Origin: Polyangiaceae bacterium
GTDB taxonomy: Bacteria; Myxococcota_A; Polyangia; Polyangiales; Polyangiaceae
Length of the DNA: 63,372 nt
Assembly: GCA_023150915.1 (NCBI GenBank)
Contig: JAKLKA010000028.1
Location: 1 to 63,372 of the forward strand
Reading direction: 5' to 3'
The notes beneath the pieces are model-generated. The model was not told where the DNA came from, did no database searches, and saw nothing but the letters and a program-made list of their open reading frames with translations. Shown piece by piece: positions 1 through 63,372 of this stretch (position 1 is its first letter; the number at the start of each line of letters is the position of its first letter). The position numbers were made by a program, and so were the translations under genes.

Positions 1-193
1 CGGTGGCGCCCGTGCCGCCGCCGCCCGTGCCGCCGCCGCCCGTGCCCCCGCCGCCCGTGGCGCCCACGCCGCCTCCACCGGTCGCGCCGGCGCCGCCGGT
101 GCCGTAGAACTGGTCGTCGTCCACGAAGGTGTACTCGGGAAAGCCGCAGCTCACCGCGACCACCGCGGCGGCGAGCGCCAGCGAGCCGCGCAC
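1..193 (-). CDS. Gly-rich lipoprotein, N-terminal part only
   Basis: Partial gene running off the left edge. Read from a GTG at 193, five bases past the stop of the upstream gene, the product has a short hydrophobic signal ending in VAVSCGFPEYTF. This looks like a lipobox Cys, so the protein should be an outer-membrane lipoprotein. After VDDDQFYG comes a (TGGGG)n-type Gly/Thr linker that fills the rest of the visible sequence; the functional domain lies outside the window. Close spacing to the PEGA/TPR-like gene suggests one operon. Function unknown. Confidence 0.6.
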   Translation of the reverse strand, partial: MRGSLALAAAVVAVSCGFPEYTFVDDDQFYGTGGAGATGGGGVGATGGGGTGGGGTGGGGTGAT

Positions 194-197
194 CAGA

Positions 198-1220
198 TTA
201 GAACGCGCCGACAAGGTTCACTCCTTTGAGCTCGGGCCCCGGCAGCACATTCAGGTGCACGCGGCCGGTCTTGGGCTTCTCACTGTCGCCACCGCCGGTG
301 AGCAGCATCACCGTCGCGACCCCCAGACCCACCACCCCGACGCCGAGGCCCACGTTGGCCATCAGGGCATAGCGCTTGCCGTCGTCGGAAAGGCTCTGCT
401 TCGACTTGGGGCAACTGCCGTCGGGCCGACACACGTCCTCGAGCTGCTTCTTCGAGTCGTTCATCTTCAGGTAGAAGTAGCCCCCGGCACCGAGCCCCAC
501 CAGCCCGACGCCGCCGATGATCCACGGCAGCGCGCCCTTGCCCTTCTTCTCGACCCGAAGGCCCGGCTTGTCGTCCGGCTTGTCGACCGGCTTGGGCTCG
601 TCGGGGGTCGGCGGCGCCGCCACGAAGCCCTCCGGCGGCACCAGCTCGACCGTCTTGCTCTCGCCCTCGGCCAGCGTGACGGTCTGTTCGAACTCGCGGC
701 CGCCGATCTTGGCCACGATGCGGTGCGGCCCCGGATCGGTCGACACCTCTTTGCCGACCTTCGACTCACCGATCGCCACGCCGTCGAGCTCGATCTTGGC
801 CGACTCGGCCCCCTTGCCGCGGGTGATCACCAGCTTGGGCACCCTGGCTTCGAGCTCGCCGCGCGCTTTGGTGATCTCTTCCAGCTCCTTGGCGTTCTGC
901 TGCTGTGCCTCGTACTCGGCGATGCGGTACTCGCCCAGCGCCTCGTTGAGCCGGCCCAGGTGCTCTTTGCAGCGCCCCATGTGATAGCGCACCGCTGGGG
1001 TGGTCTTGACCTTGCCGACCTCTTCGAACTTGGCGAGCGCGCTGCCCCAGTCGCCGGCCGCCTCGAGCGACAGGCCCTCTTTGAACAGCGTGCGCGCCTT
1101 GGCGAGCTCGGCGGGGCTCTGGGCGTGCGCCCGCGTCGGCGTCAAGAGCGCGGCAGAGAAGCCAAGGGGGGCCGAGAACGATGCCAGCGTGAGCACCGCG
1201 GCCAAGCGTCGGTATCGCAT
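198..1220 (-). CDS. Exported TPR-like / PEGA-like protein with one membrane segment
   Basis: 340 aa from MRYRRLAAVL; an ATG six codons upstream is less likely because the signal peptide (cleavage near AHAQS) follows this Met directly. Residues about 35-110 look like TPR helices (LFKEGLSLEAAGDWGSALAKFEE). Residues 125-190 form a PEGA-like beta domain (KIELDGVAIGES, GPHRIVAKIGGREFEQTVTL). Then come a Pro/Asp/Lys linker, a transmembrane segment (ALPWIIGGVGLVGLGAGGYF) and a second hydrophobic stretch near the C-terminus. Such proteins are common in myxobacteria and probably act at the envelope. No enzyme motif seen. Followed after five bases by a lipoprotein gene. Confidence 0.75.
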   Translation of the reverse strand: MRYRRLAAVLTLASFSAPLGFSAALLTPTRAHAQSPAELAKARTLFKEGLSLEAAGDWGSALAKFEEVGKVKTTPAVRYHMGRCKEHLGRLNEALGEYRIAEYEAQQQNAKELEEITKARGELEARVPKLVITRGKGAESAKIELDGVAIGESKVGKEVSTDPGPHRIVAKIGGREFEQTVTLAEGESKTVELVPPEGFVAAPPTPDEPKPVDKPDDKPGLRVEKKGKGALPWIIGGVGLVGLGAGGYFYLKMNDSKKQLEDVCRPDGSCPKSKQSLSDDGKRYALMANVGLGVGVVGLGVATVMLLTGGGDSEKPKTGRVHLNVLPGPELKGVNLVGAF

Positions 1221-1276
1221 CCCTGGCGAGTCTAGCACTGGTTTCCCCCCCGTCGCGAATCTGCCTCGAGCTTCTG

Positions 1277-2098
1277 CTAGCCGGGCGGCGGTGGGCGCGT
1301 CGACTGCCGCTCGTGGCGCTGCGCCTGCCGCTCGGCCTCGGCGATCAGGCGTGAATACGCGTCGAACCGCTCGGGTACTTCCTTCTTACCGGCCGGCAGC
1401 ATGCCCGGGATGGGCGAAGTCTGACGCGACGGTCCGGTCGCGCCGGTGAACGACGCCACGCTCGAGACGCGGCTGGCCCGATCCACCCTGAAGCCGATCC
1501 GCTCGGCCAGCGCGTCCACCAGCCGGTCCAGGTCCTGTGCGCCGCCGCTGTGCTCGCCCAGGATCGAGAAGTCGAAGCTTCGGGCGTCGATCCGCGCCGA
1601 CCACAGCACGGTCGCGAAGTGCAGGTCGGCCGCCGCGAAACCGTCCAGCTGGGCAGCCGGCGCCAGCTCGACGTTCGCCTCGGGCACCACGGCGCGGAAG
1701 GTCGAGCTCGAGCTCGCGCGGCTGCTTCGCTGCCGCGAACCGACCTGGACCTCGCCCCGGACCAGCGTCAGCACCGCGCGATACGGGATTGGCATCGCCC
1801 GCTCGGAGAGGTGCAAGACCAGCGCGCTCTCGGTCAGCTCGAGGCCGCGCAGCGGCACGAACATCCGGCTCGGATCGGCCGCCACCGCAGGATCGACCAC
1901 GGCCACCCGGAAGCCCCGCGCCCGGATCCGCCCGGCCAGCGCCTCGGCCTGCCCGGCGTCGGCCAGGGCCCGGACCACACCCCAGGCCGACGCCCGAAGC
2001 TTGGTCTTGAGCTCGTACGGCAAGATGCCGGTCAGCTCGGCAAGCCGCCCGTACTCGTCTTCCGATCCCGAAAAAGGGGGCCCGATCAGTACCAACAT
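1277..2098 (-). CDS. Hypothetical cytoplasmic protein
   Basis: 273 aa, no signal peptide or membrane segment. Residues about 15-75 (LAELTGILPYELKTKLRASA ... GFRVAVVDP) read like a small alpha/beta module in which a helix pair precedes a strand carrying V-A-V-V-D. The middle is beta-rich and includes a Ser-rich loop (RSSRASSSS). The C-terminus is polar and Pro-rich. I do not recognise the family. It is divergent from the DUF350 gene, with about 140 bp between the starts, and lies 56 bp upstream of the TPR/PEGA gene on the same strand, so it may head that operon. Confidence 0.6.
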   Translation of the reverse strand: MLVLIGPPFSGSEDEYGRLAELTGILPYELKTKLRASAWGVVRALADAGQAEALAGRIRARGFRVAVVDPAVAADPSRMFVPLRGLELTESALVLHLSERAMPIPYRAVLTLVRGEVQVGSRQRSSRASSSSTFRAVVPEANVELAPAAQLDGFAAADLHFATVLWSARIDARSFDFSILGEHSGGAQDLDRLVDALAERIGFRVDRASRVSSVASFTGATGPSRQTSPIPGMLPAGKKEVPERFDAYSRLIAEAERQAQRHERQSTRPPPPG

Positions 2099-2238
2099 GG
2101 CTTCCGCCGAGCCCGAATCCTACGCCACCCGGCTGCCCGGGCCGAAAAACCGGCCGGGCCCCGGCGTGCTTTTCGCAAAAACCCCCTGAGTTCGTGATAA
2201 ACGACCCGGTCAGGACTCGAGGGAGAGGAACACGCGAC

Positions 2239-2463
2239 ATGGACATCAACTGGGCCCCATTCGTCAAAGCGGTCGTCGCGTCGATCGTCTACTCGCTGAT
2301 CGGCATCGTGATGTTCGGCATCAGCTTCTTGGTCATCAAGCTGGTGACCCCGTTCTCGCTGCGCAAAGAGATCGAAGAGGACCAGAACACCGCGCTCGCG
2401 ATCATGATCGGGTCGGTGATCCTGGGCCTGAGCATCATCATCGCTTCCGCCATCGGCGGCTGA
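2239..2463 (+). CDS. DUF350 family small membrane protein
   Basis: 74 aa starting MDINWAPFVK. The start is set by GGGAGAGGA just upstream; a longer reading from 2194 has no such site. Two transmembrane helices (about 10-33 and 50-72) flank a charged loop (RKEIEEDQNTALA). The repeated N-x-A-x-A/I and G-x-x-I-G-x pattern is typical of DUF350 proteins. Function unknown. DUF350 genes often sit next to spermidine-synthase-like membrane proteins, exactly as here, where the next gene starts 25 bp downstream. Confidence 0.8.
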   Translation: MDINWAPFVKAVVASIVYSLIGIVMFGISFLVIKLVTPFSLRKEIEEDQNTALAIMIGSVILGLSIIIASAIGG

Positions 2464-2488
2464 GCGAAGGGCTGCGCGAGTCGTCCCG

Positions 2489-4075
2489 ATGACGGACGGG
2501 GACGACTCTGCCGATCCGAAGCCCAGCGGGTGGCCCGATCCGGCGCGGCGCGCCGAGCGGCGGCCGCCAGCAACCTTGCTGCTCAGCATGGTGCTGGTCA
2601 TCGCCACCGCGGGGTTGGTCTACGAGCTGGTGATGGCCGCGGTCGCGAGCTACGTGCTCGGCGACTCGGTCACCCAGTTCTCCACCGTGATCGGCGTGTA
2701 CCTGTCGGCCATGGGCCTGGGCGCATGGCTCTCGCGCTTCGCCGAGCGCCGCTTGTCGCTGCTGTTCGTCGACATCGAGCTGGCGACCGCGCTGATCGGC
2801 GGGCTGTGCGCGCCGGGGTTGTTCCTGGCATTCAGCTACACCAACGCGTTCCGCTTGGTCTTGTACGCGACCGTGGTCGCAGTGGGGGTGCTGGTCGGCC
2901 TCGAGCTGCCGCTGCTCATGCGGATCTTGCGGCGCGAGCTGGAGTTCAAAGAGCTGATCGCGCGGGCCCTCACCTTCGACTATGCCGGGGCCCTGGTGGG
3001 GTCCCTGGCGTTCTCGCTGTTCCTGGTGCCGCGCCTGGGCCTGGTCCACACCTCGCTGGTTTCGGGCGTGCTCAACGCCGCGGTGGGACTGCTCTCGACC
3101 TATGTGCTGGCTCCCGAGACCGACCACGAGCGTCGCGGCATGGCCGGCGCCCGGCTGCGCGCGGTGTTCGTGCTGGTGGTGCTCGGGCTGGCGCTGTTCG
3201 AGGGCAAGCGGCTGACGTCGCTGGCCGAAGCCCAGAGCTTCGGCGGCCCGGTGATCTTCGCGACCAGCTCGCCGTACCAGCGCATCGTGCTCTCCGAGCG
3301 CGGCGCGGGCTTCGCGCTTCACCTGAACGGCAACCTGCAGTTTTCCAGCCGCGACGAACACCGTTACCACGAGGCGCTGGTCCACCCGGTCATGGCCGCG
3401 GTAGCAGCCCCCCGAAGTGTGCTGATCGGTGGCGGCGGCGACGGGCTCGCGGTGCGCGAGGTGCTGCGCTGGCCCCAGGTCGAGCGCGTGGTGCTGGTCG
3501 ATCTCGATCGCGCGGTCACCGATCTGGCCCGCACGCACCCGCGGCTGGTGGCCCTCAATCGCGGGTCGCTCTCTGATCCCAAGGTGCAGGTCGTCAACGC
3601 CGACGCCATGAGTTACATCGCCGAGAGCCGCGAGCTGTTCGACGCGGTTCTGCTCGACTTCCCCGATCCGAGCAATTTCTCGGTCGGAAAGCTGTACAGC
3701 ACCGAGCTCTACCGCCGGGTCCGCGCGCGGCTCGCTCCGGGCGGGCGGGTGGCGGTGCAGTCCACCTCACCGCTGCTCGCACGCCGCTCGTTCTGGTGCG
3801 TGGTCGGCACGCTGCGGGCGGCCGGGTTCGACGTGCTGCCTTACCGGGTGTTCGTGCCCAGCTTCGCCGATTGGGGCTTCGTGCTCGCCGGGCTCGAGCC
3901 GGTCGCTCCCCCCACCCGCCTGCCCCCCGGCGCGCTGGCGTATCTGGACCCGAGCACGCTGGCACATTTGTTCCAGCTTCCCGCCGACGTGAGCGAGCTG
4001 CCCGTCGAGCCCAACCGGCTGAACAACCAGGCGCTGGTCTCCTACTACCTGAAAGAGTGGAGCCGCTGGGAGTGA
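2489..4075 (+). CDS. Membrane-fused spermidine-synthase-like protein
   Basis: 528 aa. Residues about 28-225 are a polytopic membrane domain with around seven helices (LLLSMVLVIATAGLVYELVM onward). Residues about 240-480 are a Rossmann aminopropyltransferase/methyltransferase fold: the SAM/dcSAM glycine loop IGGGGDGLAVREVL, the acidic ribose-binding end VVLVDLDRAV, and LDFPDPSN with the following KLYSTELYRR, which is the polyamine-synthase active-site region. Soluble SpeE is about 290 aa, so the N-terminal half is an added membrane module. Likely role: synthesis of spermidine or another polyamine, or of a membrane-linked product. It probably forms a two-gene operon with DUF350. Confidence 0.85.
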   Translation: MTDGDDSADPKPSGWPDPARRAERRPPATLLLSMVLVIATAGLVYELVMAAVASYVLGDSVTQFSTVIGVYLSAMGLGAWLSRFAERRLSLLFVDIELATALIGGLCAPGLFLAFSYTNAFRLVLYATVVAVGVLVGLELPLLMRILRRELEFKELIARALTFDYAGALVGSLAFSLFLVPRLGLVHTSLVSGVLNAAVGLLSTYVLAPETDHERRGMAGARLRAVFVLVVLGLALFEGKRLTSLAEAQSFGGPVIFATSSPYQRIVLSERGAGFALHLNGNLQFSSRDEHRYHEALVHPVMAAVAAPRSVLIGGGGDGLAVREVLRWPQVERVVLVDLDRAVTDLARTHPRLVALNRGSLSDPKVQVVNADAMSYIAESRELFDAVLLDFPDPSNFSVGKLYSTELYRRVRARLAPGGRVAVQSTSPLLARRSFWCVVGTLRAAGFDVLPYRVFVPSFADWGFVLAGLEPVAPPTRLPPGALAYLDPSTLAHLFQLPADVSELPVEPNRLNNQALVSYYLKEWSRWE

Positions 4076-4198
4076 GCTCCGCCCGCAAACCCTTCGCGCG
4101 GCCGCCTTCCAGCAGGCAAGCTTTGCAGGCGCCCCCCCCGGCCGCGGCCAGATCTCCGCGAAACCCGTCATGGAACGCCGGGTGCTTCCCCGCCCGGC

Positions 4199-4396
4199 AT
4201 GCTCGCTCGCGTACTCTTGGTGGAACACGAGCTCCGCTACGGCGTGGCTCAGACCGCGGACGGCCGGACCGTGCGCTTCCACGAGAGCGCAGTCCACGGC
4301 GGGCTCGCCACGCTCACGCCCGGGGACGAGGTTCGGATCACCCAGCGCGCCGTCCAGCTGATCGTCCGGCGGACGGGCCGACGCACCGCGGCGTAG
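4199..4396 (+). CDS. Small cold-shock-domain-like protein
   Basis: 65 aa. The pattern RYGVAQTADGRTVRFHESAV ... LTPGDEVRI resembles the second half of a cold-shock domain (G-x-G-x-I ... DGRDVFVHxSAI ... LxEGxxVxF), but the RNP1 aromatics are mostly missing, so RNA binding is doubtful. No clear Shine-Dalgarno site. It sits between the spermidine-synthase-like gene and the acyl-CoA synthetase, 22 bp before the latter. The gene itself is plausible rather than certain; codon use matches the surrounding genes. Confidence 0.45.
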   Translation: MLARVLLVEHELRYGVAQTADGRTVRFHESAVHGGLATLTPGDEVRITQRAVQLIVRRTGRRTAA

Positions 4397-4418
4397 CCAT
4401 GCTAGATCCGCGGCCGAG

Positions 4419-6080
4419 ATGACCCTCGAGACGCAGCTCGACTACGCGCAGCACTGGGAAAAAGATCGCCCGAACGACGTCTGGTTCACCCAGCCGCTGG
4501 GCGGGGGCAAGCTCCGCGAGCTCACCTTCGAGCAGGCCCTGGACGAGGTGCGGCGCATGGCCGCGCACCTGGTCGGCCTGGGGCTGCCCGAGAAGTCGAA
4601 CATCGCGCTGTTCTCCAAGAACACCGCCTGGTGGATCCTCGCAGACCTGGCGATCTGGATGGCGGGGCACACCTCCGTCCCGCTCTATCCGACGCTCACC
4701 GCCGAGACCATCCGCCAGATCTTGGAGCACAGCGAAGCCAAGCTGATCTTCATCGGCAAGCTCGACGGCTTCCCGGCGATGGAGCCGGGCATCCCCCAGG
4801 GCCTGCCGCGCATCTCCCTGCCGCTCAGCCCGAAGCTCGACGCTCCGACCTGGGACTCGATCATCGCGAGCTCGGCGCCGCTCGCCGGAGAGGTCCGCCG
4901 GCCGAAGACCGACCTGGCCACCATCATCTACACCTCGGGCAGCACCGGCGTGCCGAAGGGCGTGATGCACAGCTTCCAGACGATGATGTCGCCCGGCGAG
5001 CGCTTCACCGAGTACTTCGGCTTGCGAACCAGTGATCGGATGCTGTCGTACCTGCCGCTGGCCCACGCCTTCGAGCGCTACGTGGTCGAGACCGGCACCA
5101 TCGGCAAGGGCTTCCACGTGTTCTTCGCCGAGAGCCTGGACACCTTCGTCGAGGACATCAAGCGCGCGCGGCCCACGCTGTTCGTCAGCGTGCCTCGCCT
5201 GTGGCAGAAGTTCCAGCTGGGGGTGTTCTCGAAGATGCCCGAGCGCAAGCTCGGCACCCTGCTGAAGATCCCGATCGTGAGCGGCATCATCAAGAAGAAG
5301 GTGCTCTCGGGCCTGGGCTTCGACCAGGTGCGCATCGCGGGCAGCGGCTCGGCGCCCATCCCGGCCGAGCTCATCGCGTGGTACCGCTCGCTGGGCCTCG
5401 AGCTGCTCGAGGGCTACGGCATGAGCGAGAACTTCAGCTACTCGCACATGACCCTGCCGGGGGACGTGCGGGTGGGCTACGTGGGCAAGGCCTGCGACGG
5501 CGTCGAGTGCAAGCTCAGTCCCGAGGGCGAGGTTCTGGTCAAGAGCCCGGGCACCATGCTGGGCTATTACAAGGCTCCCGAGCTGACCGCCGAGATGTTC
5601 ACGGAAGACGGCTTCCTCAAGACCGGTGATCGGGGTGAGCTCGACGCCGACGGGCGCTTGAAGATCACCGGCCGAGTGAAGGAGCTGTTCAAGACCAGCA
5701 AGGGCAAGTACGTCGCGCCCGCGCCCATCGAGAACAAGCTCTTGCTCCACTCCGACGTGGAGCAGGCGCTGGTCACCGGCAATGGCTTCCCTCAGCCCTA
5801 CGGGATGGTGGTGCTCAGCGAGCAGGCGCGCAAGCGCGCCAGCAACGCAGCCGATAGGCAGCAGCTCACCAGCACACTCGAGAGCCACCTGGGCGAGGTC
5901 AACGCGACCCTGGACCAGCACGAGCAGCTCGATCTGTTGGTGGTGCTGAGCGACGAGTGGACCATCGAAAACGGCCTGCTCACGCCCACCATGAAGCTCA
6001 AGCGCAGCGCCATCGAGACGAAGTACGGCGAGCGCGCGCCGAGCTGGTACGAGGAAAAGAAGGCCGTGGTCTGGGCCTGA
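4419..6080 (+). CDS. Long-chain acyl-CoA synthetase (AMP-forming)
   Basis: 553 aa, ANL superfamily. The P-loop-like A3 motif is IIYTSGSTGVPKGV (about 170-183). The AMP-binding motif is LEGYGMSEN (about 330). The hinge and adenylate motifs are FLKTGDRGELDADGRLKITG (about 405-425), followed by KELFKTSKGKYVAP with the catalytic Lys region. It should activate fatty acids with ATP and CoA for lipid synthesis or beta-oxidation. Closest in style to bacterial FadD15-type/eukaryotic ACSL long-chain enzymes. It ends base-to-base with the convergent kinase gene. Confidence 0.9.
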   Translation: MTLETQLDYAQHWEKDRPNDVWFTQPLGGGKLRELTFEQALDEVRRMAAHLVGLGLPEKSNIALFSKNTAWWILADLAIWMAGHTSVPLYPTLTAETIRQILEHSEAKLIFIGKLDGFPAMEPGIPQGLPRISLPLSPKLDAPTWDSIIASSAPLAGEVRRPKTDLATIIYTSGSTGVPKGVMHSFQTMMSPGERFTEYFGLRTSDRMLSYLPLAHAFERYVVETGTIGKGFHVFFAESLDTFVEDIKRARPTLFVSVPRLWQKFQLGVFSKMPERKLGTLLKIPIVSGIIKKKVLSGLGFDQVRIAGSGSAPIPAELIAWYRSLGLELLEGYGMSENFSYSHMTLPGDVRVGYVGKACDGVECKLSPEGEVLVKSPGTMLGYYKAPELTAEMFTEDGFLKTGDRGELDADGRLKITGRVKELFKTSKGKYVAPAPIENKLLLHSDVEQALVTGNGFPQPYGMVVLSEQARKRASNAADRQQLTSTLESHLGEVNATLDQHEQLDLLVVLSDEWTIENGLLTPTMKLKRSAIETKYGERAPSWYEEKKAVVWA

Positions 6081-7739
6081 TCAGAACCCGGGGTCGGTGA
6101 CCGGCGGCGGAACGAAGCCCGTGCCCTTCTTGGGATCGGGCTTCTTTTCCTTCGGATCCTTCTCCTTCGGATCCTTCTCCTTCGGATCCTTCTCCTTCGG
6201 ATCCTTCTCCTTCGGATCCTTCTCCAGCGGCTTGCCCGTGCCCTGCTTGGCCGCAGCCTTCTCCACCGCCAGCTGGCTCAGGTCGATGGCTCCGGACTCT
6301 TCCGGCTTCTGACCGGCGCTGGCGGGTTTGGGCCCGTCGGGCGCAGCCGAGACCGGCGGCGGAACGACCGGCGGCGCGGCGGCGGCGACGCCAGCGTCGC
6401 TCTTCAGCGTGCGCGTGAGCACGAGCGCGCCGCCCACCAACATCCCGGCAACCACCAGGCCGCCCACCACCCAGACGGCGCCGCCCTTCTTCTTCTGCGC
6501 CGGCGGATCCGCCGGCACCTGGGTCCCAAAGGGCGTCTCGGGCGCGCTCATGGCGCTGGAGGTGAACTCGGGCACGCTGGGCCGTGCGAACGCGCCGCTG
6601 TGCGGGGTGGGGCCGGTGATGCCGGTGACCGACTGCCGCGGGTTGTCGGGGCTGGAAGGCGCGCCGAACGGCAGCGGTGCGACCCGCGTACCCAGCTCGG
6701 GCATGCGACCGGGGTTGGTGTTGCCGTCGGACGACGCCGCGCGCTCGTCGGCGACGCGGACCGCTTCTTTGAGCGCGGCTCGGCGTTCGTTCCCGCGGTC
6801 ACCGAGCATCGCGGTCACGAACTTGCCGACGTCCTCCGTGCGCACCCGCGACACGGTGGGCGGGAACACGCGGTCGAGCGCCGCCTCGAGCTCGGCCGTG
6901 CTCTGGAAGCGTTTGTCGGGATCGCGATCGAGGGCCTTGAGCACCACCGCCTCGAGGGGCTTCGGGTACTCCTTGTCGTAGGCGCGGGGCGGGATGATCG
7001 GCCGGTCAGAAACGATGTTCTGAAGCGTGATCATGTCGTTTTCGCCGCGGAACGGGTGTTTACCGGTGGTCAGCTGGTAGAGGATGATGCCCAGCGCGAA
7101 GATGTCGGTCCGGCGATCGATCTCTTTGCCCAGCGCCTGCTCGGGCGACATGTACGGCGGCTTGCCTTTGATCTGACCCGAGTTGGTGTGCTCGACCGTG
7201 CGACCGGCGGCCTTGGCCACGCCGAAGTCGACGATCTTCACCACGCCGTCGAAGGTGATCAGGATGTTCTGAGGCGAGATGTCCCGATGCACCAGACCGA
7301 TCGGACTGCCCGACTCGTCTTTCAGCTCGTGTGCCGCGTGTAGCCCCGCCGCGGTGTCTTGCACGATCTTCACGGCGATGGGCCGGGGCACGCCGTCGCG
7401 CTTGGCGGCGATGCGTCGGATCGACGAGAGCGGCTCACCATCGACCCACTCCATCACCAGATAGAGGAGGTCGTCTTGCTCACCCAGGTCGAGGATCTCG
7501 ACCACGTTCGGGTGCCGGATGCGCGACGCGAGCTGCGCCTCGTCGAGGAACATCTGCTCGAAGTGCGGGTTGTCGCTGATGGTCGGCAGCATCGTCTTGA
7601 CGGCGACCGTCTTGGTGAAACCGCGCGTGCCCTTCAGCCGCGCAGCCCACACCGCCGCCATGCCGCCCTGTGCGATCGGCACCAGGAACTCGTACCGGCC
7701 CACCGTCTGACCGGGCTGGATTTCCCCGAGCGTCCTCAT
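6081..7739 (-). CDS. Ser/Thr protein kinase, membrane-anchored, KEKDP-repeat tail
   Basis: 552 aa from MRTLGEIQPGQ; an upstream extension to 7871 is low-complexity Arg/Ala and unlikely. The kinase domain spans about 12-280: glycine loop PIAQGGMAAVW, ATP-binding Lys in AVKTML, catalytic loop HRDISPQN, DFGVAK and the MSPEQ activation segment. A Pro-rich linker follows, then one transmembrane helix (VWVVGGLVVAGMLVGGALVL, about 390-410). The C-terminal outside part ends in five DNA-perfect KEKDP repeats and lacks recognisable sensor domains. Such kinases signal by phosphorylation of cytoplasmic partners in myxobacteria; substrate unknown. Confidence 0.92.
   Translation of the reverse strand: MRTLGEIQPGQTVGRYEFLVPIAQGGMAAVWAARLKGTRGFTKTVAVKTMLPTISDNPHFEQMFLDEAQLASRIRHPNVVEILDLGEQDDLLYLVMEWVDGEPLSSIRRIAAKRDGVPRPIAVKIVQDTAAGLHAAHELKDESGSPIGLVHRDISPQNILITFDGVVKIVDFGVAKAAGRTVEHTNSGQIKGKPPYMSPEQALGKEIDRRTDIFALGIILYQLTTGKHPFRGENDMITLQNIVSDRPIIPPRAYDKEYPKPLEAVVLKALDRDPDKRFQSTAELEAALDRVFPPTVSRVRTEDVGKFVTAMLGDRGNERRAALKEAVRVADERAASSDGNTNPGRMPELGTRVAPLPFGAPSSPDNPRQSVTGITGPTPHSGAFARPSVPEFTSSAMSAPETPFGTQVPADPPAQKKKGGAVWVVGGLVVAGMLVGGALVLTRTLKSDAGVAAAAPPVVPPPVSAAPDGPKPASAGQKPEESGAIDLSQLAVEKAAAKQGTGKPLEKDPKEKDPKEKDPKEKDPKEKDPKEKKPDPKKGTGFVPPPVTDPGF
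6151..6225. repeat. 15-bp tandem repeat, five perfect copies
   Basis: The unit ttcggatccttctcc occurs five times without a mismatch inside the kinase gene and encodes the KEKDP repeats near its C-terminus. Perfect identity at synonymous positions suggests recent expansion, so copy number may vary between strains. Confidence 0.95.
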
Positions 7740-8380
7740 TCGGTGCTGCTTTGTGTGGCAGGAGCGTGGCAGACGGACCGGCGTCGCACAAGGAGTACTG
7801 AACAGGGGGCGCACGAGGCGAGCGGCGGCGGCTCCCCAGACCGCGGCTGCCCTGCTCCGTTCCCCCGCCATCCGCCCTTAGACCCCTCTCGAAGCGGCCC
7901 TTGCGCCCCATCCGCTGGGGGCTACCTGGGGGCGCCCTGTGGGGGTGCCCTGCACAACCCGGGAGTATCTTGTGTTCAGGCTGCCGAAAGTTCAGTGCCT
8001 TCGCTCGCTTATCGATATTCGCCCAATCTGTCGTGGTTTTTTCTTGCCCCACCCCAAGAGGTTGGGGTAACAAGACCCTCCACCCGCCGCGATAGCTGTT
8101 CGTCGGTGCAGTCGGTCGGACCAACCATCCCCGACACGACCCCGAACGCACGTTCAGTCGAACGAGTCCGAGCGCCGCGGGATTTTTCTTTTTGCTGGCT
8201 TGAAGGGTGACGGGGCGCAGGCCTCGCCATCGGCAGACGAACGAAGAGCTTGGACAACCGGGGGTCCCGACGCCCTCTCCTCACCCGAGGCGAGTGGCGG
8301 CTTGGGGTCTTTTTGGCTGCCCGCGGACCGGTGCCGCGCGCAGGTGAAGGCAGAGCATGCCGCAGGTGAAGGAGAGAGGG
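7740..8380. promoter_or_regulatory. 641-bp gap: divergent promoter region and nrdJ leader
   Basis: Intergenic region between the kinase start (minus strand) and nrdJ (plus strand). I find no convincing gene: a 64-codon frame at 7901-8095 lacks a ribosome site and a family. I looked for a cobalamin riboswitch (the usual control of B12-dependent enzymes) and for NrdR boxes and could not identify either. The one clear structure is the hairpin at 8043-8074. The region must hold promoters for both genes, but no -35/-10 pair stands out. Confidence 0.4.
8043..8074 (+). promoter_or_regulatory. Hairpin in nrdJ leader
   Basis: ACCCCAA-GAGG-TTGGGGT is a perfect 7-bp stem with a four-base loop (8051-8068). 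It is flanked by an outer CTTG...CAAG pairing (8043-8046 and 8071-8074). A T-run precedes it and none follows, so it is not a normal intrinsic terminator on either strand. It lies about 310 bp upstream of nrdJ and could be a leader element or a dyad operator. Confidence 0.35.
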
Positions 8381-11300
8381 ATGGCGCAGTCGACGATCGT
8401 GGGACAGGACAGCAGCGTGAAGGCCGCCGGCACGGAAGAGCCGAGCAAGAAGAAGGGCGCGTCGCGACGCAAGAAGGGCGTGACAGTCGAGCGCCGCTTC
8501 ACCCAGCCGGGCGAATCCGGCTTCGAGCACACGACCTTCGAGCTGCGCAAGAGCGTGATCACCAACCCCGACGGGTCGGTGGTCTTCAAAATGGACGGGG
8601 CCGAGATCCCCGCGGCGTGGTCCCAGCTCGCGACCGACATCGTCGTCTCCAAGTATTTCCGGAAGGCCGGGCTGCACGGCGACAAGACCCAGGGCGAAAC
8701 CAGCGTGCGCCAGGTGGTGCACCGCCTGGCCCACACCATCCGCAACGCGGGCGAGCACTTCGGCGCCTACTTCGCCAGCAAGAAGGACGCCGACGCCTTC
8801 GAGGCCGAGCTCTCGTTCTTGCTGGTCAACCAGTACGGCGCGTTCAACTCGCCGGTCTGGTTCAACTGCGGGCTCTACCACGAGTACGGCATCGAGGGCT
8901 CGGGCGGCAACTGGGCGTGGAACGAGACCACGGACACCATCGGCGAGACCACCAACGCCTATCAGAAGCCGCAGTGCTCCGCGTGCTTCATCCAGAGCGT
9001 CTCGGACGACCTGATGGCGATCTACGACCTGATGAAGAGCGAGGCGCGCCTCTTCAAGTACGGCTCCGGCACGGGGTCGAACTTCAGCGCGATCCGCGGC
9101 AAGCAAGAGAAGCTCTCGGGGGGCGGCACGTCCAGCGGGCTGATGAGCTTCCTCGAGGTGTTCGACCGCGCGGCGGGCAGCACCAAGAGCGGCGGCACCA
9201 CGCGCCGCGCGGCCAAGATGGTCTGCCTCGACATGGACCACCCGGAAATCGCCGATTTCATCGGCTGGAAGATGCGGGAAGAGAAGAAGGCACAGGCGCT
9301 CATCGCCCAGGGCTTCGAGAGTGACTTCAACGGCGAGGCGTATCGCACCGTCAGCGGTCAGAACAGCAACAACAGCATCCGCATCACCGACGAGTTCGTG
9401 AAGGCGGCGCTGGCGGGTGGCAAGTGGCAGACCATCGCCCGCACCAGCGGCGAGGTGGTCGACACCTACGAGGCGCAAGACCTGTGGAACCTCATCGCCG
9501 AGAGCGCCTGGGGCTGCGCGGATCCCGGCGTGCAGTACGACTCGACCATCAATCGCTGGCACACCTGCCCGAACTCGGGTCGGATCAACGCCTCGAACCC
9601 GTGCTCCGAGTACATGTTCCTCGACGACACGGCCTGCAACCTGGCCTCGCTGAACCTGACCAAGTTCCTGCGCGCCGACGGCGGCTTCGACATCGACGGC
9701 TACCTGCACGCGGTGGACGTGTTCTTCATGGCGCAAGAGATCTTGGTCGATTTCTCGAGCTACCCCACCAAGAACATCGCGCAAAACTCCCACGACTTCC
9801 GCCCGCTGGGGTTGGGGTACGCCAACCTGGGCACGCTGCTCATGCTGCTGGGCGTGCCCTACGACTCCGATCAGGGGCGCTCCATCGCGGCGGCGCTCAC
9901 CTCGATCATGTGCGGTCGCGCCTACGCGCAGAGCGCCAAGATCGCCGGTAGCAAGGGGCCGTTCCCCGGCTTCACCAAGAACCGTGAGCCCATGCTGCGC
10001 GTGATGCGCATGCACCAAGACGCGGCCTATGCCATCAACCGCGACGAGTGCCCGGCCGAGCTCTGGCGCGCCGCGGCCGAGGCGTGGGACGACGCGGTGA
10101 CGCTCGGCGAGCAGCACGGCTATCGCAACGCTCAGGCCACGGTGCTCGCCCCCACCGGCACCATCGGCCTCTTGATGGACTGCGACACCACCGGCGTCGA
10201 ACCCGACTTCGCGCTGGTCAAGTTCAAGAAGCTGGCGGGCGGCGGCTATTTCAAGATCGTGAACCAGTCGGTTCCCGAAGCGCTGCGTCGGCTCGGCTAC
10301 CCCGAGGCGCAGATCCGCGAGATCGTCGCCTATGTTTCGGGCACCAACACGCTGCTCGGCGCGCCGCACATCAGCCGCGCTTCCCTGAAGCAGAAGGGCC
10401 TCTCCGACGAGGACCTGGCCAAGATCGAGGCGACCATCCCCGGCGTGTTCGATCTGCACCTGGCGTTCGCCCCGTGGGTGCTCGGCAAAGAGAGCTACGA
10501 GCGCCTGGGCGTCACCGCCGAGCGCATGAGCGTGCCGGGCTTCAACCTCTTGCGTCACCTCGGCTTCAACGCCACCGAGATCCAAGAGGCAAACGACGTG
10601 ATCATCGGTCGGATGACCATCGAGGGTGCCCCCTATCTGCTGGACGAGCACTATTCGGTGTTCGACTGCGCCAACCGCTGCGGGCGCATCGGCCAGCGCT
10701 ACCTCGCGCCCATGTCGCACGTGCGCATGATGGCGGCGGTGCAGCCCTTCCTCTCGGGTGCCATCAGCAAGACGGTGAACCTGCCGGGCGACGCCACCGT
10801 CGAGGACGTGCAACAGATCTACGAAGAGGGCTGGAAGCTGGGGCTGAAGGCGGTCGCGCTCTACCGCGACGGCTGCAAGGCCAGCCAGCCGCTCTCCACC
10901 TCGAGCAAGGAAGCGAAGAACACCGACGGCCATCCGGCCCCGGCGTCGCACGCCATGACGGTGACGCGCCCCCAGGGCACCCGCGTGCGCCTGCCCAAGA
11001 AGCGCCGCGGCTTCACCCAAGAGGCTGCCGTCGGCGGCCACAAGGTCTTCTTGCGCACCGGCGAGTACGAAGACGGCACGCTGGGTGAGATCTTCATCGA
11101 CATGCACAAAGAGGGCGCCGCGTTCCGCTCGCTGATGAACTGCTTCGCCATGGCGGTGTCCGTCGGCCTGCAGTACGGCGTGCCGCTCGAGACCTACGTC
11201 GAGCAGTTCACCTTCACCCGCTTCGAGCCCCACGGCGTGGTGTCCGGTCACCCGAACATCAAGTTCTCGACCAGCATCGTGGACTACATCTTCCGCGTGC

Positions 11301-11611
11301 TGGGCGTCGAATACCTGCGCCGCTACGACTTCGCGCAGGTCAAACCGACGGAGTCACCGGCCGGCATCGAAGATCCGACCTCACCGCTGGTCGAAGGTCC
11401 GCCCGAGAGCATGCCCCTCAGCCTGCCGCCGCCCGGCCCGGCCAACGAGCCCCAGGTGCTGGTCGGCACCGACGTGCACGGCGCGCTCGACGCCCAGCTG
11501 GAAGAGATGATGGGCGACGCCCCGGTGTGTGACAGCTGCGGTCACATCACGGTCCGCAACGGCGCTTGCTACAAGTGCCTGAACTGCGGAAACTCGATGG
11601 GCTGTTCCTGA
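8381..11611 (+). CDS. nrdJ: Vitamin B12-dependent (class II) ribonucleoside-diphosphate reductase
   Basis: 1076 aa from [14 protein letters not shown] six bases upstream of the ATG at 8381 fixes the start over the 8357 alternative. Class II RNR barrel: [10 protein letters not shown] and [12 protein letters not shown] supply the paired active-site cysteines, [20 protein letters not shown] the radical-site Cys loop, and [20 protein letters not shown] the substrate phosphate site. The C-terminal tail [20 protein letters not shown] is a zinc-ribbon-like, redox-active end typical of long NrdJ. It makes deoxyribonucleotides with adenosylcobalamin, independent of oxygen, which suits a life that meets both oxic and anoxic conditions. 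No NrdR or NrdAB gene nearby. Confidence 0.96.
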
Positions 11612-11632
11612 GGGGGCCGGGGTTCGGCCCGG

Positions 11633-11659
11633 GGGCCCGGGGCTGAAAGCTCCGGGCCC
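11633..11659 (+). terminator. GC-rich hairpin after nrdJ
   Basis: Twelve-base arms (GGGCCCGGGGCT / AGCTCCGGGCCC) pair with a single G-T wobble around a GAA loop, 21 bases after the nrdJ stop. No T-run follows, so termination may be inefficient or need Rho, but the position fits the end of the nrdJ transcript. Confidence 0.5.
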
Positions 11660-11723
11660 GCTGGCGCGTTCTCCCGCGGAGAAGGATCACCCGCCCCGCC
11701 AATTCCTGGTAAAAGGAACACCG

Positions 11724-12272
11724 ATGCTGAAGCTAGGGACGCCCGGCGCTCGGGCCAGCGTGTTCGCAGGGGCGGCGGTCGTGCTCGCGCTCGTCGCCTG
11801 CAAGAAGAGTGGCAGCGATACCGCGAGCACCGCGAGCGCCGTGGCGCCGCCACCGCCGCCGCCCACGGCCGAGCCCGCGGCCACGGCCGAGCCCACGGCC
11901 AGCGCCGAGCCCGAAAAGAAGGACGACACCCCGAAGACGCCGGTGGTGACCACCACCAAGCTCGTCACCGACGGCGGCGTGAAAGCCTCGGATGCCGGCG
12001 CCAAAGACGCCGCCGCGCCCGACGCCGCCGCGCCCGACGCGGGCAAGGCCGCGGGCAACAGCGCGGCCGATGCCAAGGCCATTGCAGCGTGCTGCGCCAG
12101 CCTGACGGCCGAATCGAAGAAGGCCGGGCCGCACGTCAACAAGTACCGCGCCGCCGCGGCTGTCTGCGGCGGTATCGCCGCTCAGGTCAAGAAGGGCACC
12201 GCCGACGCGGCCTCTGCCAAGACCACCATCCGCGCCCAGCTGCAGGGCGTTCCCATCCCCGGCGGCTGCTGA
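11724..12272 (+). CDS. Lipoprotein with C-terminal four-cysteine domain (paralog 1)
   Basis: 182 aa. Signal peptide and lipobox (VVLALVACKKSG, Cys near 28), then about 80 residues of Ala/Pro/Asp-rich linker. The C-terminal domain of about 60 residues begins ACCASL and has the pattern CC...Y-x-AAA-x-C...L-x-G-x-x-x-P-x-x-C. The next gene encodes the same layout, so the two are paralogs. Function unknown; likely outer-membrane anchored and facing the periplasm. Confidence 0.8.
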   Translation: MLKLGTPGARASVFAGAAVVLALVACKKSGSDTASTASAVAPPPPPPTAEPAATAEPTASAEPEKKDDTPKTPVVTTTKLVTDGGVKASDAGAKDAAAPDAAAPDAGKAAGNSAADAKAIAACCASLTAESKKAGPHVNKYRAAAAVCGGIAAQVKKGTADAASAKTTIRAQLQGVPIPGGC

Positions 12273-12340
12273 GCCGGCCCCGTTCCAATGGTTTGCCCCT
12301 GACTCTCGTCTGACTAGGTAGCACCGTCTCGGAGGACCCG

Positions 12341-12778
12341 ATGAAGAAGGCTTCAGAATCCGCTGCACGTACACTCTTCACCCCCGTCATTCTGGGGCTG
12401 ATGGTGCCGGTGAGCTTCGCGCTCTACACCGGGTGCAAGAAGGACGATCCTCCCCCGCCCCTGCCGTCGGCTGCGCCGGCTTCCACGCCCAGCGCGCCGC
12501 TGGTGATCGAGGTCGAAGACGCCGGCGACGACGGCGATGCCGGCGATGCCGACGCGGACGCCAAGGTCGGCAAGGGCGTCCCGACCGCCAGCCTGAAGGC
12601 CTGCTGCGCGGCGCTGGCGCAGAACGCCGCCAGCGCACCGCCGCCCACCAGCCTCTACATGATGCAGGCGGCCGCAGCCTGCAACGCTGCCGTGGCGCAG
12701 GGCAAAGACAAGGCCAGCGTCACCGGCATCGTGTCGGGCGCGCTCAAGGGTGCGGGCATGCCCGCCGCCTGTCGCTGA
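12341..12778 (+). CDS. Lipoprotein with C-terminal four-cysteine domain (paralog 2)
   Basis: 145 aa, starts MKKASESAAR with a GGAGG-like site just upstream. Lipobox region FALYTGCKKDD, then a short Pro-rich and Asp/Ala-rich linker, then ACCAAL ... YMMQAAAACN ... LKGAGMPAAC, the same cysteine framework as the upstream gene but with a shorter linker. Tandem duplication with divergence is the simplest origin. Its stop lies 47 bp from the stop of convergent thiL. Confidence 0.8.
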   Translation: MKKASESAARTLFTPVILGLMVPVSFALYTGCKKDDPPPPLPSAAPASTPSAPLVIEVEDAGDDGDAGDADADAKVGKGVPTASLKACCAALAQNAASAPPPTSLYMMQAAAACNAAVAQGKDKASVTGIVSGALKGAGMPAACR

Positions 12779-12825
12779 GCTGCCTCGGTTCGTCGCGCAT
12801 CGCCTGCCAGGCCCAGCACCGACGG

Positions 12826-13797
12826 TCAGCGCGACCGAAGGTGATCATAGCCGCCGCGTGTGATGCGCGCGCGTGTCCCGTCCGCACGCTCGAGCCACAC
12901 CCCCCGCCCCGGCTCGACGCGCCCGACGCGCGAGAACCCACGCAGAGCCCCAGCGCTCGCCGCGAAGAGCGCGTAGTCCTCGCCACCGAAGAGCATCAGC
13001 TCGAGCGGATCGGACGAGACGCGCCTCGCCGCGAGCGCGAATCCGGCCGGCTCGCGCGCGAGCAGGGCCTGCGCGTCGAGAACGATCTTCACACCACTGG
13101 CGCGCGCCATGTGGGCGGCGTCCCCCGCCAGCCCGTCCGAGACATCGATCGCGGCGTGCGCCCGACGCGCCAGGCCACGGCCGAGCTCGATCCGCGCCAG
13201 CGGGCGGCGCCAGGCCGCGAGCGCGGCGCGCTCGGCCGGTGTCCGCGCGCGCTTGCCGGCCCGCAAGAGCCTCAGCCCCAGTGCGGCACGACCGACGGCG
13301 CCGGCCAGAAATACGCCGTCTCCGGGCCGGGCGCCGCTGCGCACGATCGGTCGCCGGACCCGGCCGAGAACCGTGGTCGCGACGGCCAGCTCGGAGCCTT
13401 GCGACAGGTTCCCGCCGATCACCGGGCAGCCGATGGCCCGGGCCGCCCGCGCCTGCCCCCGAGCCAGCGCCGTCAGCTGCGCGCGCCCCACGGACCGGGG
13501 CAGCGCCAGCTGGGCCAGCGCCCCGATCGGCTCGGCGCCCATCGCGGCCAGATCGCTCGCCGCCGCCATCAGCGACTTCCACCCCAGATCTTCCAGCGAG
13601 AGCCAGCGACGCTCGAAGTGCACTCCCTCGACGCAGGCATCCACCGTCCACACCACCTGCCCGGATCCGATGCGCAGCACCGCGGCGTCGTCTCCGATGC
13701 CGATCACCACGGCCGCTGGCGCAGCACGCGGCGCGAGCACCCGCGCGAGGAGCGCGATTGCCTCGGCCTCGCTCAGGCGATGGTGGTTCGCCGGCAC
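12826..13797 (-). CDS. thiL: Thiamine-monophosphate kinase
   Basis: 323 aa, PurM/AIR-synthase fold. It phosphorylates thiamine monophosphate to thiamine pyrophosphate with ATP. Visible motifs: GIGDDAAVL (N-terminal nucleotide/Mg site), WTVDACVEGVHF, LMAAASDLAAMGAEP (SDLxAMG signature), GGNLSQG, AIDVSDGL and the C-terminal GGEDYAL. All family landmarks are present and the length is normal. The start overlaps the end of the upstream histidine kinase gene by 25 bp, so the two are co-translated. That pairing with a sensor kinase is unusual for thiL. Confidence 0.93.
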   Translation of the reverse strand: MPANHHRLSEAEAIALLARVLAPRAAPAAVVIGIGDDAAVLRIGSGQVVWTVDACVEGVHFERRWLSLEDLGWKSLMAAASDLAAMGAEPIGALAQLALPRSVGRAQLTALARGQARAARAIGCPVIGGNLSQGSELAVATTVLGRVRRPIVRSGARPGDGVFLAGAVGRAALGLRLLRAGKRARTPAERAALAAWRRPLARIELGRGLARRAHAAIDVSDGLAGDAAHMARASGVKIVLDAQALLAREPAGFALAARRVSSDPLELMLFGGEDYALFAASAGALRGFSRVGRVEPGRGVWLERADGTRARITRGGYDHLRSR

Positions 13798-15188
13798 GGA
13801 ATGGTCACCACGAAAACCGCCCCCATGGGCGAGTTGTCCTCGACCCGCACGGTGCCATCGTGCGCCTCGACCAGGCGGCGAACGATCGACAGGCCGAGCC
13901 CGGTTCCCTCGTGCTCGCGGGTGGCGCTGCCGTCGACCTGGTAGAAGGCGTCGAACACCTTCTCTTTCTCGGTGTCGGGTACACCGATGCCGGTGTCGAT
14001 CACGCGGATCTCGACCGCCGGCCGCTTGGTGCTGAAGAGCACCAGCCCGCGGCCCTCGTCGTCGGCGCGCCGCTCGATCATCGACGCGGCGACCGTCAGG
14101 GCCACCCGCCCGCCGGCGGGGGTGAATTTCAGCGCGTTTTCGCTCAAATTCAGGAACACCTGCCGCAGGCGCTCGGCGTCTGCCCAGACCGTGGGCAGGC
14201 CCGGCTCGGACCGGACCGCGATCTCGACCCCCTTCTTGCGGGCGGCCGGCGCCAGCGTCTGGGCAACGTCGGTCACCACGGGCACGACGTCGATCTCGCT
14301 CTTGCGCAGGCTCATGGTGCCGCTCTCGAGCTTCGACAGGTCGAGCAAACCTTTGATCAACTCGAGCAACTGCTCGCCCTTCTCGTGGATGGTCTGGACG
14401 AACTCTTTCTGCTCGGCAGTCAGCTCACCAGCGATGCCCTCACGCAGCATCTCGCTGTAGCCGATGATGCTGGTCAGCGGGGTGCGAAGCTCGTGGGACA
14501 CCGTGCCGAGAAAGTTGCTCTTGAGTCGGTCCAGCTCCTTCAGTCGATCGAAGGCGTGCTGCAGCTTCGCGTTCTTGTCCGCGAGCTCGCGATAGCTTTC
14601 TTGCACGCTGGCCAGGTGCATGTTGCTGGTGAGCAGCGCCTTGTGCCCCGAGAACAGGATCAGATCCAGCGCCCCGCTCAGGTGGCGCACCACGCGATGG
14701 GCCTGCTGATCCGTCAACGCGGGCAGGTCGTCCCAGGCGCCCTGCACCGCTTGGCGGTCGAGCCCCGGGGCCAGCTCTCGAAGCTTCTCGCTGGGCTGGG
14801 TGTCGGGCAGCCGATACGGCCCCAAGATCAGGCGACCGAGGGCGTGCCCGTCGTAGCTGATGGGCGCCACCAGGTAGCGGGCGCCGGTCACGCAGGAGAA
14901 GTCGGCCTGGTGCTCGGGCTCGGGATCCAGGGACTTCACCGCCGAAATCACCGCCACGAGCGCCGCGCGCCCGCTCTCGTGCTGGTCGAGCAGCGCGTAC
15001 AGCGCCGGCCGCGAGCTGGCGTCGGCCAGCAGGTTGCCGGCCTGACTGTAGATGCGGATCGAGGCGCCGAAGAGCTGTCGCGTGCTCTCGGCCATCTCGC
15101 GCAGCGCGCCTCGGTCGACCAGGCTCTCGAGCTCGACGGCGCGACCGAGCGTGAGCTCGTCCAAGAGCGACGCGGGGCTGCCGGCCAT
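13773..15188 (-). CDS. Sensor histidine kinase with PocR-like sensory domain
   Basis: 471 aa, no membrane helix. Residues about 15-190 match the general layout of PocR-type sensory domains (STRQLFGASIRIYSQAGNLL ... CVTGARYLVAPISYDGHALG), which bind small ligands. A short coiled coil follows (QESYRELADKNAKLQHAFDR). HisKA carries the phospho-accepting His in GTVSHELRTPLTS; HATPase has NLSENALKF, DTGIGVPD and GTGLGLSIVRR. No receiver domain, so its partner is elsewhere. The ATG overlaps the stop of the MglA-like GTPase gene by one base (TGATG), and its own end overlaps thiL. The PocR call is from pattern only. Confidence 0.85.
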   Translation of the reverse strand: MAGSPASLLDELTLGRAVELESLVDRGALREMAESTRQLFGASIRIYSQAGNLLADASSRPALYALLDQHESGRAALVAVISAVKSLDPEPEHQADFSCVTGARYLVAPISYDGHALGRLILGPYRLPDTQPSEKLRELAPGLDRQAVQGAWDDLPALTDQQAHRVVRHLSGALDLILFSGHKALLTSNMHLASVQESYRELADKNAKLQHAFDRLKELDRLKSNFLGTVSHELRTPLTSIIGYSEMLREGIAGELTAEQKEFVQTIHEKGEQLLELIKGLLDLSKLESGTMSLRKSEIDVVPVVTDVAQTLAPAARKKGVEIAVRSEPGLPTVWADAERLRQVFLNLSENALKFTPAGGRVALTVAASMIERRADDEGRGLVLFSTKRPAVEIRVIDTGIGVPDTEKEKVFDAFYQVDGSATREHEGTGLGLSIVRRLVEAHDGTVRVEDNSPMGAVFVVTIPCRRTTIA

Positions 15189-15913
15189 CACTCGGCCTCC
15201 GGGCGAAGCACCTCGAGGGCGCCGCCGACGCACGCCGAGAGCACATCGGCCAGGGGGCGTTCGTGCCCCAGCCGCTTCGCGACGCTCTCGAGAAACGCCG
15301 CCTGGTCGAAGCCGAACTTCCGATTCAGGTCGTGCTCGGCGTCCAGCGCGTTCCAGGTGAGGTAGAGCAGCCCGATGAAGCTCTCGACCACGCCCTCGCC
15401 GCGGGTGGCCACCGCCAGGTAAACCGGCTCGCGCCCCTGAGCCGCCAGCGAAGCGATCTCTTCGTCGCTGCGCACGGCCGGCAGGTCGCGTTTGTTGAAC
15501 TGGATGATGAGCGGAATCTGCTTGAGCGTCAGGCCGTAGGTCTTGAGGTTCTCTTTCAGATCCACGAACGCCGTGGCGTTGTTCTCGGTCTCGGCGACCT
15601 GCGAGTCGGCGATGAACGCGATGCCGTCGGCCCCTTGCAGCACCAGCCGGCGGGTCGAGGCGTGGATCACCTGCCCGGGCACGGTGAACACCTTGAGCCG
15701 CACCGACAGCCCCCCTTTGTCTCGGAAGGTGAAGGGCAGAAGGTCGAAAAAGAGCGTGCGGTCGTCGCGCGTCTCCAGCGTCATCAGCCGGCCGACAATG
15801 GCCTGATCTGCCGCCTGATGCAGGGCGTGGAGGTTGGTCGTCTTTCCGCTCAGGGCCGGGCCGTAGTAGACGAGCTTGATCGTGAGCTCTCGAGCGGCGA
15901 AATCAAGCTGCAT
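15188..15913 (-). CDS. MglA-like small Ras-family GTPase
   Basis: 241 aa from MQLDFAARELTIKLVYYGPA, the usual MglA-type opening. G1 P-loop is GPALSGKTTN, G3 region is FTVPGQ (in place of DTAGQ, as in MglA), and G4 is NKRD. MglA proteins are cytoplasmic polarity switches controlling gliding and type IV pilus reversal in myxobacteria. This copy has a C-terminal extension of about 45 residues compared with MglA of about 195 aa. No MglB (roadblock) partner is adjacent; instead it is coupled by TGATG to a cytosolic histidine kinase, suggesting a different signalling role. Confidence 0.9.
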   Translation of the reverse strand: MQLDFAARELTIKLVYYGPALSGKTTNLHALHQAADQAIVGRLMTLETRDDRTLFFDLLPFTFRDKGGLSVRLKVFTVPGQVIHASTRRLVLQGADGIAFIADSQVAETENNATAFVDLKENLKTYGLTLKQIPLIIQFNKRDLPAVRSDEEIASLAAQGREPVYLAVATRGEGVVESFIGLLYLTWNALDAEHDLNRKFGFDQAAFLESVAKRLGHERPLADVLSACVGGALEVLRPEAE

Positions 15914-16015
15914 GGTGCGGAGGAAGAACTCTACATCAGCCTCCCGCGAGCTGCGACAGCCAGACGTGATCGTGAAGCGCGCGCACAAAAACCCCTCGAA
16001 AGCCCGGAGCGGGCC

Positions 16016-17053
16016 GTGAGCAAGACCTTGGTGCTGCTGTGGCTCGGCACGTCGGCCGCGCAGGTCAGCCACGAGCCCGAGCTCGAGTCGTGGTCGCGGG
16101 CGCGATGGGTCGAGCTGGCGCCGCCCGCCCCGGACTCGCCGGCCGGGCTGCGGCACGACGATCAGTGGGTCGCGAAGATCGAAGAGTGGCTCGACCAGGC
16201 CCGGGTCGCCGCGAGCTCGCTCGACGACGCCACGGCCCACGAGCGCCTGGCAGACGTGGAGCGGACGCTGCGCCGGCACCCCGCGCTGCCCCAAGCCGCT
16301 TGGCTTCTGGCCGAGGCGCTCCACGTCCAGGCCGCGCTGGCGGCACGCACCGCGCCGGCCGATCGCGCCCAGCTGGTGGCGCGCGCGGTGGCCCTCGAGG
16401 GTCGGCGGGCACCCGCCTTCGGCGAGGCCGAGGGCCCGCCCGGCGGCGCGCCACCGGTGCTCCAGGTCACGCTCGCCAACGCGCGGGGCTCCGACCAGAT
16501 CTACTTCGACGGCGCCCGCGTCGGGCGGCGCCTCGATCTGGTCGCCGGCGAGCATCACGTGCGAGTGCTCCGGCGCGAGCGCGTGGTGTGGGCCGGGTGG
16601 GTCTCCGTCGAGCGCTCCGGAGGCGTCTCGCTTCCAGTCCAGGCGCCGGTGCCCTGTAGCCTGGACGACGTGGACGGCGTGCGGCTCGACCGAGGCCGGG
16701 TGGTGGTGCCGGCGGGGGTGCTGTGCTCGGGCTGGGCAGTGGCTCGCCCCCGGGCAAAGGGCGGGATCGAGATCGCCTCGTGCCGCGGCTCGAGCTGCGG
16801 CCCGCTGATCCCCTGGAAGCGGCACGACGGCGCGATTTATTCGGGCCCGCCCCAGCCTCCGCCGGAGCCCGGCTTCCCCGCGTGGGCCACCTGGGCGCTG
16901 GTGGGCGCTGGGGCCGCGGTGCTCGGCGTCGGCGTGGCGTGGCAAGCCGGCGCGTTCGACGATCCCAAGCCGGGCGCCACCCGCTTCGAGTTCTACGGGC
17001 CCGGCCAGGAGCAGAAGCTGGGGCTCAGCCCCAGCGTGCGCGCGCGTCGCTGA
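16016..17053 (+). CDS. Exported PEGA-like protein with C-terminal membrane helix
   Basis: 345 aa. GTG start at 16016 with GGAG six bases upstream; the long frame further upstream is antisense to the GTPase gene. The N-terminus (KTLVLLWLGTSAAQ) is a short signal. Residues about 45-145 are helical, TPR-like. About 150-205 is a PEGA-like repeat (QIYFDGARVGRRLDLVAGEH). One transmembrane helix lies near the C-terminus (ATWALVGAGAAVLGVGVAW). Divergent from the MglA-like operon. Its 3' end overlaps convergent argH by 29 bp. Similar in plan to the gene at 198-1220. Confidence 0.75.
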   Translation: MSKTLVLLWLGTSAAQVSHEPELESWSRARWVELAPPAPDSPAGLRHDDQWVAKIEEWLDQARVAASSLDDATAHERLADVERTLRRHPALPQAAWLLAEALHVQAALAARTAPADRAQLVARAVALEGRRAPAFGEAEGPPGGAPPVLQVTLANARGSDQIYFDGARVGRRLDLVAGEHHVRVLRRERVVWAGWVSVERSGGVSLPVQAPVPCSLDDVDGVRLDRGRVVVPAGVLCSGWAVARPRAKGGIEIASCRGSSCGPLIPWKRHDGAIYSGPPQPPPEPGFPAWATWALVGAGAAVLGVGVAWQAGAFDDPKPGATRFEFYGPGQEQKLGLSPSVRARR

Positions 17054-18401
17054 TCGCCTCGAGCACCCGCGCCTTGGCCGGACCGCCGAGCACGTTGCGG
17101 CGCTCCACGGCCTGCGCGGGATCGAGCGCCGAGCGCACGCCGTCGCCACCCAACGCGGGGTGAGCCTTCACCAGCTCGTCGTGACCCAGCTCTCCGATCT
17201 GGACCCCGCGCTCTTCGGCCGCCCGCACCACCGCGCCCACGATGTGGTGCGCCTCGCGGAACGGCACGCCCTGGTTCACCAGATGGTCGGCAAGGTCGGT
17301 GGCGCACACGTGGCCCCCGCCCAGGGCCGCGCGCAGGCGATCGCGCCGGAAGGTGGCGGTGGCAATCGCGCCGGTCAGGGCTCGTACCGCGACCAGGGCG
17401 TTGTCGAAGGCATCGAAGATCGGGCGCTTGTCTTCTTGCAGGTCACGGCCGTAGCCGAAGAACAGGCTCTTCTCGAGCACCAAGAGGGCGGTGGCGCTGC
17501 CGATCAAGAGCGCCGCCTTGCCGCGCACCAGCTCGGCCACGTCGGGGTTCTTCTTCTGCGGCATCATGCTCGAGCTGGTCGAGAACTGATCGCTCAGGCT
17601 GATGAAGCCGAACTCCAGGCTCGACCAGAGCACGATCTCTTCGCCGATCCGCGACAGATGCACGCCCAAGATGGCCAGGGCGCCCGACAGCTCCATCAAG
17701 AAGTCCCGGCTGCTGGTGGCGTCGATGCTGTTGCGTGTGGCCCGAGAGAACCCCAGCTCTTTGGCGGTGGCATCCCGGTCGAGCGCGAAGCCCGTGCCCG
17801 CCACGGCCCCGGCCCCGAGCGGGCACTCGTCCAGTCGGGCCAGGGCGTCGTCGATGCGCCCGCGATCCCGCCACAGCATCTCTTGCCACGCCAGCAGGTG
17901 ATGCGAGAGCCGACTGGGCTGCGCGCGCTGCAGGTGGGTGTAGGTCGGCATCAAGGTGTCGATCTCGTGCTCGGCCTGGGCCACGATGGCCCGCCCGAGG
18001 TCGTCCAGGGCCAGCAGCGCTTCCTTCGCGCGGCGCCGGGCGAACAGCCGAAGGTCGGTGGCGACCTGATCGTTGCGCGAGCGGGCGGTGTGCAGCTTGC
18101 CGCCCACCGGCCCCACGATCGCCGTCAGACGCGCCTCGATGTTCATGTGAACGTCTTCTTTGGCGCGGTCCCAGACCAGCTCGCCCCGCTCGATCTCGCC
18201 CGCCACTTGCCGCAGCCCAGCGACCAAGCTGTCGGCCTCGGGCGCGCTGATCACCCCTGCGCGCGCCAACCCCCGCGCGTGGGCGATGGACCCTTCGATG
18301 TCGTCCCGCCACAGGGCCGAGTCGACGTCCACGCTGGTGTTCAGCGCCTCCATCGCGGCGTCGATGGACGCCGCCAGCCTGCCTCCGCGTGCCACGCTCA
18401 T
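17025..18401 (-). CDS. argH: Argininosuccinate lyase
   Basis: 458 aa, fumarase/aspartase superfamily, last step of arginine synthesis: argininosuccinate to arginine and fumarate. Signature SSSMMPQKKNPD (GSSxMPxKxNP-type loop with the catalytic Ser) near residue 275; also HTARSRNDQVATD and YTHLQRAQPSRLSHHLLA, both substrate-binding conserved blocks. Start ATG at 18401 overlaps the stop of the dynamin-like gene (ATGA), so translation is coupled. No other arg genes are in the window. Confidence 0.96.
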   Translation of the reverse strand: MSVARGGRLAASIDAAMEALNTSVDVDSALWRDDIEGSIAHARGLARAGVISAPEADSLVAGLRQVAGEIERGELVWDRAKEDVHMNIEARLTAIVGPVGGKLHTARSRNDQVATDLRLFARRRAKEALLALDDLGRAIVAQAEHEIDTLMPTYTHLQRAQPSRLSHHLLAWQEMLWRDRGRIDDALARLDECPLGAGAVAGTGFALDRDATAKELGFSRATRNSIDATSSRDFLMELSGALAILGVHLSRIGEEIVLWSSLEFGFISLSDQFSTSSSMMPQKKNPDVAELVRGKAALLIGSATALLVLEKSLFFGYGRDLQEDKRPIFDAFDNALVAVRALTGAIATATFRRDRLRAALGGGHVCATDLADHLVNQGVPFREAHHIVGAVVRAAEERGVQIGELGHDELVKAHPALGGDGVRSALDPAQAVERRNVLGGPAKARVLEAISDARARWG

Positions 18402-20146
18402 GCGCCGCCTCCGGCGATCTGGCTCTTCAGGGTCGCGAGCCGCGCGCTCACCTCGCCCAGCCGCCCGGCGTCCCGCTCGGCGCGAGCCAGCTCCACGGCC
18501 TGGTCCACGGCGCCCGCTTCGCGCTCGGTGCGCACGGTGGCCAGCACCTCGATCACCTCGCGGTGCAGCTCTTGTCCCGCGGTGACCACCCACTCGTCCA
18601 GGCGCTGGGCGAACTCGTCGACCATCTCGTCGATCTTCGGCCCGACCTTGGCCGCCGCCTCGCGCAGCACCACCGGGCCGAGCTCGAGAGCGCGCTTCTT
18701 GATCTCGGCCTCGGTGCGACCGCGGTTCCACAGCGCCAGGGCCGGCGCCGCCGCCAAGAGCAAGCCGCCGAGCAGCGCGTTGGCGAACATCACCCCCATG
18801 CCCAGGCTCAGCACCGCGAAGATCCCGACGTCGTAGGCGAAACGGTCGACCTCGATGGGCGGCGCCTTGAGATCGGCGCCCATGGCGGTGCTCACCCGCT
18901 TGCCCACGTCGTGGGCGTCGTCCTTGACCAGCGCGACCATGCGCTCGCCCAGGGCCTCGAGCGCGGCGGCGATCTCGCGGGTCTCGAGCTCGGCCCACTC
19001 GCGGAAAGAGTGCTCGAAGAACGGCCCGAGGTGCTGCTTCAGATCGTCGCCGCTGGCCTGCTCCAGGATGGCCGGCAGCTGCCGGACCACGTCGTCGCAG
19101 AAGCGATCCAGGTCGCGCCGCGCCCAGGCCTTGATGGCGCCCGCCTCTTCACGGATCGCCAGCCGGCGCTTCTCGATGGTCTCGGCCTGGCCGGCCAGAT
19201 CGGCCTCCAGCATCTCGATGCGGCGCGCGAGCTGCTCGGCGCTCATCGCCACCGCGCGGCGCCGGGCGTCCACCCCGCGGCCCAGCACCACCGCTGCCGA
19301 CAGGCCCTCGCCCAGGGCGTTGTCCAGCAAGATCCGCCCGCGCTCTTCCGCCAGAAAGCGCATCAGGTGATCCACCAGCTCGCGTATCCCGCTCTCGCCC
19401 ACGCGCCCGCCGAGCGCGGCCTGCGCGCTCACCGCGAACACCTGCGGATCTTTGACCAGCGCCCCGAGCCGCGACCGCACGTAGGCCAGCGCCTCGGCCC
19501 GCTCGTCGGGGCTCCAGATGTCGCTCTTGGCCACCACGAAGAAGATCTTCTCTCGGCTCTTGCCGATCAGCTGCTGCTCCAGGAATTGTCGCTCGCTCTC
19601 TTTCACGGGCTGGCCGGCGTCCAGCACGAACAGCACGGCGTCCGAGCGCGGAATGTAGCCATAGGTGATCTCGGCGCGGGTGAGCGAAAGGTCGTTCACG
19701 CCGGGGGTGTCGACCAGCACGATGCGCTCGCGCAAGAGGTCTGCCGGGAAGCCCACCTCCACGTAGCTCACCGGCTCGTCCGAGCGTGCCCCACCGGTCG
19801 CGAAGCTCTTCACGTCGTCGAACGGCAGCGGCTGCTCTTGCCCCGAGGCCAGCACCACCTTGGCGCTGGGGCTCTCGGCCCAGACGATGTGATGAATCAC
19901 CGCGGTGGTCGGCGTCACGCCGATCGGCAGCGCCGCCTGACCGAGCAAGGCGTTCACGAAGGTGCTCTTGCCGTGGTTGAACTCGCCCACCACCACCAGG
20001 TGGAAGCGGTCGGTCTCGAGCTTCTTCACCAGGTCAGCGTCCACGCGCTCGGCCAGCGTGGATGCGCCGACGCTGCGGGCGACGTCGCTCAGGCTGCCGA
20101 GCGCTTCGATGACTTCGAGTTTTCGTTCGCGAAAGGAATCGAGCAT
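18398..20146 (-). CDS. Dynamin-like large GTPase
   Basis: 582 aa from MLDSFRERKL. GTPase domain: P-loop VVGEFNHGKSTFVN (about 52), switch Thr in TPTTAVIH, G3 DTPGVND (about 140), G4 AKSD (about 190). A long helical stalk follows with Arg/Glu-rich heptads. A hydrophobic pair (IFAVLSLGMGVMFANALLGG, about 430-465) could be a membrane-inserting paddle, and the protein ends in a second coiled region. Bacterial dynamin-like proteins remodel or protect membranes. The argH start overlaps its stop, an odd operon partner. Confidence 0.9.
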   Translation of the reverse strand: MLDSFRERKLEVIEALGSLSDVARSVGASTLAERVDADLVKKLETDRFHLVVVGEFNHGKSTFVNALLGQAALPIGVTPTTAVIHHIVWAESPSAKVVLASGQEQPLPFDDVKSFATGGARSDEPVSYVEVGFPADLLRERIVLVDTPGVNDLSLTRAEITYGYIPRSDAVLFVLDAGQPVKESERQFLEQQLIGKSREKIFFVVAKSDIWSPDERAEALAYVRSRLGALVKDPQVFAVSAQAALGGRVGESGIRELVDHLMRFLAEERGRILLDNALGEGLSAAVVLGRGVDARRRAVAMSAEQLARRIEMLEADLAGQAETIEKRRLAIREEAGAIKAWARRDLDRFCDDVVRQLPAILEQASGDDLKQHLGPFFEHSFREWAELETREIAAALEALGERMVALVKDDAHDVGKRVSTAMGADLKAPPIEVDRFAYDVGIFAVLSLGMGVMFANALLGGLLLAAAPALALWNRGRTEAEIKKRALELGPVVLREAAAKVGPKIDEMVDEFAQRLDEWVVTAGQELHREVIEVLATVRTEREAGAVDQAVELARAERDAGRLGEVSARLATLKSQIAGGGA

Positions 20147-20205
20147 GGGGGCTTTCGGAGTGTAGGCGGTTTGTCCGGGAAGAAAATGGGGCGAGCGGGC
20201 GCCCC

Positions 20206-21102
20206 TCACCCCACGACTTTGACGATCTCGTGCACCTTTTCGTCCACCTGCACCATGCTCAGACCGTCGCTGCCGAGCCCCACGTGTTGGCGGAACAGCG
20301 CGCTCTGCCCGAACAAGCGCAGCGCCAGCACCCGCTTCGGCAACCAGGGGTGGGTGGCCAGCACTTCGCTGAAGCGACCCACCGAGCCCTGCGCCTCTTC
20401 GTGCTGCTCCAGAAAGGCCTCGATGTTCAGCTCGTCGTAGAGCTTCTGTGATCCAAGCGCCAGCTTGGTCAGCGCCCGTGACGTCACCTCGAGATCCCGG
20501 GCACACAGCGCACCGGCGCGATCGCAGGTGACCTCGGCGCGGCGCGACCACGCCCTGAGGGCCAGCACCGCCGGCAAGCTGGCATAACGCAGGAACAACC
20601 CGGCCATGCGAGTCAGCATGTAGAGCGCGGTCAGGTACACCACGTGGTTATTGTGGATGTGCCCGCACTCGTGGCCGATGACGCTCATCAGCTCTTCGTC
20701 CTTGAGATGATCCACCAGTCCCGAGTGCACCATGATGAAAGAGTCGTCGTTGGTGCCGTAGGTGGCGGCATTGAGGTGCGGGTTGTTGACCACGTAGAGG
20801 GTCGGGGTGGCGATGCCCAGGGTCTGCCCACAGCGCTCGGCCAACGACTGCACGCGTGGGAACTGGCGCGGCCCGACCTTGACCGCGTGCCCGAGCAACT
20901 CGGCCTTGCCGATGTGCTTGAACATGCGGACGCCCGCCGCCACCGCCAGCTCCACCGGCTTCATGGTCTCGAAGGCCGCGCGAGTCTTGCGGTCCCAGGC
21001 ATAGGCATAGGCGTGAGCGCTCTCACCCGACCCCGCCCCCGGCTGACCTTTCTTCCTGTCTTCGACGAACTTCTGAAAATCGAGGGCTTCGACGCGGGCC
21101 AT
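20206..21102 (-). CDS. M48-family zinc metallopeptidase
   Basis: 298 aa from MARVEALDFQ. Zinc motif HECGH (HExxH) in MSVIGHECGHIHNNHVVY near residue 142, followed by two hydrophobic segments and the third-ligand region SRRAEVTCDRAG (E-x-x-x-D type). Typical of M48B/HtpX-like or YcaL-like proteases, which cut membrane or misfolded envelope proteins. There is no N-terminal signal, and helices flank the active site, so it is probably inner-membrane bound with a cytosolic active site. Lies 59 bp upstream of the dynamin-like gene on the same strand. Confidence 0.9.
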   Translation of the reverse strand: MARVEALDFQKFVEDRKKGQPGAGSGESAHAYAYAWDRKTRAAFETMKPVELAVAAGVRMFKHIGKAELLGHAVKVGPRQFPRVQSLAERCGQTLGIATPTLYVVNNPHLNAATYGTNDDSFIMVHSGLVDHLKDEELMSVIGHECGHIHNNHVVYLTALYMLTRMAGLFLRYASLPAVLALRAWSRRAEVTCDRAGALCARDLEVTSRALTKLALGSQKLYDELNIEAFLEQHEEAQGSVGRFSEVLATHPWLPKRVLALRLFGQSALFRQHVGLGSDGLSMVQVDEKVHEIVKVVG

Positions 21103-21154
21103 GTCGAGCCAAGGTAACGTCGCCCCCGGGGCCCCGCAATCGCGGCCGCTTCGA

Positions 21155-22120
21155 TCAGCCGAGCGCGGCGAATGCCGCGTCGAGCGCGCCGGCCTCGATT
21201 TGGTCCAGTCGCGCGAGAAATCGCCGATAGTCTCGGAGCGGGGCCTGGCCCGCGGCCGCGCGCAGGGAATAGTCCGTGATGCGCGTGGTGGCAAAGCGCA
21301 GGGCCGCGAGCGCGCCCTCCACGGGCAGCGCCGCCCGCTCTGCCAGCGTCAATCGACGCACTGCGTGATACCCAGCGAGCAGCGCCCGAGCCAGCCGAGT
21401 GTCGAACTCGCTGCCGAAGCACCACGCGTGCACACACACCATCAGATCGTAGGCGTACGCACCCTCCGACGCACTCTCGAAGTCGATCAGCGCCGCGATC
21501 TGCTCGCCGTGCCAGAGCACATTGTCGCGGAACAAGTCGCCGTGGATCAGACCGGATGGCAAGCCGCGGGCCCGGCGCGCGGAGAAGTGCGCCAGGCGCG
21601 CGGCGATCGCGCGCGTCACCGGCTCGAACGCCGGCGCCTGGCGTGCCGCCCGCGCGAGCCGGGCCTCGAGATCGGCCCGCTCGAAGCGCCCCGGCGGCGC
21701 GCTCGCGACGGTTGCCCGGTGCACGCCTGCCAGCGCGGCCCCCACCGCCGCGGCGTGCGCCGCGGTCACGCGCGCTTGACACACGATCGCGCCGTCGACC
21801 CAGGGGAAGAGCGCCACCGGCTTGCCGCAATGCACGCCCAGCGCGCCGCCACCGGCCGCCTCGAACGGCTCGGGCGTGGGCACCCCGGACCGCGCCAGCG
21901 ACGAAAGGATAGCCAGCTCGCGCTGGGCCCCGACCGCGTTCTGCTCTTCGTACACCCGCAAGAACACCCGCCGGCCCTCCCCGGTCTCGAGCGCGAAGTT
22001 GGAGTTCACGCTGCCGCCCTGCACGGGCGTGACGCGCGTCACTTCGAGCCCGAACCCGCGGGCGATGCCGCGAGCGTCGTCCAGCTCGAGAGGGGTGAGG
22101 AGTGCCATTGCCCGGCTCAT
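21155..22120 (-). CDS. thrB: Homoserine kinase type II (APH-like)
   Basis: 321 aa; an internal ATG at 22108 (MALLTPLELDD) is an equally good start. Aminoglycoside-phosphotransferase fold: NSNFALETGEGRRVFLRVYE (nucleotide loop and Lys/Arg), catalytic HGDLFRDNVLW, metal site LIDFESA. The phrase GAYAYDLMVCVHAWCF after it matches type II ThrB. It phosphorylates L-homoserine in threonine synthesis. A choline- or aminoglycoside-type kinase is the main alternative. Divergent from hflX with only 27 bp between the starts. Confidence 0.82.
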   Translation of the reverse strand: MSRAMALLTPLELDDARGIARGFGLEVTRVTPVQGGSVNSNFALETGEGRRVFLRVYEEQNAVGAQRELAILSSLARSGVPTPEPFEAAGGGALGVHCGKPVALFPWVDGAIVCQARVTAAHAAAVGAALAGVHRATVASAPPGRFERADLEARLARAARQAPAFEPVTRAIAARLAHFSARRARGLPSGLIHGDLFRDNVLWHGEQIAALIDFESASEGAYAYDLMVCVHAWCFGSEFDTRLARALLAGYHAVRRLTLAERAALPVEGALAALRFATTRITDYSLRAAAGQAPLRDYRRFLARLDQIEAGALDAAFAALG

Positions 22121-22147
22121 GCTAGCCTGAAGCCTCTCGCGAGGCGG

Positions 22148-23857
22148 ATGACGGAAGTCTACGGAAACACCACGGGCCTTTCGCCCAGCGCGCTCCGCGC
22201 CCTCGAGCGCATCTACCGCCGCCGTGTCCCGCTCGACTGCATCGCCACGCCCGAGCTGGTGCGATCGCTGGCCGAGGCCTCGCGCGAGAGCCAGCGCCAG
22301 GTCGGCGCCCTGGTGCACCGCTCGGGCCAGGTCGACACCGTGGTGGTCGGCAGCCCCAGCGGGCTGATGCTGCCCGACATCGGACGGCTGCGCGCCGCCG
22401 AAGGCCGCTTTCGCGCCCTGCGCCTGGTGCACACCCACCTGCACGGCGAACCGCTGACGCGCGACGATCTGGTCGACCTCACCCGGCTCAGGCTCGATCT
22501 GGTCGCGGCCATCGTGCTCAGCCGCGAGGGCGAGCCGCGGACCATGACCTGGGCCTACAACGTGCCCACGCGCGGCGGCGCCGGCGTGCCGTATCAGATC
22601 GCTGCGCCCACGCCCTGGGGTTCGCCGCAGCCGGACTTCGGTCAGCTCATCGCGGCGCTCGAGCGCGAGTTCGGCGAGGCCGACCGCCTGCGCGAGGTGC
22701 GCGCCAAGGACGGCCGCGCGATCTTGGTGCACGTGGGCGACAAGAAGACGCCGGGCGCTTCGCAGCGCGCCGCGGCGCGCCTGGCCGAGCTCGCCAGCCT
22801 GGCGCACACCGCCGGCGTCGAGGTGGTCGACCAGGTGGTGCAGCTGCGCGAGCGCGTCGATCCCAAGCTGGTGCTGGGCCGCGGCAAGCTGGAAGAGACG
22901 GTGATGCGCGCCATCGAGCAAGACGTCGAGACCCTGATCTTCGACCTGAACCTGACGCCGGCGCAGGCCCACGGCATCAGCCAAGAGACCGACCTGAAGG
23001 TGATCGATCGGAGCCAGCTGATCCTCGACATCTTCGCGCAGCGGGCCGAAACCCGGGACGGCAAGCTGCAGGTCGAGCTGGCGCAGCTCAAGTACGCGCT
23101 GCCCCGGCTGGGGCTGAAAGACGACTCGCTCAGCCGGCTCACCGGCGGCATCGGCGGGCGCGGCCCCGGCGAGACCAAGCTCGAGATCGGCCGTCGCCGA
23201 GCGCGTGATCGCGTGGTGCAGCTCGAGCGCGCGCTGGGTGAGCTGGCGAAGAAGCGCGCCGAGCGCCGGCGCCGTCGCGACCAGAGCGGTATCCCGGTGG
23301 TGGCCATCGTGGGCTACACCAACGCGGGCAAGAGCACCTTGCTCAACACGCTGACCGACGCCGGCGTGCTGGCCGAGAACAAGCTGTTCGCCACGCTCGA
23401 CACCCGCGCACGCCAGCTTCACCTGCCCGACGGCCGCGACGTGGTCTTGATCGACACCGTGGGCTTCATCCGCGACATGCCCGAGGGCCTGTTCGCGGCC
23501 TTCCGCGCCACCTTCGAAGAGGCCGCCGAAGCCGACCTGGTGCTGCACGTGGTCGACGCCGCCGATCCCGAGCATGCCGAGCACGAGCGCACCACCGTGG
23601 GGCTGCTCGACGAGCTGGGCTTGTCGGGCCTGCCGCGCCTCACCGTCTACAACAAGGTCGACCAGCTCGAGCCCGCCGAGCGGGACGCGCTCGAGCGGCT
23701 GCCCGACGCGACCACCATCGCGGCGCTCCACAAGGAGACCACCATCGCCCTGCTGCGCCGGGTGTCTGCGCTGCTCGGCCAGCCCCCGGCCGAGCCCCGG
23801 CCCCGGGCGGGCGCCGGCGCCGAAGGCCCAGAAGCCCACGATCAGGCCGGGGTCTGA
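22148..23857 (+). CDS. hflX: Ribosome-associated GTPase HflX
   Basis: 569 aa from MTEVYGNTTG with GAGG just before. Longer than E. coli HflX (426 aa) because of an extra N-terminal domain of about 180 residues (LRALERIYRRRVPLD ... VPTRGGAGVPYQIA). The HflX core follows: GRGKLEET (about 258), the glycine-rich GGIGGRGPGETKLE, P-loop VGYTNAGKSTLLN, DTVGFIRDMP and NKVD. HflX splits stalled or inactive 70S ribosomes, especially in heat shock. The long N-terminal form is shared with many delta-group and archaeal-like HflX proteins. Confidence 0.94.
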   Translation: MTEVYGNTTGLSPSALRALERIYRRRVPLDCIATPELVRSLAEASRESQRQVGALVHRSGQVDTVVVGSPSGLMLPDIGRLRAAEGRFRALRLVHTHLHGEPLTRDDLVDLTRLRLDLVAAIVLSREGEPRTMTWAYNVPTRGGAGVPYQIAAPTPWGSPQPDFGQLIAALEREFGEADRLREVRAKDGRAILVHVGDKKTPGASQRAAARLAELASLAHTAGVEVVDQVVQLRERVDPKLVLGRGKLEETVMRAIEQDVETLIFDLNLTPAQAHGISQETDLKVIDRSQLILDIFAQRAETRDGKLQVELAQLKYALPRLGLKDDSLSRLTGGIGGRGPGETKLEIGRRRARDRVVQLERALGELAKKRAERRRRRDQSGIPVVAIVGYTNAGKSTLLNTLTDAGVLAENKLFATLDTRARQLHLPDGRDVVLIDTVGFIRDMPEGLFAAFRATFEEAAEADLVLHVVDAADPEHAEHERTTVGLLDELGLSGLPRLTVYNKVDQLEPAERDALERLPDATTIAALHKETTIALLRRVSALLGQPPAEPRPRAGAGAEGPEAHDQAGV

Positions 23858-23901
23858 ACAAAGTCCGCAACTGGCCCCGCGGGCCCGCCGATGGGGGCCC
23901 C

Positions 23902-24318
23902 ATGCGAGCGTCGTTCTGGGCCGTCACCCTCTGCCTTCTCGCCACCGCCTGCGGCGGCGGTGGAATGTCCCGCGCGCGCCATGCTTTCGACGAGGGGCGG
24001 CACGCCGACGCCGTGGACGAGCTACGCGCCCTCGAGGCCCAGGCCGCCGGCTTCGACTCCGACGATCACGCCCGCTACGCGCTGGTGCGCGGGCTCTCGC
24101 ACTTCGCCTGTGGCGATCTGCGCGCGGCCGCCACCTGGCTTGCCCAGGCCCGGGCCGCCGGCGCCGCCGATCCCGAGCTGTTCAGCGTCTCGGAGCGCGG
24201 GCGGCTCGACGCCGCGTGGCGCAGCATGGGGCTCATGCCTGGCGAGTCGGCGCGGATCACTTCAGGGCTTCCGGCAGCCGTGCCAGCGCACTCCGAACCG
24301 CCGCACGCATCGCGTTGA
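23902..24318 (+). CDS. Small TPR-like lipoprotein
   Basis: 138 aa. Signal peptide and lipobox in LLATACGGGG (Cys about 17). The rest reads as two to three TPR-like helix pairs (ARHAFDEGRHADAVDELRAL, LSHFACGDLRAAATWLAQAR). The C-terminal 20 codons overlap, antisense, the end of the next gene (24257-24318). Function unknown. Confidence 0.7.
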   Translation: MRASFWAVTLCLLATACGGGGMSRARHAFDEGRHADAVDELRALEAQAAGFDSDDHARYALVRGLSHFACGDLRAAATWLAQARAAGAADPELFSVSERGRLDAAWRSMGLMPGESARITSGLPAAVPAHSEPPHASR

Positions 24319-24715
24319 GCTCGACGGACTTCACCTGACTTTGGCGATCGCTGGCCTGGGCTCGCCCCTGGATCACCGCGTGAATGCTGCCGCCCCGCGC
24401 TCGCCGCAGGGTGGCGCTGACCACCGCCACGCTCTCGGTTTGATTCGAGCTCTCGCGCGTGGCCATCTTCACCAGCGCGGCCGAGAGCACGAACCTGTCC
24501 TGCGCTTTGACCTTCGACAGGTCGACTTCGCCCAGCTCGTGCTCCACCATGCCGCGGAACGCGCGCTCCAGGTTGGGGTCGCTGCGGGTGACGCGCACCT
24601 CGCCCAGCGCCACCGGCGACGAGCCCGCGTCCGCGCGGGCCGCGAAGCCGCCCACCGCGACCAGCCCGAATAGCACGGCAAATAGCCTTCTCCTGCTCTC
24701 CAGAAGCGCGCGCAT
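24257..24715 (-). CDS. Secreted hypothetical protein
   Basis: 152 aa. N-terminal signal peptide (RLFAVLFGLVAVGGFAARADAG). The mature part is a small alpha/beta domain: VALGEVRVTRSDPNLERAFR, SKVKAQDRFVLSAALVKM, SVAVVSATLRRARGGSIHAV. This alternation of a strand and a long helix resembles small exported domains seen repeatedly in Polyangia. Function unknown. Convergent overlap of 62 bp with the TPR lipoprotein gene. Confidence 0.72.
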   Translation of the reverse strand: MRALLESRRRLFAVLFGLVAVGGFAARADAGSSPVALGEVRVTRSDPNLERAFRGMVEHELGEVDLSKVKAQDRFVLSAALVKMATRESSNQTESVAVVSATLRRARGGSIHAVIQGRAQASDRQSQVKSVELNAMRAAVRSALARLPEALK

Positions 24716-24797
24716 GGTGGACTCCTTGGGCGCGGCCGAAGGGTGGCTCGCGGCCCACTTCGACGGCTAACAGGCGCCCGCCGATGCGGCCAAGTTA

Positions 24798-25283
24798 TCA
24801 CCGCGCCGCTTCGATGCGGTCGGCGCTGACGGTCTCGTCCCAGGCCGTTTCGTAGCCTTCATAATGAACCAGGTAGCGATCGGGCCCCGAGACCCCGACG
24901 ATGGTCGCCACGTATTTCGAGCCGCGCCACTTCACGCGCACGCGATCACCCGGCTTGTAGGGCGAAGCGTTGGGTGTTGGCTCCGAGCCCTTGGGGGCCA
25001 CGCCGCTGGCGCGCGCGACCTTCTCGGGCGCCGGCGGCGCCGCCACCGGACCGTCGATGCGGCCCTTGATGCGATCGAGCGTGACGTCCTCGTCCCAGCG
25101 CGCGTCGTAACCGTCGAAGTGCACACGGAAGCGCGCGTTGCCCTTCTTCTCCAAGATGTACGCCGGGTAGTCGCGCCCCTCCCACTCGACCCAGACGTAT
25201 TCGCCGACCCGATAGGGCTCTTTGCAGGCCACCAGCAAGAGGGCCAATGCAAGCCAGCGGATCAGGGCAGGCGTTCGGGACAT
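24798..25283 (-). CDS. Lipoprotein with two Tudor/chromo-barrel-like domains
   Basis: 161 aa. Lipobox LLLVACKEPY (Cys about 20). Two similar domains follow: residues about 22-76 (YVWVEWEGRDYPAYILEKK ... RVHFDGYDARWDEDV) and 110-160 (RVRVKWRGSKYVATIVGVSG ... LVHYEGYETAWDETV). The pattern G-x-x-V-x-V-x-W-x-G-x-x-Y-x-A-x-I ... Y-x-V-H-Y-x-G-Y ... WDExV is that of the Tudor-knot/chromo-barrel fold, better known from eukaryotic chromatin readers. A lipobox places it in the periplasm or at the surface, so it cannot read nucleosomes. The start overlaps the upstream stop (TGATG). Confidence 0.8.
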   Translation of the reverse strand: MSRTPALIRWLALALLLVACKEPYRVGEYVWVEWEGRDYPAYILEKKGNARFRVHFDGYDARWDEDVTLDRIKGRIDGPVAAPPAPEKVARASGVAPKGSEPTPNASPYKPGDRVRVKWRGSKYVATIVGVSGPDRYLVHYEGYETAWDETVSADRIEAAR

Positions 25284-26200
25284 CAATACGGAGAGACCGA
25301 CGTGAACCCCTTGGCGTGGGGCGCCGGCGCGATCACGACCACCACCAGCTTGCGATTGTTCCAGTAGTAAGACTCGGGGTCGACGCCGGTCAGACCGACC
25401 ACCGTCCCGATGATCGCCCCGTCGTTGTTCTTCAGATCGCCCCGCGAGACCTTCTGGCCCGGCTTCAGATCCGAGATCGACGACGCGAACACGTTGCGGA
25501 TGCGCTCGGCCGCCATCCCTTCGCTCGGGTACACGAACATGTACTGCTTCACCAGCACGCCGCCGGGGCCCGAGTAGAGCGCCCCCAGACTGTCGACCAC
25601 GTCGGCGGGCACCTTCTCGAGCGGCGCAGTCCCCACCAAGCGATAGTCGCCCACCTGCGGACGCACGATCTCGCGCAGCGAGCCGCTGTTCGGCACGCCG
25701 CTGCTGGGGCCCGACGAGCCGCCACCCCCCGACGAGCCGCCGAGCACGACCAGCATGATGATCAGGCCGACGCCCATCAGCCCGGCAAACACCGCGCCCA
25801 GACAGCCGGCAACGCCGCACCCGCCCAGCACCTTCAGCTTGCCGCCGTCGTCGTCGGGCGGGGGCGCGACCGGCATGGCGCCGGGGGGCGCGCCGTAACC
25901 CGGAGGCTGCGCCGGGGGCGCGCCGTAACCCGGAGGCTGCGCCGGGGGCGCGCCGTAACCCGGGGGCTGCGCCGGCGCGCCGTAACCCGGGGGCTGCGCC
26001 GGCGCGCCGTAACCCGGAGGCTGCGCCGGGGGCGCGTAGCCGGGGGTGCCCGCCGGCGGCGCGTAGCCCGGCTGCCCGGCAAAGGGCCGTGGCCCGCCGG
26101 GCGCCGCGGGGGGCGCCTGCGCCGGCAAGGTGTGACCACAGTTCTGACAGAAGCGCGCGCCGGTCTCGAGCTGCGTGCGGCACTGCGGGCAATAGTTCAC
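25283..26200 (-). CDS. Zinc-ribbon membrane protein with PGYGAPP repeats
   Basis: 305 aa, GTG start at 26200 inside the stop of the PrsW-like gene (GTGA). N-terminal zinc ribbon CPQC...CQNC. A Pro/Gly/Tyr/Ala repeat tract follows (about 45-105; AQPPGYGAP units), then a transmembrane helix (GLMGVGLIIMLVVLGG, about 143). The C-terminal domain of about 140 aa (about 165-305) binds nothing obvious (LREIVRPQVGDYRL ... YYWNNRKLVVVVIAP). The zinc ribbon should be cytosolic and the C-terminal domain outside. Function unknown. Confidence 0.8.
   Translation of the reverse strand: MNYCPQCRTQLETGARFCQNCGHTLPAQAPPAAPGGPRPFAGQPGYAPPAGTPGYAPPAQPPGYGAPAQPPGYGAPAQPPGYGAPPAQPPGYGAPPAQPPGYGAPPGAMPVAPPPDDDGGKLKVLGGCGVAGCLGAVFAGLMGVGLIIMLVVLGGSSGGGGSSGPSSGVPNSGSLREIVRPQVGDYRLVGTAPLEKVPADVVDSLGALYSGPGGVLVKQYMFVYPSEGMAAERIRNVFASSISDLKPGQKVSRGDLKNNDGAIIGTVVGLTGVDPESYYWNNRKLVVVVIAPAPHAKGFTSVSPY
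25891..26034. repeat. 27/30-bp tandem repeat, five units
   Basis: Units begin at 25891, 25921, 25951, 25978 and 26005 with lengths 30, 30, 27, 27 and 30. Each starts cgccgtaacccgg and encodes one AQPPGYGAP or AQPPGYGAPP repeat of the zinc-ribbon membrane protein. Length differences are whole codons. Confidence 0.9.
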
Positions 26201-27192
26201 GACGCACCTCCTTCCAGGGTGCGTCGGCGCTCGACCAGCGCGGCGCGGATCTTGGCGACCTCGGCGTCTACCCGCGCGCGGCGCGCCGGATCGGACTCGC
26301 CGGCCAGCCGCGCCTTGGCGAAGGCGAGCTGCACTTGCAGGTTGTGCACGCTGCGCAGGCCAAAGAAGTACCCCAGCTTGAAGCTGAAAAACGCCTTCAA
26401 ATACACGATCTGCCGCGCCAGCACGCTCTTGAGCACCGGCAGGTCGTGGGGGCCCACCGCTCCGGTGGCCAGCTCGTCGTCGAGCTGGCCGTGGATGGCG
26501 CGGCGTTCCGCCAAGAGCGCGTACGCCGCGACCAGTCCGATCAGCAGCACCGGCACGCCCAGCGCCAGGTTGGCCCGCAGCGCGCCGCTGTCACCCAGGG
26601 CGTTGCCGTGCCGCAGCTGGTGATAGAGCGCGTCGGCGATCACCGCGCCGATCAGCGAGCTCACCGGCACCACGGCGCGCAGCACGGGCGCCTTGGCCTC
26701 CGAGGCGAGCCCGAAGCCCGCGCCGATGATCGCGCCCACCACGCCGTCCGACAGACCCGAGAGCGCCAGCTTGCCGAAGCTTCCGACCTGCGACACCGCG
26801 AGCCCAGGAATGCTGACGGCGCTGAAGGTGAGCTGGTTCACCAGCTGCTCACCCACCCCGAAGCCCAGGCCGCCGCAGGTGCCGTACACGATGCCGTCCA
26901 TGGTGCCGTTGAACTCTTCCCAGCCGCGGCGCTGGCCATAGGCCACCAGCACGCCCACCCCGCCGCCGATCGCCAGGAACTTCACCAGCTCTTTGAGCGC
27001 GGCGCTGGCCCACAGGTTCAGGCCGAGCGTGCTCTGGTTCACGCCCAGCGACGTGGCCACGGCGCCCAGAGCGCCCAGCACGAACACCATCAGCATGGCC
27101 CAGAGCGGCTCTTTCTCGTTCATGTCGACGAAGCGCACGACCGAGAGATAGAGGACGGCGAGCAGCAGCGTGGAAATCAGGGTCGAGGTCAT
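26197..27192 (-). CDS. PrsW-like membrane protein with altered active-site motifs
   Basis: 331 aa, about eight transmembrane helices and a helical cytosolic tail. NEKEPLWAML after the first helix and the GLGFGVGEQ block match PrsW/CPBP-like intramembrane proteases. In PrsW the first motif is E-E-x-x-K; here it reads KELVK (67-71), so one Glu is Lys, and where PrsW has a catalytic His this protein has GLSDGVVGAIIGAG. It may be a non-proteolytic member. It heads a coupled set with the zinc-ribbon and Tudor-like genes. Confidence 0.7.
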   Translation of the reverse strand: MTSTLISTLLLAVLYLSVVRFVDMNEKEPLWAMLMVFVLGALGAVATSLGVNQSTLGLNLWASAALKELVKFLAIGGGVGVLVAYGQRRGWEEFNGTMDGIVYGTCGGLGFGVGEQLVNQLTFSAVSIPGLAVSQVGSFGKLALSGLSDGVVGAIIGAGFGLASEAKAPVLRAVVPVSSLIGAVIADALYHQLRHGNALGDSGALRANLALGVPVLLIGLVAAYALLAERRAIHGQLDDELATGAVGPHDLPVLKSVLARQIVYLKAFFSFKLGYFFGLRSVHNLQVQLAFAKARLAGESDPARRARVDAEVAKIRAALVERRRTLEGGAS

Positions 27193-27216
27193 CGGGCATC
27201 CCCCTCGTCGAGCACC

Positions 27217-28290
27217 TTAGTCGATCTCCGCCTTCGGGGTGAACCCAGCGGCCTCGAGCGCCGGGTGCCCCGCAGCCAGCCACTCCGACAGCCGCGCGCG
27301 CGTGGTGCGATACGCGTGCTCCAAGATCTTGCGGCGCGCAGCAAAGCTGGCCGGGTTGTGCATGAAGAGCAGCGCGTCGGTGCTCTCGGGCTCGATCAGC
27401 AGCACCTGGGTCGCGCCGCTGCGAGCGATGCGAAGCAGCGACTCTTGCATCTGACGGTGCATGCCGATGCGCAGCGACTGGTTCATCACCCACATCATCC
27501 CCTTGTCCCGTACGCTGCCCTTCAGGCCGTGCCCGGTCGGCACTGCCTCGGCGTGCACCGGCACCATGGGGCTCACCACCACCACGACCTCGGCGCCCTC
27601 GCCCACGGCCACGTCCAGGTGCGACACCTGGGCCGAGCCGGCGTCGATGTACCAGCGGTCGGCGATCCGCACCGGCGAGAAGAACGGCGCAATGGCCATG
27701 CTGGCGATGCAGGCCCGGGTGACCGGCACGTGATCGAAGCCCTCGGCGCCGAACAACACTTGCGCCCCGGTGTCCAGGTCGTGCGCCATGATCCGCAGCG
27801 CCTTGGGCATGCCGTGGAAGGTGTTGGGAATGCCCCGACGCACGAAGAAGTCTTCCAGGAAGCGCTCGTAGGCGTCGAGCGAGAACAGCCCCGAGGGCAG
27901 CGTGTCGTAGAACCGGTCGAGCTCTTCCCACAGCACCGCCGGTGACGGCGCCGGGGCCCGCGCGATCAGGCTGCTGGTGCCGTGGCGCAGCGCCTGCCAA
28001 GCGCTGACGATCGTTCGCCGCCAGGCGTCCAGGTCCATCTTCAAGATGTGCTTGCGCTCGAGCGGGAAGTACTGGTCCGCCGGATCGAGGAACGCTCGAT
28101 AGATGCGCGCGGGGGCTTGGCCCGCGGCCAGCACCGCGGCCACGCTGGCGCCGCTGTTCGTCCCCACGTACAGGTCGAATCCGCGCTCCGACAACCCGCC
28201 CAGCGCGTCCTCCAACGCCGCCAGCGCGCCGATCTGGAACATGGCGCCGGTCGCGCCGCCGCCGGGCAAGCACAGCGCAATGCGGGGCAA
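27217..28290 (-). CDS. Patatin-like protein, nucleophile Ser replaced by Asn
   Basis: 357 aa. Patatin fold: oxyanion loop LPGGGATGA (9-17), nucleophile elbow VGTNSGAS (42-49) and catalytic Asp motif YIDAGS (D216). The elbow should be G-x-S-x-G; here position 45 is Asn (codon AAC), with Ser at 46. Either the Ser has shifted by one place or the protein is not a lipase. The rest of the family pattern (SMAIAPFFSPVRI, HMMW-like tail) is intact. Two bases downstream of the nadB stop, so in the same transcript. Confidence 0.8.
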   Translation of the reverse strand: MPRIALCLPGGGATGAMFQIGALAALEDALGGLSERGFDLYVGTNSGASVAAVLAAGQAPARIYRAFLDPADQYFPLERKHILKMDLDAWRRTIVSAWQALRHGTSSLIARAPAPSPAVLWEELDRFYDTLPSGLFSLDAYERFLEDFFVRRGIPNTFHGMPKALRIMAHDLDTGAQVLFGAEGFDHVPVTRACIASMAIAPFFSPVRIADRWYIDAGSAQVSHLDVAVGEGAEVVVVVSPMVPVHAEAVPTGHGLKGSVRDKGMMWVMNQSLRIGMHRQMQESLLRIARSGATQVLLIEPESTDALLFMHNPASFAARRKILEHAYRTTRARLSEWLAAGHPALEAAGFTPKAEID

Positions 28291-28292
28291 GT

Positions 28293-29903
28293 CTAGCGCC
28301 CCCTCAGGTGCGGCAACACGCCGCGTTTGCAGACCGTGTCCTCGGCCAGGTCAGCGCGGGTCGCGGTGTAGTCCAGGGTCGAGTGCAGCCCGCGGCTTTC
28401 GCGGCGGCTTGCCGCGCACGAGATGATCAGCTCGGCCACCGTGGCGATGTTGCGCAACTCGAGCAGGTCGCGCGTGACCAGGTGCTTCCAGTAATACTCG
28501 CGGATCTCTTCTTCCAAGAGCGCCACACGGCGCGCCGCGCGCCGAAGGCGGCTGTCGCTGCGCACGATGCCGACATAGTTCCACATCAGCCGGCGGATCT
28601 CGTCCCAGTTCTGGGTCACGACCACCGCCTCGTCGCTGGGCACCGCGCTGCCGATCTGCCACTCGGGCACGTCGGGCCAAGGGCTCTGCCTCAGCTCGGG
28701 CAAGAGCAAGCCCACCTTGTCCGCGGCACGACGGCCCAGCACCAGCCCTTCGAGCAGCGAGTTCGACGCCAGCCGGTTCGCGCCGTGCAGGCCCGTGCAC
28801 GCGCTCTCGCCGATGGCCATCAGCCCCGGCAAGCTGCTGCGCCCGTGCAGGTCGCTGGTGATGCCGCCGCACAGATAGTGCGCTGCGGGCACCACCGGCA
28901 GCGGGCGCTCGGTCATGTCCATGCCGTAGCGCAGGCACTCGGCGTGAATGTTGGGGAAGCGCTCTTTGACGAAGCTGGCGGGCTTGTGGGTGATGTCGAG
29001 CAGCACGTAGTCACTGCCGCTCTTCTTCATCTCGAAGTCGATGGCCCGGGCCACGATGTCGCGCGGGGCCAGATCGGCCATCTCGTGGTGGCGCGGCATG
29101 AACGCCTCGCCGGTGTCCGGGTGCCGCAAGATGGCGCCTTCACCCCGCAGCGCCTCGCTGATCAAGAAGGTGCGGGCCTGCGGGTGATGCAGGCAGGTGG
29201 GGTGAAATTGGTAAAATTCCATGTTCGCGATCTCGGCGCCGGCGCGATACGCCATCGCCACGCCGTCCCCGGTCGCGACATCGGGGTTCGAGGTATAGAG
29301 ATAGACCTTGCCCGCGCCGCCGGTGGCGATCACGGTCTGGCGTGCGAGCAGGCGCTTCACCACGCCGTTCTTCTCGTCCAGCACATAGGCCCCCACGCAG
29401 GTGTCGGGGCCGCCGAACTTGCTGAGCACGATCAGATCGACCCCCATGTGCCACTCGAGCAGCTGAATGTTGGGGTTCTCGGCAGCGCGCGCCAGAAGCG
29501 TGCGCTCGATCTCGCGACCGGTGATGTCGCCCGCGTGGGCCACGCGCCGCGCGGTGTGGCCGCCCTCTCGGCCCAGGTCCAGCTCGCCGCTGTCGTTGCG
29601 CGAGAACGGCACGCCGTGGTCGATCAGCTGACGGATCGCCGCGGGCCCCTCTTTCACGCACAGCTCGACGGCCAGCTCGTGGCACAGCCCGGCGCCGGCG
29701 GTCAGGGTGTCGGCAACGTGGCGCTCCGCACTGTCGTCGGGGGCAAGCACCGCCGCCACGCCGCCCTGCGCCCAGGCCGTCGAGCCCTCTTCGCGCGTGC
29801 GCTTGGTGACGACGATCACGCTGCCGTGCCGCGCCGCCGAGAGGGCGAAGGTCAAGCCGGCGATGCCGCTGCCCAGCACGAGGCAGTCCGTGGTGATGGC
29901 CAT
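28293..29903 (-). CDS. nadB: L-aspartate oxidase
   Basis: 536 aa, FAD-dependent. Makes iminoaspartate, the first step of NAD synthesis. FAD dinucleotide motif VLGSGIAGLTFAL, the STAWAQGGVAAV loop, catalytic-region blocks GGHTARRVAH, TGGAGKVYLYTSNP, MEFYQFHPT and LRGEGAILR, and the FAD-end motif GLHGANRLASNSLLEGLV. The C-terminal helical domain is present. Succinate dehydrogenase flavoprotein is excluded by these NadB-specific loops. nadA and nadC are not in the window. Confidence 0.95.
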   Translation of the reverse strand: MAITTDCLVLGSGIAGLTFALSAARHGSVIVVTKRTREEGSTAWAQGGVAAVLAPDDSAERHVADTLTAGAGLCHELAVELCVKEGPAAIRQLIDHGVPFSRNDSGELDLGREGGHTARRVAHAGDITGREIERTLLARAAENPNIQLLEWHMGVDLIVLSKFGGPDTCVGAYVLDEKNGVVKRLLARQTVIATGGAGKVYLYTSNPDVATGDGVAMAYRAGAEIANMEFYQFHPTCLHHPQARTFLISEALRGEGAILRHPDTGEAFMPRHHEMADLAPRDIVARAIDFEMKKSGSDYVLLDITHKPASFVKERFPNIHAECLRYGMDMTERPLPVVPAAHYLCGGITSDLHGRSSLPGLMAIGESACTGLHGANRLASNSLLEGLVLGRRAADKVGLLLPELRQSPWPDVPEWQIGSAVPSDEAVVVTQNWDEIRRLMWNYVGIVRSDSRLRRAARRVALLEEEIREYYWKHLVTRDLLELRNIATVAELIISCAASRRESRGLHSTLDYTATRADLAEDTVCKRGVLPHLRGR

Positions 29904-30035
29904 GGGGCCGGCAGTATTCCATCCACCGGGGCGACCGACCCGACAATCCGGCCGACCGCGGCAAACCCTGCGTGGCCAACGTCATTGACGCGACGCTCCA
30001 AAGGATCTACCTCGCTCGGGCCCAGCGGGCCGTTT

Positions 30036-30051
30036 CCCCGGAAAACCGGGG
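30036..30051. promoter_or_regulatory. Perfect hairpin in nadB-etfB gap
   Basis: CCCCGG-AAAA-CCGGGG, a perfect 6-bp stem with a four-base loop. It lies in the 235-bp region between divergent nadB and etfB, about 90 bp before the etfB start. It could be a leader hairpin of etfB; no T-run follows. Confidence 0.3.
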
Positions 30052-30138
30052 CGACCCGCGCAGCAGCCCCCGCTACCCCCCGGCTCGAGACACGGCCCCT
30101 TTGCGGTCCGTGGGCGGGCCACACCAAAGGAGCTCATC

Positions 30139-30969
30139 GTGAAGATCCTGGTTGCGCTCAAGCGCGTCGCGGACCCCGCGAACCACAACAAGGTGAAGAT
30201 CCCCGCCGCAGGCGACAAGATCGATACGGCCGGGCTCGAGTGGCAGATCAACCCCTTCGATCTGTACGCCCTCGAGACCGCGCTGCGCTTGACCGAAGAC
30301 GGCAAGGCACCGAAGACCCGCCTGGGCGAGGTGGTGGCCGTGACCCTCGGTCCGGCCGAGACCGAGACCAACCTGCGCTCGGCGCTGGCCACCGGTGCGG
30401 ACCGCGCGATTCGCGTGGACACCACCGACGACGCGCTCGACGGCCGCCTGGTCGCTGCCGCGCTGCAGAAGCTGGTCGAAGAAGAGAAGCCCGATCTGGT
30501 GCTGATGGGCAAGCAGGTGGTCGACGGTGAGAACAACTACGTCGGCCAGGCCCTGGCCGAGCTGCTCGACTGGCCCATGGCGACCTTCGCCGCCACCATC
30601 AAAGAAGAGGCCGGCGGCCTCTTGGTGGGGCGCGAGGTCGACGGCGGCGTGTCCACGCTGCGGGTGAAGTTCCCGGCGGTGGTCACGGTCGACCTGCGCA
30701 TCGTGGCCCCCGACAGCGTCCGTTCGTCGAAGACCGCAGAGGGCTTCAAGTACCCGTACGAAGAGGTGCGCTTCGCCCCCCTGCCCGCCATCATGCAGGC
30801 GAAGAAGAAGCCGCTCGCCGTCAAGAAGCTGGCCGATCTGGTCGGCGGCGCGACGCTCAGCAGCAAGTACGTGAAGTTCGAGGCGCCACCGGCGCGCAAA
30901 GCCGGCGTGAAGGTCAAGGACGTGCAAGAGCTCGTCCAGAAGCTCGCCACCGAGGCGAAGGCCATCTGA
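30139..30969 (+). CDS. etfB: Electron transfer flavoprotein, beta subunit
   Basis: 276 aa. GTG start with AGGAG eight bases before. Typical EtfB: MKILVALKRVADP, INPFDLYALETALRL, the AMP/FAD-contact phrase LVLMGKQVVDGENNYVGQ, TVDLRI, and a C-terminal Lys-rich helix that clasps partner dehydrogenases. Accepts electrons from acyl-CoA and related dehydrogenases and passes them to ETF-quinone oxidoreductase. In an operon with etfA (14-bp gap). Confidence 0.96.
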   Translation: MKILVALKRVADPANHNKVKIPAAGDKIDTAGLEWQINPFDLYALETALRLTEDGKAPKTRLGEVVAVTLGPAETETNLRSALATGADRAIRVDTTDDALDGRLVAAALQKLVEEEKPDLVLMGKQVVDGENNYVGQALAELLDWPMATFAATIKEEAGGLLVGREVDGGVSTLRVKFPAVVTVDLRIVAPDSVRSSKTAEGFKYPYEEVRFAPLPAIMQAKKKPLAVKKLADLVGGATLSSKYVKFEAPPARKAGVKVKDVQELVQKLATEAKAI

Positions 30970-30983
30970 GGAAGGAACGAACC

Positions 30984-31967
30984 ATGGCAGACATCCTCGT
31001 CGTTGCAGAGCTCACGGCTGACGGCAAAGTCCGCAAGACCACGCACTCGGCCATCACCCTGGCGAAGCTCGCGCAGCCTGCGCTGGGCGGCAGCTTCTCG
31101 ATCCTGGTCCTGGGCGCCAGCGCCAAGGCCGCCGCTGCCGAGCTCACCGGCTTCGGCGCCGCCAAGATCCTGGCGTGCGAAGACCCAAGCCTCGCGAACT
31201 ACGTCGCCGAGCACTATGCGCCCACCGTGGCCGCGGTCGGCAAGGGCTTCGGCCTGGTCGTGGCCTGCGCCTCGAGCTTCGGCAAAGACCTGATGCCGCG
31301 CGTCGCCGCCAAGCTCGACGCCGCCTACGCCGGCGACTGCTCGGGCGTGAGCGTGAACGGCACGCAGGTGGTGTTCAAGCGCCCGATGTTTGCCGGCAAC
31401 GCCTTCGGGCACGTTCAGCTCGGCACCGCCATTCAGGTCGCCACGGCGCGCCAGAGCGAGTTCGAGCCGGCGGCCCCCAGCGGCGGCAGCTCACCCATCG
31501 AGGCGGTCGCCAAGGTCGCCCCGGGCGCCGCCGCCAGCCGGGTCGAGTTCGTGTCGCTCGAAGCGGTGAAGAGCGCTCGCCCCGACCTGGGCGAGGCCGG
31601 TGTGGTCGTGGCCGGTGGCCGCGCCATGAAAGAGAAGTTCTTCGACGTGCTGAACCCCCTGGCCGACACCCTGGGGGCCGCCATCGGCGCCAGCCGCGCC
31701 GCTTGCGACGCGGGGTACGCGCCGGGCGATCTGCAGGTCGGGCAGACCGGCAAGATCGTCGCGCCGGGTCTCTACTTCGCCATCGGCATCTCCGGCGCGA
31801 TCCAGCACATTGCCGGCATGAAGGGCAGCAAGACCATCGTGGCCATCAACAAAGACGCCGAGGCGCCCATCTTCCAGCTGGCCGACTATGGCCTGGTCGC
31901 CGACCTGTTCCAGGCGGTGCCGGCCCTGGTGGAAGATCTGAAGAAGCACAAGGCCCAGAAGGGCTGA
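30984..31967 (+). CDS. etfA: Electron transfer flavoprotein, alpha subunit
   Basis: 327 aa, starts [10 protein letters not shown] with GGAAGG before. The C-terminal FAD domain carries [31 protein letters not shown] and [25 protein letters not shown], and ends with [23 protein letters not shown], all diagnostic of EtfA. Forms a heterodimer with EtfB and holds the redox-active FAD. Followed by a strong hairpin terminator and then tRNA-Pro. Confidence 0.97.
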
Positions 31968-31989
31968 GCGCCCACAGCGAAAAACGACG

Positions 31990-32016
31990 CCCGCGCGATC
32001 GACGAGGTCGCGCGGG
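31990..32016 (+). terminator. Hairpin terminator after etfA
   Basis: CCCGCGCGATC - GACGA - GGTCGCGCGGG: eleven paired bases with one wobble and a five-base loop, 23 bp after the etfA stop and ending 3 bp before tRNA-Pro. It has no long T-run but is the strongest dyad nearby. Confidence 0.6.
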
Positions 32017-32019
32017 TCT

Positions 32020-32093
32020 CGGGGCGTAGCGCAGTTTGGTAGCGCGCACGGTTCGGGTCCGTGAGGTCGGCAGTTCGAATCTGCCCGCCCCGA
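32020..32093 (+). tRNA. tRNA-Pro(CGG), copy 1
   Basis: Cloverleaf: acceptor CGGGGCG / CGCCCCG, D stem GCGC/GCGC, anticodon stem CACGG/CCGTG with loop TTCGGGT (anticodon CGG), T loop GTTCGAATC. Discriminator A; the 3' CCA is not encoded (next bases CAA). Identical to the second copy at 33376. Confidence 0.95.
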
Positions 32094-32127
32094 CAAGTTC
32101 AAACAGCGAGGAGGGGGGGCAGCCCGA

Positions 32128-32161
32128 CGCCGCCGGCACCCCGGCGCCGCCGGCACCCCGG
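32128..32161. repeat. 17-bp direct repeat, two copies
   Basis: The unit cgccgccggcaccccgg occurs twice head to tail, with a further CGCCG after it. It starts 35 bp past the first tRNA-Pro and ends just before the stop of the small membrane gene. Confidence 0.7.
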
Positions 32162-32167
32162 CGCCGA

Positions 32168-32353
32168 TCAGACGCCAGCATGCTCGACCACGGCCCGCTT
32201 TGCCGGGCGCTCGGGCGAAGGCCCATCGGCCGCAGTCTGGCGCTCGATGGCGTCGCTCACGCTCAGGAAGTGCGCGCGAGCGCCCAGGTAGACGCCGGTC
32301 GCAGCCATGAAGAACACGCTGCACCCGAAAGACAGCAGCGCCGCGTCAGACAC
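32168..32353 (-). CDS. Small single-helix membrane protein
   Basis: 61 aa if read from the GTG at 32353, which overlaps the upstream stop by eight bases (GTGTCTGA). One membrane helix (LLSFGCSVFFMAATGVYLGA) followed by a polar tail (AIERQTAADG). An upstream ATG at 32380 is possible but gives more overlap. It may form a pair with the next small protein. No family recognised. Confidence 0.5.
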   Translation of the reverse strand: MSDAALLSFGCSVFFMAATGVYLGARAHFLSVSDAIERQTAADGPSPERPAKRAVVEHAGV

Positions 32354-32564
32354 GGCGGCCCCCCGCGTGAATGAACGCACCGGCCGCCAAGATCGACGGG
32401 ACCCAAAGCCCCACGAAGAGGCCCTGATCGCGAGCGCCGCTGAAGAACAGATACACGGACATGGCGAGGGAGATGAGAGCCGCGAATCCGATCATCGCCT
32501 TCGAGATGACAACGGTTCCATGCTGGCTGGCTCTCTGACGCTGGTAAGGTCCAGAACTTTCCAT
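32346..32564 (-). CDS. Small two-helix membrane protein
   Basis: 72 aa from MESSGPYQRQ; an ATG at 32603 would add 13 residues without a ribosome site. Two hydrophobic segments (MIGFAALISLAMSVYLFFSG and VGLWVPSILAAGAFIHAG). Function unknown. Lies between the first tRNA-Pro and the fasciclin gene and is coupled to the 61-aa gene. Confidence 0.55.
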   Translation of the reverse strand: MESSGPYQRQRASQHGTVVISKAMIGFAALISLAMSVYLFFSGARDQGLFVGLWVPSILAAGAFIHAGGRRV

Positions 32565-32665
32565 GGGGTACCCCTGGTGGTAGAGGCCCCCGGCCGAGCG
32601 CACGCGGCGGTAGCGTGCACTCGGCCGAGAGCTGTGGCGTGGTTTCGGAAATCCGTCCGGGCAGC

Positions 32666-33193
32666 TCAGCCCTCGGGCGGCAGCATGACCGCGTCGATCA
32701 CGTGGATGACGCCGTTCTTCGCGACGATGTCGGTCTGCACGACCTTGATCGAGTCGTTGAGATAGACGGCGCCGTCCATCACCTTGATGCTCACGCTGGC
32801 GCCGTTCACGGTATTGGCTGCATCCAGCGTCACCACCTGATCGGCGCGAACGTCGCCGCTCACCACGTGATAGGTCAAGATGTCGGTCAAGGCCTGCTTG
32901 TTCTCGGGCTTCAGCAGGGTCTCGACGGTGCCGGCCGGCAGCTTCTCGAAGGCGGCGTCGGTGGGCGCGAACACCGTGAAGGGGCCGGCGCCGTTCAGCG
33001 TGTCGACCAGCCCCGCGGCGTCGATCGCCGCCACCAGCGTGGTGAAGCTCCCGGCGGCCTGCGCGGTCTCGATGATGCTCTTCTCCTGGGTCTCTGACGT
33101 CGGGTCGGACGAGTCGTCGTCCGAGCTACAGGCCACGAGGCCCACCGAGAGCGACAGAACGACAGCCGTGGCGATACGCGATGCAATCTTCAT
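32666..33193 (-). CDS. Fasciclin (FAS1) domain lipoprotein
   Basis: 175 aa. Signal peptide and lipobox VGLVACSSDD (Cys about 22), short acidic linker, then a single FAS1 domain (about 40-172): IIETAQAAGSFTTLVAAIDA, H1 box FTVFAPTDAAFEKLP, ILTYHVVSGDV, H2 box GVIHVIDAVMLPP. FAS1 domains mediate adhesion and matrix contacts. GGAGG lies eight bases before the ATG. A perfect inverted repeat sits just upstream, so expression is likely controlled by a dimeric regulator. Confidence 0.93.
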   Translation of the reverse strand: MKIASRIATAVVLSLSVGLVACSSDDDSSDPTSETQEKSIIETAQAAGSFTTLVAAIDAAGLVDTLNGAGPFTVFAPTDAAFEKLPAGTVETLLKPENKQALTDILTYHVVSGDVRADQVVTLDAANTVNGASVSIKVMDGAVYLNDSIKVVQTDIVAKNGVIHVIDAVMLPPEG

Positions 33194-33212
33194 GGGTCAA
33201 CCTCCGTTGAAT

Positions 33213-33240
33213 ACATGTCTAATGCGAAATCTAGACATGT
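33213..33240. promoter_or_regulatory. Perfect 9-10-9 inverted repeat upstream of fasciclin gene
   Basis: ACATGTCTA, ten-base spacer ATGCGAAATC, then TAGACATGT: both arms match exactly. It starts 20 bp before the fasciclin ATG and is A/T-rich in otherwise GC-rich DNA, as expected for an operator overlapping the promoter or for an mRNA hairpin. Confidence 0.6.
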
Positions 33241-33375
33241 TTGGTTTCACCCTTCTGTCGATTTTCCTTCGCCCCCGCCCCACCCCGCCGAAAATCATAC
33301 GAAATCTCGTCTGGCTCCTTGACAGGCCGCCCGCCAGCAGTCATGGTCGCGCGCCCTTCCGGCCCCGGCCGGAGG

Positions 33376-33449
33376 CGGGGCGTAGCGCAGTTTGGTAGCG
33401 CGCACGGTTCGGGTCCGTGAGGTCGGCAGTTCGAATCTGCCCGCCCCGA
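33376..33449 (+). tRNA. tRNA-Pro(CGG), copy 2
   Basis: Base-for-base identical to copy 1 at 32020-32093; identity runs 77 bp (through CAA) and stops at once on both sides. Anticodon CGG in loop TTCGGGT. No encoded CCA. Flanking DNA differs. Confidence 0.95.
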
Positions 33450-33510
33450 CAAAAACCCTCTCGAGGTTCGAAGAGCGCGGCGGTCGGTTCGGCCGCCCAC
33501 GGGGATTCGC

Positions 33511-33627
33511 CGCGGTCCCCCCGACTTGGCCGCGGGGAGGACAACCGGCACTCACCGCGCCACGCGGTCCCCCCGACTTGGCCGCGGGGAGGACAACCGG
33601 CACTCACCGCGCCACGCGGTCCCCCCG
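33511..33627. repeat. 52-bp tandem repeat, 2.25 copies
   Basis: The unit starting cgcggtccccccgacttggc occupies 33511-33562 and 33563-33614 without a mismatch, and a 13-bp partial copy follows. It begins 61 bp after the second tRNA-Pro and ends at the stop of the next lipoprotein gene. Within the unit, CCCCCCGACTTGGCCGCGGGG can fold into an imperfect dyad. Confidence 0.9.
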
Positions 33628-33631
33628 GTGA

Positions 33632-34264
33632 CTACTGCTTCGTGAACGTCAGGACGTGCGTGGTCGGACCCAAGATCATGAACTGCTTGAGCTCGGTGGT
33701 CGTGGACGAGTAGCCGGAGCTGAAGCTCGGGACGTTGCTCGGGCAGGTGACGGTGACGTCGAACGAGGTGCCCGACAGCGCGACCGTCCAGGTGTCGCGG
33801 CGTATCGGCGCGCCGGTCGACTCGACCACGTTCTGCGCCGTCGTGCCCTTCAGCTCGGTGGTGATCTTGTGCTTGGCGCTGCCGGCCGCGCTGCCCGGGT
33901 AGACCTCCAGCTTGGTCAGCACGTACTTCCCGTCCTGCGGCATGGGGCCCCCGGTGGGGGCCGGCGCGGTGCCCGTGCCCGCGGTCTCGGCGACCTCCGT
34001 GCCGACGTTCACGAGCGTGTTGCAGGCCGCGCCGGCGGAGCCGCCCGTTCCGGAGCCGGCTGCCCCACCCGTGCCAGCCCCGGCTGAGCCGCCGGTGGCG
34101 CCGCCGCTGCCGGCGCTGCCGCCGGTGGCGCCGCCACTGCCGCCGGTGGCGCCGCCGCTGCCGCCGGTAGAGGTGCTCCCTCCACCCCCATCATCGTCGC
34201 CGCCGCAGCCGGCGGAAGCGAACACGACCAATGCCAATGCGAGGAAAGAGCTGCGGAGCATCAC
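33632..34264 (-). CDS. Lipoprotein with Gly/Thr/Ser-rich linker
   Basis: 210 aa. Lipobox SAGCGGDDDG (Cys about 20). About 60 residues of TGGSGGA-type repeats follow, then a beta-rich domain of about 130 aa (KYVLTKLEVYPGSA ... KQFMILGPTTHVLTFTKQ). No family recognised. Layout and linker are typical of Polyangia surface lipoproteins. The stop falls directly beside the 52-bp repeat. Confidence 0.75.
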   Translation of the reverse strand: MMLRSSFLALALVVFASAGCGGDDDGGGGSTSTGGSGGATGGSGGATGGSAGSGGATGGSAGAGTGGAAGSGTGGSAGAACNTLVNVGTEVAETAGTGTAPAPTGGPMPQDGKYVLTKLEVYPGSAAGSAKHKITTELKGTTAQNVVESTGAPIRRDTWTVALSGTSFDVTVTCPSNVPSFSSGYSSTTTELKQFMILGPTTHVLTFTKQ

Positions 34265-34378
34265 GGTTCTGGCAGCCTAGCAGGATCGTCCGGGGCAACT
34301 CCCTCGAAAAAAACACCTAACACGGCATCGGGGCGAGCCGCCGGGGAACATCCGCCCCCCGTGGCGGTCAGTCGGCGC

Positions 34379-36625
34379 ATGGCCGCCTTGCGCTTGCTTC
34401 GACTCGGGCTCTGCCTGGCGTCTTCCTGCTTCGTCGCCGCGAGCTGCGCGCCAGCCGGGCTGCGCACCGCGCAGCCCGCGGGCGGCCCCGGCCCCGCGCG
34501 CGCGAAGGCGCCGCTGGTGGTGGCAGCCGATCCGGTCGCAGCCCCGCTGCCGCCCCCGCCGAAGATCACCACGCCGATGGCGGGTGAGCCGGCGGCGGGG
34601 GCGCTTGGCGAGGCGCGGCTCGCGGCCGCGAGCTGCGAGGATCTGGACGCGGTCGAGCGCGGCCTGGCCGACGCGCGCGTGAAGCAGATGCGAAGGGATC
34701 TGGCCGACTCGCTCAAAGAATGGGTCGACTCGCAACCCGGTTGCTGGCAGCAATATCGGTGGGAGGCAGAGGCGCAGAAGGCCATGCGCCTGGGTCGGAT
34801 CAGCGGTCATGGCTCGGGATACGGCTCCGGCTCCGGCTTCGGCATGGGCAGCCTCGGGCTCAGCGGCGTGGGCCATGGGGGCGGCGGCGTCGGGGTCCAT
34901 GCGTCGTCCGCGCAGGCCGCGAAAAGCGCGTCGGGCACCAACACGCAGGTGAAGGGCGTGGACGAGGCCGACATCGTCAAGACCGACGGGCGCTTCGTGT
35001 ACTTCGCGGTGAACGGCGCTCTGCGCATCGTCGAGGCGCTCAAGCCGCGGGTCGTGTCGACCACCCCGCTCGGCGGCGTGGCGAAAGAGATGTTCGTGCG
35101 CGGCGACCGCGCCGTCGTGTACACGTCGGACCGCGCGACGCGGAAGCGCTGCACCTACGGCTACGACTGTCAGTTCGCCGGCGATGGCAGCGCGACCAAG
35201 ATCGTGGTGTTCGACATCACGGATCGGGCGCAGCCGCGCAAGCTGCGGCAGATCGAGCTCTCGGGCTCGCTGATCGCGGCGCGGCGCATCGACGGCGCCG
35301 TGCACACCGTGGTCGCCGACGGCGACAGCCCGGGCCCAAGGTACCCGACGTGGCCCGACGATCTCGACACCTGCGGGAGCCGCGAGTCGGTGGTTCGCGC
35401 CAAGTTCGCGAAGCTCGCGCGGGACAACGAGAAGCTGATCCGGTCGAGCCCCGCCACGCTCCCCAAGCTCAGCGAAGGCGGCAAGACCCAGTCCTTGTGC
35501 AGCAATGTGCTGAAGACGGCGATCGAAGATGGGCGCGCGTTCACCACCGTGGTCTCGTTCGATCTGAACGACGACCGGGCGGCGCCGACCACGGCCACCG
35601 TTCAGACCCGGCCCGGCGCGGTCTTCGCGTCGGCAGGCGCGCTCTATCTGTCCGTCACCACCCGGCGCGCCGGGCGGGGCGGGCGCTGGTACTCGTTTTA
35701 TCCAGGCGTCGACGAGGCAAGTCAGATCCACAAGTTCACCCTCGGGGCGAAGCCCGGGGCCACGCGTTACGTGGGCAGCGGGGTGGTGCCGGGGCACGTG
35801 CTCAGTCAGTTCTCGATGGACGAGTGGCACGGCTACCTGCGCGTCGCGACCACCCGCGGCAAGGTGCCCGATCCCAAGGTCGAGAGCGTCGTGTCCGTGC
35901 TGGCCGAGGCCGAGGGCGGCAACCTGGTGCGCGTGGGCGCCATCTCCAAGATCGCCCCGGGCGAGGACATCCGGGCGGTGCGCTTCGACGACGAGCGCGC
36001 GTACGTGGTCACCTTCAAGAAGACCGATCCGCTGTTCGTGCTCGACCTGTACGATCCCGCCGCGCCGAAGATCCTGGGGGAGCTGAAGATCCCCGGTTTC
36101 TCGACCTACATCCACCGCGTCGATCCGAGCCACCTCTTGTCCATCGGCTTCGACGCCGACGACCACGGGAGCTTCGCCTACTTCGACGGCATCATCCTGC
36201 AGCTCTTCGACGTGAAGAACCCGACCGAGCCGAAGCTCTTGCACAAAGAGAAGCTCGGCACGCGCGGCTCCAGCTCCGAGGCCGCCACCGATCACCTGGC
36301 GTTCAACTACTTCCACGACCGCGGGCTGTTGGCCGTCCCGATCACGCTCTGCGACGGTGGCGGCGATGGCCGGCAGGGCTCCCTGACCTTCAGCGGCCTG
36401 ATGGTCTACGAAGTGAGCGCGAAGACCGGCTTCAAGAAGCGGGGCGGGGTCGACCACGGGACCCAGGGCGCGAGCTGCAGCGCCTGGTGGTCGAACGCCC
36501 AGTCGACGGTGAAGCGCAGCGTGTTCCTGGACGATCTCGTGTACTCGGTGGCCATGGATCGAGTGAAGGTGCAGCGCATGAGTCGCCTCGGCGAAGATCT
36601 GGCGGACATCTCCTTCGCGAAGTGA
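34379..36625 (+). CDS. Secreted beta-propeller lipoprotein
   Basis: 748 aa from the ATG at 34379; a GTG six codons earlier (34361) is possible. N-terminal signal ends near SCFVAASCAP, lipobox-like. A helical region and a Gly/Ser-rich stretch follow (about 140-190). The phrase TNTQVKGVDEADIVKTDGRF (about 195) is the signature of the secreted C-terminal beta-propeller family distantly related to WD40. Repeated blades continue to the C-terminus (YVGSGVVPGHVLSQFSMDEW, LHKEKLGTRGSSSEAATDH). Role unknown; extracellular binding or scaffolding is likely. Confidence 0.85.
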   Translation: MAALRLLRLGLCLASSCFVAASCAPAGLRTAQPAGGPGPARAKAPLVVAADPVAAPLPPPPKITTPMAGEPAAGALGEARLAAASCEDLDAVERGLADARVKQMRRDLADSLKEWVDSQPGCWQQYRWEAEAQKAMRLGRISGHGSGYGSGSGFGMGSLGLSGVGHGGGGVGVHASSAQAAKSASGTNTQVKGVDEADIVKTDGRFVYFAVNGALRIVEALKPRVVSTTPLGGVAKEMFVRGDRAVVYTSDRATRKRCTYGYDCQFAGDGSATKIVVFDITDRAQPRKLRQIELSGSLIAARRIDGAVHTVVADGDSPGPRYPTWPDDLDTCGSRESVVRAKFAKLARDNEKLIRSSPATLPKLSEGGKTQSLCSNVLKTAIEDGRAFTTVVSFDLNDDRAAPTTATVQTRPGAVFASAGALYLSVTTRRAGRGGRWYSFYPGVDEASQIHKFTLGAKPGATRYVGSGVVPGHVLSQFSMDEWHGYLRVATTRGKVPDPKVESVVSVLAEAEGGNLVRVGAISKIAPGEDIRAVRFDDERAYVVTFKKTDPLFVLDLYDPAAPKILGELKIPGFSTYIHRVDPSHLLSIGFDADDHGSFAYFDGIILQLFDVKNPTEPKLLHKEKLGTRGSSSEAATDHLAFNYFHDRGLLAVPITLCDGGGDGRQGSLTFSGLMVYEVSAKTGFKKRGGVDHGTQGASCSAWWSNAQSTVKRSVFLDDLVYSVAMDRVKVQRMSRLGEDLADISFAK

Positions 36626-36663
36626 GTGAGGCGAGGGCGGTCACACTCCCCCACCCCTGGCCG

Positions 36664-37497
36664 ATGCCGGTCGTGCGCCGCTTCTTCGTCATCGCCCTGG
36701 CCACCGCCGTGCTCCTTTTGACTGCACGGGCAGGGGCCGAGGGCTGGGATCGCGACCGGATCCGCAAGGATCTCGCCGCCGGCCGGCCGCTGGTGGTCCA
36801 CGTCACGGTGGCGCTGTGCTCGAACGACCAGATCGACTGCGGCAGCGCCATCGCGGGGCGGGCCGGAAACCTGAGCCACAACGTCTACTGGGGCGCGATC
36901 TTCGGCGCCCGCCGCTTTCTGGAGATGAAGTCGAGCGGCTGGCAGCGCCTGAGCCTGGGCAAGGTCGACGACACCCTCCTCGAGCGCGCGGTGTATCGGC
37001 GGATGGTTCCAGCCAAGCGCTGGGGCCTGCAGCGCAAACAGCCGGTCGAGCAGCTGGTGGTGCTCGACGCGGTGCATGGCCAGCGCATCGACCAGGCGGT
37101 GAGCGGGTTCTGGGCCGGAGCGACCGGCGGGGAGCAGTTGACGATCGACGGGCGCGGACCCTTGACCGTGCACGTCGCCGGCTACGTCGGGCACAACCGC
37201 CTGATGGACGGGCTCGAGCTGCCCGACCGCACGGAGAGCGCCAGCGCCATCCCTTCGTTCGTGCTGGCGTGCTACTCGGAGAGCTACTTCGGCAAGAAGC
37301 TGCGGCGCGCCGGCTCGCGCCCGCTGGTGATGACCAAGCAGCTGATGGCCCCCGAGGGCTACCTGCTGCACGCGGTGCTCACCGGCGTCGGCGACGGCGC
37401 CGATCAGAAAGAGATCCGCCAGCGCGCGGTGCAGGCCTACGCCAAGTGGCAGAAGCTGTCGCACGGTGCGGCGTCGTGGATCTTCGCGGGGAAGTGA
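36664..37497 (+). CDS. Secreted hypothetical protein with conserved N/C motifs
   Basis: 277 aa. Signal peptide (FFVIALATAVLLLTARAGAE). The mature part has VVHVTVALCSNDQIDCGSAI and NVYWGAIFGARRFLE near the N-terminus and SFVLACYSESYFG near 195. The combination HVxxALCxN ... NxYWGAxxGxxxF looks like an uncharacterised family also found in other Gram-negative groups. No catalytic set is obvious. Directly after the beta-propeller gene (38-bp gap), same strand, perhaps one operon. Confidence 0.7.
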   Translation: MPVVRRFFVIALATAVLLLTARAGAEGWDRDRIRKDLAAGRPLVVHVTVALCSNDQIDCGSAIAGRAGNLSHNVYWGAIFGARRFLEMKSSGWQRLSLGKVDDTLLERAVYRRMVPAKRWGLQRKQPVEQLVVLDAVHGQRIDQAVSGFWAGATGGEQLTIDGRGPLTVHVAGYVGHNRLMDGLELPDRTESASAIPSFVLACYSESYFGKKLRRAGSRPLVMTKQLMAPEGYLLHAVLTGVGDGADQKEIRQRAVQAYAKWQKLSHGAASWIFAGK

Positions 37498-37512
37498 TAT
37501 GCTGCTCGAGTC

Positions 37513-37743
37513 GTGGATGACACCTCGCCCGCTGCCCGGCGCCGCTACTACGAGCTTCTGGCGCAGAAGTCGCCCATCGAGCGACTGGCCATGGCGGTCA
37601 GACTGAGCAGCATGGTGCGCGCGCTGGCCGAGGCCTCCATCCGCGCAGACGCGCCCGGCGTCCCCGAGCGCGCCGTGAAGAAACAGCTCGCCGACCGGCT
37701 CTACGGTTGGGCCGTGGCGGAACGGCTCTTCCCGGGAGCGTGA
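37513..37743 (+). CDS. Small helical protein of unknown family
   Basis: 76 aa from a GTG. Fully helical: RRYYELLAQKSPIERLAMAV, LSSMVRALAEASIRADAPGV, LADRLYGWAVAERLF. This arrangement (a helix with SPxERL, then VRxLAxAxIR, then a short C-terminal LYG helix) occurs in many short proteins of Planctomycetes, Acidobacteria and myxobacteria, some next to nucleotidyltransferase-like genes as toxin-antitoxin-like pairs. No partner is next to it here. Confidence 0.6.
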   Translation: MDDTSPAARRRYYELLAQKSPIERLAMAVRLSSMVRALAEASIRADAPGVPERAVKKQLADRLYGWAVAERLFPGA

Positions 37744-37784
37744 CCACGCGCAAGCCGACGCCACGGACGGGTGAGCCCAAGGCG

Positions 37785-38135
37785 TCACTTCTCGAGCGCG
37801 CAGCGCACGCGCGGGATGAACTCTTGGCTGGGCGAACCGCGGTAGGTGAGCACCTCTTTGAGCTCGCCGGGTTTGACGCGCACCGTCACCGGCTTGGGCG
37901 CCACGTTGGTCGCGACCTCGCAGGTCGCGAAGGCGGTGCAGCCGTTGTACAGGTGCACGATGTGATCGTAGGCATAGTTGCGATAGCGCGCCTCGGTCCA
38001 CGCTTGGACGCAGTACACCGGCGCGTCGGGGTCGCGACCCCCGCGGGGCGGCTCGGCGAGCCCCAGCGCCGGCATCAGCAATCCGAGCGCGACCGCGGTC
38101 GCGATACGCAACGGTTTCGCGCTTCGGTGGAGCAT
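37785..38135 (-). CDS. Small secreted hypothetical protein
   Basis: 116 aa from MLHRSAKPLR, where the signal peptide starts (cleavage near GLAEPPRG). The mature protein has a Cys pair (NGCTAFATCEVATN) and a later Cys near the C-terminus, with beta-like KPVTVRVKPGELKEVLTYRG. Could be a small Ig-like or copper-binding-like periplasmic protein, but nothing decides it. Confidence 0.6.
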   Translation of the reverse strand: MLHRSAKPLRIATAVALGLLMPALGLAEPPRGGRDPDAPVYCVQAWTEARYRNYAYDHIVHLYNGCTAFATCEVATNVAPKPVTVRVKPGELKEVLTYRGSPSQEFIPRVRCALEK

Positions 38136-38182
38136 GTCGGCCTCCGAACCGTGAGCGGGCAATTCCGGGGCCAGCGCCAGCG

Positions 38183-38710
38183 TCAGTGCCCGGTGAGCTC
38201 AGCGGCCAGCCGCTCGGCCAGGCGCTCGAGCTCGGCGTCGTCGCAGGGCAGCTCGACGTAGTCGAGAGGGTCGGGCAGGGCCAGCGCGACCGCCGACAGG
38301 CAGGTGTCGCGAATGCACGCCACCACGTGGGCCCCCGGCTCTGCCTCGATCAGGCTCTTGAGCAGCGGCCAGTGGCCTTGCTCGGCGGCCTCGAGCTTGC
38401 CCACCCCGCCCACGATCACCACGTCGGCGGCGCCCTGCGAGAGGCGCTCTGCCAGCTCGAACCCCGACGCCTCGAACTTGTAGCCGCACAGATCCGCTTC
38501 GGCGGCCTCCCGCGCCAAGATCCCGCGCTGGGCTGGGCCGGTCACGCTGGAGATGTCCCAGCCCACGGTCTTGCCGTCAGAGTCCGAGACGTCGTCTTGA
38601 ACGAACCCCGTGACGGCCAGGCCGCGAGCCTCGAGCAACGCGGCGAGCTTGCGCGCCGCCTGCCCCTTCTCGGTGCCGGGCTTTCCGACGATGGCTGACC
38701 AACCGCTCAT
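38183..38710 (-). CDS. DUF2478 / THEP1-like NTP-binding protein
   Basis: 175 aa from MSGWSAIVGKPGTEKG. P-loop-like GKPGTEKGQAARKL (residues 9-22) and Walker-B-like VVIVGGVGKLEAAEQGHW fit the DUF2478/THEP1 group of nucleoside-triphosphatases, often coded near molybdate, anaerobic respiration and denitrification genes. The P-loop lacks the exact GKT/S ending (it reads TEKGQ). The ATG overlaps the stop of the NnrS-like gene (ATGA). Function in this cluster is inferred from context. Confidence 0.65.
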   Translation of the reverse strand: MSGWSAIVGKPGTEKGQAARKLAALLEARGLAVTGFVQDDVSDSDGKTVGWDISSVTGPAQRGILAREAAEADLCGYKFEASGFELAERLSQGAADVVIVGGVGKLEAAEQGHWPLLKSLIEAEPGAHVVACIRDTCLSAVALALPDPLDYVELPCDDAELERLAERLAAELTGH

Positions 38711-39762
38711 GACCTCTTCCGTGCACGGGCTACGGCGCTCGCGCTGAGCAGCACGAATAGCACGATCGCCAGCGCGTTGCCGATCCCGCCGGCCGTGCGC
38801 AGCACGGCCTGCCCCGTGAAGTCCCCGACCAGCCGCGCCATGAGCGACAGCTGCAGCAGCCCGAGGTGAAGGTAGAACGCCGGACTGTAGGCCAGCGGAG
38901 CGCCGATCACCGCCGGGAAGATGATCGGCGCGTGGGCGAACACCATCGAGAACACGAAACCCAGCATCAGGGCGTGCACGAAGGCGTCGAAGCGTGCGCC
39001 CGAGACGTCGCCGCGCGCCGCCAGCATGGCCACGCCGCCGATCGCCAGCCAGACGTAGCCCGCGATCAGCGCCACCGCCATGAACCGAGTCAACCCGCGC
39101 TTCTTCACGGTGTGGCGAGCGACGTCGAAGCGCACCAGCCAGAGCGCCATGCCACACAGCCCCAGCGCGAGCCCAATGCGGCCATGGTCGTACCCGCTGC
39201 TGAGGGCCAGCGCACCCGCCACCACCAGCGCCACCACCGCGAGAAACCCTCGACCCGCGTTGTGGCTCGGCGACAGCACGCGCCCCAGCTCGCGCCGCTC
39301 GGCGAAGATGGTGAGGGTCAGAAAGGCGATCGACCAGGGCAGGATGCGATCCGACGGTGCTCCAAGCGCCCAGCTGGCGTTGCCCGCGGTCCACGCCAGC
39401 CCGCCAAGCACCAGGACGAGCGTGAAATCCGTCACGTGCCGACGCGCCAGGGCCGCGCTCACCAACGAGAAGCAAGCGCTGCTCGCCACGGCGACCCAAG
39501 CGGCAGCGCCCGGCGCACCGGCAAGGGCGACCGCTCCGGACAGCGCGGCGCTGCCGGGTGCCAGGTAGGTCCAGGCGGCTCCGTGAGCGACCGCCCGCTC
39601 GAGGCCGATCAGCGTGCCGAAGAAGCCCGACACCATCAGCACGCCGTGCAGTGCGGGATCCGGCGCTGGCACGCCAAGCCCCAGGCGCGCGAGCCCTGCG
39701 CTGATCGCGACGAACAAGCACGATGCGCCGGCGAACAGGAACGGAACGCGAGCGAGCTTCAT
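38707..39762 (-). CDS. NnrS-like polytopic membrane protein
   Basis: 351 aa from MKLARVPFLF, about 11-12 membrane helices. His-containing helices HGVLMVSGFFGTLIGLERAV, FDAFVHALMLGFVFSMVFAH and AFYLHLGLLQLSLM recall NnrS, a heme- and copper-containing membrane protein expressed under NO stress. The match is by pattern, and the length is slightly below NnrS (about 400 aa). ATGA overlaps with both neighbours show one operon. A role in NO resistance fits the nearby NO-reductase-like genes. Confidence 0.65.
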   Translation of the reverse strand: MKLARVPFLFAGASCLFVAISAGLARLGLGVPAPDPALHGVLMVSGFFGTLIGLERAVAHGAAWTYLAPGSAALSGAVALAGAPGAAAWVAVASSACFSLVSAALARRHVTDFTLVLVLGGLAWTAGNASWALGAPSDRILPWSIAFLTLTIFAERRELGRVLSPSHNAGRGFLAVVALVVAGALALSSGYDHGRIGLALGLCGMALWLVRFDVARHTVKKRGLTRFMAVALIAGYVWLAIGGVAMLAARGDVSGARFDAFVHALMLGFVFSMVFAHAPIIFPAVIGAPLAYSPAFYLHLGLLQLSLMARLVGDFTGQAVLRTAGGIGNALAIVLFVLLSASAVARARKRS

Positions 39763-40076
39763 CGCCCGGGGCCGAGCGCACCCGCAACGTGCTCCGCCAT
39801 CAGGCCGGGGTGCCACGGGGGCTCCCACACCAGCTCGATGTCCACCTCACCCGCCTCGGGAACGAAGCTCTCGATGGCGGCGCGGGCTTGATCCACGATG
39901 AACGGCCCGAGCGGGCAAGCGGGGCTGGTCATGGTGAGGCGGATCGACGCGCGTCCTGCTTCGAGCCGCACGGCGTAGACCAGACCCAGGTCGACGATGT
40001 TGATGCCCAGCTCGGGGTCGTCCACGCTGCGCAAGGCACCCCAGATCCGCTCGTTCAGGGCCTCGGCGGCTGTCAT
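39759..40076 (-). CDS. MIP18/SufT-like Fe-S assembly factor (DUF59)
   Basis: 105 aa from MTAAEALNER. The DUF59 signature is clear: DDPELGINIVDLGLVYAVRL ... MTSPACPLGPFIVDQARAAI, with the conserved Cys in PACP and the C-terminal VELVWEPPWHP-like end. Proteins of this family (SufT, PaaD, CIA2) help place or mature iron-sulfur clusters. First gene of the three-gene coupled operon with the NnrS-like and DUF2478 genes; 105 bp separate it from the divergent Crp/Fnr gene. Confidence 0.85.
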   Translation of the reverse strand: MTAAEALNERIWGALRSVDDPELGINIVDLGLVYAVRLEAGRASIRLTMTSPACPLGPFIVDQARAAIESFVPEAGEVDIELVWEPPWHPGLMAEHVAGALGPGR

Positions 40077-40128
40077 GGACAAATCCTGCAGAGCAGTCTG
40101 GCCGATGGGAAGCCCGCTCGGGCGAATT

Positions 40129-40140
40129 TTCTGTACGGAA
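40129..40140. promoter_or_regulatory. Near-palindrome before Crp/Fnr gene
   Basis: TTC-T-GTAC-G-GAA: a 12-bp dyad with one mismatched pair, 42 bp before the Crp/Fnr start in the only gap between divergent operons. It is not the classic Fnr box (TTGAT-N4-ATCAA). Weak candidate operator. Confidence 0.25.
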
Positions 40141-40181
40141 TGGGTGCAGCTCCGGGGCGGGACGGCTAGACTCGAAAGGCC

Positions 40182-40904
40182 ATGGGCGTCCGGGAGTTCA
40201 TCGAGCGTGCGCAGGCCCTTTCCGGGGCCGATCCGCAGCTCTTGGACCGGATGGCCGCCGCGGCCACCACCCGCAGCTTGGCCCGCGGCGAGATGCTCTG
40301 GCACGCCGGGGATCCGGCCAAGGCCCTGACGGTGATCAAGAGCGGCCTGATCAAGGTGGTTCGGCCAGCGGCCCGGGGCCGCGCGTCGATCTGCGGCATC
40401 TTCGGCCCGCCCGACACGGTGGGCGACCTGGCGGTGCTCCGCGCGATCCCTTACCCCGCCGACGCTATCGTGGCCACCGAGTCGGCCAGCGTGATCTGCA
40501 TCCCGGGCACCCTGCTCACCGACCCCGGCGCACAGACCACGCCCCTGGCCATGAGCATGGCCTGCGCCATGCACACCAAGCTGGCAGCGCTGCACGACAA
40601 GGTCGAGGTGCTGTCGGCCGGCTCGGTCGAGGCGCGCCTGGCCACGCTGCTGATCAAGCTCTACGACCGCTTCGGCGACGACTTCGACGACGGCTCGCAC
40701 AGCATTCCGGTGGCCCTCTCGCGGCGCGAGCTGGCCGAGCTGGTGGCCACCTCGTTCGAGACCGCCATCCGAGTCATGACCCGCTGGGAGCGCGAGGGCG
40801 TACTGCTCACCACGCCGCACGGCTTCACCGTGCACAAGCTCGAGGTCCTGAAGGCGGCAGCGGGCGGCGACGGCACCGACGCGCTGATCCCGCTCACCCG
40901 TTGA
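40182..40904 (+). CDS. Crp/Fnr family transcription regulator
   Basis: 240 aa. The N-terminal cyclic-nucleotide-binding-like barrel (about 20-125: GEMLWHAGDPAKALTVIKSG, SICGIFGPPDTVGDLAVL) lacks the cAMP-binding Arg/Ser set and the four-Cys Fe-S pattern of Fnr. The C-terminal winged helix (about 165-235) has the recognition helix VALSRRELAELVATSFETAIRV. In this context a heme- or NO-responsive Dnr/NnrR-type role is likely but not shown. Its 3' end overlaps the convergent radical SAM gene by 11 bp. Confidence 0.9.
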   Translation: MGVREFIERAQALSGADPQLLDRMAAAATTRSLARGEMLWHAGDPAKALTVIKSGLIKVVRPAARGRASICGIFGPPDTVGDLAVLRAIPYPADAIVATESASVICIPGTLLTDPGAQTTPLAMSMACAMHTKLAALHDKVEVLSAGSVEARLATLLIKLYDRFGDDFDDGSHSIPVALSRRELAELVATSFETAIRVMTRWEREGVLLTTPHGFTVHKLEVLKAAAGGDGTDALIPLTR

Positions 40905-42015
40905 CCACGGCCAGCTGCACCCGGCCGAGCTGTTCCTCGCGCTGGCGCTGGTCGCGCTCGAACTCGGCCTCGTAGCCGGGGGGCACGTAGGCGCACAGGC
41001 CGTCCCAGTCGTGCAGCGCGCCGCTCACGGCATAGGCGCGGGCCCGGGACCCGCCGCACAGCTGCTTGTACTCGCAGGCGCCACACTTGCCCTGCAGCCG
41101 TTCGGCATCGCGCAGCTCCAGGAACACCGGGCTGGTGCGGTAGATCTCGATCACGTCGCGCTCGCGCACGTTGCCGCAGGGGATCGGAAGAAACCCGCTG
41201 GGGAAGACCTCGCCCCGGTGTGTAACGAAGAGGAAGCCGCGCCCGTCGTTGACGCGCACCCCTTGCTTGCCATGCGTGCCGTGCTCTGCCGCCACGCCGC
41301 TCGCACGCTTCTTCTCGGCCAGCACGCGCCGATAGTGCGGCGCCGCGGTGGTCTTGACCGCAAACGGCTCGTGCTCGGCGATGGCTGCCAGCTCTTCCAG
41401 CGCGCTCTCGACCGCGCTGGGGCTGGGCATCATGGAAAGCCCCGCGCGCCCCGTGGGGACCACGAAGAACACGCTCCACAAGAGGCAGCCCGCATCGCGC
41501 ACGACCGCGGCCATCTCTTTCAAGATGTGGATGTTCTTGGCGTGTATGCTGGTGTTGATCTGGGTGCCGATGCCAGCGGCCTTGGCATCGCGCAAGATCC
41601 TCAGCGACATGTCGAAGCTGCCCGCGACGCCGCGGAACGCGTCGTGGATGGCCGCGCCCGGGGCGTCCACGCTGACCGCCAGCCGCGCGAGCCCCGCCTG
41701 GGCCAGCTCGCCAATCAGCGTGGGGGTCACCAGCGGCGTGGCGCTGGGCGTGAGCCCCATGATGAGCCCGCGCGATCGGCCGTGCGCCACCAGCTCGAGC
41801 AAGTCGGGGCGCTTGGCGGGGTCGCCGCCCGTGAGAATCACCAGCGGAACGTGGGCCGCGGCAAGGCTGTCGAGCACGCGCTTGCCTTCGGCCGTATCCA
41901 GCTCGCTGGGGTCGCGCGCGGGTTTCGCGCAGGCGCGGCAGTGCTGGCACACCAGATCGCACGCTTGGGTGGTCTCCCAGATGGCGATGAACGGATGGTC
42001 GTCGAACTTGGCCAC
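40894..42015 (-). CDS. TIGR04053-type radical SAM/SPASM protein (heme-modifying-like)
   Basis: 373 aa from a GTG (VAKFDDHPFIAIWETTQACD). Radical SAM CxxxCxxC: CDLVCQHC (about 19-26); LTGGDP SAM-binding loop; SPASM auxiliary-cluster cysteines in GKCGACEYKQLCGG and the later LCAYVP. The opening WETTQACDLVCQHCRACA and the LSVDAPG / VFFVVPTGRAG blocks match the TIGR04053 family, related to AhbC/AhbD/NirJ heme-biosynthesis enzymes. A role in making or altering a heme for the neighbouring respiratory proteins is inferred. Confidence 0.85.
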   Translation of the reverse strand: MAKFDDHPFIAIWETTQACDLVCQHCRACAKPARDPSELDTAEGKRVLDSLAAAHVPLVILTGGDPAKRPDLLELVAHGRSRGLIMGLTPSATPLVTPTLIGELAQAGLARLAVSVDAPGAAIHDAFRGVAGSFDMSLRILRDAKAAGIGTQINTSIHAKNIHILKEMAAVVRDAGCLLWSVFFVVPTGRAGLSMMPSPSAVESALEELAAIAEHEPFAVKTTAAPHYRRVLAEKKRASGVAAEHGTHGKQGVRVNDGRGFLFVTHRGEVFPSGFLPIPCGNVRERDVIEIYRTSPVFLELRDAERLQGKCGACEYKQLCGGSRARAYAVSGALHDWDGLCAYVPPGYEAEFERDQRQREEQLGRVQLAVVNG

Positions 42016-42121
42016 GATAGAGCCCGGTCTGCGCAATATAGTGGCCCGCGCCGCGCCGGTCGAGCGGCGCCGATCAGGCCGCCGCGCGGCCGCCCGCTGC
42101 CCCGAAGCGCACCCGCCGCGC

Positions 42122-42138
42122 GCGCAATGCCTGCGCAA
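42122..42138. promoter_or_regulatory. GCGCAA direct repeat, 11-bp period
   Basis: GCGCAA occurs at 42122-42127 and 42133-42138, one helical turn apart, with a third copy at 42031-42036. All lie in the 270-bp gap between the divergent radical SAM and cytochrome c genes. Could be an activator site; may be chance in GC-rich DNA. Confidence 0.2.
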
Positions 42139-42285
42139 ATCCAGGCGGTGAACGGGGTTTTTCCTGGACGACAACTCCTGCCGCCGGCCCTCGGAAAATG
42201 CACTAGGGTGCGCGCCGCGGCCCACGACCTCGGCCGCTTGGTGTAGAAACCCCGCCGGGCGGGAATGATCTGGAGGACGAAGAAG

Positions 42286-42696
42286 ATGGATCTCAAAGTT
42301 GTTCTGGTCGCGTGCGGCGCGCTGCTCCTGAGCGTCGGGTGCAACAAGGAAGAGAAGGCCTCGGGCGGCGCCGTTGGCGCAACCACCGGGGCGGCCACGG
42401 CAGCCGGCGGCGGCAGCGACGACCCGGCGGCGTACTACAAGATGAAGTGCGCCGTGTGCCACGGCGACAGCGGCGCCGGCGACGGCCCGGGCGGCTCGGC
42501 CCTCACCCCGAAGCCCCGCAACTTCACCGAGGCGGCCTGGCACGGCACCGTCAAGGACGAGGACATCAAGAAGGCCATCGTCGAAGGCGGCGCGGCCGTG
42601 GGCAAGAGCGCGGCCATGCCAGGCAATCCCGACCTGCGCGGCAAGCCGGCCCTGGCGGACGCCCTCGTGAAGCACCTTCGCGGCATGAAGAAGTGA
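42286..42696 (+). CDS. Periplasmic c-type cytochrome, lipid-anchored
   Basis: 136 aa from MDLKVVLVAC; GGAGG nine bases before fixes the start. Lipobox LLLSVGCNKEE (Cys about 18), a Gly/Ala/Thr linker, then a single class I cytochrome c: heme site CAVCH (about 54-58), SALTPKPRNF, and distal Met in SAAMPGNP. A soluble-face electron carrier, plausible donor to the CuA subunit of the neighbouring oxidase/NOR-like complex. Confidence 0.93.
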   Translation: MDLKVVLVACGALLLSVGCNKEEKASGGAVGATTGAATAAGGGSDDPAAYYKMKCAVCHGDSGAGDGPGGSALTPKPRNFTEAAWHGTVKDEDIKKAIVEGGAAVGKSAAMPGNPDLRGKPALADALVKHLRGMKK

Positions 42697-42732
42697 TTCG
42701 CCCCGGGGGGTGATGGTCCAGGCGCCGCGGCA

Positions 42733-43224
42733 CTAGCCTCGGCGCCTGGGCTTTTTGTGGGTGGCGCCGGCGGCGACATCGGCCAGCGTGGTGTCACCGG
42801 CCCAGCTCTGCAGCGCGTCGCTGAGCGCCGACCACGCAGGGTGAAGCGGGCACGGGTTCTTCGCGTCGCACTTGCCCCAGCCGAACGCGCAGCGACCGCC
42901 AACCGGCGCTTCGCCCATGGCCCCCAGGATGTCGGCGAAGCGGATCTTGCTCGCAGGCCGGGCGAGCACGAACCCGCCGCCGTGCCCCTTCTGCGAGCTG
43001 AGCAGCCCCGCCGCGACCAGCCGCCGGAGCACCTTGGACAAGTAGTGAACGGGCACGCTCGCCTCGGCAGCCAGGTCGATCGCAGTTCGCGCAATTTGAT
43101 CGCCGCGGGCCAGGCAAGTCATCACCCTGAGCGCATACTCTGCGCTCTGTGACACGGGGGCGATGCCGTCACGGCGGGCAATGGGCAGCTTGCGCGGTCT
43201 CGTGGTGGGGTTCTTCGTTCGCAT
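42733..43224 (-). CDS. Rrf2 family regulator with Fe-S cysteines
   Basis: 163 aa. Winged helix at about 25-85 (SAEYALRVMTCLARGDQIAR ... VPVHYLSKVLRRLVAAGLLSS, HGGGFVLA). The cluster-binding segment CAFGWGKCDAKNPC has three Cys spaced C-x6-C-x5-C, near the NsrR/IscR arrangement. NsrR senses NO through its cluster, and NOR genes are common targets. Lies divergent to the HCO operon with a short shared promoter region (57-93 bp depending on the chosen start). Confidence 0.9.
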   Translation of the reverse strand: MRTKNPTTRPRKLPIARRDGIAPVSQSAEYALRVMTCLARGDQIARTAIDLAAEASVPVHYLSKVLRRLVAAGLLSSQKGHGGGFVLARPASKIRFADILGAMGEAPVGGRCAFGWGKCDAKNPCPLHPAWSALSDALQSWAGDTTLADVAAGATHKKPRRRG

Positions 43225-43281
43225 GATCGATGTCACTCCAGAATTCGTGGCCGTTGCCAGCGGCCCCATCAATAGACCACG

Positions 43282-44823
43282 ATGTCCATAAACAGCCAAC
43301 CCGGCAAGGCCCCACCCATGACGGAACGTAACCCCGGCGAGTCCCCCGAGGCGCAGAACGCGCGGCGCTGGGTGCTTTTGGCGGTGGGCTCGCTCTTGAC
43401 CTCGGGGGTGCTCGCGCTGTTCCTGGTGGTGGCCCGAACGCCGTTCTTCTCGCGCTTCGTCACCGATCCGGCGTTCTTCCGCCGCTGCCTGGTGGTGCAC
43501 GTCGACCTGTCGCTCTTGGTCTGGATCTACGCCTTCGCGGCCGCGCTCTCGTTCCTCTTGCCGAAGCGCGGGGCCAGCTCGCTGGCCAGCCGCCTGGGCG
43601 TGTTCGTGGCGGCGGCGGGCGTCGTCTTGCTGCTGGCCGCCGCCGGCGCCCCCGGAGCGCAGCCGATCCTCGCCAACTACGTCCCAATGATCGATCACTG
43701 GTCGTTCTCGCTGGGCTTGGTGGTGTTCGGCGCCGGCGTGCTGATGAGCGTGCTCGATCGCCGCCTGCTCCCCAGCGAGCCGGCGCCCGGCAGCGTGCTG
43801 TCGGTGCCCGCGGCCGCGGTGCCCGGCATCCGCACCACCGGCATCGCGCTGTGCATCGCCGCACTCACCTTCGCGACCACCTGGCTGACCGCGCCGCGCG
43901 GTCTCGATCCGGCCACGCTCTACGAGCTGGGCAACTGGGGCGGTGGCCACGTGCTGCAACTGGCCAGCACGGCCGCCATGCTGTGCGTCTGGCTGATCTT
44001 GCTGGCGGGTGTGCTGGGGCGCTCGCCGCTCTCGCGCAACGCCGCCGCGGTGCTGTTCGGCGTGCTGCTCTTGCCCTGGGCGGTCGCGCCGCTCTTGGCC
44101 GCCAGCGGCATGCAGAGCGTGGCGGCGCGCGAGGGCTTCACCCTGCTCATGCGCTGGGGGATCTTCCCGGCGGCGTCGCTCGTGCTCATCGCGTGCGTGC
44201 GCGCGGTGGTGCGCGGCTTCCGCCAGGGCACGCTCACCCGGGCCGAGCTGCGTGATCCTCGACTGATCGGCTTCTTCGCCAGCGCCGGGCTCACCGTGCT
44301 GGGCTGGGTCCTGGGCGCGCTGATCCGCGGGTCCACCACGGTTGTCCCGGCGCACTATCACGCCTCGATCGGCGGGGTGACGGTGGCCTTCATGGCGCTG
44401 GGGTACCCGCTGCTCGAGGTGGTCGGCGTGCCGGTGCGGGCGTCACGCCTCGCCCGCCGCGGCGCACATTGGCAGCCGGCGCTCTTCGGCGTGGGGCAGG
44501 GCGTGTTCGCCATCGGCTTCGCGCTGGCCGGCGCCCACGGCATGGGCCGCAAGCTGTACGGCGCCGAGCAGAACGTGAGGAGCCTGGGCCAGAAGCTGGG
44601 GCTCGGCGTGATGGGCCTGGGCGGCATGCTGGCCATCGTGGCGGGCGTGCTGTTCCTCGCGATCGTGGTCAGCGCCTGGTTGCGGCGCGAGCGCGCGCGG
44701 GTCTCGGCCTGGGAGCTGGTGGGCCCGGGCAGCTTCCTCGTTCCGGATCACGCCGAAAGTCAGGCCCGCGTCCAAGCGGGGGAACGTTTCAACATCAAGG
44801 AAAGGACTGGGTCCCATGGCTGA
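43282..44823 (+). CDS. Heme-copper-oxidase subunit-I-like protein lacking helix-VII His pair
   Basis: 513 aa (ATG at 43318 is a possible later start). Twelve membrane helices, as in HCO subunit I. Heme ligands are visible: H73 in helix II (VVHVDLSLLVW) and H358/H360 in helix X (AHYHASIGG), and a helix-VI His (GGHVLQ, H223). The helix-VII His-His pair that completes the metal-B site is missing (LPWAVAPLLAASG there). It can probably hold both hemes but not a standard Cu-B/Fe-B. First gene of the operon; its stop overlaps the next start. Role: a second, structural or electron-carrying HCO-like subunit. Confidence 0.75.
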   Translation: MSINSQPGKAPPMTERNPGESPEAQNARRWVLLAVGSLLTSGVLALFLVVARTPFFSRFVTDPAFFRRCLVVHVDLSLLVWIYAFAAALSFLLPKRGASSLASRLGVFVAAAGVVLLLAAAGAPGAQPILANYVPMIDHWSFSLGLVVFGAGVLMSVLDRRLLPSEPAPGSVLSVPAAAVPGIRTTGIALCIAALTFATTWLTAPRGLDPATLYELGNWGGGHVLQLASTAAMLCVWLILLAGVLGRSPLSRNAAAVLFGVLLLPWAVAPLLAASGMQSVAAREGFTLLMRWGIFPAASLVLIACVRAVVRGFRQGTLTRAELRDPRLIGFFASAGLTVLGWVLGALIRGSTTVVPAHYHASIGGVTVAFMALGYPLLEVVGVPVRASRLARRGAHWQPALFGVGQGVFAIGFALAGAHGMGRKLYGAEQNVRSLGQKLGLGVMGLGGMLAIVAGVLFLAIVVSAWLRRERARVSAWELVGPGSFLVPDHAESQARVQAGERFNIKERTGSHG

Positions 44824-44965
44824 AGATAGGCCGATACACCCCATTCAGAAGTTGCTCGACAACCCCTGGCTCTTGCTCGCGCTCGGCGTCCTCTTGCCGG
44901 CCATCTCCTACACCATCTGGGGTTTGGTCGAGCTCGGAAACCTGAAGCCGGCAACGCTGCCCTGA
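44816..44965 (+). CDS. 49-aa single-helix membrane peptide of the HCO/NOR operon
   Basis: MAEDRPIHPIQKLLDNPWLL begins the product; one membrane helix (about 18-40) follows and the tail is LGNLKPATLP. The ATG lies inside the end of the upstream gene (overlap ATGGCTGA), and the stop is 10 bp before the CuA gene, whose GAGGAG ribosome site follows at once. It is too small for most gene finders. Probably a small accessory subunit, as found in many cytochrome oxidases. Confidence 0.75.
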   Translation: MAEDRPIHPIQKLLDNPWLLLALGVLLPAISYTIWGLVELGNLKPATLP

Positions 44966-44975
44966 GGAGACGACC

Positions 44976-45503
44976 ATGGGAATCTCAGCACCGCCTGCAG
45001 ACTGGTTCAAAGCCCCATCGGGCACCGAGCGCGCGTGGATCGGCCTCGCGCTGCTCTGGTGCATCGTGCTCACCCTGGCGATGCCCTACTGGCATTTCAA
45101 GGGCAAGCAGAACAGCACGGGCGAGGCCTACGCCGTGGAGCCCGCCAAGTTCGCTGCCCGCGTCCAGAGCTTCGTGGCCTCGAACAAGGTCGACGAGAAG
45201 AACGGCATCCCGGTGGTCGAGGCGGCGCCCGGTGGCGACGCCTACCTGCAAGCGCAGATGTGGACGTTCTATCCGATCCTCAAGTTCCGCAAGGGTCAGA
45301 CCTACCGGCTGCACATCTCGTCCACCGACATCCAGCACGGTTTCTCTTTGCTCCCCATCAACATGAACTTCCAGGTGCTGCCGGGCTACGACCACGTGCT
45401 CACCATCACCCCCACGATGACGGGCGATTTCCCGATCATCTGCAACGAGTTTTGCGGCATCGGGCACCACCAGATGACCGGCAAGATCATCGTGACGGAG
45501 TAG
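44976..45503 (+). CDS. CuA-containing oxidase subunit II
   Basis: 175 aa, one N-terminal membrane helix (ERAWIGLALLWCIVLTLAMP), then a cupredoxin domain. The binuclear copper site is complete: His in STDIQHGFSL and the loop CNEFCGIGHHQM (C-x3-C-x3-H-x2-M, with the bridging Glu backbone position). Shorter than A-type CoxB (about 280 aa) because it has one rather than two helices, as in B-type and CuA-NOR complexes. Takes electrons from cytochrome c and feeds subunit I. Confidence 0.93.
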   Translation: MGISAPPADWFKAPSGTERAWIGLALLWCIVLTLAMPYWHFKGKQNSTGEAYAVEPAKFAARVQSFVASNKVDEKNGIPVVEAAPGGDAYLQAQMWTFYPILKFRKGQTYRLHISSTDIQHGFSLLPINMNFQVLPGYDHVLTITPTMTGDFPIICNEFCGIGHHQMTGKIIVTE

Positions 45504-45507
45504 ACAG

Positions 45508-47112
45508 ATGACGACGATGGATCCCACTGTCGAAGGCGCAGTCGCCGAAACCCCGGCCGATGCGGCCGAGCCCAAGGGCAACCACCTGCCCGGCTTGTCG
45601 CGGATCTGCGGCACCACCGGCTTCACGGTCGACCTCACGGCCCAGAAGTTCATCCAGCTGAACGCCGTCGCGGCGGTCGTGTGCCTGCTGATCGGCGGCA
45701 TTGCGGCGCTGCTGGTCGCGCTCACCCGCTGGCCGGCGGTGCACCTGCTGCCCGCCGAGTGGTACTACCGCATGGTCACGCTGCACGGGCTCTCGATGCT
45801 GATCCTGTGGATCATCTTCTTCGAGATCGCGGTCCTGTACTTCGCCGGAACGGTGCTCTTGAAGAGCCGCCTGGCGTCGGCCACCGCAGCCTGGATCAGC
45901 TTCATCATGATGGTGGTCGGCGGCGGCATGGTCGCGGCCATGGTGCTCACCGGCAAGGCCGACGTGATGTTCACGTCGTACGCCCCGCTCAAGGCGCACC
46001 AGCTCTACTACCTGGGCGTGATCCTGTTCGCGGTCGGCACGCTGATCGGGGTGATCAACTTCTTTGCCACGATCTACATCGCCAAGCGCGACAAGACCTA
46101 CAAGGGCTCGGTGCCGCTGGTGGTGTTCGGCGCCATCACGGCCGGCATCATCGCGGTGGCGACCTTGCTGCACGGCGCGGCGATCTACATCCCGACCTGG
46201 CTCTGGGCGCTGGGCGTGATCCCCAACATGGATCCGGCGGTCTACCGCCTGGTGTTCTGGGGCCTTGGCCACCCGTCGCAACAGATCAACGTCGCGGCCA
46301 TGGTCAGTGTCTGGTACCTGCTCAGCGCCATCACCGTGGGCGGCAAGGTGCTGAACCAGGGCGTCTCGCGCGTGGCGTTCCTGTTCTACATCTTGTTCAT
46401 CAACCTGGCTTCGGCCCATCACCTCTTGGTCGACCCGGGGGTGAGCGCCGGCTGGAAGATCTGGAACACCTCGTACGCCATGTACCTGGCGGTGCTCGCC
46501 TCGATGATCCACGGCTACACCGTGCCGGCCTCGGTCGAGGTGGCTCTGCGCAAGCAGGGGCACGACAAGGGGCTGTTCGGCTGGCTGGGCGCGGCCCCCT
46601 GGGGCAACCCCGGGTTCTCGGGCTTCTTCCTCAGCCTGCTGATCTTCGGCTTCATCGGCGGCATCACCGGCGTGACGCTGGGCACCGAGCAGATCAACAT
46701 CATCGCCCACAACACGCTGCGCATCCCCGGCCACTTCCACTCCACGGTGGTGGGCGGCACCACGCTGGCGTTCATGGCGGTCACCTATTACGTGGTGCCG
46801 CTGATCTTCCGCCGCGAGTTCCCCCTGCGCGCCATCTGCAAGCTGCAGCCCTACGTCTTTGCGCTGGGCATCGCCATGGTCTCGTTCGGCATGTCGTTCG
46901 CCGGCTCGTACGGCGTGTCGCGACGCCACTGGGACATCGAGTTCACGGGCGCCACGCACGCGGCGGGCTATGACGCCAGCGTGCACGTCTGGCTGGCGCT
47001 GGTGGGCATCGGCGGCATCGTCGCGTTCACCGGCCTCTTGATGTACGTGCTGCCGGTGGTAGGCGCCGTGTTCTTCGGCAAGAAGATCGACGGCAAGATG
47101 ACCCCGTGGTGA
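45508..47112 (+). CDS. HCO-superfamily catalytic subunit, NO-reductase-like (Tyr site is Gln)
   Basis: 534 aa, 12 or more helices. All metal ligands are present: H93 (helix II, TLHGLSM), H255 (helix VI), H304/H305 (helix VII, SAHHLLVDPG), H409 and H411 (helix X, PGHFHS). In oxygen-reducing oxidases helix VI reads HPEVY, with the Tyr cross-linked to the His. Here it is HPSQQ, and the Tyr position is Q259. Loss of this Tyr is the hallmark of NO reductases in this superfamily, and with a CuA subunit II the eNOR/CuA-NOR type fits best. Product expected: N2O from NO. A divergent oxidase cannot be excluded from sequence alone. Confidence 0.85.
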   Translation: MTTMDPTVEGAVAETPADAAEPKGNHLPGLSRICGTTGFTVDLTAQKFIQLNAVAAVVCLLIGGIAALLVALTRWPAVHLLPAEWYYRMVTLHGLSMLILWIIFFEIAVLYFAGTVLLKSRLASATAAWISFIMMVVGGGMVAAMVLTGKADVMFTSYAPLKAHQLYYLGVILFAVGTLIGVINFFATIYIAKRDKTYKGSVPLVVFGAITAGIIAVATLLHGAAIYIPTWLWALGVIPNMDPAVYRLVFWGLGHPSQQINVAAMVSVWYLLSAITVGGKVLNQGVSRVAFLFYILFINLASAHHLLVDPGVSAGWKIWNTSYAMYLAVLASMIHGYTVPASVEVALRKQGHDKGLFGWLGAAPWGNPGFSGFFLSLLIFGFIGGITGVTLGTEQINIIAHNTLRIPGHFHSTVVGGTTLAFMAVTYYVVPLIFRREFPLRAICKLQPYVFALGIAMVSFGMSFAGSYGVSRRHWDIEFTGATHAAGYDASVHVWLALVGIGGIVAFTGLLMYVLPVVGAVFFGKKIDGKMTPW

Positions 47113-47126
47113 GGAGGCAAGAGAAA

Positions 47127-47300
47127 ATGGCCAAACAAGAAAAAGCCGCCGACGTCATCGAGAAAGAGTCGGAGCACCACGGTGACGAGGCGCACAAGGC
47201 GCCGGGCACGTTCGTGCTCACGCTCATCCTGCTCGTCTCGTTCGCGGTGTATTACTTCGCGAACTGGAAAGCGCTGGCAGACGTCTGGCACGTCCGCTGA
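47127..47300 (+). CDS. 57-aa single-helix membrane peptide of the HCO/NOR operon
   Basis: 57 aa from MAKQEKAADV; GAGGAGG ten bases before favours this start. Charged N-terminus, then one helix (FVLTLILLVSFAVYYFANW) and a short tail ending WHVR. Sits between the catalytic subunit and the Sco gene; resembles small subunits IIa/IV of oxidases in size and layout. Confidence 0.75.
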   Translation: MAKQEKAADVIEKESEHHGDEAHKAPGTFVLTLILLVSFAVYYFANWKALADVWHVR

Positions 47301-47314
47301 GTGGGAGCTATGAA

Positions 47315-48370
47315 GTGACCGTCATGGCCGACCCCATCGATGCACCCCCGCCCGCTTCGGACGACTCCGAGGCCACGGGCGCGGGCGACAGCGGGGGGTC
47401 GGCGGCCGCGCCAAGCGGCCTGCATCGCGACGACGCCAGCGGCCTGCCCCGGCCGCTGGCGGCCATGCACGTGTTCTTCTCGTCGTGGCGTTTCCCCGTG
47501 CTGATGCTGGCGGTGTTGCTCTCGTTCGACATCTTTCAGCTCGCCATGCTGGTGATCCCCAAGGCCGACACCGGCATCGGCGCCTTCGCGGAAGAGTTCC
47601 GAGTCTGGTGCTACGGCCTGAACCAAGAGACGGGCGCCTTCGAGACCAGCTACATCGCCATCTTCTTGGCGCAGCCCGCGGTGATGTGCGGCGTGTTGGC
47701 CGTGGTGTGGGGCAAGCAAGTGCGCGAGGTGCTGCGCACCCGCCCGCGCGCCCTGCTCCCCTACCTGGGCGCCGCGCTGGTGCTGGTCAGCGCCGTGCTG
47801 GTCAGCCTGGTGGGGCTGGGCGGCAGCGCGTCTGCGGCTCCGCAGCCGTTCCCCGCCGCCACGCTCCGCACCGCCAAGCCTGCGCCGGTGGTGGCGCTCA
47901 CCGATCAAGACGGCGCCAAGGCCGATCTGGCGTCGCTCCGCGGCAATGTGGTGGTGGTCACCGGCATCTACGCCACCTGTTTCCACACCTGCCCGCTGAT
48001 CATGGGGCAGCTGCGTCGCAGCCTGGACGCCCTGAGCAAAGCCGAACGCGAAAGCGTGCGGGTGCTGGCGGTCACGCTGAACCCCGAGCACGACAAGCAG
48101 CCGGTGATGCTCAAGACGGCAGCGCGCTATCAGGTGAAGTCGCCGGAATATCGCCTGCTCTGGGGCGAGCCCGAAGAGGTGAACGCCACCCTCGACCGGC
48201 TCGAGATCGCGCGCAGCAAGAACCCGATGAACGGCGAGATCGACCACGCCAACCTGTTCATCGTGGTCGACCGCAAGGGGCAGGTCGCCTATCGCCTGAC
48301 CCTGGGTGAGCGCCAAGAGCGCTGGCTCACCGACGCCATCAAGCTCTTGGTGAAGGAGCCCGGCGCCTGA
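47315..48370 (+). CDS. Sco/SenC copper chaperone fused to a membrane domain
   Basis: 351 aa; GTG at 47315, or ATG at 47324. Residues about 45-175 hold about three membrane helices (FPVLMLAVLLSFDIFQLAML ...). The Sco thioredoxin fold follows (about 190-345), with the copper site GIYATCFHTCPLIM (C-x3-C) and the distant His in DHANLFIVV. Sco proteins deliver copper to the CuA site. Ordinary Sco has a single anchor helix, so the long membrane region is an addition. The neighbouring genes identify the target as the CuA subunit two genes upstream. Confidence 0.88.
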   Translation: MTVMADPIDAPPPASDDSEATGAGDSGGSAAAPSGLHRDDASGLPRPLAAMHVFFSSWRFPVLMLAVLLSFDIFQLAMLVIPKADTGIGAFAEEFRVWCYGLNQETGAFETSYIAIFLAQPAVMCGVLAVVWGKQVREVLRTRPRALLPYLGAALVLVSAVLVSLVGLGGSASAAPQPFPAATLRTAKPAPVVALTDQDGAKADLASLRGNVVVVTGIYATCFHTCPLIMGQLRRSLDALSKAERESVRVLAVTLNPEHDKQPVMLKTAARYQVKSPEYRLLWGEPEEVNATLDRLEIARSKNPMNGEIDHANLFIVVDRKGQVAYRLTLGERQERWLTDAIKLLVKEPGA

Positions 48371-48371
48371 G

Positions 48372-50552
48372 ATGACCGCGCCCGCCCCGACCGAAGCGGC
48401 GGGGGGCGACGCGACGGAAGCGCCGTCGCCTGCCCCGACCGAAGCTGACGTTACGGCACCTTCGCCGTCGACCCCGCGTTCACTCACCGTGATCCGCGAC
48501 GATGGCGAGCGCGTGGAACCCAGGGTCCGCGGCGAGCGCCTGCTGCGCCTGGGCAACCGCGGCTTCCAGGCGCTCGATGCCCTGCTCGCCAAGGGTCTGC
48601 CGGTCGAGCTCAACCCGCTGGCGCAGACCGGGGCCATCGCGAACACCTCGCTGATCACCGCGATCGTGTCGGGGATCGTGCTCTTGGTCTGGTACCGCAC
48701 CAGCGTGCACGAGGCCCACGACTCGGTGGTGGCCATGAGCCAGGCCCGCTTCGGCGCCGGCTTCGTGCGCAGCCTGCATCGCTACAGCTCGGACGCCACG
48801 CTGTTGTTCGTGCTGATCCACGCCGTGAAGCTGTTCTTCGAGCGGCGCTTCGGCGGGGCGCGCTGGCTCGCGTGGGTCACCGGTCTCGCGCTGCTCGGCC
48901 TGCTCTGGCTCGACGGCTGGCTGGGCTACTGGCTGGTCTGGGATCAGCGGGGCCAGCTGGTCGCGCTGGGCTCGGGGCACGTGCTCGACACGCTGCCGAT
49001 CTTCGCCGACCCGCTGTCGCGTTCGTTCTTGGTCGACGACCGCCTCAATTCGCTGCTGTTCTTCGTGGTCTTCTTCCTGCACATGCTGTTGCCACTGGCG
49101 ATGGGCGTGGCCCTGTGGCTGCACATCACGCGCCTGTCGCGCTCGTGGTTTCTGACCAAGCGGGTCATGACCGCCTGGGTCTTGGTCTCGCTGTCGGTGG
49201 TCAGCCTGGCCTTCCCTGCCGACGTGGTGGCCGCGGCCAAGATGGCCGTACGCCCCGAGACCTTCAGCATCGACTGGTGGTACCTGGCACCGATCGGGCT
49301 CACCGATCGGCTGGGCGGCGGCGTGCTCTGGGCCATCGTGCTGGGCTCGGGCGCCGTGCTCTTCTCCGTGCCCTGGCTGTTGGCCACCGGTCGCGCGCGC
49401 GTGGCCACGGTGATCGAGGCGCGCTGCAACGCCTGTCAGAAGTGCTACCACGACTGCCCCTACGACGCGATTCAGATGGTGCCGCGCAAGGACGACAAGC
49501 CCTTCGTCAGCATGGCCAGCGTCGACCCCAGCAAGTGCATCGGCTGCGGCATCTGCGCTGGCTCGTGCGACTCGGCGGGGATCGGGCTGCCGTGGTTCGA
49601 CAGTGTGCGCCAGCGGCATCGCATCGACGAGCTGGTGGACCAGACGCTCGGCGCCGAAGCCGACGTGATGCTGGCGCTGGTGTGCAATGAATCGGCTGCG
49701 GCCGCCCTGACCGTGGACGATCACACCAGCCGCTCGCCCGAGCTGCCGGGCTACAAGGTGGTGCGCGTGCCGTGCGCAGGCTGGATCCACCCGCTGACCG
49801 TCGAGCGCGCGCTCCGGCGCGGCGCGCGCGGGGTGCTGATCGTGGCTTCGGGTCCGGGCAGCTGCATGTATCGCGAGGGCAACCGCTGGACGACCGAACG
49901 CATGGCCGGGCAGCGCGAGCCGGCCTTCCGCGGTGAGAAGGTCGACCGCGAGCGCGTCCGCGTGCTCGAGCTGTACCGCACGCAGCGCGAGCGCCTGCTG
50001 AGCGAGGCGCGAGAGTTCGCCGCGAGCCGTCCGGGGCCCGGCGGCCCGCGGCCGGGCGCGGTCCGCCGGTGGGTCGTGGGCCTTGGCTTGGCTGCGACCT
50101 TCGGCCTGGTGACCTGGGCCGGCACCGCCGCCGCCTACCGCACGCCCGGCGATCCGTCGCCCCGGCTGGTGGTCTCGTTCAAGCACCCGGGCAAGGCCGG
50201 AGAGAACTGCCGCGAGCCGTCCCAGGCCGAGCTGGACAAGCTACCCAAGCACATGCGCCAGAAGCAGATCTGCGAACGGCGCCGCGCCAGCGTGCGGCTG
50301 AAGGTCGAGGTCGATGGTCGCGAGCTCAGCACCGGCACCTACGAGCCCCGCGGGATCTGGGGCGACGGCAACAGCATTGCCATCGAGCGGTTTGCCCTGC
50401 CCCCCGGCGCCCACCAGGTGAAGATCGAGCTGGGCGACACGATGAATCCGGCGGAATACAACCACTCGACCAGTCGCCAGGTCACACTGAAAGAACGACA
50501 CAACACCGTCGTTCTGTTCGACAAGATGACCGGCTTCGTGTGGTACGAGTGA
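48372..50552 (+). CDS. Cytochrome b / 2[4Fe-4S] ferredoxin / MvhD fusion protein
   Basis: 726 aa. Residues about 85-340: cytochrome b N-terminal type helices with two bis-His heme pairs (H136/H150 and H237/H251, each thirteen residues between). Residues 350-405: two [4Fe-4S] clusters, CNACQKCYHDC and CIGCGICAGSC. About 433-545: MvhD-type domain (VRVPCAGWIHPL, GPGSCMYREGN). About 565-590: another helix, then a secreted beta-rich C-terminal domain (FKHPGKAGENC ... FVWYE). It links a quinol-reactive membrane part to soluble Fe-S donors. Starts one base after the Sco stop. Confidence 0.85.
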   Translation: MTAPAPTEAAGGDATEAPSPAPTEADVTAPSPSTPRSLTVIRDDGERVEPRVRGERLLRLGNRGFQALDALLAKGLPVELNPLAQTGAIANTSLITAIVSGIVLLVWYRTSVHEAHDSVVAMSQARFGAGFVRSLHRYSSDATLLFVLIHAVKLFFERRFGGARWLAWVTGLALLGLLWLDGWLGYWLVWDQRGQLVALGSGHVLDTLPIFADPLSRSFLVDDRLNSLLFFVVFFLHMLLPLAMGVALWLHITRLSRSWFLTKRVMTAWVLVSLSVVSLAFPADVVAAAKMAVRPETFSIDWWYLAPIGLTDRLGGGVLWAIVLGSGAVLFSVPWLLATGRARVATVIEARCNACQKCYHDCPYDAIQMVPRKDDKPFVSMASVDPSKCIGCGICAGSCDSAGIGLPWFDSVRQRHRIDELVDQTLGAEADVMLALVCNESAAAALTVDDHTSRSPELPGYKVVRVPCAGWIHPLTVERALRRGARGVLIVASGPGSCMYREGNRWTTERMAGQREPAFRGEKVDRERVRVLELYRTQRERLLSEAREFAASRPGPGGPRPGAVRRWVVGLGLAATFGLVTWAGTAAAYRTPGDPSPRLVVSFKHPGKAGENCREPSQAELDKLPKHMRQKQICERRRASVRLKVEVDGRELSTGTYEPRGIWGDGNSIAIERFALPPGAHQVKIELGDTMNPAEYNHSTSRQVTLKERHNTVVLFDKMTGFVWYE

Positions 50553-50559
50553 CGCCCCC

Positions 50560-51900
50560 ATGAGCGTCGAAGTGCCCTTCCGCACGATCATCGAGCCGTT
50601 TCGCATCAAGGCCGTCGAGCCCATTCCGCTCACCACCCGGGCAGAGCGCGAGAAGCTGCTGGAGCGCGCGGGGTACAACCTGTTCAAGCTCCACGCCGAG
50701 CACGTGACCATCGATCTTCTGACGGACTCGGGCACCGGCGCCATGAGCGATCGGCAGTGGGCCGCCCTCTTGGCCGGCGACGAGTCGTATGCCGGCAGCC
50801 GCAGCTACGATCACTTCGAGACCACGGTGAAGCGTCTGACCAGCTTCGAGCACGTCTTCCCCACCCATCAGGGGCGTGCGGCCGAGCGCATCTTGTTCGA
50901 GGCAGTGGTGAAGCCGGGTGACGTGGTGCCAAACAACACCCACTTCGACACCACCCGCGCGAATCTGGAGCACGTGGGCGGCGTGGCGCTCGACATCCCT
51001 CGCGCCGGCGACCCGCAGTTCGGCGGGAACATGGATCTAGAGCGCCTGGCGCAGGTGCTGGCCGGTGACCGGCACGTTCCGCTGGTGATGATGACGCTGA
51101 CCAACAACGCGGTCGGCGGCCAGCCGGTGTCGATGGCGAACCTGCGCGCCGTCCGCGCGCTGTGCGACCGTCACCAGGTGCCGCTGTTCGTCGACGCCGC
51201 TCGGTTCGCCGAGAACGCCTGGCTGATCAAGCGCCGCGAGCCGGGCTTCCAGGATCAGACCCCCGAGCAGATCGCCTGCCAGCTGTTCGCGCTGGCCGAT
51301 GGGTGCACGCTCAGCGCCAAGAAGGACGGCATCGTCAACATTGGCGGCATCTTGGCCACGCGCCGCGCGGACTGGGCTCGCAAGTTCGAGGTCCTGCTGA
51401 TCTTGAGCGAGGGCTTTCCGACCTATGGCGGGCTGGCGGGCCGCGATCTCGAGGCCATGGCCGTGGGGCTGATCGAGGCGCTCGACCCAGAGTACCTGCG
51501 CTATCGCGAGGCGACCGTGGCGTACCTGGCCCGCGGCCTCGAGCAGGCGGGGCTGCCAATCGTCGACCCGCCCGGGGGCCACGCGGTGTTCATCGACGCC
51601 GCGCGCGCGCTCCCCGGGCTGCCGAAGGGCCAGCTGCCGGCCCAGGCCATCGCCGTCGAGCTGTACCGCGAGGGCGGTGTCCGCACGGTCGAGGTGGGCA
51701 CGTTGATGTTCGGTCCGGCGGCCCAGCACGAGCTGGTGCGCATCGCACTGCCGCGCCGGGTGTACACCGCGTCCCACGTAGACTGGGTGATCGAGACCGC
51801 CGAGCGGGTCGCGGCCCGGCTGGGCGAGATCCGCGGCTATCGGATCGTGGAAGAGCCGGCGGTGCTCCGCCACTTCACGGCGAAGCTGGCTCCGCTCTAG
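50560..51900 (+). CDS. tnaA: Tryptophanase (L-tryptophan indole-lyase)
   Basis: 446 aa, PLP enzyme that splits Trp into indole, pyruvate and ammonia. PLP Lys in LSAKKDGIVN (K255). Tyrosine phenol-lyase is the close relative. Two residues decide: D130 in HFDTTR (TPL has Thr) and H438 in LRHFTAKL (TPL has Phe). Both have the tryptophanase identity. Lies 7 bp after the cytochrome b fusion gene on the same strand, so probably co-transcribed with the respiratory operon, which is unusual. The 3' end overlaps the LuxR gene by 26 bp. Confidence 0.92.
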   Translation: MSVEVPFRTIIEPFRIKAVEPIPLTTRAEREKLLERAGYNLFKLHAEHVTIDLLTDSGTGAMSDRQWAALLAGDESYAGSRSYDHFETTVKRLTSFEHVFPTHQGRAAERILFEAVVKPGDVVPNNTHFDTTRANLEHVGGVALDIPRAGDPQFGGNMDLERLAQVLAGDRHVPLVMMTLTNNAVGGQPVSMANLRAVRALCDRHQVPLFVDAARFAENAWLIKRREPGFQDQTPEQIACQLFALADGCTLSAKKDGIVNIGGILATRRADWARKFEVLLILSEGFPTYGGLAGRDLEAMAVGLIEALDPEYLRYREATVAYLARGLEQAGLPIVDPPGGHAVFIDAARALPGLPKGQLPAQAIAVELYREGGVRTVEVGTLMFGPAAQHELVRIALPRRVYTASHVDWVIETAERVAARLGEIRGYRIVEEPAVLRHFTAKLAPL

Positions 51901-52441
51901 CCCGCGGGCCCAGCAGGTCTTCCAGGAAATACGCCGACAGCTCGGCGCGGCCCGCCAGCCCCGCCTTCTTGTAGAGCGCCTGGGCCTGCTGGCGAACCGT
52001 GCGTTCGCTCACCCGGCGAAGCTCGGCGATCTCGTGGTGACTCAGACCCTTGAGCAAGAGCAGGCCGACCTCGCGCTCGGCGGGTGAGAGCCCCCAGCGC
52101 TCGAACTGTCGGTCGATGGCCTCGCCCAGCCCCTCGATCAGGTGGCGGGCCTCGGCCCGCCAGCGCTCGGCCTCGGCCCGCTGGGCTGCCGCTTCGCCCC
52201 GCAACGCCCGCGCCTCGGCAGCCGACTCCTCGGCCTCTCGCCGCAAGGCCACCCAGCGGCGCGAGAAGACCAGCCCGCCGGCCAGGGCCAGGACCAGCAC
52301 CAACCCCTCGAGCCCCACGTGGGACAGGCTCGCGCCTTGCACGTAGTCCGCCACCAGATCCGACCCGATCACCGCGCCGATGATCAGGAACAGCAACGCG
52401 CCGCCGAGGGTCCGGCGGGCTTCATCGGCCGTGGGCGTCAT
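51875..52441 (-). CDS. Membrane-anchored LuxR-type HTH regulator
   Basis: 188 aa. Two membrane helices at the N-terminus (about 13-30 and 42-60), a coiled coil rich in Arg/Glu/Ala (about 65-110), then a LuxR/FixJ HTH (about 118-180: LSPAEREVGLLLLKGLSHHE, RVSERTVRQQAQALYKKAGL). No sensor or receiver domain is apparent. The DNA-binding part is cytosolic; it may act as a one-component membrane sensor. Divergent to the DUF2231 gene with 77 bp between the starts. Confidence 0.85.
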   Translation of the reverse strand: MTPTADEARRTLGGALLFLIIGAVIGSDLVADYVQGASLSHVGLEGLVLVLALAGGLVFSRRWVALRREAEESAAEARALRGEAAAQRAEAERWRAEARHLIEGLGEAIDRQFERWGLSPAEREVGLLLLKGLSHHEIAELRRVSERTVRQQAQALYKKAGLAGRAELSAYFLEDLLGPRARAEPASP

Positions 52442-52518
52442 CGGGCAGGCGCAGGATAGTCGAGGTTTGCACCATTTGTCGGATGGTCCGCGGGCCTCGG
52501 ACGCTCCAAGCAGGTCGC

Positions 52519-53007
52519 ATGCCCATCCACCCCGTCATCGTTCACATCCCCGTGGCCCTTGCCGTGCTGATGCCCCTGATCGCCGGCGCCCTGCTCCTCG
52601 CCACCTGGCGGAAATGGTTGCCGCCCCGAGCCTGGGCGCTGGCCCTGGGCTTGCAAGCGGTCCTGGCCCTCGGTGGCCTGGCCGCGATGAACACCGGCGA
52701 ACGCGAGGAAGATCGCGTGGAGAAGGTGGTGAGCGAGGCCGCCCTCGAGGCCCACGAGGACGCGGGCAAGCGCTTCATGGTGGGCGCCTTCGGCGTGCTC
52801 GCGCTCGCCGCCATTCCCCTCTTCGTTCGGCGTGACACGTTGAAAATCGCGACGATGAGCCTTGCCACGGCGGGCACCCTGGCGGTCGTGGCGCTGGGCT
52901 ACGACGTCGGGCACCAGGGCGGAAAGCTCGTGTACGTCGAGGGTGCGACCAAGGCCTACACACAGGGCGCGGTCCCGAACGCGCAAGCTCGGCACGACGA
53001 CGACTGA
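52519..53007 (+). CDS. DUF2231 membrane protein
   Basis: 162 aa from MPIHPVIVHIPVAL, the DUF2231 signature with conserved His residues (HPxxVHxP) that may bind heme. Four membrane helices follow (LMPLIAGALLLATW, ALGLQAVLALGGLAAM, FGVLALAAIPLFV, TAGTLAVVALGYDVGHQGG). Redox-related function presumed from the family; biochemistry unknown. Confidence 0.88.
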   Translation: MPIHPVIVHIPVALAVLMPLIAGALLLATWRKWLPPRAWALALGLQAVLALGGLAAMNTGEREEDRVEKVVSEAALEAHEDAGKRFMVGAFGVLALAAIPLFVRRDTLKIATMSLATAGTLAVVALGYDVGHQGGKLVYVEGATKAYTQGAVPNAQARHDDD

Positions 53008-53071
53008 CATCGCTCAGCCCGACCTGTCAGGTGTCATGGCGGATCGCGCGAGCGTCGCGGACAATCTTGCC

Positions 53072-56000
53072 ATGTCCGTGGTTCGACCAGTCTTCCTCGC
53101 GAGCGTCCTGACCTCGAGCCTGCTGGCAGCAGCCGCGCCCGGCTGCGCGCAGCGCGAGGTCGAGTCCGAAGGGTCGTACTTCGACCGCAAGATCGGGCCC
53201 ATTCTGGCGGGTTCGTGCGCCCGGAGCCCGACCGGCTCGCTGTGTCACGTCACGGCCGACGAGCGAGGCAACGCCCTGGGCAACCTGGATGTCACGTCGT
53301 ACGACATGATCGCCAAGCGCCAGGACCTGTTCGCGAACTACGGGCCCTACGGCATGCCGGCGTTGCTGCTCAAGGCAGTGCCCCCGCAGTCGCTGACGCT
53401 CACGGCCTACGACGACACCAGCACCACCATCTCGACCGCCATTCCCCACACCGGGAACTCGGTCCTCGATCCGGGCGCCGCCAGCTTCCAGACCCTGCTT
53501 CGCTGGCTGGAACGGGGCGCCAACGAGAACAACTCGAAGACCGAGCAGAAGAAGATCGAGAAGGAGGCGTGCGTCGAGCGGATCGGCAAAGACCCGCTCT
53601 TCGACCCGACCAAAGATCCGACCACCCCCGACTACCAGCAGTTCGTGAACGACGTGAACCCGTTCCTGGTCGAGAACTGCGCGGGCTCGAACTGCCACGG
53701 CGCGCCAGAAGGGTCGTTCCCCCTGGCGTGCGGCGACACCGACGAGCAGGTGCGCTGGAACTACTTCTCGGCCACCGACTACGTCTCGAAGAACGCCCAG
53801 TTCAGCGAGATCTTGCAGCGCCCGATGAACCCCGCGTACGGCGGCACGTATCACGAGGGCGGCGCGTTCTTCGACTCGCCCGACGACGGCCAGTACCAGA
53901 AGATCCTGGCGTGGGCGCAGGCCCAGGGCGGGGCCACCAACATCCCCTCCGATCCGGGCTTCGACATGTTCGCCAAGCGCGTGCAGCCCATGCTGGTCAA
54001 GCGCGGCTGCATCCTGGTGGGGTGCCACTCGGCGCCGGCGTTCAACGACTTCAAGCCGCGCGCCTCCAGCGGGACCCACTTCGGCCTGTCGGCCACCCGC
54101 GACAACTACCGCCAGGTGCTCAAGCAAGTCGCCCTCGAGTCGCCGGATCCGAACTCGGGGCGCCTGATCCGCAAGAACCTGGAGCCCTCGCGCGGCATCC
54201 GCCACCGGGGCGGCGCGCTGTTCGCGCTGGGCGGCGACCCGACGAAGTGCGACTTGAATGCGGCCGAGACAGGGCCGCTCGACGCCCAGGAGCCGTACTG
54301 CGTGATCGTGGCGTGGATCGCCAAAGAGCGCGCCGAACGCATGAAGAGCGTGGCGCCGCTTTCGGGCATCGTCTACGTCAAGCGCCCGCCGAGCTCGAAG
54401 CCCGACACCCTGCAAGACTTCGAGAGCTACGCGCCGGGTGCCGACCTCCGCTTCATCGGCGCGTCGCTGGACGCCCAGGGAAAGATCGCGACCTCGGGCG
54501 GCGACACCAGCTTGCTCGGCGGCTGCGGTCTGAACGTGGCCACCGCCGACGTGCGTCGCCCGCAGGTCTCGTGGGACGGCAAGACCGTGGCGTTCGCCGC
54601 GCGCACCTCGGCCACCGCGCCGCTCAAGGTCTACACCGTGAAGCCCGACGGCTCGGGCTGCGCGGTGGAGCCGACCATCGACGCCGCGCCCAAGGACGAA
54701 TCGGGCGGCGCCGTGCCCACCAACGGTGAGCTGATCCACAACTTCGACCCGGCGTTCGCCCCCGATGGCACGCTGGTGTTCGCGTCGACCCGGGGCAACA
54801 TCCTGAAGAACGCCGACTTCAAGGGTCCGCTACGCTCGGCCGCCGATCCCTCGAAGCTGAACAGCAACCTCTACGTGCTCGAGAACGGCAAGATCCGCCA
54901 GCTCACCTTCTTGCTCAACTACGAGGGGCAGCCCACCTTCAAGCTCAACGGCCAGATGCTGATGACCTCGGAGAAGCGCGCGCCCGGCTTCTACCAGCTC
55001 GCGGCACGGCGCATCAACCTCGACGGCGGGGACTACCACCCGCAGTTCGGGCAGCGTTCGAGCATGGGCTACCTCCAGTTCACCGATTGCGTCGCGCTTC
55101 CCGACGGCAACTTCGCGGGCATCGCCAGCGATCGGGGAGCAGCCAACCAGGCAGGAACGCTGTTGGTGATCAACCGCTCGATCGGCCCCGACAACGCCAG
55201 CGGCAAGCCCGAAGACTACCTCGAGGATCCGGACGCCATCGACTACGCGAAGACGCCGTTCTTCCAGCGCTCGATCAAGCAGCTCGATCCAGCGGCTACG
55301 GGCCGGGTGGGCAGCGCAACCAAGGGTGCCTACCGTAACCCCTCGGCCCTGCCGAACAGCGACATCTTGGTCAGCTACGCGGCCAACGTGATCGACAGCG
55401 GTAAGTTCAGCGGAAACTTCGACGTGGTGGTGATGGACTCGATCACCGGCCAGCGCACCTCGCTCTTCGGCGACGCCGGAAGCGACGAGCTCTGGCCCGT
55501 CGCGGTGTTCGGTCGCGTGAACAAGAAGGTGTTCCGCTCCACGCCGGCGGACCCGACCGGCAGCGCGGTCATCTATTCCGACGACGCCGATCGGAACGAC
55601 CGCGCGCAGCTCACCTACCTCGACTTCCCGATGATCACCAGCCTGGCGTTCCAGAACACGCGCTCGCGGCGCTTCATCCACGACATGGAGAGCTTCGAGC
55701 TGTGGGAGAGCCTGCCGCCCCAGGGCGAGAAGAGCCTGAACGACGCCAGCCCCTACATCATCGACGACGGCGTGTTCGGCAAGCTCTACGCGCGGCGCCG
55801 GCTGCGCGGCAGCGTGCCACTCAAGAGCGACGGCTCGACGCGCCTGCAGATCCCCGGCGGCATTCCGGTCCTCGTGGGCGTGCAGTCTCAGCTTCAGGGC
55901 GAGTCGGACTCGACCATGCACCATCAGAAGGAAGAGGTGCAGTACTACCCGGGTGAGTGGGTCACGCTCTCGTTCCGGCGCGAGCTGTTCAACAACTTCT

Positions 56001-56158
56001 GCGGCGGCTGCCACGGGCCGACCACCGGCAAAGAGACCGACGTGGCGACCAAGCCGGATCTCCTGAGCCAGGCCTCGAAGGCCGAGTCCAAGAACATGGA
56101 CCCCATCGACCTCGTGTCCAAGTCGCCCGGCGAAGCCAAGGCCCCACCCTTCCCCTGA
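53072..56158 (+). CDS. Large secreted c-type-heme / PD40-like lipoprotein
   Basis: 1028 aa from MSVVRPVFLA; lipobox AAAAPGCAQRE (Cys about 25). The N-terminal half has heme-attachment-like motifs with wider spacing, CAGSNCH and CILVGCH (C-x4-C-H), and another possible one, CARSPTGSLCH. A C-terminal classic site CGGCH lies near 985. Between them, WD40/PD40-like beta-propeller blades run (TVAFAARTSATAPLKVYTVK, HNFDPAFAPDGTLVFASTRG). Probably an outer-surface electron-transfer or heme-binding protein. Starts in the same direction after DUF2231 (64 bp). Confidence 0.8.
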   Translation: MSVVRPVFLASVLTSSLLAAAAPGCAQREVESEGSYFDRKIGPILAGSCARSPTGSLCHVTADERGNALGNLDVTSYDMIAKRQDLFANYGPYGMPALLLKAVPPQSLTLTAYDDTSTTISTAIPHTGNSVLDPGAASFQTLLRWLERGANENNSKTEQKKIEKEACVERIGKDPLFDPTKDPTTPDYQQFVNDVNPFLVENCAGSNCHGAPEGSFPLACGDTDEQVRWNYFSATDYVSKNAQFSEILQRPMNPAYGGTYHEGGAFFDSPDDGQYQKILAWAQAQGGATNIPSDPGFDMFAKRVQPMLVKRGCILVGCHSAPAFNDFKPRASSGTHFGLSATRDNYRQVLKQVALESPDPNSGRLIRKNLEPSRGIRHRGGALFALGGDPTKCDLNAAETGPLDAQEPYCVIVAWIAKERAERMKSVAPLSGIVYVKRPPSSKPDTLQDFESYAPGADLRFIGASLDAQGKIATSGGDTSLLGGCGLNVATADVRRPQVSWDGKTVAFAARTSATAPLKVYTVKPDGSGCAVEPTIDAAPKDESGGAVPTNGELIHNFDPAFAPDGTLVFASTRGNILKNADFKGPLRSAADPSKLNSNLYVLENGKIRQLTFLLNYEGQPTFKLNGQMLMTSEKRAPGFYQLAARRINLDGGDYHPQFGQRSSMGYLQFTDCVALPDGNFAGIASDRGAANQAGTLLVINRSIGPDNASGKPEDYLEDPDAIDYAKTPFFQRSIKQLDPAATGRVGSATKGAYRNPSALPNSDILVSYAANVIDSGKFSGNFDVVVMDSITGQRTSLFGDAGSDELWPVAVFGRVNKKVFRSTPADPTGSAVIYSDDADRNDRAQLTYLDFPMITSLAFQNTRSRRFIHDMESFELWESLPPQGEKSLNDASPYIIDDGVFGKLYARRRLRGSVPLKSDGSTRLQIPGGIPVLVGVQSQLQGESDSTMHHQKEEVQYYPGEWVTLSFRRELFNNFCGGCHGPTTGKETDVATKPDLLSQASKAESKNMDPIDLVSKSPGEAKAPPFP

Positions 56159-56192
56159 GCTTCAGGGCCCGAGGCGTGGTACGGGTCGGGGC

Positions 56193-56636
56193 GTGCACCC
56201 CGCCCGCCGCCACCTCGCCGACGACCACGCCCGGCTCGAGCGCCTGTCGGCAGAGCTCGAGAGCGCGCTCGAGGGCGGCGACCGCTCGGCCGTCCAAGAG
56301 GTGTGGACGCGCTTCGAGGCGACCCTGCTCTCGCACCTGGACGCGGAAGAGCGCTGGCTCTTTCCCCTGCTGTCGGGCGAGCACGCCGACGAGGTGAAGG
56401 CCCTGCGCGCTGCGCACGCGCGACTCAGGCACCTGGCGAGCGAAGAGGGCCTGGCGGCCGATCTGCGGACGCTGCGCCGAGAGACCGCCAGCGAGCTCTT
56501 GGCCGAGTTGCGCGCCCACGCAACGCGCGAGGACGAGACGGTCTACGCCTGGCTCGAGCAGCTCCCCGAGCCGGGCAAGCTGGAGCAGTTGCTCGATGCG
56601 CTGGTCCGGCGGGCCGGCGGGATCGTCACGGGGTGA
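56193..56636 (+). CDS. Hemerythrin-like HHE-domain protein
   Basis: 147 aa from a GTG. Four-helix bundle with the diiron His/Glu set: DDHARLERL, LLSHLDAEERWLFPLL, AAHARLRHL and RAHATREDETVYAW. Such domains bind oxygen or NO or repair Fe-S centres. A role in NO or oxidative stress fits the region. Thirteen bp before the selD start, same strand. Confidence 0.9.
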   Translation: MHPARRHLADDHARLERLSAELESALEGGDRSAVQEVWTRFEATLLSHLDAEERWLFPLLSGEHADEVKALRAAHARLRHLASEEGLAADLRTLRRETASELLAELRAHATREDETVYAWLEQLPEPGKLEQLLDALVRRAGGIVTG

Positions 56637-56649
56637 GAAAGGAGGAGGC

Positions 56650-57678
56650 ATGAGCGAGCTCAGACTGACCCGCTTGGTCCAGGGCGGTGGTTGAGCCCGG
56701 AAGCTTCCGGCTGAGGATCTGGTCCAGGTCCTGAAGAACCTTCCCGTCTTGAATCATCGTTGGGTGAGCCCCGAGACCGGCCCGCTCGACGACGCGGCCG
56801 TGGTGTGTCCGGGGGCCGACGCGAAGTCTCTGGTGCTCACCCTGGACGTGATCACGCCGGTGGTGGACGACCCGCGTGCGTTCGGTCAGATCGCCGCTGC
56901 CAACGCCCTCTCGGACGTGTACGCCATGGGTGGCGAGGCCCAGGTGGCGCTGAGCTTCGTCGGGGTCCCCGACGCGGTCCCGCTCGACGTGCTCGAGGCG
57001 ATCCTCATGGGCCTGACCGAGAAGTGTCACGAGGCGGGCTGCGCCATCGTCGGCGGGCACAGCATCCGCGACGCCGAACCGAAGGTCGGCCTGGCGGTGG
57101 TCGGCTCGGTGGATCCCGACCGTGCGTGGACCCACACGCGGGCCCGTGCCGGGCAGCGGCTGGTGCTGACCAAACCCCTCGGCACCGGCGTCGTGGCCCA
57201 GGCGGCACGCTCCGATCGCGCCACCGCCGAGAGCGTCGCGCAGGCGACGCGCTGCATGGCGCGCCTCAATCGCCACGCAAAAGACGTGGGGCTGACCCGT
57301 GGCGCCACCGCGGGCACCGACGTCACCGGCTTCGGTCTGCTCGCTCACCTGCACCACGTGGCAGCCGCCAGCCAGCTCGAAGCGCGGCTTCATGTCGCGG
57401 CTATCCCGCTGCTCGCAGGCGCCCTCGAAGCCGCGGCAGCTGGGTTGGTTCCGGGGGGTAGCAAGCGGAACCTGCGCTACGTCGCGGCCCACTTGAGCGG
57501 CAGCGACGCGATCGCGCCCGAGCTTCTGACCGTGCTGGCGGACGCGCAGACCAGCGGCGGGCTGCTGCTCTGTCTGCCGGCCGACCAGGCCGACGCCGCG
57601 GCTGCCGAGATCGGCGAGGGCGCGTGCGTGGTGGGCGAGCTGGTAGCGGGGCCGCCCGGCCGGGTCACCCTGGCGTGA
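56650..57678 (+). CDS. selD: Selenide, water dikinase with selenocysteine (UGA at residue 15)
   Basis: 342 aa if the in-frame TGA at 56692-56694 is read as Sec. Start ATG at 56650 has GGAGGAGG before it; the product begins MSELRLTRLVQGGGU-ARK. In SelD the active-site Cys/Sec lies in exactly such a Gly-rich loop, followed by an essential Lys (here K18). A start at the TTG 56749 would remove this loop. The rest is standard: LDDAAVVCPG, LTLDVITPVVDDPRAFGQIA, ANALSDVYAMGG, VGGHSI, GTDVTGFGLLAH. SelD makes selenophosphate from selenide and ATP. The second Cys of E. coli SelD is replaced by Arg. Confidence 0.93.
56714..56732 (+). promoter_or_regulatory. Bacterial SECIS-like hairpin in selD
   Basis: AGGATCTG - GTC - CAGGTCCT: eight paired bases (one G-U wobble) with a three-base loop beginning G. 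The loop starts 28 bases after the UGA (27 between), within the usual spacing for bacterial SECIS elements, and its first base is G as the consensus asks. A second shorter dyad (CCGGA-AGCT-TCCGG, 56697-56710) lies closer to the UGA. Confidence 0.75.
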
Positions 57679-57681
57679 GCG

Positions 57682-58257
57682 CTAGCCCTGGTGCAGCTCG
57701 TCGACCGTGCGGCGCAGCTCGTCGAGCAACGGGTGCGCCCAGTCGGTTCCCAGGCTGACCAGAACCTCGCGGTAGTACCAGAGCGACTCTTCGCGGGTCG
57801 GGTTGAAGCGCTCCCAGACGCGATCGCCCACCAGGCGGCGATCGCGGACGATGGCCGACGCATTGTGCAGCTTGTCCGCGGCGCAGATCAGCTTGAGCTC
57901 GGCCGGCTCACCCCGCAGGCGGGCCAGGTAGCTCAGCTTGCGCTCTTTCCACGCGGGCTTGGGCTGGCCCGTCGAGTCGCTCAGCCCCTCGACCAGGCGC
58001 GCCACTCGATCACCGAAGCGGCCGGCCAGATCGTCGCGGTGCGCCCCCGCGATGTCCTCCAGGTAGTCGTGACACAGCGCGGCCACGATCTGCTCTTCGT
58101 CGCCGCCGTGCTCTGCCACGGTCGCTGCCACCTGCAGCAGGTGGGACAAGTAGGGCACGCCCGAGCCCTTGCGGATGTGGTGGCGGAAGGCGGCCGCGAC
58201 GAAGACCAGGGCTTGGTCGAGGCGCTCGCTGTACTGAGCTTCGACGGGGCGGGCCAC
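57682..58257 (-). CDS. HD-domain (p)ppGpp-hydrolase-like protein
   Basis: 191 aa. Metal-binding HD set: GVPYLSHLLQVA (first His), ALCHDYLEDI (HD and ED), and CAADKLHNASAIV near 125, as in RelA/SpoT hydrolase domains and small alarmone hydrolases (Mesh1/SAH). No synthetase, TGS or ACT part. It likely removes (p)ppGpp or a related nucleotide, but the catalytic ExxR-like end is not obvious. Convergent with selD (3 bp between stops). Confidence 0.82.
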   Translation of the reverse strand: MARPVEAQYSERLDQALVFVAAAFRHHIRKGSGVPYLSHLLQVAATVAEHGGDEEQIVAALCHDYLEDIAGAHRDDLAGRFGDRVARLVEGLSDSTGQPKPAWKERKLSYLARLRGEPAELKLICAADKLHNASAIVRDRRLVGDRVWERFNPTREESLWYYREVLVSLGTDWAHPLLDELRRTVDELHQG

Positions 58258-58380
58258 CCGAGAACTCTACGCGCACCTGAGCCCTTTTCCAGCCACGCCG
58301 CACCGGACTTGGGGTATTCTCGTGACACTGAAACTCGCGCAGCCGGCACCGCGGGCCCGCTGCCACCCGAGGAGGCAGCC

Positions 58381-58989
58381 GTGCCGATCGATCTCCCTGC
58401 TGTCCGAATCCTGATCGTCGACGATGACCGTGCGATCTGCGACTACATGCAGACGCTGCTGGAAAAAGACGGCTTCTCCGTCAAGGCCTTGAGCGACCCG
58501 ACCTTGGTCGAAGACGAGGTGCGTCAGGGCAGCTACCATGTGGTGATCCTCGATCTGATGATGCCGAAGCTGGACGGCATCGAGGTGCTGAAGCGCATTC
58601 GCGAGCACGACACCGACGTGGCCGTCGTGGTCTTCACCGCCCACCCCAACCTGGACTCGGCGGTCGCCGCGATGAAGCTCGACGCGGTCGACTACATCAA
58701 GAAGCCGTTCAACGTGGACGAGTTCCGCGACGTGCTGGCCCGGGTGATGCGCAAGAAGGGCCTGGCGCGCACGCCGGAAGAGCAGCTGCACAAGATCATC
58801 GGTGACACCATCCGCAATCAGCGCAAAACCAAAGAGCTGACCCTCAAGCAGATGAGCCGGCGCACCGGCCTCAGCATCTCCCTTTTGTCTCAGATCGAGC
58901 GCGCCGAGAGCAGCCCGTCGATCTCGAGCCTGTACAAGATCGCTCTCGCCCTGGACACGAAGATCCAAGAGCTCTTCGGCGACAACTGA
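58381..58989 (+). CDS. Response regulator with XRE-type DNA-binding domain
   Basis: 202 aa from a GTG with GAGGAGG before. Receiver domain about 8-125: VDDDRAICDY, phospho-Asp in VVILDLMMP, Thr in VVFTAHPN, Lys in DYIKKPFN. The output domain about 135-202 is a Cro/C1-type HTH (TIRNQRKTKELTLKQMSRRT ... SQIERAESSPSISSLYKIA), rather than the usual winged helix or LuxR. No kinase gene is adjacent. Two bases before the S8-like gene, so probably co-transcribed. Confidence 0.93.
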   Translation: MPIDLPAVRILIVDDDRAICDYMQTLLEKDGFSVKALSDPTLVEDEVRQGSYHVVILDLMMPKLDGIEVLKRIREHDTDVAVVVFTAHPNLDSAVAAMKLDAVDYIKKPFNVDEFRDVLARVMRKKGLARTPEEQLHKIIGDTIRNQRKTKELTLKQMSRRTGLSISLLSQIERAESSPSISSLYKIALALDTKIQELFGDN

Positions 58990-58991
58990 AC

Positions 58992-61900
58992 ATGAAAAAC
59001 CGCTCGGATTTCGGCTCCTGGCGCCGGCTGTCGGCCGCGGCCCTGACGGCCCTGGCTTCGCTTTCACTCTGGCTCGCGCCCCGCCGCGGCCACGCCGAGT
59101 GGCCGCCCCCACCCACGGCGACCGCGGCCGACCTGAAGAACCCCAAGTACTGGCCGAACGATCCGAGCTACGGGTACAAGGCCAGCGCCAAGGCCAGCGA
59201 GCGCGAGTCGGGGCAGTGGCAGTTCTACTCGTTCATCCCGGACCGCTCACCCGGCACCTTCGTCCCGGCCCTCTTGCCCGGCGAAACGGCCGCCGGAATG
59301 AGCGTTGATCTGGCGTGGCGTCACACGATTGGCGACGACCGGGTGCTGATCGCGGTGCTCGACTCGGGCATCAAGTGGGACGAGGCGGATCTGGCCGAGA
59401 AGGCCTACCTGAACGTGGGCGAGCTGGCCGCGCACGCGCCGCTGAAGGCCGACAGCTCGGCCTGCGCGCCGCTCGACGCCGCAAAGCCGACCGAGAAGCT
59501 GTTCGACTGCAACGGTGACGGCATCTTCACCGTCAGCGACTACAAGGACCACCCCGGCCTGCTGCCCGAGGCCGAGCCCGGGCACCCGAAGGGCGACTGG
59601 AACAAGAACGGCATCCTGGACGCCGGCGATCTGATCGACAACCCGGCGTTTTCGGACGGGGTCGACGACGACGCCAACGGCTACGTGGACGACATCTCGG
59701 GCTGGGACTTCTTCAAGGACGACCACAACGCGTACGACGACACGCGCTACGGTCATGGCACCGGCGAGGCGAAAGACTCGACCGCGGCCACCAACAACGG
59801 CATGGGCGAAGCCGGGATCTGCCCCAGGTGCCGCTTCGTGCCGCTGCGGGTGGGTGACAGCTTCATCGCCGATGGCCAGGCCTTTGCCAAGGCGGTGGTG
59901 TACGCCACGGACAACGGCGCCAAGGTGGTGCAAGAGGCACTGGGCACGCTCAACATGAGCGGCTTCGCCCAGTCCGCGATGGACTACGCCTACAGCCGGG
60001 GCACGGTGATCGTGGCCAGCATGGCGGACGAGAACAGCCGGCACCCGAACGTGCCCGCGGCGGCCAACCACACCATGCCGGTCCACGCCATCACCATGAT
60101 GGGCACCGACGAGAGCACGACCGCCAAGAGCTTCCTGGCGTTCAACAACTGCACCAACTTCGGCGCGCAGAACTTCCTCTCGGCCTCGGGCACGGGCTGC
60201 TCGAGCGAAGCGGTGGGGCGCCTCTCGGGCCTGTCGGGGCTGGTCTATTCGATGGGCCTGCAGGCCAAGCTCGACCCACCGCTGTCGGCGGGCGAGGTGA
60301 TGCAGATCTTCTTCAAGACCGCCGACGACATCGACATCGAAGCGTCGCAGAAGCCGGCCTCGGGGTTCTATTGGTCGCAGACGGGCTTCGACCAGCGCTT
60401 CGGCTATGGCCGGGTGAACGCCAACACCGCGGTCGAATGGGTGAAAGCCGGACGCATACCGCCCGAGGTGGACATCGTTCGGCCGTATTGGTTCGAGGTG
60501 CTCTACAAGGACCAGGTCACGCAGGCGGTGCCGATCTTGGGCACGGTGCGCGCGCGCCGCGCGCCGCTCTACAGCGTGATCGTCGAGTGGGCTCCGGGGG
60601 TGCAGCCCCTCGACAGCGCCTTCAAGGTCATCAAGAAGCTCGAGAACATCAAGAGCAGCGAGATGCCGGTGCTGGGCGGCGACGGCACCCCGCTGGCCAC
60701 GCTGGACGTGCGCGAGCTGGACGTGACACACGAACGGGACGTCGACAGCCCGCTCGGCGAAAACGACCGCACCATCACCGTGCGTGTGCGAGCCATCGCG
60801 CACTATGGCAGCACCCTGGGCGACGTAGAGGGCGAGCTCAGGCGCGCGTACATGGTTCACGAGGACCCCGACCTCTTGCCCGGCTTCCCGTTCTTCTTGG
60901 GCGCCTCGGGCGAGTCGAGCCCGAAGCTGGCCGACATCGACGGCGACGGCACCCGCGACATCGTGGTGGGCACCTCCGACGGCAAGCTGCACGTCCTCAG
61001 CATGGCGAGCGGCAAACCGGCATACGTGAAAGGCTTCCCCTTCGCGGTAGATCCGATCGACGGGCTGAACCCGAAGGTCACGCCGAGCTATCTGGCCGCG
61101 CCCGGCTATTCGAGCCCCGACAGCCTGGTGGCCAAGGGCAGCGCGGGCGAGGCCATCAGCCCCACGCCGGCCATCGCCGACATGGACGGCGACGGCAAGC
61201 TGGACATCGTGGTCACCACCTACACGGGCACGCTGTACGTCGTGAAGAACGACGGCACGGTGCTGGCGGGCTGGCCCCAGCGCCTGCCGAACGTGCCCTC
61301 GTGCCCCGACGGCCAACCCAAGCCCACCACACCGTGCATGGATACCGCGACGCGCATCGCCCGCGGCGCCTTCGGCAGCCCCTCGCTGGCGGACATGAAC
61401 GGCGACGGCAAGCTGGAGATCGTCCAGGCGGCGTTCGACGGCAAGGTGTACGTCTTCAAGGCCGACGGCAGCGCCCTCGCCGGCTGGCCCGTGGCGGTGC
61501 ACTACGAGGGCGGCGACGGCAGCGGCGAGTACAACCGCATCTTCACCTCGACCACGGTGGCCGACTTCAACGGCGACGGCACGCCCGACGTGCTGGTCGG
61601 GTCCAACGAGAAGCTGGGCAAGGCCGGCGGCGCGGGCGCGGTCTACCTGATCGACGGCCGCGGCACCACGCTCGGCGAAAAGCCCTGGCTCGAGAACTGG
61701 CCGGTCACGATGATCAGCTTCAACCTGTTCCCGCTGATCTCGGAGGGCGTGTGCAACTCGCCCATCGCCGGAGACTTCGACGGCGACGGCAAGCCGGAAG
61801 CGGTGATGCACGGCAACGCCAGCTCGCCCCTGATCTTGCCGGCCGACCCCGGCACGCAGAAGGTGCTCTCGTCGACCCCAACGAACGCCCTGCCGGTGCG

Positions 61901-62732
61901 CGTCGACCCCGAGACCGGCACCGAAGAGCGCGGCCTGGCCCCCACCAGCATCTTCGGCGCCGACTCGAAGGCGAACAAGCCCGACACCATGTTCCCGCTG
62001 TTCGCGCAGCCGTCGATGGGTGACCTGGATCAAGACGGCGTGCCCGACATCGTCTCGAGCGGCGGCTCGCTGAGCCTGGCGCAGAACCTGCTGTCGAGCC
62101 AGCCCGCCAAAGACATTCCCCAGAACCTGCTCTCGATGTGGAGCGGCAAGACCGGCCAGATGCTGGCGGGCAGTCCGGTGGTGCTCGAGGACTTCACCTT
62201 CCTGAACAACCAGGCGATCGCCGATCTGGACAACGACGGCTACCCCGAGGTGCTGACCGGCACGGGCGCCTACTTCGTGCACGCCGCGGACTCGTGCGGC
62301 CGCGAGCCCGAAGGCTGGCCCAAGTTCACCGGCCAGTGGGTCATCGCCACTACGGCCGTGGGCGACATCACCGGCGACGACCTGCTCGACGTGGTGGTCA
62401 ACTCGCGCTCGGGCTGGCTCTATGCCTGGAAGACCCCCGGCAAGACCGACGGCGTGGTGGCGTGGGAGAGCTTCCACCACGACAACCGCAACACCGGCTA
62501 CTACGGCACGCCGCTCGAGCAGGGGAAGCTGTCGAGCGGCGTGGGCCCGCGCCCGCTCGACGCCGACGGCAAGTGCATCGTCCCCGACGGCCCCGCCAAG
62601 AAGCCGACCTCGCTGAACGCGGCCGGCGGCTGCGGGTGCCGCACCGCGCGCACCGACGGCAGCGTCTGGTACTCGCTCGCCGCCCTCGGGCCGCTGGCCC
62701 TTCTGGCCGCACGCCGCAGGCGACGACGCTGA
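58992..62732 (+). CDS. S8-like (subtilisin-fold) FG-GAP surface protein, Ser site is Gly
   Basis: 1246 aa. Signal peptide (about 1-35). S8 fold at about 100-440 with Asp in VLDSGIKW (D124) and His in RYGHGTGEA (H255), but the Ser loop reads SGTGCSSEAVG: G402 stands in place of the Ser of GTSMAxP. EF-hand-like Asp loops (DCNGDGIFTVSD, DWNKNGILDAGD) lie in an insertion. From about 630 on there are eight FG-GAP/VCBS-like blades (LADIDGDGTRDIVVG, IADMDGDGKLDIVV ...). The C-terminus GCGCRTARTDG, a hydrophobic helix and RRRRRR, is a MYXO-CTERM-type sorting end. Probably surface-bound and proteolytically inactive, unless S404/S405 serve. Confidence 0.9.
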   Translation: MKNRSDFGSWRRLSAAALTALASLSLWLAPRRGHAEWPPPPTATAADLKNPKYWPNDPSYGYKASAKASERESGQWQFYSFIPDRSPGTFVPALLPGETAAGMSVDLAWRHTIGDDRVLIAVLDSGIKWDEADLAEKAYLNVGELAAHAPLKADSSACAPLDAAKPTEKLFDCNGDGIFTVSDYKDHPGLLPEAEPGHPKGDWNKNGILDAGDLIDNPAFSDGVDDDANGYVDDISGWDFFKDDHNAYDDTRYGHGTGEAKDSTAATNNGMGEAGICPRCRFVPLRVGDSFIADGQAFAKAVVYATDNGAKVVQEALGTLNMSGFAQSAMDYAYSRGTVIVASMADENSRHPNVPAAANHTMPVHAITMMGTDESTTAKSFLAFNNCTNFGAQNFLSASGTGCSSEAVGRLSGLSGLVYSMGLQAKLDPPLSAGEVMQIFFKTADDIDIEASQKPASGFYWSQTGFDQRFGYGRVNANTAVEWVKAGRIPPEVDIVRPYWFEVLYKDQVTQAVPILGTVRARRAPLYSVIVEWAPGVQPLDSAFKVIKKLENIKSSEMPVLGGDGTPLATLDVRELDVTHERDVDSPLGENDRTITVRVRAIAHYGSTLGDVEGELRRAYMVHEDPDLLPGFPFFLGASGESSPKLADIDGDGTRDIVVGTSDGKLHVLSMASGKPAYVKGFPFAVDPIDGLNPKVTPSYLAAPGYSSPDSLVAKGSAGEAISPTPAIADMDGDGKLDIVVTTYTGTLYVVKNDGTVLAGWPQRLPNVPSCPDGQPKPTTPCMDTATRIARGAFGSPSLADMNGDGKLEIVQAAFDGKVYVFKADGSALAGWPVAVHYEGGDGSGEYNRIFTSTTVADFNGDGTPDVLVGSNEKLGKAGGAGAVYLIDGRGTTLGEKPWLENWPVTMISFNLFPLISEGVCNSPIAGDFDGDGKPEAVMHGNASSPLILPADPGTQKVLSSTPTNALPVRVDPETGTEERGLAPTSIFGADSKANKPDTMFPLFAQPSMGDLDQDGVPDIVSSGGSLSLAQNLLSSQPAKDIPQNLLSMWSGKTGQMLAGSPVVLEDFTFLNNQAIADLDNDGYPEVLTGTGAYFVHAADSCGREPEGWPKFTGQWVIATTAVGDITGDDLLDVVVNSRSGWLYAWKTPGKTDGVVAWESFHHDNRNTGYYGTPLEQGKLSSGVGPRPLDADGKCIVPDGPAKKPTSLNAAGGCGCRTARTDGSVWYSLAALGPLALLAARRRRRR

Positions 62733-62733
62733 C

Positions 62734-62810
62734 TGGTGCCGAAGGTCGGACTTGAACCGACGACCCCACGCTTATGAAGCGCGTGCTCTAACCAGCTGAG
62801 CTACTTCGGC
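62734..62810 (-). tRNA. tRNA-Met(CAU)
   Basis: Cloverleaf on the minus strand: acceptor GCCGAAG / CTTCGGC with A and encoded CCA (62734-62736), anticodon stem CGCGC/GCGTG with loop TTCATAA (CAT), T loop GTTCAAGTC. G1-C72 pairing excludes the initiator type. Elongator Met is likeliest; the lysidine-type Ile(CAU) cannot be ruled out by eye. Its 3' end is one base from the stop of the S8-like gene. Confidence 0.93.
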
Positions 62811-62893
62811 TAAGGGGCCGGGACTATGATCGGTTGCCCGCATCCGGTCAAGACCCTGCGCGGGCCTGGAAGAATGAGCCCGAACGGCAGCCC

Positions 62894-62923
62894 GCCGGCC
62901 CCGCACGAATGCGCAGGGCCGGC
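62894..62923 (-). terminator. Hairpin after the four-helix-bundle gene
   Basis: GCCGGCCC ... GGGCCGGC: eight paired bases with an inner GCA-CGAA-TGC. It lies 13 bp past the stop of the minus-strand gene (62937) and probably ends its transcript. No T-run. Confidence 0.45.
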
Positions 62924-62936
62924 CGGTTGGGTGACC

Positions 62937-63260
62937 TCACCTGCGATAGGCGAGCACCCAGAGGACGGCGATGATGCCGTCGAGGGTCCGGATGGCGCCA
63001 ACTGCGTCAGCGGCTGGTAGGTACCCGCAGGCCCGGGCGATGCGCAGCGCCATCACGGTCTCCCGCCCCGAGTTGAGTGCGTCCTCGAGCCGCGAGCGAC
63101 GCTTGCCCGCCTTGGCCCAGACGCCCTCGCTGCCATTGAGCGCCGCGCTGTTCGCGGCGCGTTTCATCTGCCCGGCAAGATCGCGGTCGTGGCGCGCGAC
63201 CCTGTCCGCAAGCCGATGGATGTCCCGCACCATACTTTCGAGCGAATCCAAGATCCTCAT
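62937..63260 (-). CDS. Four-helix-bundle protein (S23/IVP type)
   Basis: 107 aa from MRILDSLESM, with AGGAG eight bases before; the longer upstream frame starts at a TTG in low-complexity DNA. Helical throughout: MVRDIHRLADRVARHDRDLA, QMKRAANSAALNGSEG (the family's MxRAAxSxxxNxxEG block), RLEDALNSGRETVMALRIAR. Proteins of this family were first seen in intervening sequences of 23S rRNA genes but are also free-standing, as here. Function unknown. Confidence 0.85.
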   Translation of the reverse strand: MRILDSLESMVRDIHRLADRVARHDRDLAGQMKRAANSAALNGSEGVWAKAGKRRSRLEDALNSGRETVMALRIARACGYLPAADAVGAIRTLDGIIAVLWVLAYRR

Positions 63261-63372
63261 GAGAGACTCTCCTGTTCTGCCCTCTCTTCGGGGCGCCACC
63301 CCGCCCGCGCCGCGCGCAGCGCGGGTCAAGGGCAAGGGCGAGCGCAGCGAGCCCGAGACGCGACGCAGTCGC

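Follow-up and report, generated by a model that had tools for sequence, protein, structure and literature searches.

An operon easily mislabelled as cytochrome oxidase very probably encodes the respiratory nitric oxide reductase, of eNOR type, of a Polyangiaceae bacterium

Gene content of the locus

The window, that is the whole stretch of DNA analysed, comprises 63,372 nt from a Polyangiaceae bacterium (GCA_023150915.1, contig JAKLKA010000028.1, positions 1-63,372, forward strand). Between 43282 and 50552 it carries seven adjacent open reading frames on the plus strand, all at the coordinates given by a first-pass annotation of this DNA. An HCO-like paralogue (43282-44823; Pfam COX1, 39.8 bits) is followed by a 49-aa peptide in the place of the B-family subunit IIa (44816-44965, no Pfam match), a CuA subunit II (44976-45503; PF00116, COX2, 22.6 bits against a cut-off of 22) and the catalytic subunit I (45508-47112; PF00115, COX1, 222.9 bits). 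Then come a short peptide (47106-47300, no Pfam match), a Sco copper chaperone (47315-48370; PF02630, SCO1-SenC, 61.9 bits) and a fusion of cytochrome b, 2[4Fe-4S] and FlpD/MvhD (48372-50552; Pfam Cytochrome_B, Fer4 and FlpD). CtaD/CoxA is the top NCBIfam name for the catalytic gene, the automatic cytochrome-oxidase label foreseen at first pass, and none of the NCBIfam models compared with this subunit reached its cut-off. Relatives were taken from genome contigs (the best 80 of 207 found, hereafter the named loci) and from 11 of the 58 matching plasmid records; beyond the catalytic and CuA genes, the HCO paralogue and the cytochrome b fusion of the operon are conserved across phyla.

The CuA subunit II, whose gene adjoins that of subunit I as had been claimed, has its CuA ligands intact: H121, C156, E158, C160, H164 and M167, together with Glu18, are each found in 81/81 rows (here, as in the Sco and cytochrome b counts, rows L025-L029 are omitted as copies of named loci). 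In the Sco protein, C222 and C226 of the CxxxC motif are kept in 74/74 rows and H311 in 73/73. The cytochrome b fusion retains H136, H150, H237 and H251 (70/70, two hemes) and the Cys of both [4Fe-4S] clusters (70/70 and 69/69); its PDB relatives are cytochrome b6, HdrA and MvhD-type chains, and its C-terminal domain is probably extracytoplasmic.

A homologue of the 49-aa peptide is present in 78 locus rows besides the window, and a small ORF directly before the CuA gene also occurs in Defluviimonas, Thermomicrobium and two Thermus plasmids; by size and place it looks like a IIa-type subunit. Likewise, the 47106-47300 peptide, which matches by eye the C-terminus of a longer Defluviimonas protein, looks like the split-off last transmembrane helix of subunit I. 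Of the 86 locus rows, 60 have this segment in one ORF with the catalytic subunit, 25 (20 different loci) have it as a separate ORF, and in one it was not found. Since the split recurs so often, a frameshift or an assembly error was rejected as its source; it is also seen in a congener assembled in 5 contigs.

Divergently upstream of the operon lies the gene of an Rrf2-family regulator with three Cys (42733-43155, minus strand; TIGR00738, 94.7 bits against a cut-off of 73.3; PF02082, 95.8 bits). An Rrf2 homologue is found in the available flanking DNA of 28 of the 80 named loci (best 80 of 207 relatives), and no inverted repeats suggestive of an Rrf2 operator were found in 43100-43300. A single-heme cytochrome c (42265-42696, plus strand; PF00034, 30.1 bits) is a possible electron donor; phmmer gives a match to it in 4 of these best 80 loci, of which two score low, at 59 and 26 bits. 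The window also encodes a TIGR04053-like radical SAM/SPASM protein (40894-41898, minus strand; 345.6 bits, under the cut-off of 395, the search having used part of the protein, whose true start lies further upstream), and annotated TIGR04053 genes stand near eNOR-like genes on two Thermus plasmids.

The catalytic subunit and its phylogeny

All six His ligands are kept in the catalytic subunit, as the first-pass annotation had stated, namely H93, H255, H304, H305, H409 and H411, their heme and copper roles being presumed from HCO structures. In the helix-VI motif GHPSQQIN, Gln259 does occupy the position of the B-family Tyr, with Gln258 preceding it. Each of these eight positions is identical in 87/87 aligned rows, a pattern that is not due to chance (the rows are the window and 86 locus rows of at least 600 bits, 82 of them different, as L025-L029 repeat five named loci). 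Among more distant plasmid relatives, Lys replaces H411 in two Thermus rows.

A tree of 110 rows was built by a quick method with SH-aLRT as the sole support and no bootstrap, omitting catalytic rows at least 86% alike and paralogue rows at least 50% alike or short. The Gln-bearing clade (54 rows, including a Rhodothermales MAG, L075) forms one side of a branch with SH-aLRT 97; outside it are the B-family oxygen reductases (9 rows, 99), the A-family (14 rows, 100), the C-family (5 rows, 99) and qNOR (6 rows, 100), the references of this tree being these four families, to the exclusion of cNOR, sNOR, bNOR, gNOR and the eNOR purified from Rhodothermus marinus. The check proposed at first pass thus places the catalytic subunit beside, not inside, the B-family, and apart from A, C and qNOR.

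At the helix-VI Tyr site, Gln is present in 54/54 eNOR rows versus Tyr in 9/9 B-family rows; Q258, Q259, N261, Y294 and H335 are all fixed in the former (54/54) and found in none of the latter (0/9). The Tyr that cbb3 oxidases bring from another helix, raised at first pass as a possible objection, is missing from its helix-VII position six residues before the HH pair: by this sequence test the eNOR rows have Ile (53/54) or Leu (1/54) there, and the C-family rows Tyr (5/5). The eNOR-specific Y294, also on helix VII, precedes the pair by ten residues. Of the residues attributed to the B-family proton channel, Y270 and S332 (both 54/54) and T338 (51/54) are found in eNOR rows, as in most B rows, and a Thr and a Tyr of the B-family are replaced by H335 and V266. 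The best PDB relatives in sequence are the B-family oxidases 7deg and ba3; the AF2 model (pLDDT 80.0) folds as an HCO and is equally near to A-type chains (Z 38.4) and to B-type ones (Z 38.0).

The HCO paralogue

The paralogue retains four of the six His: H73 on helix II and H223 on helix VI (72/72 rows each), and H358 and H360 on helix X (74/74 each), counted over rows of at least 150 bits. All four are invariant in alignment A2 (58 rows), the mean column identity of which is only 44% (A2 and A3 are subsets of 58 and 27 rows), so that the gene was rejected as a pseudogene. The helix-VII HH, the CuB pair, is replaced, its columns lacking His in 22/22 tree rows. In row L080 an HH pair does occur in this stretch, but outside the aligned columns. 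The paralogues form one clade (22 rows, SH-aLRT 100), and the AF2 model of the window protein (pLDDT 89.6) has the HCO fold. Judged from these sequences, the paralogue is the product of one old duplication that lost the CuB pair of helix VII and kept the heme-binding His. Among 237 sampled genomes of the phylum, it is present in 28 of the 31 with the catalytic eNOR gene, which in turn is present in 28 of 29 paralogue genomes (31 pass at 1e-20, of which G187 and G207 do so only via the catalytic gene).

Denitrification genes in this and related genomes

A PF00115 search of the draft genome yielded three HCO genes, i.e., one A-type oxidase, the catalytic gene and the paralogue; no other NOR was found in it, and searches for a qNOR domain and for ccoN gave no match. 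The same genome holds NosZ over cut-off, as well as NirS-type genes whose cd1 domains score 359 and 336 bits, one of these genes lying beside a siroheme-decarboxylase gene that passes its cut-off and a NirJ-like gene that stays below its own; no NirK over cut-off was found in it.

Across the 237 genomes, NosZ (E 1e-60 or better) accompanies eNOR in 25/31 genomes versus 58/206 without eNOR (p 3e-8), or 22/31 versus 45/206 if only matches over cut-off are taken (p 1e-7), p-values that are too small because the genomes are related; absences in these counts, and in those of the paralogue above, are not certain, since scoring stopped at the 5 or 6 best candidates in many genomes. No NosZ was seen in 6 of the 31 eNOR genomes, where NO detoxification alone is therefore possible. 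In a set of 59 genomes, own included, a cd1 domain above 200 bits is found in 5/7 with eNOR versus 1/52 without (20/59 pass the low Pfam cut-off, and only matches above 200 bits were counted), NirK or NirS in 6/7 versus 7/52, and NirK alone in 3/7 versus 6/52 (p 0.06). Of the named loci (best 80 of 207), 13 have nirK nearby, 4 have nirS and 2 have nosZ (from 185, 290 and 300 bits up, respectively; a weak nirK-like match at L081 was left out); 61 of the 80 have none of the three in the available flanking DNA, many contigs being short.

Discussion

The operon is a gene set that is easily mislabelled as cytochrome oxidase and very probably encodes the respiratory nitric oxide reductase, of eNOR type, of this genome. 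On its sequence, 45508-47112 is highly likely to be the eNOR-type catalytic subunit of a B-family-related, CuA-containing NO reductase, which would carry out 2 NO -> N2O between NirS and NosZ. According to Table A4 of PMC8756737, the residue at the helix-VI Tyr site is Gln in eNOR, Asn in sNOR and CuA-NOR (bNOR), Asp in gNOR, and Glu in cNOR and qNOR. The first-pass annotation had pointed to an eNOR/CuA-NOR group: its eNOR part holds, and the lumping of CuA-NOR with eNOR does not, for Gln is found in 87/87 rows where CuA-NOR has Asn. That the enzyme is nonetheless another CuA-type NOR, sNOR or bNOR, is very improbable; the CuA - catalytic - Sco set does resemble norSY-senC, presumably the gene order of sNOR, but the Asn of both types is opposed by an invariant Gln here, the tree being without sNOR and bNOR sequences. 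cNOR and qNOR were rejected as well, in view of Gln, not Glu, at this site and of a clade that is apart from the six qNOR rows.

It is also improbable, if somewhat less so, that a descendant of the B-family still reduces O2, with its Tyr turned into Gln or supplied by another helix. The closest PDB chains in sequence are indeed B-family oxidases, the K-like polar residues are partly kept, and Y294 is a Tyr on helix VII of every eNOR row; yet Y294 should lie some three helix turns away from the ligands, Gln stands in 54/54 rows against Tyr in 9/9 B rows, the cbb3 Tyr position holds Ile or Leu, the clade falls outside the B oxidases, and the company of denitrification genes speaks for NO. A B-family oxygen reductase proper was rejected on the missing cross-linked helix-VI Tyr and on a clade outside the B rows, and a C-family (cbb3) enzyme on its missing helix-VII Tyr.

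In the proposed eNOR mechanism, electrons would pass from CuA to a low-spin heme (H93/H411) and on to a high-spin heme (H409) beside the metal at H255, H304 and H305. With Gln258 and Gln259 in the place of the oxidase V-Y pair, and without a cross-linked Tyr, O-O cleavage would be disfavoured and NO would be the expected substrate. The K-like polar set (Glu18 of subunit II, T338, H335, S332 and Y270) suggests a proton path, and for this reason eNOR may be electrogenic. Electrons from quinol probably enter through the cytochrome b/Fe-S fusion. What the sequences show is the ligands, the Gln, the phylogeny, the conservation of the operon and the genes that accompany it in the genome; the substrate, the route of the electrons, the proton path and the part played by the paralogue are inferred.

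As for the CuB-less paralogue, which retains its heme ligands, it probably belongs to the same complex as a heme-bearing subunit with a structural or electron-transfer role. It is possible, although the odds are against it, that it is instead a heme-free scaffold kept for assembly, which would be compatible with the eNOR reading: the helix-VII pair is lost, the paralogue departs from the catalytic subunit at other positions too and 3 of the 31 eNOR genomes show no paralogue, against which stand four remaining ligand His that do not vary in 58 rows of such low mean identity. More doubtful still is a wider proposal, namely that the eNOR of these phyla might form a larger complex acting as a quinol:NO oxidoreductase. 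The heme-bearing paralogue would be its two-heme electron-transfer or NO-sensing subunit, with H223 (the former CuB ligand) free to serve as axial ligand to a heme, and would be wired to a cytochrome b/2[4Fe-4S]/MvhD module that might draw on a soluble cytoplasmic donor as well.

Papers on eNOR include that of Hemp and Gennis (2008) and, as the main one, that of Murali et al. (2024, PNAS); the type is already published, Deltaproteobacteria included, and is not new. The present enzyme agrees with eNOR as described in parts of PMC8756737 and PMC4653789 in the Gln at the Tyr site, the six His, the CuA subunit II, the relation to the B-family and the company of nir and nos genes. Unlike the two-subunit structure predicted for eNOR in the relevant part of PMC8756737, the operon also encodes the CuB-less paralogue, the fusion of cytochrome b with Fe-S and MvhD modules, and Sco, and has the last helix split off. 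With the B-family (ba3) it shares its nearest PDB sequences, the fold, a CuA subunit, a IIa-like peptide and some K-path residues, but not the Tyr, nor the five residues that are fixed here. The Defluviimonas plasmid NZ_CP156080.1 carries a catalytic subunit 55% identical (GHSSQQIN), CuA, Sco and a cytochrome b N-terminal protein; it differs in that no HCO paralogue was found beside the set; genes for heme o synthase and hemerythrin are there in its place. Within the literature passages searched, a scope that lies outside the main eNOR paper (PNAS 2024), no description of the CuB-less paralogue or of the cytochrome b fusion was found, and a search for inactive HCO paralogues gave no match; the novelty of both in an eNOR operon is thus provisional.

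It is easy to take NO reductases of the eNOR type for cytochrome oxidases, and the same trouble is reported in PMC8756737 for eNOR and in PMC11388526 for bNOR and sNOR, in the parts that deal with them. As a heme-copper subunit put to a new use with its copper site gone, the paralogue would be, as far as I know, an unusual case. Read as eNOR, the operon accounts for the NO step from NirS to NosZ in this genome.

Operon and catalytic subunit

The first-pass annotation had proposed seven genes at 43282-50552, and a check of ORFs in the window bears out all of its coordinates: a paralogue of the heme-copper oxidase (HCO) superfamily (43282-44823), a first peptide (44816-44965), a CuA subunit II (44976-45503), the catalytic subunit (45508-47112), a last peptide (47106-47300), a Sco protein (47315-48370) and a cytochrome b/2[4Fe-4S]/FlpD-MvhD fusion (48372-50552). 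Third-position GC is high in the five long ORFs, the two peptides being too short for the same test, and each of the seven has homologues in other loci. The source genome (8.0 Mb, 295 contigs, 98.8% complete; the window is its contig C224) is taken to be myxobacterial, a groundwater Myxococcales MAG (JACPVJ010000117.1, L031) carrying a catalytic gene that is 97% identical.

The catalytic subunit matches PF00115 (222.9 bits) and scores far below the cut-offs of the NCBIfam oxidase models; its best PDB sequence relatives are B-family oxidases. Where these read GHPVVYFW and similar in helix VI, the window reads GHPSQQIN, four relatives GHQSQQVN, Defluviimonas GHSSQQIN, and Thermomicrobium and two Thermus plasmids GHGAQQVN. 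The earlier claim that six His ligands are kept, with Gln259 at the Tyr position, holds throughout: Q258, Q259 and the six His each occur in 87/87 rows (the window plus 86 locus rows, five loci entering twice). In the accessible portions of PMC8756737, Gln is the mark of eNOR, Asn occurs in sNOR and CuA-NOR, Asp in gNOR, and Glu in cNOR and qNOR. In a 110-row alignment, Q258, Q259, N261, Y294 and H335 are fixed in 54/54 eNOR rows and missing from 9/9 B rows; H411 is His in 52/54 and Lys in 2/54, both Thermus. Judged by alignment, a cbb3-type Tyr, for which the first-pass annotation had left room, appears to be absent, its position being Ile in 53/54 and Leu in 1/54 eNOR rows, and Tyr in 5/5 C rows. 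In both Thermus plasmid subunits (L113:9010-10692 and L114:9004-10689), helix X reads GHFK, Lys replacing the second His (2/2), which in their relatives is the low-spin heme ligand.

CuA subunit II keeps H121, C156, E158, C160, H164, M167 and Glu18 in 81/81 rows, Sco keeps C222 and C226 in 74/74 and H311 in 73/73, and the fusion keeps H136, H150, H237 and H251 in 70/70 and the Cys of its two ferredoxin clusters in 70/70 and 69/69, its MvhD-type Cys varying more (62/66, 60/66, 29/65). After FlpD, the fusion has a C-terminal domain without a Pfam match, in which H627 (59/61), M628 (62/62) and R629 (61/61) are nearly invariant.

The last peptide is a split-off helix of the catalytic subunit, as judged from sequence, because it is fused with it in one ORF in 60/86 rows (a separate ORF in 25 rows, which represent 20 different loci, and undetected in 1) and resembles, by eye, the C-terminus of the longer Defluviimonas catalytic protein. 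The first peptide directly precedes the CuA gene, and by this position may be set beside the single-helix subunit IIa that the available part of PMC8780969 describes in B-family oxidases.

The eNOR type itself is already known, being placed in Deltaproteobacteria (PMC8756737), Verrucomicrobiota (PMC13274419), Zetaproteobacteria (PMC8114936) and Gallionellaceae (PMC10734462) by the accessible portions of these papers. No printed description of the extra conserved operon subunits was found in the literature covered, which was partial and did not include the main eNOR paper (Murali 2024).

The CuB-less paralogue and its origin

The AF2 model of the paralogue predicts a full HCO subunit fold (pLDDT 89.6, pTM 0.88), matching PDB entries with Z up to 29.5, A-type ranked first and ba3 at 28.1. 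Its H73 and H223 (72/72 rows) and H358 and H360 (74/74) align with catalytic H93, H255, H409 and H411, and at the columns of the H304-H305 pair neither is His in 22/22 tree rows. Of 51 named loci flanked by enough sequence, the paralogue is present in 46, the cytochrome b fusion in 50, and both together in 45. No paralogue lies next to the catalytic gene in five named loci with >3 kb upstream, or in the plasmid loci of Thermus, Thermomicrobium and Defluviimonas. In the 237 genomes sampled from the phylum, the paralogue occurs in 28/31 with eNOR vs 1/206 without; a contig end is 780 bases away from this lone match, in the direction in which the catalytic gene would be expected. In Nitrospirota L057, L060 and L061 the order is reversed, catalytic gene first; at L061 the fusion was not found.

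A quick IQ-TREE tree (110 rows, SH-aLRT only, without bootstrap) places on one side of a branch, each in turn, the eNOR catalytic rows (54 rows, SH-aLRT 97), the paralogues (22 rows, with loci of eight named phyla among them, 100) and both combined (99), as well as B (9 rows, 99), A (14, 100) and C (5, 99) oxidases and qNOR (6, 100). A rows were the genome's own oxidase plus tblastn hits in relatives, C and qNOR rows came from family searches, and motifs were checked. By SH-aLRT, the catalytic clade is thus separate from the oxygen reductase and qNOR clades, in line with the placement first proposed; the outgroup-vs-rest branch reaches just 78, and IQ-TREE flagged long branches, many of them paralogues. 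The single clades for catalytic subunit, paralogue and both together point to one shared duplication that, within the limits of this sampling, came after the eNOR lineage had parted from the B oxidases.

Flanking genes

Upstream (40182-43155) are grouped a Crp-type regulator, a TIGR04053-like radical SAM protein, a cytochrome c and an Rrf2 regulator; the eNOR-like genes of the Thermus plasmids likewise have genes for TIGR04053, a cytochrome c and Rrf2 in their neighbourhood. In the gap that separates the Rrf2 gene from the operon, 43220-43239 is nearly identical in three congeners and is a candidate regulator or promoter site; an inverted repeat was looked for in 43100-43300 and not found. Directly 3' (50560-51900) lies a tryptophanase/tyrosine phenol-lyase-like gene, with a homologue somewhere in 5/80 named loci. 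The 80 loci include nirK in 13, nirS in 4, nosZ in 2 and Rrf2 in 28, counts without a chance baseline; in Ardenticatena, eNOR and NirK share one operon (PMC4653789, accessible part).

Denitrification context

The genome has three PF00115 genes (one A-type oxidase, the catalytic gene and the paralogue), and no NirK over the cut-off. Its two NirS-type genes (L137:8785-10887 and L139:6350-8398; cd1 domain 359 and 336 bits) each carry two CxxCH motifs ahead of the cd1 domain, a possible likeness to the two-cytochrome C1-C2-NirS that the accessible part of PMC8756737 describes as unique to Chloroflexi. Neighbours of the first are a siroheme-decarboxylase gene that scores over its cut-off, a NirJ-like gene that stays under its own, and another protein with a cd1 domain.

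In 59 genomes, this one included (7 with eNOR, 52 without), NosZ over cut-off occurs in 6/7 vs 8/52, a cd1 domain >200 bits in 5/7 vs 1/52, NirK in 3/7 vs 6/52 (p 0.06) and the qNOR domain in 0/7 vs 8/52 (p 0.58). Among the 237 genomes, with the best 5 or 6 candidates per genome scored and kinship uncorrected, NosZ occurs in 25/31 with eNOR vs 58/206 without (p 3e-8), and over cut-off in 22/31 vs 45/206.

Electrons may be quinol-fed through the cytochrome b fusion; this route and a role for the paralogue are suggested by operon conservation and ligands. Going by what has been published on this enzyme type (PMC11388526 and PMC13274419, accessible parts), they would pass through CuA and then the low-spin heme, NO would bind at the site formed by the high-spin heme and the metal of H255/H304/H305, and N2O would be released. 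Because NirS-type genes and NosZ over cut-off are present and family searches found neither qNOR domain nor ccoN in this genome, the eNOR fits its NO step.
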